Made by a program: the position numbers and the translations under genes. The notes below the pieces were generated by a model, which saw only the letters and a program-made list of their open reading frames with translations, made no database searches and had not been told where the DNA came from. A stretch of DNA of 38,806 nt, from NCBI GenBank assembly GCA_017694335.1, contig JADIMZ010000062.1, positions 1 through 38,806 of the forward strand, read 5' to 3'. Below, in pieces: positions 1-38,806 of this stretch (position 1 is the stretch's first letter; each line of letters begins with the position of its first letter). The stretch is from Candidatus Pullibacteroides excrementavium (GTDB lineage: Bacteria > Bacteroidota > Bacteroidia > Bacteroidales > P3).

Positions 1-92
<92 letters not shown>

Positions 93-96
93 ACAG

Positions 97-127
97 AGGG
101 CGACCATCCGGTCGCCCTTTTTTTTTA
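97..127 (+). terminator. rRNA operon intrinsic terminator
   Basis: Perfect stem AGGGCGACC-atcc-GGTCGCCCT followed by a T-run. Confidence 0.9.
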
Positions 128-151
128 TTCGAAATCTTATGGCGATAATCT

Positions 152-200
152 GCCCGTCCCGGGATGCCATTACAAATGGCTTCTCGGGCGGTCCTTTTTC
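152..200 (+). terminator. Possible second rRNA operon terminator
   Basis: Nested stem GCCCG...GCCATT-aca-AATGGC...CGGGC followed by 'ggtcctttttc'. Confidence 0.5.
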
Positions 201-424
201 TTACGTTTCTTGAATTACAACTTGTAGGTTCTAAAAAAAAACTATTTGTATTGATTGTTAATGTATTGTTGTTTATTTTGTAGGGGTGTTCTTTCCTTTT
301 TTATGATGTTTTGTAGTCATAAAAAATCGCTGTTTTTTTGTACGCGTCTGTCCTTTTTTCATCAAATTTGTGCAAACAACATGCCTGAAAGAAGGCAGAC
401 AAGTATTAATTAAAACTCATAACA

Positions 425-3400
425 ATGAAAAAAGCTGGTGTATTTTTCCTGATGTTTTTGCTGCTGTCAGGTTGGGCCTTTTTGCAGGCACAAGAAGATT
501 TGATAGTACACAAGACGACCCGGATGTATGGTTTCAATACTAACACACCTGGGGGAATCATTTCTTTTCCTTTGGAGTCTCCATCTTCTTCTGAATTATT
601 GCATGCGGAAGATTCTTATCTGGCAAGTGCTGCCGCTTATGCTGAGGGATCTTATTATGTGGCCTTATGTAATCCGGATCAGACACCCTATGGTATTTTT
701 GCTTATGACCTCACAACTGGGGAAAGAGAATTGTTGGCAGACATGAGTGCGGCCCCATCCATCATATCTGAAATGACTTATGATTGGACAACGCAGACCA
801 TGTATGTTTTGGGAGAAGATTATCCGGCTACATCTTTGATGACACTTGATTTGAAGACGGGAGAATTGTCGGTTGTGGCCACGATAGACTTGAAAGTGTA
901 TAATACGTTGGCCTGTAGCCCTGATGGACGTTTGTTTGTGACGGAATCGTCCGGCATGTTGTCCGAATTGGACAAGGAAACAGGCCTCCCGACTGAATTG
1001 GGTGATTTGAGGACTTATGCCCAAGGATTGCAAAGTATGGAATTTGACTATTCTACAGGGAAATGTTATTGGGCTTATACCCGTTATGGGAGCTGTGCTT
1101 TGTATGAAGTGGATCTAGAATCCTTTACGAGCAAGCAGGTAGGTTCCTTTCCTTCCAATTACCAAGTGATAGGTTTGTTCCCCGCTTATACGGAAGCGGT
1201 GGCTGACGCGCCAGCAGCAGTAGAAGAATTGCTATTGTCTCCAGGCGAAGAGGGTGCGCAGGAAATGGAAATAAGCTGGAAGAATCCTGCGTTGACAATG
1301 GCTGGGGAGCCCCTCTCTTCACTATCTTCTGTAGGAATTTACCGAAACGATACTTTGATACACACAGAGGAAAATATTTTGCCGGGTTCCACTTCTTCCT
1401 ATACGGATTTGACAGTTCGGTCGGGCTTCCATGTGTATAAACTGATTCCTTATAACGAGATTGGCGAAGGTATGTGGCAATCTGCTTCCTCTTATGTCGG
1501 ACGGGATGTTCCGGGCAGCCCTGCTTCCATCCAGGCTGAAAAGCAAGACCAGAATACCGTGGTTCTGAGTTGGGATGCTCCGGAAGCGGGTTTGCAAGGG
1601 GGATGGTTCGATGAATCGAGCTTGTCTTATGACATATTGCGTATGCCAGACTCGACGGTACTTGCCACCGGTTTGAAAGATCAAACGTTTACCGATAGGA
1701 ATGTGATGGCCTACAATAGATATGTTTACCATATACAGTCCGTGTCTTCCGACGGGAAAGGGGGCGTAGCGCAGACGGAGTCTGTTTTGTTGGGCGATGC
1801 TTTGGCGCTGCCGTTCTTTTCTTCTTTAGAAACAGAAGAATCATTGTCATTGTGGACCTTGTATGATATGGACAGTAGTGGTCAGTCTTGGCAGATAGGA
1901 CAGTCTACCGGGTCAAGGCCAGGAGCCGAATCCTATGCAGACAATTCTTATCAGCATCCGTTGGACGACTGGATGGTTTCTCCTCCTTTGTATATCGAAT
2001 CGGGGCGCGACTACTTGCTTTCTTTCCATGTGCGGACGGCTTACTATGAGGCGGAACGCTTTGAAATCAGGCTTGGCAGTGGCAATACTCCGGACGAGCA
2101 GACGATATTGGTTTGCGATACGACTATGAAAGACTATTATGGGGAAGATGTTTCCTTGCCGGTAGTAGTGGAGGAAACGGGCATCTATTATTTGAGTTTC
2201 CGCCATGCCATGGAAATTGGTTCGGGTTTTGTCCTGCATTTGGAAGACGTGGAGTTCAAACGCAATGATGAAGGAAGCCTGAAAGGTACGGTGACGGATG
2301 TTGAAGGCACGCCAATTGAAAATGCTTTGGTCGTCTTGTCCGACTCTTTGACGGTTGAGACCGATGAGGAAGGTCGATATGCTTATCCGGTCTTGATTGA
2401 AGGGCAATATCCGATTCAGGTGTCCATGACAGGTTACAAGGATTACAAGGATACAGTGGAGATCGTGGCTATGCAAGAAACGGTAGCCGATGTGAAGCTG
2501 GAATCATTGCCTTATTGGTCTTTGAGCGGTATTGTTAAGGATCAAGGCGGCAATATCTTGTCCGGTGCAAGGGTCTGCATGGATGGTTACGCGCATTTTG
2601 AAGCTTATACCGATGCCGAAGGGCGTTTTGAAATCGATAGTGTCTTTGAAAAGGAAAATTATACGGTAAGAATCAGCAAGAACGCTTACAAATCCGTGGA
2701 TATGGAGCAATCGATGCTGGATGATGTGGATTTAGGAGAAGTAAAACTTTCCTTGTCCAATATTGCTCCCTACAGTCTGTCGGTGACGGATACTGCCCCC
2801 TTGACCTTGTCTTTGGAACGTCCTCTGGATTTGAAAGAGCATAGCTATGATAATGGAGTGCCGATGGCCAATCATAGCTTAGGCTACGATGCCGGTTCGG
2901 AGTACCACATCATGGCTGCAGTGTATCGTGAACCTTCGGCCGTACGGAGGGTGAAATGGTACACACGGGCCAGTGAGAGTCCTTATAAGGCAGATTTGTA
3001 TCATGTATATCTGTTTGATTTGGATGAAGAAGGCAATCCTACCGCGAACAAGCTTTACGAACAAAAAAATATTGAAGGGGTGGATGAGCAGTGGTTTGTC
3101 TTGGAATTGGATTCGGCGGTCATTGCACCCCGAGGATTCATGTTGGCTTTGAGTGGGAATGGAAATGTTTCGATGGCGATAGATACGAATACGAATCCTG
3201 CCAATCAGATGGCTCGTACCCAGTGCTACAGTATCAATTATAATACAGCTAACTATCTGGTGTACTTTGAAGAGAATGGGTGGAACTACCGTTTGCTTTT
3301 GCGAGCCGAAGCCGAACATCTGGAACCTGCGGAATCCACGCCTTTGAATGTGGTTTACGATATATACCGTTTTGATGTGGGCGATATGGATGATGCTGAT

Positions 3401-4885
3401 TCATGGACTATGATAGGCGAGAATATAACAGCGACTACATTGGAAGATGATACATTCGATGCATTGCCCCAAGGTATTTACCAATATGCTGCCCGCGCGG
3501 TATATCCGGTTGAAAATCTGTTGTCGGATCCTGTTTTTTCAGAAGAGATTCCTGTGAAGATGGAAACGGATGTGCGTGTAGAGCTTGAAACGAATGATGC
3601 CTCAGGCTCGGCTGACGGGGCTTTGGTTACAATGGACAATGGCGCTGGGCATGTATATAGGGCTACTGTGAAGAATGGTGCGGCGGTATTTGAGAATGTA
3701 TGGAAAGCAGAGTATGCTTTGAAAATATCTAAAGCGGGGTATGAAGATATAAACGAGACAATCATAGTGGACGAAGAGCCTTCCTACACGTTCACTTACA
3801 CACTGATGCAAATATTGTATCCTGTAGACAATATCGATGTGCTCGAAACGGGAACAGCCAGTGAGCGAAAAGTTCTTTGGAATACGTTTGCCAATATCTT
3901 CGATAGTTTTGAAGACGGTACGGCTGCTGCCGATTTTGAATTGAATCCGGGCAGTACGGCTGGTTGGCAATATGTGGATGCCGATGGGGCCCCGACCTAT
4001 CGTTTCGGAAATACTTCTTTCCCGACTTCCGGCGCCAAGATGGCTGCGGTCTTGTTCAATCCGTTGACAACCACTCCTCCTCATGCTACAAGAGCGTACG
4101 ACGGGGATAGGATGTTGGCCTTTTTCTGCCCATCGGGAGGAATTCCTGCAGATGATTGGCTGATATCGCCCGAATTGGATTTCTATAAGGACTTCGAGTT
4201 CAGTTTCTATGCTCGTAAATTCAATGATGACAGTGTGTTCTATAATGATGAGTATGTCAGTGTAGGTTACTCGACTACGACTGCCGATACGGCCTCCTTT
4301 ATCTGGTTGGATGAAGAGCCTGTTGTGGTTCCAACAGCGTGGACCTCGTTTGCCTACAAGATTCCGACCGAAGCCAAGTTTGTGGCCTTGCGTCGTCAAT
4401 GCGAGGATGGCTTTATCTTGTTTGTAGATAATATTTCCATCGGAGTAAGCCGTCCGGAACCGGTACAGAAGAAATCGGCAGACACTTACCATGTGTATTT
4501 GGACGGGACCAAGATAGCGGAAACCTCGGAAACCGAATATCTGCTTACTGGCTTGAAAAACGGGACGCATTATGTCGGAGTGACTCGGGTGTACGAGACA
4601 GGCGAATCGGAAGATTTGACCATCGCCTTTACCGTGTCCGGTTCGGACGCTTCAATGGAAGCTTTGGCGGCGCAAATATCGGGTGTGTATGTGGATGGCG
4701 ATATGTTGAAGATAAAAGGCGGATGTGAAGGCTTTGAATTGTTTGATGCTGTAGGGCATTTGTGCGTCTCGGACGTGGCAGGGAAAACAGAATTTCATGT
4801 AGGCTCACTGCCTGCCGGTGTTTATGTCGCTCGTATTTGGGGCTTGGATGGAGAAGTGCGGGTGTATAGAGTCTTTATTCCTTAG
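425..4885 (+). CDS. Large secreted modular protein: beta-propeller-like N-terminus, Fn3-like, two cleaved-adhesin/choice-of-anchor J-like, and carboxypeptidase regulatory-like domains, with a T9SS-type C-terminal sorting-like domain
   Basis: 1486-aa ORF with N-terminal signal peptide (MKKAGVFFLMFLLLSGWAFLQAQ); 'DDWMVSPPLYIESGRDYLLSFHVR' and 'DDWLISPELDFYKDFEFSFYARK' anchor-J-like motifs; 'LKGTVTDVEGTPIENALVVLSDSLTVETDEEGRYAYPVLIEGQYPIQV' CarboxypepD_reg-like; C-term 'FELFDAVGHLCVSDVAGKTEFHVGSLPAGVYVARIWGLDGEVRVYRVFIP' resembles T9SS type A sorting domains. Confidence 0.75.
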   Translation: MKKAGVFFLMFLLLSGWAFLQAQEDLIVHKTTRMYGFNTNTPGGIISFPLESPSSSELLHAEDSYLASAAAYAEGSYYVALCNPDQTPYGIFAYDLTTGERELLADMSAAPSIISEMTYDWTTQTMYVLGEDYPATSLMTLDLKTGELSVVATIDLKVYNTLACSPDGRLFVTESSGMLSELDKETGLPTELGDLRTYAQGLQSMEFDYSTGKCYWAYTRYGSCALYEVDLESFTSKQVGSFPSNYQVIGLFPAYTEAVADAPAAVEELLLSPGEEGAQEMEISWKNPALTMAGEPLSSLSSVGIYRNDTLIHTEENILPGSTSSYTDLTVRSGFHVYKLIPYNEIGEGMWQSASSYVGRDVPGSPASIQAEKQDQNTVVLSWDAPEAGLQGGWFDESSLSYDILRMPDSTVLATGLKDQTFTDRNVMAYNRYVYHIQSVSSDGKGGVAQTESVLLGDALALPFFSSLETEESLSLWTLYDMDSSGQSWQIGQSTGSRPGAESYADNSYQHPLDDWMVSPPLYIESGRDYLLSFHVRTAYYEAERFEIRLGSGNTPDEQTILVCDTTMKDYYGEDVSLPVVVEETGIYYLSFRHAMEIGSGFVLHLEDVEFKRNDEGSLKGTVTDVEGTPIENALVVLSDSLTVETDEEGRYAYPVLIEGQYPIQVSMTGYKDYKDTVEIVAMQETVADVKLESLPYWSLSGIVKDQGGNILSGARVCMDGYAHFEAYTDAEGRFEIDSVFEKENYTVRISKNAYKSVDMEQSMLDDVDLGEVKLSLSNIAPYSLSVTDTAPLTLSLERPLDLKEHSYDNGVPMANHSLGYDAGSEYHIMAAVYREPSAVRRVKWYTRASESPYKADLYHVYLFDLDEEGNPTANKLYEQKNIEGVDEQWFVLELDSAVIAPRGFMLALSGNGNVSMAIDTNTNPANQMARTQCYSINYNTANYLVYFEENGWNYRLLLRAEAEHLEPAESTPLNVVYDIYRFDVGDMDDADSWTMIGENITATTLEDDTFDALPQGIYQYAARAVYPVENLLSDPVFSEEIPVKMETDVRVELETNDASGSADGALVTMDNGAGHVYRATVKNGAAVFENVWKAEYALKISKAGYEDINETIIVDEEPSYTFTYTLMQILYPVDNIDVLETGTASERKVLWNTFANIFDSFEDGTAAADFELNPGSTAGWQYVDADGAPTYRFGNTSFPTSGAKMAAVLFNPLTTTPPHATRAYDGDRMLAFFCPSGGIPADDWLISPELDFYKDFEFSFYARKFNDDSVFYNDEYVSVGYSTTTADTASFIWLDEEPVVVPTAWTSFAYKIPTEAKFVALRRQCEDGFILFVDNISIGVSRPEPVQKKSADTYHVYLDGTKIAETSETEYLLTGLKNGTHYVGVTRVYETGESEDLTIAFTVSGSDASMEALAAQISGVYVDGDMLKIKGGCEGFELFDAVGHLCVSDVAGKTEFHVGSLPAGVYVARIWGLDGEVRVYRVFIP

Positions 4886-5064
4886 TCGTTTTCTTTTGAG
4901 ACTATGGTCGGCATGCCTGAACTCGGGCATGCCGGCTTTAGTGTTTATCATTTATGTCGAGGGGATTGGTCTCTTGATGGTTCTTATGGGCCGGTATTGT
5001 TGAAATGAACTTTTTTTGCGTTCTTTGGATTCTGTAGTATGGTATGCGGAATTCAAAAGACACA

Positions 5065-6711
5065 ATGGAGAAAGTATATACGGAGAAAAGGAAAAGAATA
5101 GGAAAGATAATGTTGTTCTCGTTTGTTTTTGCCTATTTGATGACAGGGCTTTCTTTGCAGGCGCAGTCGGTGGATTCCTTGCTGGAGAAAGCGTATTTGT
5201 TGGATATGTCTGCTCCGGAACAGGCCAAACAAAGCGCTTTGGTGGCCTATGAGATGGGGCAAGCCTCAAAAGACGAAGCCGTATGTGCCAAGGCATTGGC
5301 TTCGTATGCATGGGTGACTATGGTAGAGGGGGATTTCGAGATGAGTCTCAGTGTATATTTGAATGCGTTGGAGTATTGCCCTGCTGATTCTTTGCATATC
5401 AAAGCGGATATCTACAACGGGATAGGCTGGGTTTATACACGCTTGGATAATTTCCCGGATGCGGCTTTTTATATTCGTCAGAGCATCAAGTTGTGTGAAG
5501 AGCTTGACTTTCCGGAAGGATTGGCATCGGCTTATAATAATTATGGATTGAATTATTATTATAGCGGAGATTACTTTTCCGCGGATTCTTGCTTCAATAT
5601 TGCTTTGCAGATAGCAAGAAGCATAGAAAATCAAAAATATGTGGCGGCCATTATCAACAACTTGTGCATGTCCCCAGGTAATGGCTTGCAGAAGATTTCC
5701 ATGTTGGAGGAGTCGATACGGATTAATACGTCCTTGAATGTAATCTGGTCTTTGGCAGAGAATTATAACAATTTAGGACGGCAGTATTACTATCTGGGGC
5801 GGTACGATGAAGCTTTGGTTGCTTTGGAGAAAGCGGAATCTTATGCATGGAAAGTGGATGCCAAGGATTTGCTATATGAGAATTATGCTGTCCGAACAAA
5901 GGTGCATGCACAGAGAAAAGACTACGCCATGGCTTATGCATGTACGCAGAAACAGTTGGAAATCAACAAGACGATACAATCGGAACGAAGCCTTCGGAAA
6001 ATAGAGAATAGTTTCACACATCAAAAACTGATGAAGTTGGAACAAGAATACGAGATGCGCCAGCAAGAGCATCGGATGGCTATTCGTCAGAGGAACTATC
6101 TGCTATTGTTTGCGGTGTTGATGCTTTGCATGGGAGGGCTGTATGTCCGGCAACGTTTTTTGCGGAAAAAGAAGGAAATGGAAGTCCTTGCGCAGCAGAT
6201 GGAACTGGAACAGTCTCACCGCAAGATTATGGAATTGGAGCTGAAGAGGAAGGAAGAGGCGATTTCCGGAGTTTCGTCACGTTTGCAAGAGACGGAAGGC
6301 AAATTGGCATACACAATGATGTTTGTGCGGTACAGGAACGAACTGTTGGAGAAAATCCGGGAGAAGATACGGGCGACATATAAGCTGGATGCCCAGGAAA
6401 TACCTGTCGAGCTGAAGAAAATCAATATGTTTATTGGCCAAAATGAGATTTCTATTGCGGATGACGAATTGTCAAGAGAGATCGATGCCCAGAATGAAGC
6501 TTTCTGTACACGTTTGGCTGCCCGGTATCCAGGTATGACGGGGAAAGGTCAAGAATTGGCTGTTTTTCTCAGAATGGGATTGTCAATCAGGGAAATATCT
6601 ATGGTTACCGGCAATTCGATAAAGACATTGAACATGAATCGCTATCGCTTGCGGAAGCATTTGGGCTTGAATCCGGAAGAGGATTTGGTTGAGCTGCTGA
6701 AAAAAATTTGA
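5065..6711 (+). CDS. TPR-repeat transmembrane protein with C-terminal coiled coil and LuxR-like HTH
   Basis: Signal/TM N-terminus, several TPR-like repeats, TM (YLLLFAVLMLCMGGLYV), coiled coil, then 'LAVFLRMGLSIREISMVTGNSIKTLNMNRYRLRKHLGL' HTH. Start chosen at the internal ATG (MEKVYTEKRK). Confidence 0.75.
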   Translation: MEKVYTEKRKRIGKIMLFSFVFAYLMTGLSLQAQSVDSLLEKAYLLDMSAPEQAKQSALVAYEMGQASKDEAVCAKALASYAWVTMVEGDFEMSLSVYLNALEYCPADSLHIKADIYNGIGWVYTRLDNFPDAAFYIRQSIKLCEELDFPEGLASAYNNYGLNYYYSGDYFSADSCFNIALQIARSIENQKYVAAIINNLCMSPGNGLQKISMLEESIRINTSLNVIWSLAENYNNLGRQYYYLGRYDEALVALEKAESYAWKVDAKDLLYENYAVRTKVHAQRKDYAMAYACTQKQLEINKTIQSERSLRKIENSFTHQKLMKLEQEYEMRQQEHRMAIRQRNYLLLFAVLMLCMGGLYVRQRFLRKKKEMEVLAQQMELEQSHRKIMELELKRKEEAISGVSSRLQETEGKLAYTMMFVRYRNELLEKIREKIRATYKLDAQEIPVELKKINMFIGQNEISIADDELSREIDAQNEAFCTRLAARYPGMTGKGQELAVFLRMGLSIREISMVTGNSIKTLNMNRYRLRKHLGLNPEEDLVELLKKI

Positions 6712-6747
6712 GGGAAACTGTCGTGATTGGCAGGTATTTATACGGGA

Positions 6748-6781
6748 CGACCCTGATAGAACGTATTCTGTCAGGGTCGCT
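6748..6781 (+). terminator. Putative terminator hairpin between the convergent TPR-HTH and PLP-acyltransferase genes
   Basis: Stem GACCCTGATAGAA-cgta-TTCTGTCAGGGTC (one mismatch). Confidence 0.5.
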
Positions 6782-6837
6782 ATCGTTATAATAGGAACAT
6801 TTCAGACAGTTTCTTCCTGTCTTGGAGGTATTTGCTG

Positions 6838-8085
6838 TTATGCGTTCATCGCTTTCATCTCCATCTTGGCATAAGTGCCGTTGAAGAGCTTTTCCTTGAC
6901 AGCGTTGAAGGCTTCGAGCGTGTATTTGACATCGTCCAGCGTATGGACGGCCGTAGGAATCAAGCGCAGGATGATAGTGCCTTTCGGAACGACCGGGTAG
7001 GTCACGATAGAGCAGAAGATATTGTAGTATTCGCGGATATCGTAAGTCAGGTTGGTCGCTTCGGGCACGTTTCCGTTGAGCGTTACCGGGGTGACAGGCG
7101 AATTGGTCAGACCGATGTTGAAACCGTTTTCCTTCAAACCGCCTTGCAACGCGCGGACAATAGTCCACAGCTTTTCGCGGAGTTCGGGATGGGTCTTCAT
7201 CATTTCCAAACGTTTCTGGGCCCCGATAACGATAGGCATCGGCAAGCTCTTGGCATAAATCTGCGAACGCAAGTTGAAGCGCAGGTAACGGATGATTTCC
7301 TTAGGACCGGCCACGAAACCGCCTACCAAAGCGAAGGATTTGGCGAACGTTCCCAAATGGATGTCGATAGCATCTTCCACACCTTGTTCTTCTCCTGTTC
7401 CCCGGCCATGGGCACCCATCGTCCCGATACCGTGGGCATCATCGACCACCAGACGGAAATCGTATTTCTTCTTGAGTTCGGCCAGACCTTTGATATCGCC
7501 CATATCCCCACTCATGCCGAAAACGCCTTCGGTGATGACAAGGATACCGCCGCCGGTCTTGGCAACCACATCTTGAGCATGCTTGAGTTGCTTTTCGGCC
7601 GATTCCATGTCGTTATGCTTGAACATGAAACGCTTGCCGATATGCAGGCGCATCCCGTCGATGAGCGAAGCGTGGGCTTCGGCATCGAACACGATTACAT
7701 CGTTGCGGTCAACCAAACAGTCAATCGTGGAAAAAATGCCCTGATAGCCGAAATTGAATACATAGGCGGCTTCTTTGCCGACAAAATCGGCCAAATCCTG
7801 TTCCAATTTCATGTGCTGCTTGCTCTGGCCTGACATCATCCTGGCCCCCATCGGGTAAGCCAGACCGTATTCGGCAGCAGCTTCTGCGTCCACTTTCCGT
7901 ACTTCAGGATGGTTGGCCAAGCCCAAATAGTTGTTCAGGCTCCATACCAAGCGTTCTTTTCCATTGAACATCATTCGGTTGGAAATAGGACCTTCCAGTT
8001 TCGGGAACATGTAATACCCGTCGGCTTCATCTGCATATTGGCCTAATGGACCAAAATTCTTGAGCAGTTTTTCAAAAATGTCCAC
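6838..8085 (-). CDS. AONS/SPT-family PLP-dependent acyltransferase; candidate cysteate C-fatty acyltransferase (sulfonolipid synthesis)
   Basis: Alpha-oxoamine synthase family features: 'NYLGLANHPEV', 'GARMMSG', 'VVDDAHGIGTMGAHGRG', PLP-Lys region 'GTFAKSFALVGGFVAG'. Start taken at GTG 8085 (V/M-DIFEKLLKNFGPLGQYADEADGYYMFPKLEG), which fits homologs better than the long ORF start. Confidence 0.85.
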   Translation of the reverse strand: MDIFEKLLKNFGPLGQYADEADGYYMFPKLEGPISNRMMFNGKERLVWSLNNYLGLANHPEVRKVDAEAAAEYGLAYPMGARMMSGQSKQHMKLEQDLADFVGKEAAYVFNFGYQGIFSTIDCLVDRNDVIVFDAEAHASLIDGMRLHIGKRFMFKHNDMESAEKQLKHAQDVVAKTGGGILVITEGVFGMSGDMGDIKGLAELKKKYDFRLVVDDAHGIGTMGAHGRGTGEEQGVEDAIDIHLGTFAKSFALVGGFVAGPKEIIRYLRFNLRSQIYAKSLPMPIVIGAQKRLEMMKTHPELREKLWTIVRALQGGLKENGFNIGLTNSPVTPVTLNGNVPEATNLTYDIREYYNIFCSIVTYPVVPKGTIILRLIPTAVHTLDDVKYTLEAFNAVKEKLFNGTYAKMEMKAMNA

Positions 8086-8155
8086 TTTTGTAAAAGTTTG
8101 GTTTGTAATATTTTGTGAATGCGATGCCGCGTCTCTACACACAACACTGCATCTT

Positions 8156-8188
8156 GCAAAGATAGTGAAAGCCGAGCGCAAAGACAAG
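8156..8188 (-). promoter_or_regulatory. Bacteroidota-type promoter-like element (TATCTTTG -7 box with conserved upstream spacer)
   Basis: Minus strand reads CTTG-TCTTTGCGCTCGGCTTTCAC-TATCTTTGC, upstream of the PLP acyltransferase. Confidence 0.6.
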
Positions 8189-8336
8189 CCTTTATGAATC
8201 TTGAATTCGTCCGCTATTTCATAGCTCGGGGAAAAGCAGTAAGTTTGCCGTTCCATTCGAGGATGGGCTTGCCTGCGGGGAAAAGACTCTCGCGAAGCGC
8301 ATCTTGGGCTGGATACACCTATCAATTATCATAAGG

Positions 8337-9158
8337 ATGAGCACAGCGGTTCATGAATCCCATAGCAAGGTGACGACACGCACTTTGTTGAAGATGAAAG
8401 CGGAAGGAAAGAAAATAGCCATGCTGACGGCCTACGACTATTCGATGGCCAAGCTGCTTGATCAGGCCGGCGTGGATGTCATTCTGGTCGGGGATTCAGC
8501 CGCCAATGTGATGGCAGGCTATCCTACAACTTTGCCGATTACCTTGGATCAGATGATTTACCACGGGGTTTCGGTGGTAAGAGGCGTGAACCGGGCCTTG
8601 GTCGTGGTGGATATGCCATTCGGTTCCTACCAAGGAGACTCGTTGGAAGCCTTGCGTTCGGCTGTGCGTATCATGAAGGAGACCGGAGCCGATGCCGTCA
8701 AATTGGAAGGCGGCCAGGAGGAAGCCGATTCCATAAGGAATATCATTTCGGCAGGAATTCCCGTGATGGGGCATCTTGGACTTACTCCGCAATCGATTAA
8801 TCAATTCGGTACGTATGCGGTTCGGGCCACTACCGAAAAGGAGGCCGAAAAGCTGATGCAGGATGCCTTGTTGTTGGAAAAGTTGGGATGTTTCAGCCTT
8901 GTATTGGAAAAGATACCGGCAGAATTGGCCGGGGAAGTCAGCCGGGCCGTGTCGATTCCGGTTATCGGGATAGGAGCTGGCAATCAGGTGGATGGACAGG
9001 TATTGGTGATGCATGATATGTTAGGTATCACCCAAGGGTTCTCCCCGCGTTTCTTACGCCGGTACCATGATTTGGGTACGGAAATCACCAAGGCGGTTTC
9101 GCATTATGTGGAAGATGTGAAGGCTTCTTGTTTCCCGAACGAAAACGAACAGTACTGA
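8337..9158 (+). CDS. panB: 3-methyl-2-oxobutanoate hydroxymethyltransferase
   Basis: '[59 protein letters not shown]' and '[19 protein letters not shown]', '[24 protein letters not shown]' are PanB signatures. Confidence 0.95.
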
Positions 9159-9835
9159 TGCAGCCCCCAGCTCCCATATTGTATGAAGACAACCATCTTT
9201 TGGCGGTCAACAAGCTGCCGGGACAGATTGTGCAGGGCGACAAGACCGGGGATGTTCCTTTGAGCGAGCAGTTCAAGGCATTTATCAAGGAGAGGGATGC
9301 CAAGCCGGGCAATGTATTCCTTGGCGTGGTGCACCGTTTGGACCGTCCGGTGAGCGGTGTCTTGCTTTTTGCCAAGACCGGCAAGGCTTTGGCTCGACTG
9401 AACGCGATGATAAGGGAAAGGGAGTTCCAGAAAATCTATTGGGCCATCTGTCGGAACGAACCTGTCGAACCGCAGGGACATCTGTTGCAATACCTGTACA
9501 AGAACGAAGCCAACAACAAATCCTATATCTGTCCGCCGGAGCGTCCCGGGGCCCAGAAAGCGGAGCTATACTATAAAGTAATCGGGCATTCGGAACGTTA
9601 TGCTTTGATAGAAGTGGAGTTGTGTACCGGCCGGCATCATCAGATCCGGGTCCAGCTTGCTGGGATGGGCTGTCCGATACAAGGGGATTTGAAGTACGGT
9701 GACAAGAGGAGCAATCCGGATGGAAGCATTTCCTTGCATGCCCGTTATCTTCAGTTGATTCATCCGGTCAGGAAGACGGAATTGCGGATCGAGGCACCTA
9801 CCCCTCAAAGCGGTGTATGGCCGCATTTCTGTTAG
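9158..9835 (+). CDS. RluA-family pseudouridine synthase
   Basis: 'HRLDRPVSGVLLFAKT' catalytic motif and 'CTGRHHQIRVQLAGMGCPIQGDLKYG'. Start ATG overlaps the panB stop (TGATG). Confidence 0.9.
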   Translation: MQPPAPILYEDNHLLAVNKLPGQIVQGDKTGDVPLSEQFKAFIKERDAKPGNVFLGVVHRLDRPVSGVLLFAKTGKALARLNAMIREREFQKIYWAICRNEPVEPQGHLLQYLYKNEANNKSYICPPERPGAQKAELYYKVIGHSERYALIEVELCTGRHHQIRVQLAGMGCPIQGDLKYGDKRSNPDGSISLHARYLQLIHPVRKTELRIEAPTPQSGVWPHFC

Positions 9836-9930
9836 ACTGTATTTTACAAGTCCGTAAGTTGTAGATGGGCTCGATGCCTCGCCTATCAAATGGGCTTCGC
9901 CAATCGAGCAAGGAACGGTATGCTTGCCAA

Positions 9931-11196
9931 TCAGTCGGCGGCGGGTCTATGGCTGGTGATGCCGGAGGAATCCTGTTGGCAGGCGGATAAATATATCTGG
10001 TGGAATTGATTCCCGATATAGGAAAAGCGGAAAATTTCCGCGCTTTGGCGGATGTGTTCGGCCGGGTAGTCCGTGTAATGGTCCAGCATCGCATTCATGG
10101 CTCGCCATACGGCATGTTCGTCGCCGCTTTTTACCAATATTCCGTTGGCCTCGTTGACGATTTCCGGAATTCCTCCGGTTCGGCTGGCCACGACCGGTTT
10201 GCCGCAGGCCAAGGCTTCGCTGATGACCACGGAGGCGGTTTCGTAATTGGAAAAGAGGACAAGAAAACAGCTTTGATCCAGCAGTTGCTTTACTTCTTGC
10301 GGGGAAATTTCACCAGGAAACAGGATTTGCCCGGTTTTGAAATGCAGCATTTCGGCATAAGCTTTGGTTTCGTCCCAATCCCGTCCGTAACCCGCGAAAA
10401 TCATCCGGAAATCATTCCTTACTAAAGACAAGGTCTTCAAGGCTCTGAGCAAGCCCTTGTTGTTCTTGGCCGGTTCGTCGAAGCAGCAGATATGCACCAT
10501 GGTCTTGATGCCGGCTTTAGCCGCAGGCCAAGGGGAATCCTGCACGGAACTTGAATCCGAGAGGCTTCCGGTTTTGCCTGCCGTGGCGCTTTTCCCCAAA
10601 AGCGAGGGCCTTTGCGTTGGGTTTGGTTCTTCAAAGAAAAAATCATCCACTACATTGCGAACCACCGTATAACGGCCTTTGATGCCGCATTCCTGCATGG
10701 CGGAGGCCAAACTTTCCGAGACTGGCATGATGCGCCGGGCTTTCTTGGCGAGCCAGCAGGTCAGTTTGCGGTGCAGGAGATTGTGGAAATCGTGGCGGTA
10801 GTAGCGGGACCAATGTTCGGTGATGACATAGGGAATCTTGTACTTTGCGTGCAGCAGCCATGCCATCAAAGCATGCCGGGTCATGATGTTGCAATGGATC
10901 AGATCCGGTTTGCCGAACTCTTGGAACACCGACCGAAGCCCCCTTTTATATGCCGCAAAGAAGTTTCTGAACCGCTTTGGGGCATGAGCGGCTTTGGGAT
11001 AATAGATATAGTGTTCCACGACATTCCCGCTACGCTGCTGCTGGTGCGTCCAGTCTTTCCTTCCTGTTTCGGCCTTGACAAAGAGGACGCAGACTTGGTC
11101 GTAAAGTGCTGCTGCCTGAGCATGTTTGCGCACGAAAAGGCCTTCCATCTCATCGAGTCGGTTCGGGTACCAGGCGGCAAGGAACAGGATTTTCAT
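9931..11196 (-). CDS. Glycosyltransferase family 4 (GT-B) protein
   Basis: 'ALACGKPVVASRTGGIPEIVNEANGILVKSGD' GT4 C-terminal motif; N-terminus 'MKILFLAAWYPN'. Confidence 0.88.
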   Translation of the reverse strand: MKILFLAAWYPNRLDEMEGLFVRKHAQAAALYDQVCVLFVKAETGRKDWTHQQQRSGNVVEHYIYYPKAAHAPKRFRNFFAAYKRGLRSVFQEFGKPDLIHCNIMTRHALMAWLLHAKYKIPYVITEHWSRYYRHDFHNLLHRKLTCWLAKKARRIMPVSESLASAMQECGIKGRYTVVRNVVDDFFFEEPNPTQRPSLLGKSATAGKTGSLSDSSSVQDSPWPAAKAGIKTMVHICCFDEPAKNNKGLLRALKTLSLVRNDFRMIFAGYGRDWDETKAYAEMLHFKTGQILFPGEISPQEVKQLLDQSCFLVLFSNYETASVVISEALACGKPVVASRTGGIPEIVNEANGILVKSGDEHAVWRAMNAMLDHYTDYPAEHIRQSAEIFRFSYIGNQFHQIYLSACQQDSSGITSHRPAAD

Positions 11197-11304
11197 GGCT
11201 ATGTATCAAATGTTTTTAGGGGGCTTTCTCTCGACCCGGGCATGGGGCAGCTCAGCGATCCTTGCAGGGGCTGCGGGTTTGTGTGCAGGTGCTGCCGTCC
11301 GGGG

Positions 11305-12840
11305 CTATTCCTCGACGGTGGGAACGCTGCCGTTCCGGATTCCTTTGGCGGTCTTGTTTGCCCAGGCAATGAATACGATGCAAATGACAAGCGTGCAGGC
11401 AAGGCCAAATATGTAGGACAAGGTGTCGAGATAGAACGCATTGCCGGCAAACAGCCCGCCTAAGCATTCAGGGGCGCGGAACAGGTAGGTGAAGACTACC
11501 GAGGTCATGAAAACGGCCGGAATCAAGGACATGATGTATGTAAGGCCTTTCCGGTAGCGGAAAAGGTAAACGGTGATGACCCAGAGGGTACACATGGCCA
11601 TTAGCTGGTTCATGAACGCGAAATAGCGCCAGAGGATGCCGAACTGGGCGGAAAGGACGGTGAGCAGCAGGAGCGCTACGGCAAAGAGGGGGATTGCCAA
11701 ATAAAGGCGGTGACTGAGTTTCTCTTGTTTGAAGTGCAGCATTTCAGCCAGCATCAAGCGGGCCGAGCGCATGGCGGTGTCGCCCGAAGTGATGGGGCAG
11801 GCTACGACCCCGATAATGGCCAAGACTGCTCCGAAGCCGCCTAACCATAAGCGGGACAGGCCGTTGACCACGGTCGGACCGCCTTTGGCTTCCACATCGG
11901 CATAGGTAAGGCCGATTTGTTCCATGAGGCCGGTATTATGGAAAACATAGGTGGCGGCAGCCGCCCAGATCAGGCCGACCACGCCTTCGGTAATCATCGA
12001 GCCGTAGAAGATGGGGCGGCCTTGTTTCTCGTTCGACATGCAGCGGGCCATCAGCGGGGATTGTGTGGCATGGAAGCCGGAAACCGCGCCGCAGGCTATC
12101 GAGATGAACATCATCGGGAAAATCGGCTTGGTGGCAGTCCCGGTGTTTTCGGGGGTGTTCATATTGGCCATCGCTTCCCAGATTTCAGGCATGGAGCCGG
12201 GGGCAGCGAAGCAGGCTTGGTAAACGAGGCAGGCCATGATGCCGACGGCCATGAACAGCAGGCAGAAGCCGAAGATGGGGTAGATGCGTCCAATCAGTTT
12301 GTCTATCGGCAGCAGGGTCGCCAATAAGAAGTAGATGAAGATGACAATGCTCCAGAAGGTGGTGTCGAGCGATTCCGGCGTGAGCGCGGCGAGCAGTCCG
12401 GCCGACCCGGTCACGAATACCGACCCGCACATGACCATCAGCAGGATGCCCAGGACCCGGCTGAATTGCTTCATTCCGTTTCCTAAGTACTTGCCTGTCA
12501 GTTCGGGTACGTTCTTGCCATCGTTGCGCACGGACAGCATTCCTGCCATATAGTCGTGGACGGCTCCGCCGAAGATGCATCCGATGACAATCCAGATGAA
12601 GCAGCTGGTTCCGTACATGGCTCCCAGGATAGTCCCGAAGATAGGGCCGAGACCGGCAATGTCGAGGAATTGGATCATGAACATTTTCCAGGCGGGCATC
12701 TGTACATAATCCACGCCGTCGGGATGAGCTACGGCCGGGGTCTTGCGATTTGGGTCGGGGCCGAAAGCCTTTTGGACGAATTTGCCATAGACGAGATAGC
12801 CGAGAATCAGCAGGGCCAGGGAGATAAAAAAGGATACCAT
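11305..12840 (-). CDS. Carbon starvation protein CstA family transporter
   Basis: Polytopic protein with 'PAWKMFMIQFLDIAGLGPIFGTILGAMYG' and 'SGFHATQSPLMARCM', characteristic of the CstA family. Confidence 0.9.
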   Translation of the reverse strand: MVSFFISLALLILGYLVYGKFVQKAFGPDPNRKTPAVAHPDGVDYVQMPAWKMFMIQFLDIAGLGPIFGTILGAMYGTSCFIWIVIGCIFGGAVHDYMAGMLSVRNDGKNVPELTGKYLGNGMKQFSRVLGILLMVMCGSVFVTGSAGLLAALTPESLDTTFWSIVIFIYFLLATLLPIDKLIGRIYPIFGFCLLFMAVGIMACLVYQACFAAPGSMPEIWEAMANMNTPENTGTATKPIFPMMFISIACGAVSGFHATQSPLMARCMSNEKQGRPIFYGSMITEGVVGLIWAAAATYVFHNTGLMEQIGLTYADVEAKGGPTVVNGLSRLWLGGFGAVLAIIGVVACPITSGDTAMRSARLMLAEMLHFKQEKLSHRLYLAIPLFAVALLLLTVLSAQFGILWRYFAFMNQLMAMCTLWVITVYLFRYRKGLTYIMSLIPAVFMTSVVFTYLFRAPECLGGLFAGNAFYLDTLSYIFGLACTLVICIVFIAWANKTAKGIRNGSVPTVEE

Positions 12841-12939
12841 AGGATTTGTTGTCGGTTAATGCCTGTACGGATAGGCTATCGCGGATAGGCAGGCGCGGTT
12901 TCGGATGCCCTCGAATCCTTTCCGTAAAGGAACGCGGGA

Positions 12940-12972
12940 GCAAAGATAGCGAAAGTCGAGCGTAGAGGCAAA
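12940..12972 (-). promoter_or_regulatory. Bacteroidota-type promoter-like element upstream of cstA-like gene
   Basis: Minus strand reads TTTG-CCTCTACGCTCGACTTTCGC-TATCTTTGC (20-nt spacer). Confidence 0.65.
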
Positions 12973-13248
12973 GCTTGCTTTGACTATGCCGAGACCAAAC
13001 TATCTTCGATGAAATCAAAGACAGCGAAAATCCTCTGTGAATAAAAAGTAAGAAAGGATGCCGGATTTTGCGTAGGGGAATGGCGGGTTTTTGATACTTT
13101 TGCAGTCGCGCTTGCCGGAATTTTTGCATCAGCCATCGGCTAAGTATGGCAAGGCATGTTCTGAAAATGAGCTTTACACGCTTGTGCTTGGGAGAGGCGA
13201 AAAGACGCTTCGGCCTAAGTTATAAGACCTATTATAAAACGAAAGAAA

Positions 13249-14097
13249 ATGTTGCAGACAGAACAACTCAGACAGATGTCCACCCAGGTAAGGCGGGATG
13301 TCATTCGTATGATCCATTCGGCGAAATCCGGCCATACCGGAGGTTCTTTGGGCTGTGCCGATTTTATGACAGTATTGTATTTCAATGTACTGGAACACGA
13401 CCCGAAGGCCTTTTCCATAGATGGCAAGGGGCAGGATGTGTTTTTCTTGTCCAACGGCCATATCGCGCCGGTCTGGTATAGCGTGCTGGCTCGGACGGGT
13501 TATTTCCCGATTCCGGAACTGGGGACTTTGCGCAAGTTGGGCAGCCGTCTGCAAGGGCATCCCAGCATTTCCCGTCAATTGCCGGGTATCCGGATGGCCT
13601 CGGGCTCGTTGGGCCAGGGGATGTCGAATGCGATTGGGATGGCTTTGGCCAAGAAGATGGACGGGGACAGCCATTTGGTATTCTCCTTGCATGGAGACGG
13701 AGAGCTGGAAGAAGGTCAGATTTGGGAAGCGGCCATGTTCGCCGGAGCCAAGAAAGTGGACAATCTGATTTCGGTAGTGGATTACAATGGTTTGCAGATA
13801 GACGGCGCGGTCAAGGACGTGATGGATTTGGGCAACCTGCGAGCCAAGTTCGAGGCTTTTGGCTGGTTGGTGTTGGAAATGAACGGGAACGATGTGACGG
13901 ATGTGGAAAAGGTGTTGCGGCAGGCTAAGGCATGTTGCGGGCAAGGCAGGCCGGTCATGATTCTGATGCATACGGAAATGGGGCATGGGGTCGATTTTAT
14001 GCGGAATCTTTCCAAATGGCATGGGACGGCACCCAACGATGAACAGGCGGAAGCGGCTTTGAAGCAGTTGCCGGAAACCGAATACGGGGACTATTAG
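13249..14097 (+). CDS. Transketolase, N-terminal (TPP-binding) subunit
   Basis: 'AKSGHTGGSLGCADFMTVLYF', 'GSLGQGMSNAIGMALAKK', 'GDGELEEGQIWEAAMFAG'. Confidence 0.93.
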   Translation: MLQTEQLRQMSTQVRRDVIRMIHSAKSGHTGGSLGCADFMTVLYFNVLEHDPKAFSIDGKGQDVFFLSNGHIAPVWYSVLARTGYFPIPELGTLRKLGSRLQGHPSISRQLPGIRMASGSLGQGMSNAIGMALAKKMDGDSHLVFSLHGDGELEEGQIWEAAMFAGAKKVDNLISVVDYNGLQIDGAVKDVMDLGNLRAKFEAFGWLVLEMNGNDVTDVEKVLRQAKACCGQGRPVMILMHTEMGHGVDFMRNLSKWHGTAPNDEQAEAALKQLPETEYGDY

Positions 14098-14187
14098 AAG
14101 GCGGACCGCGGAGGAGGGCATTGCGCTCGTTGCGGTGGATTGAAGCCATAGAGAAATGAATTGCAAGAAGAAAGAAGGAAAAATACC

Positions 14188-15141
14188 ATGAATAGATATT
14201 CGTTTACCGAAAAGAAAGATACCCGTTCCGGTTTCGGCGCGGGTTTGATGCTGGCTGCCAAAGAAATGCCGCAGGTAGTGGCGTTGGCGGCGGATTTGAC
14301 CGGTTCGGTCAAGATGGATGCTTTTGCCAAGGCGTATCCCGAGCGTTTTTTCCAGGTCGGCATCGCCGAAGCCAATATGATCAGCATTGCGGCCGGTATG
14401 GCGGTGGCTGGCAAGATTCCGTTCACGGGGACTTTTGCCGAGTTCGCGACAGGCCGTGTCTATGACCAGATTCGCCAGTCGGTAGCCTATTCGCAGGCGA
14501 ATGTGAAGATTTACGCGCCGCATTCGGGCTTGACCGTAGGGGAAGACGGAGCCACGCACCAGGCATTGGAAGACATGGGGATGATCCGGATGATGCCGGG
14601 CATGACCGTGGTGCATCCTTGCGACTATAACCAGGCGGTGCAGGCCACTTTGGCGGTGGCTCGCTACAAAGGGCCGGTTTATCTGCGTTGCGGCCGTCCT
14701 GCCGTGCCGAACTTCACGCCGGCCGATCAGGTTTTCGAGATTGGCAAGGGCTATGTGCTGCAGGAGGGTTCGGATTTGACGATTATCGCGATAGGACATC
14801 TGGTATGGCCGGCTCTGGAAGCGGCTGCCGCTTTGGAAGAGAAAGGCATCCATGCCGAAGTAATCAATATGCCTACATTGAAGCCTTTGGATACGGCTTG
14901 CGTGCTGGCTTCGGTCAGGAAGACGGGCCGGGTGCTGACTTGCGAGGAACACCAGCTCAATGGCGGCCTTGGGGATGCGGTAGCTAACTTCTTGGTTCGC
15001 AATTATCCGGTTCCGATGGAAATGGTCGGGGTAGATGACCGTTTCGGCCAAAGCGGGACCCCGCAGGATCTTTTGGATCACTATGGTCTGAACGTGCCGG
15101 GCATCGTGGCCAAGGCGGAGGCTTTGCTGGCAAGGAAGTAA
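14188..15141 (+). CDS. Transketolase, C-terminal (pyrimidine-binding) subunit
   Basis: 'FFQVGIAEANMISIAAGMAVAGKIPFTGTFAEF', 'VDDRFGQSGTPQDLLDHYGL'; start at ATG MNRYSFTEKK. Confidence 0.92.
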   Translation: MNRYSFTEKKDTRSGFGAGLMLAAKEMPQVVALAADLTGSVKMDAFAKAYPERFFQVGIAEANMISIAAGMAVAGKIPFTGTFAEFATGRVYDQIRQSVAYSQANVKIYAPHSGLTVGEDGATHQALEDMGMIRMMPGMTVVHPCDYNQAVQATLAVARYKGPVYLRCGRPAVPNFTPADQVFEIGKGYVLQEGSDLTIIAIGHLVWPALEAAAALEEKGIHAEVINMPTLKPLDTACVLASVRKTGRVLTCEEHQLNGGLGDAVANFLVRNYPVPMEMVGVDDRFGQSGTPQDLLDHYGLNVPGIVAKAEALLARK

Positions 15142-15157
15142 GTGAGTGAGGCTTATC

Positions 15158-16537
15158 ATGAAGAAAGTCCATTTCATAGCCATCGGCGGAAGTGCGATGC
15201 ACAATCTGGCGATGGCTCTTCATTTAAAGGGATACCGGGTAAGCGGTTCCGATGACGAGATTTTCGACCCGGCGCGGAGCCGTCTGGCGCGTTTCGGCCT
15301 GTTGCCGCCCGATGAAGGCTGGCATCCGGAGCGGGTCACGCCCGATTTGGACGCGGTGATTCTCGGGATGCATGCCCGGAAGGACAATCCAGAGCTTCTG
15401 CGGGCCAAGGAACTGGGCTTGAAGATTTATTCCTATCCGGAATACTTGTACGAGCAGTCTAAGGACAAGCTGCGCGTGGTGGTTGGCGGAAGCCACGGCA
15501 AGACTACGGTGACGGCGATGATCCTGCATGTGTTGAAAGATGCCGGGATGGACTGCGATTATATGGTAGGGGCGCAGCTGGAAGGCTACGACATCATGGT
15601 CCGGCTTTCGGAAACGGCCCCTTTGATGGTCATCGAGGGGGACGAATACCTGACTTCGCCGATAGATCCCCGGCCGAAATTCCATCTGTACAAGCCGGAT
15701 ATCGCGCTCATCAACGGCATTGCCTGGGATCATATCAATGTGTTCCCGACTTTTGATAAGTACGTGGAGCAGTTCCGGATTTTTGCATCGACGATTTGTC
15801 CGGATGGCTGTCTGGCCTATTTTTCGGGCGACCCGGAGGTGGCGGCCATTGCGGCTGGGTTGGCTTCCGAAAGGCCGGATGTGCAGCTCTTGCCTTACGA
15901 TGTGCCGGAATACCGGGTGGAAAAAGGTTTCAGCGAATTGCTGTATCAAGGCAAGGCCTATCCGTTGCAGGTGTTCGGTCGGCACAATATGCAGAATATC
16001 GAGGCGGCTTGGCAGGTTTGCCGTCGTTTGGGCATCGCCGACGAGGTGTTCCTGAAGAGCATCATGAGTTTCAAGGGGGCTTCCCGGCGTTTGGAACGTA
16101 TCGGGGACAACCCGGTCTCGCAGGTGTCGGTCTTCAAGGATTTTGCGCATTCGCCTTCCAAGCTGCAGGCGACCATCGGGGCGGTCAAGGAGCAGTATCC
16201 TGAACGTAAATTGGTGGCTTGCATGGAGTTGCATACGTTCAGCAGCTTGAGCAAGGTCTTTTTCTCGCATTACAAGGGTTGCATGGACAAGGCGGATGTG
16301 GCTATGGTCTATTATAATCCCAAAGCGGTGGAACACAAGAAACTGGAACCGATTGACCCGCAGGCGATCCACGAGGCTTTTGCCTGTCCGAGGCTCAAGG
16401 TCTATAACGACAGTGCGCTTCTGGTTTCGGATTTGAAGTCGATGGACTGGCACAATGCCAATCTCTTATGGATGACTTCGGGCAATTTCGACGGGGTGGA
16501 CGAGAAAGCGCTGGCGGAAGAGGTTTGCAAGAAATAG
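15158..16537 (+). CDS. mpl: UDP-N-acetylmuramate:L-alanyl-gamma-D-glutamyl-meso-diaminopimelate ligase (Mur ligase family)
   Basis: 'MKKVHFIAIGGSAMHNLAMAL', ATP-binding 'VVVGGSHGKTTVTAMI', 'VFKDFAHSPSKLQATIGAVKEQYP'; Mpl-type rather than MurC. Confidence 0.88.
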   Translation: MKKVHFIAIGGSAMHNLAMALHLKGYRVSGSDDEIFDPARSRLARFGLLPPDEGWHPERVTPDLDAVILGMHARKDNPELLRAKELGLKIYSYPEYLYEQSKDKLRVVVGGSHGKTTVTAMILHVLKDAGMDCDYMVGAQLEGYDIMVRLSETAPLMVIEGDEYLTSPIDPRPKFHLYKPDIALINGIAWDHINVFPTFDKYVEQFRIFASTICPDGCLAYFSGDPEVAAIAAGLASERPDVQLLPYDVPEYRVEKGFSELLYQGKAYPLQVFGRHNMQNIEAAWQVCRRLGIADEVFLKSIMSFKGASRRLERIGDNPVSQVSVFKDFAHSPSKLQATIGAVKEQYPERKLVACMELHTFSSLSKVFFSHYKGCMDKADVAMVYYNPKAVEHKKLEPIDPQAIHEAFACPRLKVYNDSALLVSDLKSMDWHNANLLWMTSGNFDGVDEKALAEEVCKK

Positions 16538-16569
16538 CTGCTGGGAACGTTTGATTGCCTAAAATGATT

Positions 16570-16610
16570 AAGGGGATTCCGGTGAATTGGATTGCCGGAA
16601 TCCCCTTTTT
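16570..16610 (+). terminator. Intrinsic terminator downstream of mpl (possibly bidirectional)
   Basis: Stem AAGGGGATTCCGG...GCCGGAATCCCCTT followed by T-run. Confidence 0.85.
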
Positions 16611-16637
16611 GATAAGGAAGGTGTTCTTCTCGCTTGC

Positions 16638-17513
16638 TTAGAATTGATAGGAGATGGCAAGCTGGAGGGGTTTATGGATAAGCATCTTGTTCTTTTTGTC
16701 TCCTTCGTAGGCCATGTTTTTCAAGCCCCAATCTCCTCCTATTCTGAATTGCAGCCCTTTGTATCGGAACCCGATACCCACACCATAAAGAACGTTAAGT
16801 CTTCGGATATCCCAATTTTTATAATAATTGATGTCCGTTTTTTGTCCGGAATGCACATTCTTTACTTCAGCGGTTAGGCCCATTCCAATATCGAAGCTGG
16901 GGCCAGTATAAGCAAAAAGGCTGAAATCCTCAAAAAGTTCATACCGGTATTGCAGGCGGAGAGGAATGGACAAGGAGTGGTCTTTGACAGATATTTCGTA
17001 ATCTTCGGATTTTGTGTTCTCCATCATCAAATCGTAATAGATTCCTGTTTGGATACCGATGCCATACGCGATTTCGGGTGCTAAGAATAACCCGATGCTC
17101 AATCCATTGCTGAGTTTTTTAGGCGAACGGGAGAATTTGGAAGCTTCATCTTCTGAAAAATTATTGATTTCAGAAAGGAGAACCATGTTGGTGAGTCCGA
17201 TTCGTTTCCTGCCATCTATTTCTTCACCAGTGGCAACATCTCCGGGCACATTGAAGATGTAGCAAATTTGTTTTGTGGTATATCCGAAGGAAGCCCCAAT
17301 CCATCGGTTCTCGCCTTGCGGTCCTGCATAGAAATCGAATTCGTTGAGGTTGGTAGCTTGGCTGTTTGCTACTATCGGCTTTTGGGAAATGGTGTATTTG
17401 AAAGCGTTGGGGTGCTGTTGCGTTTCCTCATTGTTGTTATTGGTTGTACTTCCTTTTGCAAAAGCTGCAGTAGAAAGCAGAAAACTTGATATGATTAGAA
17501 TGGATGTTTTCAT
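16638..17513 (-). CDS. Outer-membrane beta-barrel protein (PorT-like), paralog 1
   Basis: Signal peptide, 'GLTNMVLLSE', 'APEIAYGIGIQTGIYYDLMMENTK', 'IPLRLQYRYELFEDFSLFAYTGPSFDIGMGL', C-terminal '...LAISYQF'. Confidence 0.82.
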   Translation of the reverse strand: MKTSILIISSFLLSTAAFAKGSTTNNNNEETQQHPNAFKYTISQKPIVANSQATNLNEFDFYAGPQGENRWIGASFGYTTKQICYIFNVPGDVATGEEIDGRKRIGLTNMVLLSEINNFSEDEASKFSRSPKKLSNGLSIGLFLAPEIAYGIGIQTGIYYDLMMENTKSEDYEISVKDHSLSIPLRLQYRYELFEDFSLFAYTGPSFDIGMGLTAEVKNVHSGQKTDINYYKNWDIRRLNVLYGVGIGFRYKGLQFRIGGDWGLKNMAYEGDKKNKMLIHKPLQLAISYQF

Positions 17514-17543
17514 TTCTTTAGGATTAGGTATTTGTTGTATTAA

Positions 17544-18391
17544 TTAAAATTGATAGGACAAGTTTATTGTGAAAGGCTTGTTGATGAAAAGTTTATAGGT
17601 GAAGTTGTTGTCTGTTTCTTTGACCATGTTGAGCAATCCCCAGTCGCCACCGGCTCTGAGTTGCAGGCCTTTCCACCTTATTCCGCCACCTACGCCGCAG
17701 AGAAGGTTGAATCTTTTCAAATTATTGTCATACAGGTTGTTGGCTTCGGTCGATGTTTTTTCATCGTTGAGAAATTCAGATACGTTAAAGGCAAGGCCTA
17801 TGTCAAAGCTTGGACCGGCATAAATGAAGAGGCTGAAATCCTTGGCTAATTCAATTCTGTATTGGATTCGTAGCGGAATAGAGAGAGAATGGTCGGTGGA
17901 ACTATACCTTGTATCTACGCCATCTGATTCCTCTTTGGCTTTTTCCATAGTGACATCGTAATAGATTCCTGTCTGGATGGCGATTCCATATTTGAATTCG
18001 GGCATCCACGTGAGGCCGATGGAAAAAGTATGGCTGTATTTCTTAGAAGATAGGCCGGTCAGGCTTGTTTTAGTGGTGGGAAGACTTTTATCAGAAGGTC
18101 TGATGCGGAATTGTTTCTGTCCGTATCCGACAGCTATGCCGAAGGGTCTTTTTTTGTTTTGTGGGTCGATGCTGAAGCGGAAAGGTGTTACAGGATTTTC
18201 ATCATAGGCATTACTTATGCTCTCTCTCTCTCTCCAATGGAAAAACCTGCATGAGACTCTTCGCTGACTTGCGCATACTCGGTGTTACCGAAATTGGAAT
18301 TCGTTCGGGCAGACGACATTGGGTTGCCTTGTGCCCACGCCATCGATAGGAAGGCAACCCCTCCCATGAAAGCAATGATTGATTTTTTCAT
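17544..18391 (-). CDS. Outer-membrane beta-barrel protein, paralog 2; currently out of frame at a (GA)7 tract (candidate phase-variable, OFF)
   Basis: ATG at 18391 gives signal peptide MKKSIIAFMGGVAFLSMAWAQGNPMSSART..., terminating at TAA 18217-18215 just after (GA)7. The barrel continues in another frame (...KKYSHTFSIGLTWMPEFKYGIAIQTGIYYDVTMEK...LSYQF) to 17544. Removing one GA unit joins both parts with no stop. Confidence 0.8.
18221..18234. repeat. (TC)7/(GA)7 dinucleotide microsatellite within coding sequence
   Basis: 'atgc tctctctctctctc caatgg'; 7 units inside the beta-barrel paralog 2 reading frame. Confidence 0.95.
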
Positions 18392-18641
18392 TTTGTACTT
18401 GTATTTGGGTTAATAATAGTATCCTCTTTTAACTATTGTCGTTTTTGAGGTTTTGTTTGGGATTCCTCAGCCTTGGTAGGGGCAAAGATACAATTTTTTT
18501 TATTTGCGCAGTTTTTAAGCTTTGTTTGTCACTCGGGGACTGTTCGAATGGTTTATCTCGGCTTCCGCAAAGGTAGCGATAAGATTGTTCCATTATAATG
18601 AATTTGGTAGAGGCTTGGCTCTATTTTATGGGGCGATAAGC

Positions 18642-18692
18642 GACAAGCGGGAACTGTGGCATGAGGACCTCATGCCACAGTTCCCGCTTGTC
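18642..18692. repeat. 51-nt perfect palindrome (25-bp arms, 1-nt centre)
   Basis: GACAAGCGGGAACTGTGGCATGAGG-a-CCTCATGCCACAGTTCCCGCTTGTC, located 19 nt past the end of beta-barrel paralog 3. Confidence 0.97.
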
Positions 18693-18710
18693 AGTTTTGG
18701 GGGGATACTG

Positions 18711-19685
18711 TTAGAACTGGTAAGATAAAGTGATATGGAAAGGCTTATGTAAATAATATCTGTCATTGGAATCGTAGCCTTTCATTATATCGATGAGTCC
18801 CCAGTCGCCACCAGCCCTCAATTGCAGCCCTTTATAGCGTAATCCGCCGCCTACGCCCCACATCACATTGAATCTTTGAAGGTTGGAAAGTTCGTAGATA
18901 TTGTATTTTTCAACCTCCGGTTCAATTAAGGAACCTGGGTAAGGGATTTCTTCTTCACGGATATTGAATGCGAGGCCGAAATCGAAGCTGGGGCCGGTAT
19001 AGAGGAACAAGCTGAAATCTTTGGCTACTTCGATGCGGTATTGGAACCGCAGCGGAATAGCCAATGCATGTTCGTTGGCAAAGTATGTATATACTTCTCC
19101 ATCTTTGGCTTTTTCCATGGTCAATTCATAATAAAGGCCGGTTTGCAAGCCAAAGCCGTAACCGAATTCCGGCGCCCATGTAAGGCCAATGAAGACGGTA
19201 TTGCTGTATTTTTTTTCAGGGATGTCTGGTAAAAAAAATGTCCTGAGCATAGCGTTTGTTAAGCCTGCCTTTTCTTTTTCTTCTCTCACAGTGCCATCAT
19301 CCTCAATAATTTTATACTTGCGGAGAAGGCTTTTCTGCGTGTACCCGATAGCTATTCCCACAGGCCTTTGTTTGGATTTGGGACTCGGAAGGTTTACTTT
19401 CTTCTTGGGGGCAGGTGGATTGGAAGCAGTGATTTCAGCAGGAGAAGGTTGCGCATTGAAAGCGGCAACTTCTCCATTGGAATAAATGATAGAAGAGATT
19501 TCGTTTGTTTTTAGTGAAAAAGTCGGACCATCCTGGAAATCGAATTTCTTATATTTGATTTCCTCTTGGCTGACTTCGATGATTTTGGCATCGATTCGTT
19601 TTGAGTCTTTGCAGACGATGATGTCCTGCGCCCAAGATAGCGTGGCTATCATGAGTCCCGATAGGATAGCAATTAGTTTTTTCAT
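18711..19685 (-). CDS. Outer-membrane beta-barrel protein, paralog 3
   Basis: Signal peptide; 'IIVCKDSKRIDAKIIEVSQEEIKYKKFDFQDGPTFSLKTNEISSIIYSNGEV' N-terminal module common in Bacteroidota; barrel with 'GLTWAPEFGYGFGLQTGLYYELTMEKAK' and 'HITLSYQF' C-terminus. Confidence 0.85.
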   Translation of the reverse strand: MKKLIAILSGLMIATLSWAQDIIVCKDSKRIDAKIIEVSQEEIKYKKFDFQDGPTFSLKTNEISSIIYSNGEVAAFNAQPSPAEITASNPPAPKKKVNLPSPKSKQRPVGIAIGYTQKSLLRKYKIIEDDGTVREEKEKAGLTNAMLRTFFLPDIPEKKYSNTVFIGLTWAPEFGYGFGLQTGLYYELTMEKAKDGEVYTYFANEHALAIPLRFQYRIEVAKDFSLFLYTGPSFDFGLAFNIREEEIPYPGSLIEPEVEKYNIYELSNLQRFNVMWGVGGGLRYKGLQLRAGGDWGLIDIMKGYDSNDRYYLHKPFHITLSYQF

Positions 19686-20301
19686 TTTTTTAGATTTTGT
19701 TTATTGTGCTTATAATGAATGTCCAATCATTTTTGATAAGATATACACATTCATGTCCGGAATTCTCCGGATGGTTTTTCGGTGCTTGGTCGTAGGGGAC
19801 ATAAAAGAAAAGTGTGAGATGCTTGCCTATTTGAGTAGAGGTTCTGGAATACCTGCGAGCAAATAAACAATACCCCACACTTGGCCGTATATATCAGAAT
19901 GATATATGCAGAACAAGCGATGAGCGTCATTGTCGTCCTTACTCGCGTGAAATTTTCCAGATTTCTACTTAAGGGCGCAAAACACTTTTCACTATATGTC
20001 GTCAGTTGCCTGACGCGGCAAAGATACGAAAAATGTCGAGACGCTTTGGGGTATTGTTTGGCAAAGTTATTCTTTTGTCATGATACGGGAAATTCGATGT
20101 GGTTTGCTTATTCCTTCCTTTAAGAATACTCGATTCTACCTCTTTGGCAATATCAGGACAGGCCAAATGCATTAAATTATGATAGGGGAGTAACCATTGC
20201 GTGGTGGTAAGTTGTCCGGTGGAGGTTGCGCTTGAAGCGGTTTTTGGAGATATGAGGGAAAACTAGTACCTTTGCACCCCTTTCTATGGCAAAGGCTTAT
20301 T

Positions 20302-20375
20302 GGTTCCGTAGCTCAGCTGGATAGAGCAACAGCCTTCTAAGCTGTGGGTCGAGCGTTCGAATCGCTCCGGAATCA
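20302..20375 (+). tRNA. tRNA-Arg (TCT)
   Basis: Acceptor GGTTCCG/CGGAATC, T-arm GTTCGAATC, anticodon loop CTTCTAA (TCT). Upstream TTTG-20 nt-TACCTTTG promoter-like sequence. Confidence 0.95.
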
Positions 20376-20380
20376 CAAGC

Positions 20381-20495
20381 GAATAAGCTGGTTTTCAAAG
20401 CCTCGGATTCCTCCGGGGCTTTTTTGGTTTGGTTCTTGAATGCGTTTTTGCCTACTTTTGCACACAAAATGTTTTGTCAAAGAATGCAGACAGAT
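20381..20495 (+). repeat. tRNA-downstream duplicated segment, copy 1
   Basis: 'ataagctggttttcaaagcctcggattcctccggggctttttt-ggtttggttcttgaatgcgtttttgcctacttttgcacacaaaatgtt' is near-identical to 25197-25290. Confidence 0.9.
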
Positions 20496-20693
20496 ATGGC
20501 AACATTCAGCATCAATGTGCCGTATTCGACCGGAAAGATTTTTGAAGATGCTTTTGTGGGCAATTACGTTAGGCGGCAGTTTTGTTGCGCGTGAGGAAAA
20601 TGAAAATTTATACGTAAGTTTGTATTTTACCAATTAGGAATCAAGATATTTTCCATTGTGAAAAGGGGGGGTATACTGATTGCGAGAAGGGAA

Positions 20694-21584
20694 ATGAAAA
20701 GGCTTGTCTGTTTTCTGTGTTTAGTATTAGCCATGGCGATGCCTCTCTGCGCACAGCAACGTCATGCCGTGGTCATTGGCATTGGGGATTATCCGGAAAA
20801 TTCGGGATGGAAGAAGATACACGGCGATGCTGATATAGAGATAGTGTGTGCCATGCTCTCGGAAAATGGCTTCGAACCGCAGGATATCAAGGTGTTGAAA
20901 AACCGGGACGCAGACAAGGCTGCCATTGCCAAGGTTTTTGCGGATCTGGCTGCCGATGTCCAGAGTGGGGATTGGGTCTATGTCCATTTTTCCGGTCATG
21001 GGCAGCAGGTAAGCGATTTGGACGGGGACGAGGCTGATGGCTGGGACGAAGCCATTATTCCATACGATGCGTGCAGGGAATACAAGGCCGGGGTGTATGA
21101 GGGCGAAAACCATATAATCGATGATGAATTGAACCAGTGGTTGATGCCGATTGCGGACAAGATAGGGCAAGAGGGCTGTCTTTTAGTAGTGCTGGATGCC
21201 TGCCATAGCGGGGATGGCACAAGGGCGGAAGATGAGGAAGAGGATACGGTTCGGGAAACCGATATTCGAGGGACTGCGGACAAGTTCGAGTATGCGGGCT
21301 TTGATCCGGATTTGGCATCGCCCAAGACTCCGAGAAAGACAAACTGGATAGCATTGAGTGCCTGCAAGCCATATCAAAGCAATTACGAGTATTGGGATGG
21401 AAGCCGGTATGTGGGGCGCTTGACTTATGCCTTGGCGCAGCATTTTAGGATAGGTGTTCCGGTGTGCGATTTATTGAATGATATAGAGATAACCTATGAT
21501 ACATTGCCGCTCCGGCGGAATACCGTGCAAAATCTGAATGCCGATATTCCGGAACGGATGCGCGATAAATTGATTTTTAAATGA
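20694..21584 (+). CDS. Secreted caspase-family (metacaspase, peptidase C14) protein
   Basis: Signal peptide MKRLVCFLCLVLAMAMPLCAQ; p20 core 'RHAVVIGIGDYP', catalytic His 'VYVHFSGHGQQ', catalytic Cys 'VVLDACHSGDGTRA'. Confidence 0.92.
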   Translation: MKRLVCFLCLVLAMAMPLCAQQRHAVVIGIGDYPENSGWKKIHGDADIEIVCAMLSENGFEPQDIKVLKNRDADKAAIAKVFADLAADVQSGDWVYVHFSGHGQQVSDLDGDEADGWDEAIIPYDACREYKAGVYEGENHIIDDELNQWLMPIADKIGQEGCLLVVLDACHSGDGTRAEDEEEDTVRETDIRGTADKFEYAGFDPDLASPKTPRKTNWIALSACKPYQSNYEYWDGSRYVGRLTYALAQHFRIGVPVCDLLNDIEITYDTLPLRRNTVQNLNADIPERMRDKLIFK

Positions 21585-22150
21585 CAGACCAGGACTACAT
21601 CAGAGCGCTACTGCAGAATGATAACGATGTGATGGGGGAAATGTACGAGAAATACAGGGAATCGTTCGCCAAGTGGATACAGGGGTACGTGTTTAAAGGC
21701 AGTTTGCTGGAGGACGAGATTGCCGATATTTATATGGAGGCATTCGAGGCTGTATGGACAAACGTGAAGAAGGGAAGGCTGAACACGGGTAACCTCAGAT
21801 CTTCATTGAAAACGTATTTGTTTTCTGTTGGCTATAATAAGGCAAGGAATCTGTTGCGGTCGAAGCGTATTGGAATCCGAGAAATTTCGATGGACCTCAC
21901 TGAATTGGCAATGGAAATTAGCGATGCAGTACCAAAAGAAGATATTGAACGCGAACGGATTGTCCAAGAGACCGTGAATGAAATGAAAGAACCGTGCAAT
22001 CAGCTGTTGAACCTTGTTTATTATCAAAAGAAGACAGGCGATGAGATAGCTTGCATCATGGGGTATAAGAATTCGGAATCGGTGAAAGCGCAAAAGTATA
22101 AGTGCATGTTGAAAATCAAGGATATTTTAAAAAGAAAGTTGCACTATTAA
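21581..22150 (+). CDS. ECF-type RNA polymerase sigma factor
   Basis: Sigma-70 region 2-like 'YRESFAKWIQGY...IADIYMEAFEAVWTNVKKGRLNT' and region 4-like 'LLNLVYYQKKTGDEIACIMGYKNSESVKAQKYKCMLKIKDIL'. ATG overlaps the metacaspase stop (ATGA). Confidence 0.85.
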   Translation: MTDQDYIRALLQNDNDVMGEMYEKYRESFAKWIQGYVFKGSLLEDEIADIYMEAFEAVWTNVKKGRLNTGNLRSSLKTYLFSVGYNKARNLLRSKRIGIREISMDLTELAMEISDAVPKEDIERERIVQETVNEMKEPCNQLLNLVYYQKKTGDEIACIMGYKNSESVKAQKYKCMLKIKDILKRKLHY

Positions 22151-22160
22151 ACGATATGAA

Positions 22161-22793
22161 ATGAATACGGAAGAAAGAATAGACAGGTATGTTTCGGGCT
22201 TGATGGAGGGGGACGAAAGGCAGTTGTTTGAAACGGAGATGTCTCAAGATAAAAATCTGGAAGAAGAAGTTCGCTTGCAGCAGGAAGTCGTTTTGGCGAT
22301 TCAGAAGAAAGGCTTGCGGCAAATGATGCAGGACAAGGAAAAGGAAATCAGAACGCGTGCGGCGCGAAGGTGGATTTATCTGCCATCGGCTTTGCTGGCT
22401 GCCTGTCTGGTAATCGGTATCTTTTTTAGAATCGGCCATGTCCGGGATTGCAAGGAACTTGGCGAGAGCATTGTGTTGGAGGCGGTTCAGATGAGAGGGG
22501 AATCGGATTCGGACGAGATTCTGGATGCCATCAATGCTGGAAAGTATGAAGACGCTTTGTGCCAGATTGAGGCTTTGAGGAGGCAGATTCCGGAATTCGA
22601 TTTGAATTCGGAAGAGGGGCAATACGATAAGATGCAGTTCGACAATCAGATGGAGGACTTGGATTGGTTCGAGGCGGTGGCTTATATGCGGATGGGAAAG
22701 GTGAGGAAGGCCCGGCAATGCCTTTCGGCGATAGCCTCCAATCCGGATGGCGCGTATGCTTCTCAGGCGGCGGAAGCGCTCAAGGCACTGTAG
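22161..22793 (+). CDS. Membrane anti-sigma-like protein with periplasmic TPR-like C-terminus
   Basis: N-term 'EERIDRYVSGLMEGDERQLFETEMSQDKNLEEEVRLQQEVVLAI' (typical N-terminal segment of Bacteroidota anti-sigma-like proteins), one TM 'WIYLPSALLAACLVIGIFF', C-term helical repeats; 10 nt downstream of the sigma gene. Confidence 0.7.
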   Translation: MNTEERIDRYVSGLMEGDERQLFETEMSQDKNLEEEVRLQQEVVLAIQKKGLRQMMQDKEKEIRTRAARRWIYLPSALLAACLVIGIFFRIGHVRDCKELGESIVLEAVQMRGESDSDEILDAINAGKYEDALCQIEALRRQIPEFDLNSEEGQYDKMQFDNQMEDLDWFEAVAYMRMGKVRKARQCLSAIASNPDGAYASQAAEALKAL

Positions 22794-22848
22794 CAATCAT
22801 AGGGTCAATCAAGGTTACTTTTTTACGTTGGAGGGTATAAAGAAGTGA

Positions 22849-23103
22849 ATGCCGAGGAAAAGTTCCGAGGCTGAAAACTTAAAAAAACGTAAAAAGATGA
22901 CTTGGTTGATTGTTATTGGCGTAGTGGCTCTGATAGGGGCTATTATCGGATTTTTTGCCTCGAAGAAGGGGGAAAGAGGAGAAGGTGCTGCGACGGGGGC
23001 GGCTGCAGGTGCCGTGGGATGCGGTATTATCCTGGCGCAGATTTTCATGTGGGGAATCGGTATTATGTTGCTGATTCTGCTGTTTTCTTGGTTGTTTGGT
23101 TGA
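22849..23103 (+). CDS. Small Gly/Ala-rich membrane protein (two TM; glycine-zipper-like)
   Basis: 'MTWLIVIGVVALIGAIIGFFASKKGERGEGAATGAAAGAVGCGIILAQIFMWGIGIMLLILLFSWLFG'; the start could be the internal ATG at 22897. Confidence 0.6.
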   Translation: MPRKSSEAENLKKRKKMTWLIVIGVVALIGAIIGFFASKKGERGEGAATGAAAGAVGCGIILAQIFMWGIGIMLLILLFSWLFG

Positions 23104-23130
23104 ATTATGTCTTTTTAACGAGCGATACCG

Positions 23131-23475
23131 ATGAGAAAAGTAAGGATTACGGTTCTCAAGACCACCTTCGACAAGGATCTGGCTGCCGAATACGGGGCTG
23201 AAGGCTTGACTGCCTGCCCGATGATGAAGGAGGGGCAGGTGTTCATGGCTGATTATGCCAAGCCGGAGGGTTTCTGTGACGAGGCCTGGAAGGCCATTTA
23301 TCAATATGTATTCGCGCTGGCGCATGGTTCGGGCAAGGAAGTGTTTTATTTCGGCGATTGGATTCGTAAGCCGGGCGTGGCCATTTGCAGTTGCAACGAC
23401 GGGATTCGGCCGGTCATTTTCAAATTGGAATCGACTGAGGAAGAAGCCACGTTGAATTACACGCCGGTTCGCTGA
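23131..23475 (+). CDS. TIGR04076 family protein
   Basis: 'KVRITVLKTTFDKDLAAEYGAEGLTACPMMKEGQVFMADYAKPEGFCDEAWKAIYQYVFALAHG' matches recalled TIGR04076 members. Confidence 0.8.
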   Translation: MRKVRITVLKTTFDKDLAAEYGAEGLTACPMMKEGQVFMADYAKPEGFCDEAWKAIYQYVFALAHGSGKEVFYFGDWIRKPGVAICSCNDGIRPVIFKLESTEEEATLNYTPVR

Positions 23476-23581
23476 GGGAGAAATATTGGCTATCGTTGGC
23501 TTCGCCGAAGATTGGCTACGCCGAAGCCCTTCGCCTTGGCAAACCCGAGCAAGCTCAGTTTGCGTTCGGCTTAACCGGGGC

Positions 23582-23612
23582 TTTGGCTCTGCACTCGACT
23601 TTCACTATTTTT
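23582..23612 (+). promoter_or_regulatory. Promoter-like element upstream of cysteate synthase, same family as 8156-8188 and 12940-12972
   Basis: TTTG-GCTCTGCACTCGACTTTCAC-TATTTTTC (20-nt spacer, conserved CTCGACTTTC). Confidence 0.55.
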
Positions 23613-23729
23613 CTTATTCCACTGGCATATAAATTGTGATTTATATCTAAATTTGCAGGTTGTTTGTTTCTCCGGTCGGGTGCGTTCCGGCGGGAGGAGC
23701 ATCTCTAATGGTATAGAAAAAAGCAAAGT

Positions 23730-25019
23730 ATGGAAGATTTCAAGGCTACGGAATACAGCTTGCGGACAGTGGCCACAGGCCGGGTTTTTGAAGATGCCGG
23801 TTGGGCCATCGATGACGAACTTTCGGAAAAGCCCTCTTTGATCAGGGCCGAATACAAGAAAAAACAGATTGATGTCAAACCGGAAAGCTGTGGAATCTAC
23901 CGCTTTGCCGACTGGTTGCCCATCAAGCGGACATTGGCCGGTTCCTGCGCGCCAATCACTTACAAGAGCGAAGGTTTGGCCAAGGCTCTTGGGATGACCA
24001 ATCTTTATATCACTTTCAACGGTTATTTCCCGAAAATCGGGGCGAGGATGAGCACCTGCTCGTTCAAAGAGACCGAAGCCTATTCGGTTTGCGCCCGTTT
24101 GGCAGCGGATTGCGGCAAGGTCTTGGTCGTGGCTTCGGCCGGCAATACGGCGAGGGCTTTCGCCAAGGTCTGCTCCGACAACCATATACCGTTGCTGCTG
24201 AGCGTGCCTGCCGACAATTTGGACGCGCTTTGGTTCGAAGCTCCTTTGAATGATTGCGTCAAGCTGATTGCCGTTCAGAAAGGCGGCGACTATTTCGATG
24301 CGATTAATCTGAGCAATATGGTGCTGGCTTCTGACAAGTTTTTGGCCGAAGGCGGTGCCAAGAACATTGCCCGCCGCGACGGTATGGGGACAACGGTTCT
24401 TTCGGCCACGACTCATATCGGCCGGATTCCGGATTTCTATTTCCAGGCAGTCGGCAGCGGCACAGGGGCTATCGCGGCTTGGGAAGCCAATCTCCGTCTG
24501 ATTGAGGACGGGCGTTTCGGTTCGCACAAGATGAAGCTGATGGTGTCGCAGAACGCGCCCTTCCTGCCGATGTACAAGGCATGGAAGGCCGATTCGAGGG
24601 CTTTGCTGCCTTACGATGCCGATCAGGCACGTTCGGATGCGGAATCGATCAATGCCAAGGTCTTGTCGAACCGCAAGCCGCCATACAGTCTGGCGGGCGG
24701 CCTGTACGATGCGCTCAAGGACACGCAAGGGGATATGTTCGCGGTGACCAATTCCGAAGCCGAGGAAGCGCAGCGTCTGTTCTTGGAAACCGAAGGCGTG
24801 GACATCTATTCGGCATCGGGCGTGGCGACCTATTCTCTGATGCAGGCGGTTCGGGACGGTCAGGTGCAGAAGGACGATGTAGTGATGCTCAATATCACGG
24901 GCGGCGGCGAGAAGCACTTCAAGCAGGAGCGCCAGGTTTGGAATCTGGAGCCTTCGTTGGTGTTCCCGATTGATGCCGACCCCAAAGCGGTACTGGAAGA
25001 CGTGGCGAATTTGTTCTGA
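23730..25019 (+). CDS. Cysteate synthase-like (threonine synthase-like PLP enzyme)
   Basis: PLP fold-type II protein with 'GLAKALGMTNLYITFNGYFPKIGARMSTCSFKETEAYSV', 'VVASAGNTARAFAKVC', 'QAVGSGTGAIAAWEANLRL', 'NITGGGEKHF'; resembles methanogen cysteate synthase (TIGR03844-type) more than ThrC as recalled. Confidence 0.8.
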   Translation: MEDFKATEYSLRTVATGRVFEDAGWAIDDELSEKPSLIRAEYKKKQIDVKPESCGIYRFADWLPIKRTLAGSCAPITYKSEGLAKALGMTNLYITFNGYFPKIGARMSTCSFKETEAYSVCARLAADCGKVLVVASAGNTARAFAKVCSDNHIPLLLSVPADNLDALWFEAPLNDCVKLIAVQKGGDYFDAINLSNMVLASDKFLAEGGAKNIARRDGMGTTVLSATTHIGRIPDFYFQAVGSGTGAIAAWEANLRLIEDGRFGSHKMKLMVSQNAPFLPMYKAWKADSRALLPYDADQARSDAESINAKVLSNRKPPYSLAGGLYDALKDTQGDMFAVTNSEAEEAQRLFLETEGVDIYSASGVATYSLMQAVRDGQVQKDDVVMLNITGGGEKHFKQERQVWNLEPSLVFPIDADPKAVLEDVANLF

Positions 25020-25118
25020 AATACTTTTTTTGTACCTTTGCGGCTCGTTTGATGCCAAGAGTATGGCTGTACGGTCTTGCTTGCGGCTTGATTTTCATTC
25101 TGCTGGCATCGGATGAGA

Positions 25119-25192
<74 letters not shown>

Positions 25193-25196
25193 CAAC

Positions 25197-25316
25197 GAAA
25201 TAACTTGGTTTTCAAAGCCTCGGATTCCTCCGGGGCTTTTTGTTTTGGTTCTTGAATGCGTTTTTGCCTGCATTTGCATACAAAATGTTCCACCAATGTT
25301 CCTCCAAAGAATACAG
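25197..25316 (+). repeat. tRNA-downstream duplicated segment, copy 2
   Basis: 'aaataacttggttttcaaagcctcggattcctccggggctttttgttttggttcttgaatgcgtttttgcctgcatttgcatacaaaatgtt' near-identical to copy 1. Confidence 0.9.
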
Positions 25317-25387
25317 CCAAGCTGTATTCGGTATCAACATTTTAAATTTGTTTGAAGCCCGTATGTTTGCAAAGAAAAGTATTGGTT

Positions 25388-25495
25388 ATGAATCAGTTAG
25401 TGATTAACGTGGAGAGTCTGGATATCCTGCGTAGTCTCCGAAAGGTTCTTAAGCAGATAAAGGGGGTGACAATAATGAAATCGGACAACTGTTAA
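25388..25495 (+). CDS. Short (35-aa) ORF resembling the N-terminus of small Bacteroidota antitoxin-like proteins; possible remnant
   Basis: Translation MNQLVINVESLDILRSLRKVLKQIKGVTIMKSDNC*; too short to be an intact antitoxin. Confidence 0.3.
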   Translation: MNQLVINVESLDILRSLRKVLKQIKGVTIMKSDNC

Positions 25496-25636
25496 GATTT
25501 CCTCTTTTCTTTTTCGATGCTGACGACTTTTCCGTATCTTCGCTATTTGGAAAAGAAGACCTTCGGCAAAGCCTGCTGTATGCGTGATGCGTTAGAAATC
25601 AAATGGATAGGCTTTGATGGTCAGAAAGGGCATTGT

Positions 25637-26743
25637 ATGAGAACACATTATTTGATAATCCTTTGTTGCGCGTTCCTCGGTTTGCTGTCCTGTGCGGAGA
25701 AGAAGCCCCGGCAGGAGAACGCGCAAGCCGCCTTGGTGCCTGTCACGGTTGTCCCGGTAGGCATCGATACCAATCTGCGGACATCTTCCTATGTGGGAAC
25801 AGTGGAAGCCGACAAGTCTGCCACGTTGTCCGCCCGTTATCCCGGCAGGCTCGATTCATTGAAAGTGAAGGCCGGAGACGAAGTGAAGCAAGGCCAGGTC
25901 TTGGCCGTGATAAGTTCCCAAAGCGTGGAAAGCAGCTTGAAGATGACCGAAGCCACTTTGGCACAGGCAGAGGACGGTTACCGCCGCGTGCTGCAGGTGC
26001 ATGAGAGCGGCAGCATAGCCGATGTGCAGTTGGTGGAAGTCCAGTCCAAGTTGGCGCAGGCGAGGGCAGCGGCCGAGGCGGCAAGACAGGCGGCCGAAGA
26101 CTGCCGGGTCAAAGCCCCTTTCGACGGAGTGGTGGGCGACCTCCAGATAGAAGAAGGCGTGGAAGTATCTCCCTTGCAGCCCTTGATGCGGGTCATGGAT
26201 ATTTCCACGGTCAAAGTCCGGTTTCCCGTGCCAGAGTCGGAAATCGGCAAGCTGCAGGTGGGCGATGAAGCTGCCGTGGAAATCCCTGCCTTAGACAATC
26301 ATCGTTTCCGCGCCCGGATGATGGAAAAAGGCATGACGGCATCCCTGCTCTCCCATACCTATGATTGCAAGCTCGAACCTCTGGATTCGGTGCAGGGCCT
26401 GATGCCCGGCATGGTCGGCAAGGTCTATATGGATGTCCTTTACGACAGGGGCGTTGTCATTCCGGCCTCTACCGTCCAGATGGATGCTCAGGGCAAATAT
26501 GTCTGGGTGGTGAACCCGGAACGGAAAGTGGAGAAACGCTATGTGGAAGTGGCCGGCTTTTCCGGGAAAGGCGTTATCGTTTCAAACGGTTTTGAATCCG
26601 ATGACTTGCTGATTGTGGAAGGCAGCCGCAAGGTCAGCACCGGGATGCAGGTGGAGGTTCGGATGGCGCAATCGGCGGAATCTCAATCTGCTGCTAAGCC
26701 ATCGGAAGAATCCCAATCCCGCTCAAAACTTGGAAAGGAGTAG
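25637..26743 (+). CDS. RND efflux periplasmic adaptor (membrane fusion) lipoprotein
   Basis: Lipobox MRTHYLIILCCAFLGLLSCAEK; 'GRLDSLKVKAGDEVKQGQVLAVI', 'CRVKAPFDGVVGDLQIEEGVEVSPLQPLMRVMD'. Confidence 0.93.
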   Translation: MRTHYLIILCCAFLGLLSCAEKKPRQENAQAALVPVTVVPVGIDTNLRTSSYVGTVEADKSATLSARYPGRLDSLKVKAGDEVKQGQVLAVISSQSVESSLKMTEATLAQAEDGYRRVLQVHESGSIADVQLVEVQSKLAQARAAAEAARQAAEDCRVKAPFDGVVGDLQIEEGVEVSPLQPLMRVMDISTVKVRFPVPESEIGKLQVGDEAAVEIPALDNHRFRARMMEKGMTASLLSHTYDCKLEPLDSVQGLMPGMVGKVYMDVLYDRGVVIPASTVQMDAQGKYVWVVNPERKVEKRYVEVAGFSGKGVIVSNGFESDDLLIVEGSRKVSTGMQVEVRMAQSAESQSAAKPSEESQSRSKLGKE

Positions 26744-26749
26744 CGCGTC

Positions 26750-29700
26750 ATGGAAAGAGGCTCAGATAAAGGTTCGGGCATTATCCGGAGCATGATTCAT
26801 CAGAAGAAGATAGTCTATCTGATTCTTTTTCTGTTGATAGCTATCGGCATCGCCGGGCTTTCGCGCATGAACAAGGACGAGTTCCCCACCTTTGAAATCA
26901 AACAGGGGCTTGTGGCGGGCGTTTATCCCGGCGCGTCGGCCAAGGAAGTAGAGGAACAGCTTACCAAGCCATTGGAAGACATTTTGTTCTCGTTTTCGGA
27001 GGTGAACCGTGAAACCACCTATTCCTATTCCAAGGACGGTATCTGCTATATCTATGTAGATTTGACCGTTCCGGCCAAGGAGAAGGACGAAGCCTGGTCC
27101 AAGATCAAGCTTCGGTTGGATGCGGCCAAAATGACCCTGCCGCCCGGAGTCTTGGCGGTGGCGGTCGTGGACAATTTCAGTTCGGTTTCCGCCTTGCTGA
27201 TAGCCTTGGAATCGGCAGATAAGAGCTATCGGGAAATGCAGGAATATGCCGAAGACCTTTCGGAACGGCTCAAATCGATTCCTGCCACGGCCAATGTGAG
27301 CATCGTGGGGACCCAGAGCGAGGAAATCGCCGTCACCGTGGACATGGACAAGCTGTCGGCCTACGGTATCAGCCCTTCCGCCTTGATGCTCAACTACCAG
27401 ACTTCCGGCCTTCAGCTTTTAGGCGGGACATTCAAGACCGATTACGCTTATTCGCCGATACATATCAAGAGCCTGGTGGCTTCCGAGGAGGAAATCGCCA
27501 ACCATATCGTCTATATGGATCCGGGCGGCAATACGATTCGGCTCAAGGATATTGCCAAGATAGAACGCCGTTACAAAGAACCTTCGTCCTTGGTCAAGTA
27601 TAACGGGCATACCGCCTTGATTCTCTCTATCGAGATGCGGCCCGACAACAATATCGTGGCTTTCGGCGAGGAGGTGGACAAGGTGCTGGACGAATTTGCG
27701 ACCCAGTTGCCGGAGAGCGTGACGATGAGCCGGATTACCGATCAGCCCAAGGTGGTGGGCAGTTCGGTCTATTCTTTCCTGCGCGACTTGCTGATTTCGA
27801 TGGCGGTGGTGATTTTCGTGATGCTGATGCTTTTCCCGATGCGTTCGGCCCTGATTGCCAGTTCCGGGGTGCCGGTCTGCACGGCGGTGGCCTTGGCTTT
27901 GATGTACCTTTTCGGCATCGACCTCAATACGGTGACTTTGGCCTCCTTGATTGTGGTCTTGGGGATGATTGTGGACGATTCCATCATCACGATGGACGGT
28001 TATATGAACTATCTCGGGCAGGGCTATTCGCGTATCGATGCGGCTTGTGCCAGTGCCAAGGAGCTTTTCATGCCGATGTTCATGGCCACGACAGCCATCT
28101 GCGTGATGTTTTTCCCGAGCCTGAAGGTGATTACCGGTTACCTCGGCGAATTCGTCAGCTATTTCCCTTGGGTGGTCACGATTGCCTTGGGTACTTCGTT
28201 GGCCTATGCGATGTTAGTAGTGCCTTCGCTGGAAGTCCGTTTCATCGGCAGTGCGCGGGCGGAAGGCAACAGCCTGCTGGCGCGTGTCCAGAAACGTTTC
28301 TTCGACGGGATGCAGAACGGGTACGAACGCTTGCAGGCGATTTGCTTCAAGTATCCCCGTCGGACCTTGCTGTTAGGCTTGGGCACGGTGGTCTTGGGCG
28401 TGGTCTTTTTCTTCCAGCTCAATATCCAGATGATGCCGATGGCGGCGCGGGAATATTTCGCCGTGGAGATTTATCTGGAAAACAATGCCGGCTTGGAGCA
28501 GACCGAAAAGGTGGCCGATTCCATGCAGCGGCTGCTGACAGCCGACCGGAGGGTCAAGTCGGTGACTTCGTTCATCGGAACGGGCGCGCCGCGTTTCAAT
28601 GCGATTTACGTGCCGATGCTGCCCGGTTCGAACACGGCCCAGCTGATTGTGACCACGACATCCTTGCGGGCCACCGAGGCCTTGTTGCAGGAATGCCAGC
28701 AGAAATACGAGCATCTGTTTCCCGGCGCGCTGCTGAGGTTCAAGCAGATGGATTACCAGGCGGTGACCGCGCCGGTGGCCATCGAGTTCAGGGGAGCCGA
28801 TCCGGAAGTCCTCAAGCCTTTGGCGGACAGCCTCCGGCATTTCCTGTCGGGCATGGGGGATGTGCTGCAATGGGTGCATACCGATTGCGATGGCTATGTG
28901 AGCTCGATTGATATTTCTTTGGATCCGGACGAGGCTTCCCGCTTGGGTATCAACAAGAGCATGGTTTCCCTTTCGTTGTCGGGGGCGTTCAACGGGATGC
29001 CGGTCGCCACGGTCTGGGAAGGGGAGAAGCCCGTGCCGGTGACGCTCTACAGCGAAGCCGTGTCCCGGCAGATGGACTATTCCACGTTGGAAAACTATTT
29101 GCTGCCGACCCTGTATCCGGGCGTTTCGGTGCCTTTGCGGCAAGTGGCCAAGATGCAGCCGGGATGGGAGCTGGAGTCGTATCCCCGCAAGGCGGGCGAA
29201 TCCTGTCTGACCGTGACGGCCGATATGAAATACGAATGCAGCCAGCCGGAAGCGATGAAACATATCAAAGCCTTTGTGGAAAGCCATATTAAACCGAACC
29301 TGCCGGAGGGGGCGAGGGTGGAATATGCCGGGCTTTCTGCCATCAACAAGGATGTGGGGCCGGAAATCATGATGGCATTCATCTGCGCGGTGGCCGTCTT
29401 GTTCTTCTTCCTGCTGTTCCATTTCAAGAAAATCTCGATTGCGGTGCTCACCTTGGTGCTGAGCGTGCTTTGTTTCTTCGGGGCGTTCTTGGGGCTGTGG
29501 GTGTTCCGGCTCGACTTCGGGCTGACGGCGGTCCTGGGGCTTATCAGCTTGGTGGGCATCATCGTGCGCAACGGGATTATCATGTTCGAGTATGCCGAGG
29601 AACTCCGTTTTGAACGAGGGATGCCATTGAAGGAAGCGGCCGAAGAGGCCGGGAAGCGGCGTATGCGGCCTATCTTCCTGACTTCCTGCACGACCGCTTT

Positions 29701-29914
29701 GGGCGTGTTGCCGATGATTCTCAGCGGGGACTTCCTGTGGAAGCCGATGGGCGTGGTGATCTGTTTCGGGACCATGCTTTCGATTATCCTGATTGTGCTG
29801 ATTATGCCGGTGTCTTACTGGCAGATTTTCCAGATAGGCGAGAAGCGGCGGATAGCCAAGCAAAGGAATTTGAGTCAGGCATTGCAAACGAGGGAAGGAG
29901 GAGAGCATGAATAA
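26750..29914 (+). CDS. RND efflux transporter permease (AcrB/HAE1 superfamily)
   Basis: 1054 aa; 'PTFEIKQGLVAGVYPGASAKEVEEQLTKPLED', 'VVLGMIVDDSIITMDGYMNYL', 'GLISLVGIIVRNGIIMFEYAEE'. Confidence 0.95.
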   Translation: MERGSDKGSGIIRSMIHQKKIVYLILFLLIAIGIAGLSRMNKDEFPTFEIKQGLVAGVYPGASAKEVEEQLTKPLEDILFSFSEVNRETTYSYSKDGICYIYVDLTVPAKEKDEAWSKIKLRLDAAKMTLPPGVLAVAVVDNFSSVSALLIALESADKSYREMQEYAEDLSERLKSIPATANVSIVGTQSEEIAVTVDMDKLSAYGISPSALMLNYQTSGLQLLGGTFKTDYAYSPIHIKSLVASEEEIANHIVYMDPGGNTIRLKDIAKIERRYKEPSSLVKYNGHTALILSIEMRPDNNIVAFGEEVDKVLDEFATQLPESVTMSRITDQPKVVGSSVYSFLRDLLISMAVVIFVMLMLFPMRSALIASSGVPVCTAVALALMYLFGIDLNTVTLASLIVVLGMIVDDSIITMDGYMNYLGQGYSRIDAACASAKELFMPMFMATTAICVMFFPSLKVITGYLGEFVSYFPWVVTIALGTSLAYAMLVVPSLEVRFIGSARAEGNSLLARVQKRFFDGMQNGYERLQAICFKYPRRTLLLGLGTVVLGVVFFFQLNIQMMPMAAREYFAVEIYLENNAGLEQTEKVADSMQRLLTADRRVKSVTSFIGTGAPRFNAIYVPMLPGSNTAQLIVTTTSLRATEALLQECQQKYEHLFPGALLRFKQMDYQAVTAPVAIEFRGADPEVLKPLADSLRHFLSGMGDVLQWVHTDCDGYVSSIDISLDPDEASRLGINKSMVSLSLSGAFNGMPVATVWEGEKPVPVTLYSEAVSRQMDYSTLENYLLPTLYPGVSVPLRQVAKMQPGWELESYPRKAGESCLTVTADMKYECSQPEAMKHIKAFVESHIKPNLPEGARVEYAGLSAINKDVGPEIMMAFICAVAVLFFFLLFHFKKISIAVLTLVLSVLCFFGAFLGLWVFRLDFGLTAVLGLISLVGIIVRNGIIMFEYAEELRFERGMPLKEAAEEAGKRRMRPIFLTSCTTALGVLPMILSGDFLWKPMGVVICFGTMLSIILIVLIMPVSYWQIFQIGEKRRIAKQRNLSQALQTREGGEHE

Positions 29915-31412
29915 TCTAAGGAGGAACATACGCTTGGGATTAGGCGGTTTTGCCTTGATGTTGGGCGGCTTATGTGGATTGTACGGGCTTGGAACCGGAG
30001 GCTCGCTTCAGGCGCAGACGGTTCAAGGCCAGATGGTGCAGGGAGCGTCTTCGGAATCCGTTTCCACTCCGGCTCTCCGGCTCGAACTCTCGGTGGAGGA
30101 CTGCCGTCAGATGGCCTTGCAGAACAGCATGGCCGTCAAGAACGCCCGTTTGGACATCTTGTCGGCTCGCGCCCAGAAACAGGAAGCCTTGGCGGCTTAT
30201 TTCCCCAGTGTATCCGCTACGGCTTTCGGATTCGCTGCCTTGCAGCCCATGCTTGAAATCGGATTGACCGACATTCTCGGTACGTCCGATTTTGCGGTCC
30301 GCTTGCAGGAACTCATGGACGAGTTGGCAACGCAGTATGGCTTCAATGCCGAATATACGATGCTGCACCGGGGATTCATGGCTTCGGTTTCGGCCATGCA
30401 GCCCCTCTTTGCCGGAGGACGCATCGTGAACGGCAACCGTTTAGCCGCCGTGGGTGTGGAAGCGGCTGCCTTGCAGGAACAGATTGCCGTGCGGGATATG
30501 GACAAGGAGGTGGAAAGCGGCTACTGGCAGGTGGTTTCCTTGCAGGAAAAACGGGTCACTTTGAAAGAGTTGGCCACATTGCTGGATACCTTGTACAAGG
30601 ATGTCGCTTCGGCTCGCAGGGCCGGTCTGGCCACGGAAAACGATGTGATGCAGGTGGAACTCAAGCGGGATGAGGTCCGTTCGGGCTTTATCCAGGTGGA
30701 GAGTGGCATCAAATTGGCCAAGATGAACCTGTTCAATACAATAGGTTTGGAATACAATCCTTATCAGAGCGTGGTCTTGGATTCGCTGCCGGTCTTGGAC
30801 AGCATTTTCCTGACCGACTGCTTGGATTCCTTGCTGCCGCCTTCCTCGTATTTCGTGCCGGAAGAGGAAATCGCTTCCCGCCAGCAGGAGATGCGTCTGT
30901 TGGATCTCTCGGTCGATGCCTCCCGGCTTCAGAAGAAGATGGCCTTGGGCGAGGCATTGCCCCAGATCGGCATCGGCGGCTCGTATGGCTACGGCAACCT
31001 GCTAAACAACGGGGAGTTCAACGGGGCGGTCTATGTGATGGCGCAGATTCCCCTTTCGGACTGGGGCAAGACGGCACGCAAGATGCAGCGTCTGGGATAT
31101 CAGATGGAAAAGGCCGAGAACGAGCGGGATTTCTTGCAGCAGCAGATTCTGTTGCAGATACGCAAGCTTTGGCTCGATTTGACGGTGGCCTGGGATCAGT
31201 TGCAGATAGCCCGGAAGAGCGAGGCCACGGCACGGGCCAGCGTGGAGAAGCTCAATGCCTATTACCGGGCCGGGATGTCGCCTCTGTCGGAGCTATTGCA
31301 GGCGCAGACCCAGCTCCGCTCGGTGGCCGACAAATGCGTGGATCAGAAAATCGCCTACCGGAATGCTTTGCAGGACTATCTTTCCCGTTGCGGTGCTGGA
31401 ACGGAAAAGTGA
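29907..31412 (+). CDS. TolC-family outer membrane efflux protein
   Basis: 'LSVEDCRQMALQNSMAVKNARLDILSARAQKQEALAAYFPSVSATAFG' and coiled-coil repeats; overlaps the permease by 8 nt. Confidence 0.92.
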   Translation: MNNLRRNIRLGLGGFALMLGGLCGLYGLGTGGSLQAQTVQGQMVQGASSESVSTPALRLELSVEDCRQMALQNSMAVKNARLDILSARAQKQEALAAYFPSVSATAFGFAALQPMLEIGLTDILGTSDFAVRLQELMDELATQYGFNAEYTMLHRGFMASVSAMQPLFAGGRIVNGNRLAAVGVEAAALQEQIAVRDMDKEVESGYWQVVSLQEKRVTLKELATLLDTLYKDVASARRAGLATENDVMQVELKRDEVRSGFIQVESGIKLAKMNLFNTIGLEYNPYQSVVLDSLPVLDSIFLTDCLDSLLPPSSYFVPEEEIASRQQEMRLLDLSVDASRLQKKMALGEALPQIGIGGSYGYGNLLNNGEFNGAVYVMAQIPLSDWGKTARKMQRLGYQMEKAENERDFLQQQILLQIRKLWLDLTVAWDQLQIARKSEATARASVEKLNAYYRAGMSPLSELLQAQTQLRSVADKCVDQKIAYRNALQDYLSRCGAGTEK

Positions 31413-31558
31413 TTTTCCCTGAATCCTTTTACTTTGCCGCGGGACACGACACGGAGCGGCCGCTTTGGTTCTGTACCCGTGTGTGGCTCTCGGGAAAAGA
31501 CAGGAGAATGCCTATTTCTTGGTTTAGCGTGGGATTGAATCCAGCCTTGCAGCGATGC

Positions 31559-33241
31559 TTACAGCAGCGCGTTGGCTCTTTCCAAAGCGATATGGATATT
31601 GTCGCAGACGTTCTCCTTGCCTACAATCTTGTAAAAGTCCGATTTTTCCAAGGTCTCCCGTACATGCGGGTTCACACCGGAGAGGATGATCCGGATTCCG
31701 TCTTTCTGCGCCATCTGGCAGAGCGATTCCAGGTTGTGCAAGCCCGATGAGTCGATGAAAGGCACGCGCCGCATCCGGATAATCCGTACTTTGGGCCGGT
31801 CGCCGATAGTCTTCATCGTGTCCTCGAACTTGTTAGCGATTCCGAAGAAATAAGGCCCGTTGATTTCGTAGATTTCCACCCCTTTCGGAATCGAAAGGTT
31901 TTCCTCGTGCATGATGATGTCCGACTCCTGCTGGGGATCCAGCTCGTTGGTGATGACCGAAATCTGGGTCGTTTCCATGACCCGTTTGATGAAGAGGATG
32001 CAGGCAATCACAAGCCCCACTTCGATGGCTACCGTCAGGTCGAAGACCACCGTCAGGAAAAAGGTCAGGAACAGCACCGCCACATCGCTTTTGGGATTGC
32101 GCAGCAAGGCTTTGAAGGTGCGCCAGCCGCTCATGTTGTAAGAAACTACCACCAAGATGCCCGCCAGGCAGCCCATCGGGATGTATTTGGCTAAGGGCAT
32201 CAGGCAAATCAGAATCAAAAGCAGCACTACCGCATGGATGATGCCTGCCACCGGGGTCTTGCCCCCGTTGTTGATATTGGTCATGGTCCGGGCAATCGCG
32301 CCGGTGGCCGGAATGCCGCCGAAAAGCGGGGTCAGCATATTGGCTACCCCTTGGGCGATCAGTTCCGTGTTGGAGTTATGGCGGTCGCCGATGACCCCGT
32401 CGGCCACGGTAGCCGATAGCAGGCTTTCAATTGCGCCGAGGAGCGCAATCGTCACCGCCACCGGGAAAAGGTTCTTGACAGCCTCCCAGTCCAAGGCGGG
32501 CAGGGCAGCCTGCGGCAGTTGGGACGAAATCGAGAAACGGTCTCCGATGGTAGGGATGTTGCTTACCAAGCCGTATTCTTTCAGGAAATACACGCCGAGA
32601 GTGACAAGCACGATAGCCACTAACGAGCCAGGGACTTTTTTCAGGAACTTGACTTTGGGGCTGAGGGCGATGATGAGGATGCTGAGGATGCTCACCAAGG
32701 CATTCCCCCAGTTGACGGTATCGAAATGCTTGAAATACAGCAGCCATTTGCCAATAAAGTCTCCCGGCACTTTTTCGCCCTGGAAATCCAGTCCGAACAC
32801 ATCGGCAATCTGGGTCGTGAAAATCGTGACCGCGATTCCCGCCGTGAAACCCACGATGATGGGGTAGGGGATGAACTTGATGATGGTGCCGAGCTTGAAT
32901 ACGCCCAAGAGGATCAGCAGCACGCCGGCCATCAGGGTCGCCACCGTGAGGCCTTCGAAGCCGTACTGCTGGATAATGCCGTATATGATGACGATGAAAG
33001 CCCCGGTAGGCCCGCCGATCTGCACCTTGCTTCCGCCCAGGAGCGAGATGATGAATCCGGCCACGATGGCGGTGATGATGCCTTTTTCCGGGCTGACCCC
33101 GGAGGCGATGCCGAAGGCGATGGCCAAGGGGAGGGCGACGATGCCGACGATGACCCCGGCCATCAGGTCGGAAAGGAATGAATTGCGGTTGTAGCCTTTC
33201 AGGCAGGAGAACAGCTTGGGCTGGAAGTCGAGTCTTTTCAT
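31559..33241 (-). CDS. SulP family inorganic anion transporter with STAS domain
   Basis: 'SDLMAGVIVGIVALPLAIAFGIASGVSPEKGIITAIVAGFIISLLGGSKVQIGGPTGAFIVI' and C-terminal STAS 'RVPFIDSSGLHNLESL'. Confidence 0.94.
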   Translation of the reverse strand: MKRLDFQPKLFSCLKGYNRNSFLSDLMAGVIVGIVALPLAIAFGIASGVSPEKGIITAIVAGFIISLLGGSKVQIGGPTGAFIVIIYGIIQQYGFEGLTVATLMAGVLLILLGVFKLGTIIKFIPYPIIVGFTAGIAVTIFTTQIADVFGLDFQGEKVPGDFIGKWLLYFKHFDTVNWGNALVSILSILIIALSPKVKFLKKVPGSLVAIVLVTLGVYFLKEYGLVSNIPTIGDRFSISSQLPQAALPALDWEAVKNLFPVAVTIALLGAIESLLSATVADGVIGDRHNSNTELIAQGVANMLTPLFGGIPATGAIARTMTNINNGGKTPVAGIIHAVVLLLILICLMPLAKYIPMGCLAGILVVVSYNMSGWRTFKALLRNPKSDVAVLFLTFFLTVVFDLTVAIEVGLVIACILFIKRVMETTQISVITNELDPQQESDIIMHEENLSIPKGVEIYEINGPYFFGIANKFEDTMKTIGDRPKVRIIRMRRVPFIDSSGLHNLESLCQMAQKDGIRIILSGVNPHVRETLEKSDFYKIVGKENVCDNIHIALERANALL

Positions 33242-33583
33242 GGCGTGACCTGTCTTCTATACCTATATATAATATGTGAATGTTCGATAATGTTTCCTTC
33301 GGTTTTCGAGGGAAAAAGCGCGCAAAAGTATAAAATCTCGGGCAGACATGGCCGAAGTGTGCTCCAAAATGTGTACCTTTACCTATTGTTTCGCCGGATT
33401 GATTTCCTAAAGGGAGAAAATTATTGGATGCTGATGTTTTTTGTAGTCTGCTTAAAATGAATGATTTGGTTGGTTTTGCAAGGCAATGGCAAAAAAATAT
33501 TGCAAAAAAGAGGCGAGAAAATTTGGTATTATAAAAATTCGTTGTATTTTTGCAGTCCTTTTTGCGACAGGCAGCGTGAGAAC

Positions 33584-33656
33584 GCCAATATAGCTCAGTT
33601 GGTAGAGCAGCTGATTTGTAATCAGCCGGTCGTGGGTTCGAGTCCCTCTATTGGCT
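33584..33656 (+). tRNA. tRNA-Thr (TGT)
   Basis: GCCAATA/TATTGGC acceptor; anticodon loop TTTGTAA. Confidence 0.95.
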
Positions 33657-33700
33657 CAAACAATCCACGGTAAAGCTGCGGGGAAGCAAAACGGAAATCT

Positions 33701-33782
33701 GGGAGGATTCCAGAGCGGTCAAATGGAACAGACTGTAAATCTGTCGGCTTAGCCTTCGAAGGTTCGAATCCTTCTCCTCCCA
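33701..33782 (+). tRNA. tRNA-Tyr (GTA)
   Basis: GGGAGGA/TCCTCCC acceptor; anticodon loop CTGTAAA; class II variable arm. Confidence 0.95.
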
Positions 33783-33789
33783 CTAGAAC

Positions 33790-33862
33790 GCGGAAGTAGC
33801 TCATTTGGTAGAGCGGTAGCCTTCCAAGCTACAGGCGGCGGGTTCGAGCCCCGTCTTCCGCT
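33790..33862 (+). tRNA. tRNA-Gly (TCC)
   Basis: GCGGAAG/CTTCCGC acceptor; anticodon loop CTTCCAA; CCA encoded after. Confidence 0.95.
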
Positions 33863-33878
33863 CCAAGTTCAAAGAAAT

Positions 33879-33950
<72 letters not shown>

Positions 33951-34013
33951 CCAGGCGGGGGCAAAAGGTTTGCTTCACGCAAATTTGTTTATACACTTAA
34001 AACATTTTCAAAT

Positions 34014-35201
34014 ATGGCAAAAGAAACTTTTGTGCGTACCAAACCCCACGTAAACATTGGTACCATCGGTCACGTTGACCACGGCAAGACCACCTTGACC
34101 GCCGCTATCACAACCGTTCTCGCTAAGAAGGGTTTGTCCGAAGTAAAATCTTTCGATTCTATCGATAACGCTCCTGAAGAAAAAGAACGTGGTATTACCA
34201 TCAATACCGCTCACGTTGAATACCAGACCGAATCCCGTCACTATGCTCACGTAGACTGCCCGGGTCACGCCGACTATGTTAAGAACATGGTTACCGGTGC
34301 TGCCCAGATGGACGGTGCTATCTTGGTAGTAGCTGCTACCGATGGTCCTATGCCCCAAACTCGTGAACACATCCTGTTGGCTCGTCAGGTAGGTGTGCCC
34401 CGTATCGTTGTTTTCATGAACAAGGTTGACTTGGTGGACGACCCCGAGTTGCTCGACCTCGTTGAAATGGAAATCCGTGAACTGCTTTCGTTCTACGAAT
34501 ACGATGGCGACAATACGCCTATCATCCGCGGTTCCGCTTTGGGTGCCTTGAACGGCGAACCGAAGTGGGAAGAAAAGGTGATGGAATTGATGGCTGCTGT
34601 TGACGAATGGATTCCTCTGCCCAAGCGTGATGTAGATAAGGATTTCTTGATGCCTATCGAAGACGTGTTCTCGATTACCGGTCGTGGTACTGTTGCTACC
34701 GGTCGTATCGAATCCGGTGTTATCAACTCGGGCGATCCCGTTGAAATCATCGGTATGGGTGATGAAAAACTGAAATCCACGGTAACCGGTGTTGAAATGT
34801 TCCGCAAGATTCTGGAACGTGGTGAAGCTGGTGACAACGTAGGTTTGCTGTTGCGTGGTATTGAAAAAGATCAGATCCGTCGTGGTATGGTTATCGCCAA
34901 GCCCGGTTCTGTAACCCCGCACAAGCACTTCAAAGCTCAGGTTTATATCCTGAAGAAAGAAGAAGGTGGTCGTCACACGCCGTTCCACAACAACTATCGT
35001 CCTCAGTTCTACTTCCGTACAACTGACGTAACCGGTGAAATCGTCCTGCCGCAGGGTGTAGAAATGGTTATGCCTGGCGATAACTTGACGATTGAAGTTA
35101 AGTTGCTGGCTCCTATCGCTATGAACCAGAACCTCCGCTTCGCTATCCGTGAAGGTGGTAGAACGGTTGGTGCCGGTCAGGTAACCGAAATTCTCGACTA
35201 A
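34014..35201 (+). CDS. tuf: Elongation factor Tu
   Basis: [33 protein letters not shown]..., [12 protein letters not shown]; start corrected from the ORF track, which begins inside the tRNA. Confidence 0.98.
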
Positions 35202-35314
35202 TCTCAGTCTCGGACTGATAAATATGGGGATTTAATCCTCGCTATGAGCGGGTTTGTTCCTGAGGGGGTCGGTCAAGAACGAACCTTTTACAGGGGTGAA
35301 CCCGCAAATAGTTT

Positions 35315-35385
35315 AGGGGCATAGTTTAATGGCAGAATAGCGGTCTCCAAAACCGTTGATGGGAGTTCGATTCTCTCTGCCCCTG
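35315..35385 (+). tRNA. tRNA-Trp (CCA)
   Basis: AGGGGCA/TGCCCCT acceptor; anticodon loop CTCCAAA; CCA encoded after. Confidence 0.95.
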
Positions 35386-35474
35386 CCAAGAACCTGCAAG
35401 TCGGTCAGCTTTTTGAAACAGAGCGTGTCGCTTGCGGGATATTGTTATGTCAAATCCTTAACACGCCGGAACCG

Positions 35475-35693
35475 ATGTCAAAATTTGTCGATAATATCAA
35501 AGCCAGCAAGGATGAATTGCTTCACAAGGTGACCTGGCCTACATATTCCGATCTCCAGAACAGTGCTGTGGTAGTTTTTGTGGCGGCTCTTTTGATTGCC
35601 GTTGTTGTGTTTGTCATGGACATGATTCTGGGGGTTCATCCCGATATGGCGTGGAAGGGTATTTTGGGTTATATCTACGACCTTTTGAGATAG
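35475..35693 (+). CDS. secE: Preprotein translocase subunit SecE
   Basis: MSKFVDNIKASKDELLHKVTWPTYSDLQNSAVVVFVAALLIAVVVFVMD; position between tRNA-Trp and nusG. Confidence 0.93.
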   Translation: MSKFVDNIKASKDELLHKVTWPTYSDLQNSAVVVFVAALLIAVVVFVMDMILGVHPDMAWKGILGYIYDLLR

Positions 35694-35864
35694 AATGAAT
35701 AGGCTCGCTGGAAGTCCGGGTTTCCGGGCATAGCTTCCAATGTCTGCCGGAAGGAAAGCGCGCCGAATCTATATTACTCCGGGTTTATCCCGCCCGTCAT
35801 TTTCAGTTTCGCTGCTCCGGGTGAGCCGGTTTTCCGGCGGGGCAGTGAGAATTCAACAAAGAGC

Positions 35865-36407
35865 ATGGCCGAACAAGTAAAGAATTGGTACGTTATCCGC
35901 GCTGTAAGCGGCGAGGAAAAGAAAGTGAAGGAATACTTGGAGAGTGAAATTTCCAGGTTGAACATCCGGGATTATATCCCTCAAGTACTTATTCCTACAG
36001 AAAAGGTTTACACTATCCGCAACGGGAAGAAAGTGAGCATCGAACGCTCCTATCTGCCCGGTTACGTGTTGATAGAGGCTCTTTTGGTTGGAGAAATCCA
36101 GCACGTCATCAAGAACGTTCCCGGGGTGTTGGGCTTTTTGGGGAACCAGGGCGATCCGGTGCCTCTGCGCCCGGCCGAGGTGCAGCGAATCCTCCACAAG
36201 GTGGACGAACTGGCCGATTCGCCTGAAAAACCGGTGGAACCCTTTATGGTGGGAGAGCCGGTGAAGGTGACCGATGGGCCGTTCAACAACTTCTCGGCGA
36301 TTATTGAGGAAGTGAACGAGGAAAAGAAGAAACTGAAAGTGATGGTGAAGATCTTTGGGAGGAAGACTCCTCTCGAACTGAACTTCTCCCAAGTAGAGAA
36401 AGAGTAG
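35865..36407 (+). CDS. nusG: Transcription termination/antitermination protein NusG
   Basis: '[21 protein letters not shown]', 'LPGYVLIEA', KOW '[22 protein letters not shown]'. Confidence 0.96.
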
Positions 36408-36451
36408 TACAGTTTCATTGTTTGTGTTTTTACATTTAATCAACTAAAAAA

Positions 36452-36898
36452 ATGGCAAAACAAGTTAGTGCCTTAATCAAGTTGCAGATCAAAGGCGGTG
36501 CTGCCAATCCTTCGCCTCCTGTAGGTCCCGCGTTGGGTGCCAAAGGGGTCAACATCATGGAATTCTGCAAGCAGTTTAACGCGCGTACGCAGGATAAGCC
36601 GGGCCAAGTGCTTCCGGTCATCATCACCGTGTATGCCGATAAATCGTTTGAATTCGTAGTAAAGACTCCTCCTGTGGCTGTCCAGCTCAAGGATGCTTCG
36701 AAGGCGAAGAAAGGTTCGGCCGAACCGAACCGCCACAAAGTGGCCAGCGTAACCTGGGATCAGGTACGGACGATTGCCGAGAACAAGATGCCCGACTTGA
36801 ACTGCTTCACGATTGCTTCCGCCATGAAGATGGTGGCTGGAACCGCTCGAAGCATGGGTATCGAAGTGAAAGGCGACCTTCCTGCTGAATTGAGTTAA
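36452..36898 (+). CDS. rplK: 50S ribosomal protein L11
   Basis: '[39 protein letters not shown]'. Confidence 0.98.
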
Positions 36899-37013
36899 GG
36901 TATTTCCGGCTTTGGAATGTGTTACGTGTTCCGAGGCTGGAAATTCGTTTAGAAGATTGTACAGGCCCGGGAGGGTCCACAGTCGAAAAATTGAATTTTT
37001 ATAGACAACAACA

Positions 37014-37703
37014 ATGGCAAAAATCTCTAAGAAAAGAAAAGAAGCCTTGGCCAAGGTCGATAAGGAAAAGTTCTATACCCTTGCCGAAGCTGCCGCTTTG
37101 GTGAAGGAAACGAGCTATACCAAGTTCGATGCTTCCGTTGATTTGGACGTGCGCTTGGGCGTGGATCCGCGTAAGGCCAACCAGATGGTTCGCGGCGTGG
37201 TGACATTGCCTCACGGCACCGGCAAGCAGGTTCGCGTGCTGGTACTCTGCACCCCCGACAAGGAAGAAGAAGCCAAAGCAGCCGGAGCCGATTACTACGG
37301 TTTGGATGAATACGTAGAAAAAATCAAAGGCGGTTGGACGGACATTGACGTTGTTATTACCATGCCGAGTGTGATGCCCAAAGTTGGGGCACTGGGTAAG
37401 GTGTTGGGTCCTCGTGGCTTGATGCCTAACCCCAAGACCGGAACCGTTACCATGGAAATTGGCAAGGCGGTCAAGGAAGTGAAGGCCGGTAAGATCGACT
37501 TCAAGGTTGACAAGCTGGGTATCGTCCACGCCAGCGTGGCGAAAGTTTCGTTCGATGCCGACAAGATTGCCGACAACGCGCGCGAACTGCTCCAGACGAT
37601 TGTCAAACTGAAACCGTCGGCTGCCAAAGGTACTTACATCAACAGTATCTACATGACCAGCACCATGGGACCGGGTATCAAGATCGACCCTAAGTCCATC
37701 TAA
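37014..37703 (+). CDS. rplA: 50S ribosomal protein L1
   Basis: '[30 protein letters not shown]', '[16 protein letters not shown]'. Confidence 0.98.
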
Positions 37704-37740
37704 TCCGGTATTATTAACAATCAGGTAATTTTAACGAGGT

Positions 37741-38268
37741 ATGAAGAAAGAAGAAAAAGCTGTGATCATCGACTCGCTCTGCGAGCAAATCAAGGCCAAG
37801 CCTCATATGTATGTGACGGACATCACCGGGATGAATGCCGCTGCTACGAGCAACTTGCGCCGGGCTTGCTTCAAGAACGGAGTGAAGTTGATCATGGTGA
37901 AGAATACCTTGCTTGAGAAAGCCTTGGAAAAGACGGGTGTCGATTACTCCGAACTGATGCCGACCTTGAAAGGGACGACCGCTATCATGCTTTCGGAAGT
38001 GAACAAAACGCCTGCCACGGTAATCAAAGAGTTCCGCAAGAGGAGCGAAATGCCCAAACTGAAAGGCGCATACGTTGAAGAGTCTTTCTACCTGGGCGAT
38101 GAAAGCCTCGACACTTTGGTTCAAATCAAATCCAAGTCCGAACTTATCGGCGAAATCGTTACTTTGCTCCAATCTCCGCTCCAGAATGTTCTGGGCGCTT
38201 TGGAATCGGCACCCAACACGGTGGCCGGCTTGGTAAAGACCCTCTCCGAAAGACCGGAACAAGCTTAA
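37741..38268 (+). CDS. rplJ: 50S ribosomal protein L10
   Basis: 'LRRACFKNGVKLIMVKNTLLEKALEK'; synteny rplA-rplJ-rplL. Confidence 0.96.
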   Translation: MKKEEKAVIIDSLCEQIKAKPHMYVTDITGMNAAATSNLRRACFKNGVKLIMVKNTLLEKALEKTGVDYSELMPTLKGTTAIMLSEVNKTPATVIKEFRKRSEMPKLKGAYVEESFYLGDESLDTLVQIKSKSELIGEIVTLLQSPLQNVLGALESAPNTVAGLVKTLSERPEQA

Positions 38269-38381
38269 TCTACCGCAAGGTGAAACGCAGGGAGGTGGAA
38301 GCCCTTCCATACAGAGGGAAACCTTTACGGGGTTTCCAAAAACAAACAAAACAAGTAGTAAACTTTTAAAAAGTTAAAACA

Positions 38382-38765
38382 ATGGCAGATATTAAAGCTC
38401 TTGCTGAACAACTGGTTGGCCTGACTGTAAAAGAAGTAAAAGAATTGGCCGATGTATTGAAGAACGAATACGGCATCGAACCCGCTGCCGCCGCTGTAGC
38501 CGTTGCAGCTCCTGCTGCCGGTGGTGCCGCTGCTGGTGCTGCTGCTGAAGAAAAGACCCACTTCGACGTTATCCTGAAGTCCGCCGGTGCCAACAAGCTG
38601 GCTGTTGTGAAGTTGGTTAAGGAATTGGCCAGCCTCGGTCTGAAGGAAGCCAAGGAACTCGTTGACGCAGCTCCGAAGCCCGTTAAGGAAGGCATCAGCA
38701 AGGCCGAAGCCGAAGCTTTGAAGAAGAGCCTCGAAGAAGCCGGTGCTGAAGTTGAAATGAAATAA
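38382..38765 (+). CDS. rplL: 50S ribosomal protein L7/L12
   Basis: '[71 protein letters not shown]'. Confidence 0.98.
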
Positions 38766-38806
38766 TTTCCACCTTATTGGTTTCCAAACATGAGGGGAGG
38801 CGTATC

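What the first reader, a model, noticed from the sequence alone, without database searches (positions are those of the whole stretch)
17544..18391. Candidate slipped-strand phase-variable outer-membrane beta-barrel gene: (GA)7 tract leaves the gene out of frame
Seen directly: from ATG 18391 (minus strand) a signal-peptide ORF (MKKSIIAFMGGVAFLSMAWAQGNPMSSARTNSNFGNTEYAQVSEESHAGFSIGERERA*) stops right after (GA)7 at 18221-18234. The rest of the beta-barrel runs in another frame to 17544. Deleting one GA unit (or adding two) gives ...HAGFSIGERESISNAYDENPVTPFRFSIDPQNKKRPFGIAVGYGQKQFRIRPSDKSLPTTKTSLTGLSSKKYSHTFSIGLTWMPEFKYG..., a continuous ~281-aa protein that matches the flanking intact paralogs. 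The ORF track reports only the fragment 17544-18005, so the gene is easily missed. Established: dinucleotide tracts inside surface-protein genes drive phase variation in Neisseria, Haemophilus and similar genera, whereas Bacteroidota are better known for invertible promoters, so an SSR-controlled OMP would be notable. The downstream paralog starts 30 nt after this gene's stop, so ON/OFF switching could also have polar effects on it.
Basis: partly seen in the sequence, partly recalled or inferred. Interest (0 to 1): 0.78.

Follow-up and report, generated by a model that had tools for sequence, protein, structure and literature searches.

The report
Possible repeat-switched surface protein gene
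An uncultured gut-type Bacteroidales genome carries an outer-membrane barrel gene that is intact except that a short GA repeat leaves it out of frame; the repeat could act as an on/off switch, but the data cannot tell such a switch from a gene recently broken at the same repeat.

Summary
On the minus strand a 58-codon leader (ATG 18391, signal peptide) runs into (GA)7 (18234-18221) and a stop. The other 224 codons, an OmpA-like beta-barrel (PF13568), are open in another frame to 17544. The tract is not chance: expected (GA)7+ in 1.54 Mb of this genome is 0.001, observed 3, and no other dinucleotide reaches 6 units. The barrel shows no decay: no stops, no excess of changes at conserved sites.

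Beyond the finding: long GA/CT microsatellites (9-20 units) occur in 5 of 13 genomes of this genus against 3 of 177 elsewhere in the family. One orthologous intergenic tract has 12, 13 and 18 units in three species.

Against phase variation: most of these tracts are noncoding; one coding tract lies in an acyltransferase gene that also lost its start codon; and the barrel locus is empty in the nearest sister and decayed in two others.

Slippage as the cause is well supported. Whether it is a selected switch (0.45) or a recent one-way break (0.42) cannot be decided without reads or strains. Literature searches returned no report of repeat-driven phase variation in Bacteroidales. Ordinary mechanism, unusual taxon.

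The parts
18221..18234 (-). (GA)7 tract, slippage-prone; leaves the downstream frame out of register
   Evidence: genome-wide expectation
18215..18391 (-). OMP2 leader frame: start codon, signal peptide, tract, stop (58 aa)
17544..18218 (-). OMP2 barrel frame, 224 aa, PF13568, OmpA-like eight-strand-type barrel, no stops
   Evidence: conservation
18483..18490 (-). promoter-like -7 box TATCTTTG of OMP2 (Bacteroidota TAnnTTTG); a second such box at 18575-18568
   Evidence: motif from general knowledge, not tested for function
18642..18692 (.). perfect 25-bp inverted repeat (hairpin, terminator-like) between OMP1 and OMP2
16638..17513 (-). OMP3, intact paralog 30 nt downstream of OMP2, likely co-transcribed
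18711..19685 (-). OMP1, intact paralog upstream
15146..16537 (+). Mur ligase (mpl-like), left border of the variable locus
20658..21584 (+). caspase-domain (Peptidase_C14) gene, right border of the variable locus

Best explanation
OMP2 is a translational, slippage-switchable outer-membrane barrel gene now in the OFF state. Replication slippage in the (GA)n tract adds or removes 2-bp units. In one register the signal peptide is joined to the whole barrel. In the present 7-unit register translation ends at codon 59, before any barrel strand, and the untranslated remainder may also lower expression of OMP3 through polarity. Shown: the tract, the frames, the intact barrel, the non-chance nature of the tract, and rapid length change of a GA tract elsewhere in the genus. 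Inferred: that this tract varies within the population, that both states are kept by selection, and the polarity.
For: The tract is far beyond chance and all long dinucleotide tracts sampled in this genome are GA/CT. It exceeds the 6-unit cut-off used for dinucleotide phase-variation tracts in a Campylobacter survey (PMC6321876). The barrel part has 2 unique, non-radical deviations at otherwise conserved columns, no more than the intact paralogs (2 and 4), and mainly third-position differences. The tract sits between signal peptide and barrel, so OFF removes the whole barrel. GA tracts are genus-enriched, 5/13 against 3/177 (P = 3e-5), and one orthologous tract has 12/13/18 units in three species. 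Other GA/CT tracts of 12 and 22 units lie in frame at the N-termini of a TPR-LuxR-type protein (G007) and a PMT-like membrane protein (G031).
Against: No length variation of this tract could be observed; no ortholog carries it. 8 of 12 genus tracts of 7+ units are noncoding (my assignment). The G012 MBOAT gene with (TC)10 has also lost its start codon, which fits decay. The OMP locus is empty in G006 and decayed in G005 and G007. Seven units is short for fast switching.
Confidence: 0.45

Rival explanations
1. Recent one-way pseudogene: the same slippage event broke a dispensable, accessory OMP copy, and nothing selects for switching back. The tract is one of many neutral GA microsatellites of this genus.
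For: The syntenic locus is empty in the closest sister (flanking proteins 97-99.8% identical) and holds a 5'-truncated or internally deleted OMP1 relative in two others. Most GA tracts of the genus are noncoding. A (TC)10-bearing MBOAT gene in G012 is start-less, while sister orthologs without a tract are intact.
Against: No second lesion in 281 codons and no excess of changes at conserved sites; start codon, signal peptide and promoter-like box retained. This only shows that a break would be recent.
Confidence: 0.42
2. Assembly or sequencing indel: the real gene has an in-frame tract and is simply ON.
For: Draft MAG-like assembly; repeats are error-prone; no reads available here.
Against: A 14-bp tract is well within a short read and flanks are unique; longer GA tracts were assembled elsewhere in the same genome.
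Confidence: 0.08
3. Programmed recoding: ribosome or polymerase slippage on the GA run makes some full-length barrel from the present sequence.
For: Repetitive codons (GAG/AGA) could in principle allow 2-nt realignment (inference only).
Against: No X XXY YYZ slippery heptamer at the tract. The only start codon in the barrel frame upstream of the tract is a GTG followed by a stop, and the first one after it, ATG 18005, lies past the first predicted strands.
Confidence: 0.03

Closest known systems
SSR-mediated translational phase variation (contingency loci, e.g. Neisseria opa, Haemophilus lic genes, Campylobacter surface genes)
   Same: Short repeat inside the 5' coding part of a surface-protein gene; unit gain or loss toggles the frame; surface function; repeat length above the survey cut-off (PMC6321876).
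   Different: Bacteroidales host; GA dinucleotide, only 7 units; no observed variation; no orthologs sharing the tract; sister loci are lost or decayed.
Invertible-promoter phase variation of Bacteroides surface genes
   Same: Surface genes of Bacteroidales with possible ON/OFF states.
   Different: OMP2 is changed in reading frame, not promoter direction; no pair of inverted arms brackets its promoter. One candidate pair lies upstream of OMP1 only.
OMP_b-brl_2 (PF13568) outer-membrane beta-barrel proteins
   Same: Profile match above cut-off; predicted long antiparallel strands; Foldseek hits to OmpA-type barrels.
   Different: Only 43-53% identical to any relative found; ligand and function unknown.

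Membership tests
SSR-mediated translational phase-variable gene | Repeat tract in the coding region, of a length at or above that used in surveys (6 or more dinucleotide units) | tested here: met
   7 units; cut-off from PMC6321876
SSR-mediated translational phase-variable gene | Change of unit number toggles between full-length and truncated product | tested here: met
   Frame arithmetic on the sequence
SSR-mediated translational phase-variable gene | Gene otherwise intact and under constraint | tested here: met
   cannot exclude a very recent loss of constraint
SSR-mediated translational phase-variable gene | Tract length varies among cells or strains | not testable with these tools
SSR-mediated translational phase-variable gene | Tract kept at the same place in orthologs | tested here: inconclusive
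   No ortholog of OMP2 found in 13 genus genomes; locus empty or reduced in sisters
Pseudogene by decay | Further disabling changes or relaxed constraint beyond the tract | tested here: not met
Invertible-promoter phase variation | Inverted arms on both sides of the OMP2 promoter | tested here: not met
   only a hairpin (1-nt loop) and a pair far upstream, ahead of OMP1
PF13568 OMP_b-brl_2 | Profile score above gathering cut-off and barrel fold | tested here: met
   50.1 bits against 27; model and fold search

The most novel reading that the evidence does not exclude
This Bacteroidales genus has a GA/CT-microsatellite phasome: fast-mutating GA tracts at the 5' ends of outer-membrane, glycan-modifying and membrane-bound regulator genes switch them on and off, a mode of phase variation that I know of no report of in gut Bacteroidales, which are known for DNA inversion.
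Probability: 0.22. Interest if true: 0.72.

Novelty: new member of a known kind. Interest (0 to 1): 0.42.

Why it matters
If the tract switches, gut Bacteroidales would have a second, replication-driven way to vary their surface besides DNA inversion, and surveys that look only for invertible promoters would miss it. Gene callers also miss such genes, because only a fragment is called. If it does not switch, the genus still offers a natural case of GA microsatellites growing in bacteria that mostly keep mutS and mutL.

Tried and rejected
Mismatch-repair loss as the cause of the tracts: mutS1 and mutL are present in the tract-bearing sisters; mutS1 was not found in the 84% complete own genome. 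A shared mobile element carrying the tracts within the genus: flanks differ from tract to tract, although G031 of another genus does have a shared element. Orthologs of OMP2 with other tract lengths: none. G012 MBOAT (TC)10 as a clean second example: start codon lost, so set aside. G012 glycosyltransferase with ATG-(GA)11: start unresolved. GA tracts inside promoter spacers in this genus: in the orthologous C32 locus the tract lies upstream of the promoter-like boxes. Other SSR classes as a genome-wide pattern: two G9 runs and one (CATA)7 at a contig end in 1.54 Mb, no clear excess. Literature: searches for SSR phase variation in Bacteroidetes, Bacteroidota, Bacteroidales, Flavobacteri- and Porphyromonas returned no report of it by title or abstract; of the review PMC11868660 only keyword passages were read, and its Bacteroides examples there are inversion-based where a mechanism is named.

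Full report
What is there. On the minus strand, ATG 18391 opens a signal-peptide leader that meets (GA)7 at 18234-18221 and stops at codon 59; the following 224 codons are open in another frame down to 17544. The ORF list shows only the fragment 17544-18005. Two intact paralogs flank it: OMP1 18711-19685 and OMP3 16638-17513, the latter 30 nt downstream. All three match the outer-membrane beta-barrel family PF13568 above its cut-off. An AlphaFold model of the 224-aa part (mean pLDDT 72) has long strands beginning 26 residues into it, and Foldseek ranks OmpA-type barrels first, with modest TM-scores. The present product therefore contains no part of the barrel.

Not chance. In 1.54 Mb of the same genome (59%), an order-3 Markov model expects 0.001 GA/CT tracts of 7 or more units. 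There are three (7, 10 and 12 units), and no other dinucleotide reaches 6. A pattern search of the whole assembly finds no further (GA)6+ tract. AGA is 9% of Arg codons, so codon choice does not make the tract.

Not visibly decayed. The barrel half has no stop. It has 2 unique, non-radical deviations at columns otherwise conserved, against 2 in OMP1, 4 in OMP3 and 11 in a distant intact homolog. Differences fall mainly on third codon positions, as in the intact paralogs. Upstream there is a promoter-like TATCTTTG box (18490-18483) and a strong hairpin that separates OMP1 from OMP2. There is no slippery heptamer at the tract and no usable start just upstream of it in the barrel frame. These results speak against an old pseudogene; they cannot exclude a recent one.

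The genus. Long GA tracts (9 or more units) occur in 5 of 13 congeners (own genome included) against 3 of 177 other genomes of the family. Lengths reach 20 units. One intergenic tract upstream of an AraC-type membrane regulator is orthologous in three species, with 12, 13 and 18 units, so such tracts change length quickly on the species scale. Coding cases in the genus: (TC)12 in frame in the signal peptide of a TPR-LuxR-type protein of G007; (GA)6 in frame in an exported protein of G004; (TC)10 out of frame in an MBOAT acyltransferase of G012, whose start codon is also gone while sister orthologs without a tract are intact; and ATG-(GA)11 before a glycosyltransferase frame in G012, unresolved. 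Outside the genus, G031 has (GA)22 in frame at the start of a PMT-like membrane protein. Of 12 genus tracts of 7 or more units, 8 are noncoding; I assigned these by hand, and the binomial test assumed 12% noncoding DNA rather than measuring it.

The locus in sisters. The OMP cluster lies between an mpl-like Mur ligase and a caspase gene. In G006, whose flanking proteins are 97-99.8% identical, the barrels are absent. G005 keeps one 5'-truncated OMP1 relative; G007 keeps one with an internal deletion that breaks the frame. The cluster is accessory and is lost easily.

Weighing. That a change in tract length put the gene out of frame is well supported, since it is the only lesion and lies at the only slippage-prone dinucleotide tract of the window. 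Whether the gene flips back and forth under selection is not shown. In favour are the intact barrel, the position between signal peptide and barrel, the surface function, a tract above the survey cut-off (PMC6321876), and fast GA tracts in the genus. Against are the mostly noncoding tracts, the decayed MBOAT case, the dispensable locus and only 7 units. I put a selected switch at 0.45 and a recent one-way break at 0.42.

Known kinds. It would work like SSR translational phase variation of proteobacterial surface genes. The defining population-level variation could not be tested, so it is a candidate, not a member. Searches of the held library returned no paper on SSR phase variation in Bacteroidales; the library lacks most subscription papers.

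Noticed in passing
window 19745-20070: Upstream of OMP1 two perfect 13-bp inverted arms (19865-19877, 20047-20059), 169 bp apart, enclose a promoter-like TATCTTTG box; a roughly 330-bp dispersed copy (L140:641-1000) keeps the arm cores. Looks like an invertible promoter or a mobile repeat; G005 has the same orientation.
   Followed up: partly
window 18642-18692: Perfect 25-bp inverted repeat with 1-nt loop between OMP1 and OMP2, folding at -48.9 kcal/mol; no U-run follows; no second copy in the sampled part of the genome.
   Followed up: partly
window 19209-19216 and 19231-19238: OMP1 carries two 8-nt A/T homopolymers 14 nt apart in its coding frame.
   Followed up: no
L084:8625-8652 (own genome, contig C20 end): A (CATA)7 tract shortly after an ATG and a TATCTTTG box; the contig ends in it, so the gene beyond is unseen. 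Possible second repeat-controlled gene.
   Followed up: partly
L173, L174, L175, L176 (genome G031, another genus of the family): Four GA tracts of 33, 18, 18 and 22 units each abut a shared sequence ending CTTCTGAAACCC..GGTTGTA (partial in L176), so a dispersed element seems to seed microsatellites there.
   Followed up: partly
L178:3941-3962 (genome G164): (GA)11 followed by a long A run sits directly before a TACTTTTG box of a gene for a Por-secretion-tail protein: possible promoter-spacing repeat.
   Followed up: no
L180 (genome G004): A glycosyltransferase relative appears split between two frames at GGGGAGGGGGG.
   Followed up: no
genome G000: No full mutS1 match in the own genome (84% complete), while 11 of the 12 congeners have one over the cut-off; could be missing sequence.
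   Followed up: no

Follow-up and report, generated by a model that had tools for sequence, protein, structure and literature searches.

A predicted Bacteroidales operon joins an exported caspase-like protease to an ECF sigma factor and a membrane partner whose sigma-facing part is exchanged together with it

The functions of exported prokaryotic caspases are largely unknown, and a locus in which such a protease is encoded directly before an ECF sigma factor and a membrane protein with a single transmembrane (TM) segment raises the question of whether the protease controls the sigma factor, is one of its outputs, or is simply its neighbour. If the caspase were the site-1 protease, exported prokaryotic caspases would acquire a defined substrate, and the sigma regulon would serve as a readout. 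The locus lies in a stretch of 38,806 nucleotides, here called the window, and its features are listed in Table 1. The four ORFs proposed by a sequence-only reading were all recovered at their coordinates, together with the ATGA overlap between the caspase stop and the sigma start and the TM-protein ORF (22161-22793) that begins 10 nt past the sigma stop. According to a hydrophobicity scan, the single TM segment of the latter would separate a cytoplasmic N-domain from an extracytoplasmic domain.

Table 1. Coordinates of the caspase-sigma-anti-sigma locus and adjoining features in the window.
Feature	Position	Strand	Basis
Caspase-like protease (C14), exported, 296 aa with ATG 20694 as start	20694..21584	+	Pfam PF00656
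ECF sigma factor, 189 aa	21581..22150	+	NCBIfam TIGR02937
Anti-sigma cytoplasmic N-domain, residues 1-73, predicted sigma-binding	22161..22379	+	Co-exchange with sigma; motif common to relatives
Anti-sigma transmembrane helix, about residues 72-88	22374..22424	+	Hydrophobicity scan
Anti-sigma TM plus extracytoplasmic domain, TPR-like end	22380..22793	+	Sister-species identity; TPR_16 sub-threshold
Juxtamembrane Arg112-Gly113, candidate site-1 position (inferred)	22494..22499	+	Shared throughout the anti-sigma family
Exchanged cassette: sigma from codon 5 plus anti-sigma codons 1-73	21595..22379	+	No blastn match in G001/G002
Glycine-zipper-like membrane protein, small, dispensable neighbour	22849..23103	+	Pfam matches sub-threshold; deleted in G001
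tRNA-Arg (tct), immediately 5' of the operon	20302..20376	+	ARAGORN
Terminator-like tRNA stem, then TACTTTTG (20453-20460), candidate operon promoter	20397..20460	+	Pattern match only

The description of the first gene as a caspase-fold protease with a signal peptide holds, since the protein contains FSGHGQQ and LDACHSG, begins with a hydrophobic export signal ending in LCAQQ, and matches Pfam Peptidase_C14 (E=4e-19, 69.6 bits, gathering cut-off 21.4) as well as the structure of metacaspase-1 (E=1e-12). The catalytic residues His102 and Cys170 are invariant in 20 aligned relatives, as are the acidic residues D47 and D168, which presumably belong to the metacaspase S1 pocket and would be compatible with Arg or Lys at P1. 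An Arg-Gly located after the catalytic Cys was considered as a matching autoprocessing site and discarded as non-specific, since it is also found in long caspases without a sigma factor. Plasmid searches returned only distant relatives of the caspase, with at most about 35% identity. The source genome contains three C14 proteins, and at another locus (L022, G000:C69, 5012-9926) it encodes a second short caspase that bears an export signal; behind it lie genes for a membrane protein and for a CHAT protein whose N-terminus includes a hydrophobic stretch, and no sigma gene accompanies them. The sigma factor scores 59.8 bits against the NCBIfam sigma70-ECF model TIGR02937 (cut-off 42.9), and its matches to Pfam r2 and r4_2 are sub-threshold. 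Taken alone, the TM protein gives sub-threshold matches to the anti-sigma model NF052375 (E=0.0023, 17.9 bits, cut-off 100) and to TPR_16 (E=0.0026), two labels that comparison across genomes supports, and its N-domain shares the motif EERI..Y..G.M..E...FE with relatives.

Related loci were gathered by similarity to the caspase and not to the sigma factor, starting from the window caspase, and nine of them belong to two related genera, so that the following counts represent no unbiased frequency. Caspases were divided into short, lone-domain proteins of about 280-360 aa and long ones of about 500-690 aa. The sigma gene starts near the stop of a short caspase in 20 loci, at -11 to +53 nt (a larger overlap in L056 is due to an upstream start picked by the ORF caller), and a sigma/anti-sigma pair ends just 5' of the caspase in three further loci (L118, L119 and L120). 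Co-occurrence of the caspase with this kind of ECF sigma factor, the lack of which had been named beforehand as a refutation of the proposed association, was thus found in about 12 lineages of Bacteroidales. At every locus with a downstream sigma gene, the third gene encodes a protein of 188-267 aa with one TM segment, and a large TPR-CHAT protease (Pfam CHAT, E=1e-43 to 1e-57) usually adjoins the set; these TPR-CHAT proteases carry export signals in the relatives and are absent from the operon of the window and of two sister genomes, G001 and G002. Sixteen further short caspases lack a sigma gene beside them, two could be assigned to neither class because of truncation or a contig end, and none of the 20 long caspases, several of them cut by contig ends, adjoins one. 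Given the same order in many Bacteroidales and only five ECF genes above cut-off in the 2.62 Mb of the source genome, the association exceeds chance, and the trio of caspase, sigma factor and TM protein is, as judged from gene layout, a conserved Bacteroidales operon.

The immediate surroundings are less constant. The small membrane protein, an intact 84-aa ORF that resembles a glycine zipper at a sub-threshold score, had been proposed as a further member of the module and possibly its effector; it is retained in G002, has been lost from G001 through a deletion of ~212 bp that leaves the rest of the locus intact, and was seen in no other lineage, so that its membership of the module is not supported, and the effector role was rejected on account of the G001 deletion. 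The tRNA-Arg occupies the equivalent place in G001 and G002 but not in other lineages, and a tRNA-adjacent integration site was rejected as a general rule, since among the sigma-linked loci scanned a tRNA lies beside the operon only in this genus group. The candidate promoter box TACTTTTG fits TAnnTTTG, which we take to be the consensus of the Bacteroidales -7 box, and the window holds 19 such matches against 9 expected by chance. An element of ~100 bp follows both tRNA-Arg (20375-20473) and tRNA-Pro (25192-25289) in copies 90-91% alike. It combines a terminator-like stem with a conserved tail, which in the first copy includes a TAnnTTTG-like box; similar copies lie at the corresponding places in G002, and the element may represent either a repeat linked to tRNAs or a unit of promoter and terminator. 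Elsewhere in the window, three tandem paralogous outer-membrane beta-barrel ORFs (OMP_b-brl_2) were noted on the minus strand at 16638-19685, one of them apparently without a complete start, and a cysteate synthase (23730-25019; TIGR03844, 484.8 bits, cut-off 324.9) adjoins a TIGR04076 protein, a pair possibly involved in sulfonolipid synthesis.

What ties the sigma factor to the TM protein emerges from G001 and G002, two congeneric metagenome-assembled genomes named 'uncultured Bacteroidales', which carry the same locus with the same flanking genes. Between the window and these sisters, the caspase and the outer half of the TM protein are 91-100% alike: the caspase is identical to that of G001 in amino acids (99.9% in nucleotides), the TM segment plus ectodomain is 94.9% identical in amino acids to that of G001 and 91.2% to that of G002, and the DNA from 23028 onward is 99.6% identical to G001. 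However, a block of 785 bp, with its right end at about 22355-22379, has no blastn match in either sister; within it, the sigma factor is 48.9% and the cytoplasmic anti-sigma domain 49.3% identical in amino acids to their counterparts in G001, and the same codon is used at only 44-48% of shared residues, which is near saturation, whereas G001 and G002 are 90-93% alike in amino acids throughout. Since the junctions fall at sigma codon 5 and at the first TM residues, the exchanged block comprises the sigma factor and exactly those 73 cytoplasmic residues of the TM protein that would face it. Sigma factor and cytoplasmic domain are partners that must fit, and they have been swapped jointly; therefore, the TM protein is very probably the cognate anti-sigma of the adjacent sigma factor, and the anti-sigma-like identity previously proposed for it, for which its own model matches are sub-threshold, is supported by this co-exchange. 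The exchange amounts to a natural domain-swap experiment, which pairs anti-sigma with sigma with no biochemistry required and places the domain border within a few codons. A coevolution test by distance correlation was uninformative, all gene pairs giving 0.90-0.96. A natural in-frame read-through between sigma and anti-sigma was observed in one relative (L015).

The ectodomain has diverged to a similar degree in each of the three genomes, with 16, 12 and 19 private sites, and the caspase of the window is nearly identical to that of G001 (one private site in the window against 37 in G002), which indicates that the tract was most likely acquired by recombination from a lineage already carrying this sigma factor and N-domain joined to a near-identical ectodomain. 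A silent cassette or phase variation was rejected as the source of the swap, since no second copy of either sigma allele was found in the source genome (84% complete), G001 or G002. It is also conceivable that the difference arose during metagenome assembly, by joining the sigma region of a divergent strain into the window contig, given that all of these genomes are metagenome bins (165 contigs in the source genome; the sisters are titled MAGs) and that the flanks are nearly identical to G001. This would be an improbable outcome, as both junctions are in frame and preserve the ATGA overlap and an intact fused protein; moreover, the ectodomain past the right junction is ~5% off G001 and has private sites of its own, so that merely joining two parental sequences at k-mers common to both does not account for the tract. 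Doubt could likewise be cast on the tie to the caspase, which, together with the sigma pair, might represent unrelated neighbours in a purely positional association, as the short and the long caspases without a sigma neighbour could suggest; nevertheless, recurrence in about 12 lineages, with genes that overlap or nearly touch and in three gene orders, makes this explanation very hard to sustain.

The outer and inner parts of the system also come apart in other genomes. In two loci of one genome (L125 and L153), a short protein made of a TM segment, the Arg-Gly and the ectodomain, without the sigma-binding domain, precedes a TPR-CHAT protease and the caspase, and L124 gives the same arrangement by the same search match; no sigma gene is near any of these loci, which come from genomes G1086 and G1027. 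Such an operon may represent a receptor that has lost its transcriptional output, and it indicates that the outer domain is tied to the proteases independently, and the inner domain to the sigma factor. The anti-sigma of L119 and L120 has an ectodomain of only ~40 aa. Variation of a different kind is seen in a genus of the same family, in which the caspase-sigma-anti-sigma DNA is 89-94% alike in the closer pairs (L050, L051, L053 and L054, and more divergently L052, L055 and L056) and the next 3.4-4 kb, up to a conserved helicase-like gene, have no blastn match. Across L050-L058, the region about 2.2-6 kb past the caspase start is a hypervariable slot, with the helicase-like gene beyond it in most loci. 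The slot contains differing TPR-CHAT proteins, alike at their starts or ends in some pairs, accompanied by AbiH (Pfam E=4e-46), a DUF3800 protein that matches PADLOC PDC-S51 (E=7e-83), or unknown small proteins, a content that hints at a role in biological conflict; it was not seen in the lineage of the window.

Metacaspases and orthocaspases cleave after Arg or Lys (PMC8283722), a preference that fits a conserved Arg close to the membrane. In 20 aligned anti-sigmas, an invariant Arg lies about 15-33 aa past the TM segment and is nearly always followed by Gly (R112 and G113 in the window), a pattern that stood out in 17 linked loci and was seen again in loci retrieved afterwards. However, when compared with homologous anti-sigmas that have no caspase in a locus of ~3.5 kb, a control that addresses adjacency and not genome-wide absence, R[GSA] is present at the juxtamembrane place in 23 of 24 caspase-less homologues, as against 22 of 24 from linked loci (shuffling gave a mean of 4.7 for either set), and K[GSA] in four unlinked and no linked sequences. 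Strict RG is more frequent in the linked set (21/24 against 12/24, p=0.011), but p rises to 0.17 when the linked loci are collapsed to lineages. Thus, since it is equally common in anti-sigmas without an adjacent caspase, the Arg-small motif is a property of the whole anti-sigma family that neither proves nor excludes the caspase, and Arg-Gly was demoted as a caspase-specific cleavage signature. The motif could be where a general Arg-specific protease cuts, or where any protease that happens to be present does so, or it could have a structural role. Sigma/TPR-type anti-sigma pairs sharing Arg-Gly/Ser/Ala, with or without an adjacent caspase, were seen widely in Bacteroidales (L132, L133 and L136-L157).

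The gene order and its conservation, the export signal, the single TM segment, the block exchange and the sigma-less ectodomain-protease operons are all read from sequence, whereas binding, cleavage, signal and regulon are inferred. The reading that we favour tentatively is a sigma/anti-sigma switch that spans the membrane and has a protease of its own on the outer face. In the cytoplasm, the N-domain of the anti-sigma would hold the ECF sigma factor, while its Arg-Gly linker and TPR-like domain would lie outside the membrane, where the exported caspase, in many relatives together with an exported TPR-CHAT protease, would act on the outer domain. A signal would activate the caspase, which would cut the juxtamembrane linker or trigger its cutting, and subsequent intramembrane proteolysis would free the sigma factor to turn on its regulon, probably including the caspase operon. 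Cleavage of the anti-sigma by the caspase is putative and plausible, and the topology suits it, because the caspase is exported and the ectodomain extracytoplasmic, both being predicted on the same side of the membrane. Nevertheless, the sixteen short caspases without an adjacent sigma gene speak against a protease-side role, and the anti-sigmas that keep the Arg-small motif with no caspase next to them indicate that the family can work without a local one. It is quite possible, then, that sigma factor and anti-sigma form an ordinary autonomous envelope-stress switch, widespread as a family in Bacteroidales and served by a general site-1 protease, and that the caspase and TPR-CHAT protease are co-regulated outputs (periplasmic executioners or processing enzymes) and not activators. 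Many homologous pairs do stand alone with the same juxtamembrane motif, and the operon begins with the caspase gene, a position that a regulated output might well occupy. However, the caspase and the ectodomain remain together where the sigma factor and N-domain have been exchanged or are absent, which fits a functional tie between them outside the membrane better than simple co-regulation by one particular sigma factor, and it is for this reason that we prefer the protease-side switch.

A broader generalisation is possible, though less likely than not, namely that Bacteroidales possess caspase-gated sigma switches in which the caspase, and the TPR-CHAT protease, would be the site-1 protease and recombination would swap the cassette of sigma factor and sigma-binding domain to reach a new regulon, with one genus also swapping its TPR-CHAT/Abi cargo. 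If this were true, a constant sensor would connect the same input to a different regulon. The exchange could in any case be a way for a bacterium to keep its sensor and alter its response. A literature search, with most subscription papers outside its range, turned up neither an account of this operon nor one of a sigma factor being exchanged together with an anti-sigma domain; caspase-sigma operons have been known since 2012, and it is for the cassette exchange that we found no prior report.

Among known systems, RseA/DegS/RpoE keeps its ECF sigma factor bound to an anti-sigma that crosses the membrane once and has a domain outside the cytoplasm. The window operon shares this layout by prediction, and a juxtamembrane site-1 cut is the trigger proposed for it; however, DegS is a PDZ-trypsin-like protease, whereas the candidate here belongs to clan CD, being a caspase that the operon itself encodes (the regulated intramembrane proteolysis of RseA/DegS/RpoE is also described in PMC10028731). 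The caspase conflict systems EACC1 and EACC2 (Kaur et al. 2021, PMC8195603) offer a likeness in EACC2 neighbourhoods, where a caspase is linked to an ECF sigma factor and a TPR protein; unlike EACC1-associated caspases, the window caspase is a lone exported domain, and it stays well below the cut-off of the EACC1-associated model NF047832 (32.4 bits, cut-off 140). Operons with metacaspase and sigma-70 genes were predicted in 2012 in Myxococcus xanthus, other Deltaproteobacteria, Ralstonia and Fibrobacter (PMC3501461); they resemble the present one in joining caspase and sigma-70 genes in one predicted operon conserved between genera, and differ in that the operon section of that source mentions no anti-sigma, TPR-CHAT protease or domain exchange, nor Bacteroidales as hosts of the sigma operons. 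In the type III-E system Csx29-Csx30-CASP-sigma, cleavage of the anti-sigma by a TPR-CHAT protease is established (PMC10028731), and there, too, a caspase-fold protease, a sigma inhibitor and an ECF sigma factor are encoded together. That module is RNA-guided and works with Cas7-11, whereas in the window operon the protease is exported, the anti-sigma spans the membrane and no CRISPR gene was identified; PADLOC models gave no match to ten other window ORFs at E<=0.001. We do not file the operon under a CRISPR module, the likeness being one of logic, and as logic the parallel drawn by the sequence-only reading is sound and even closer than it claimed, given that the relatives encode TPR-CHAT proteases, the class of Csx29, which are exported here.
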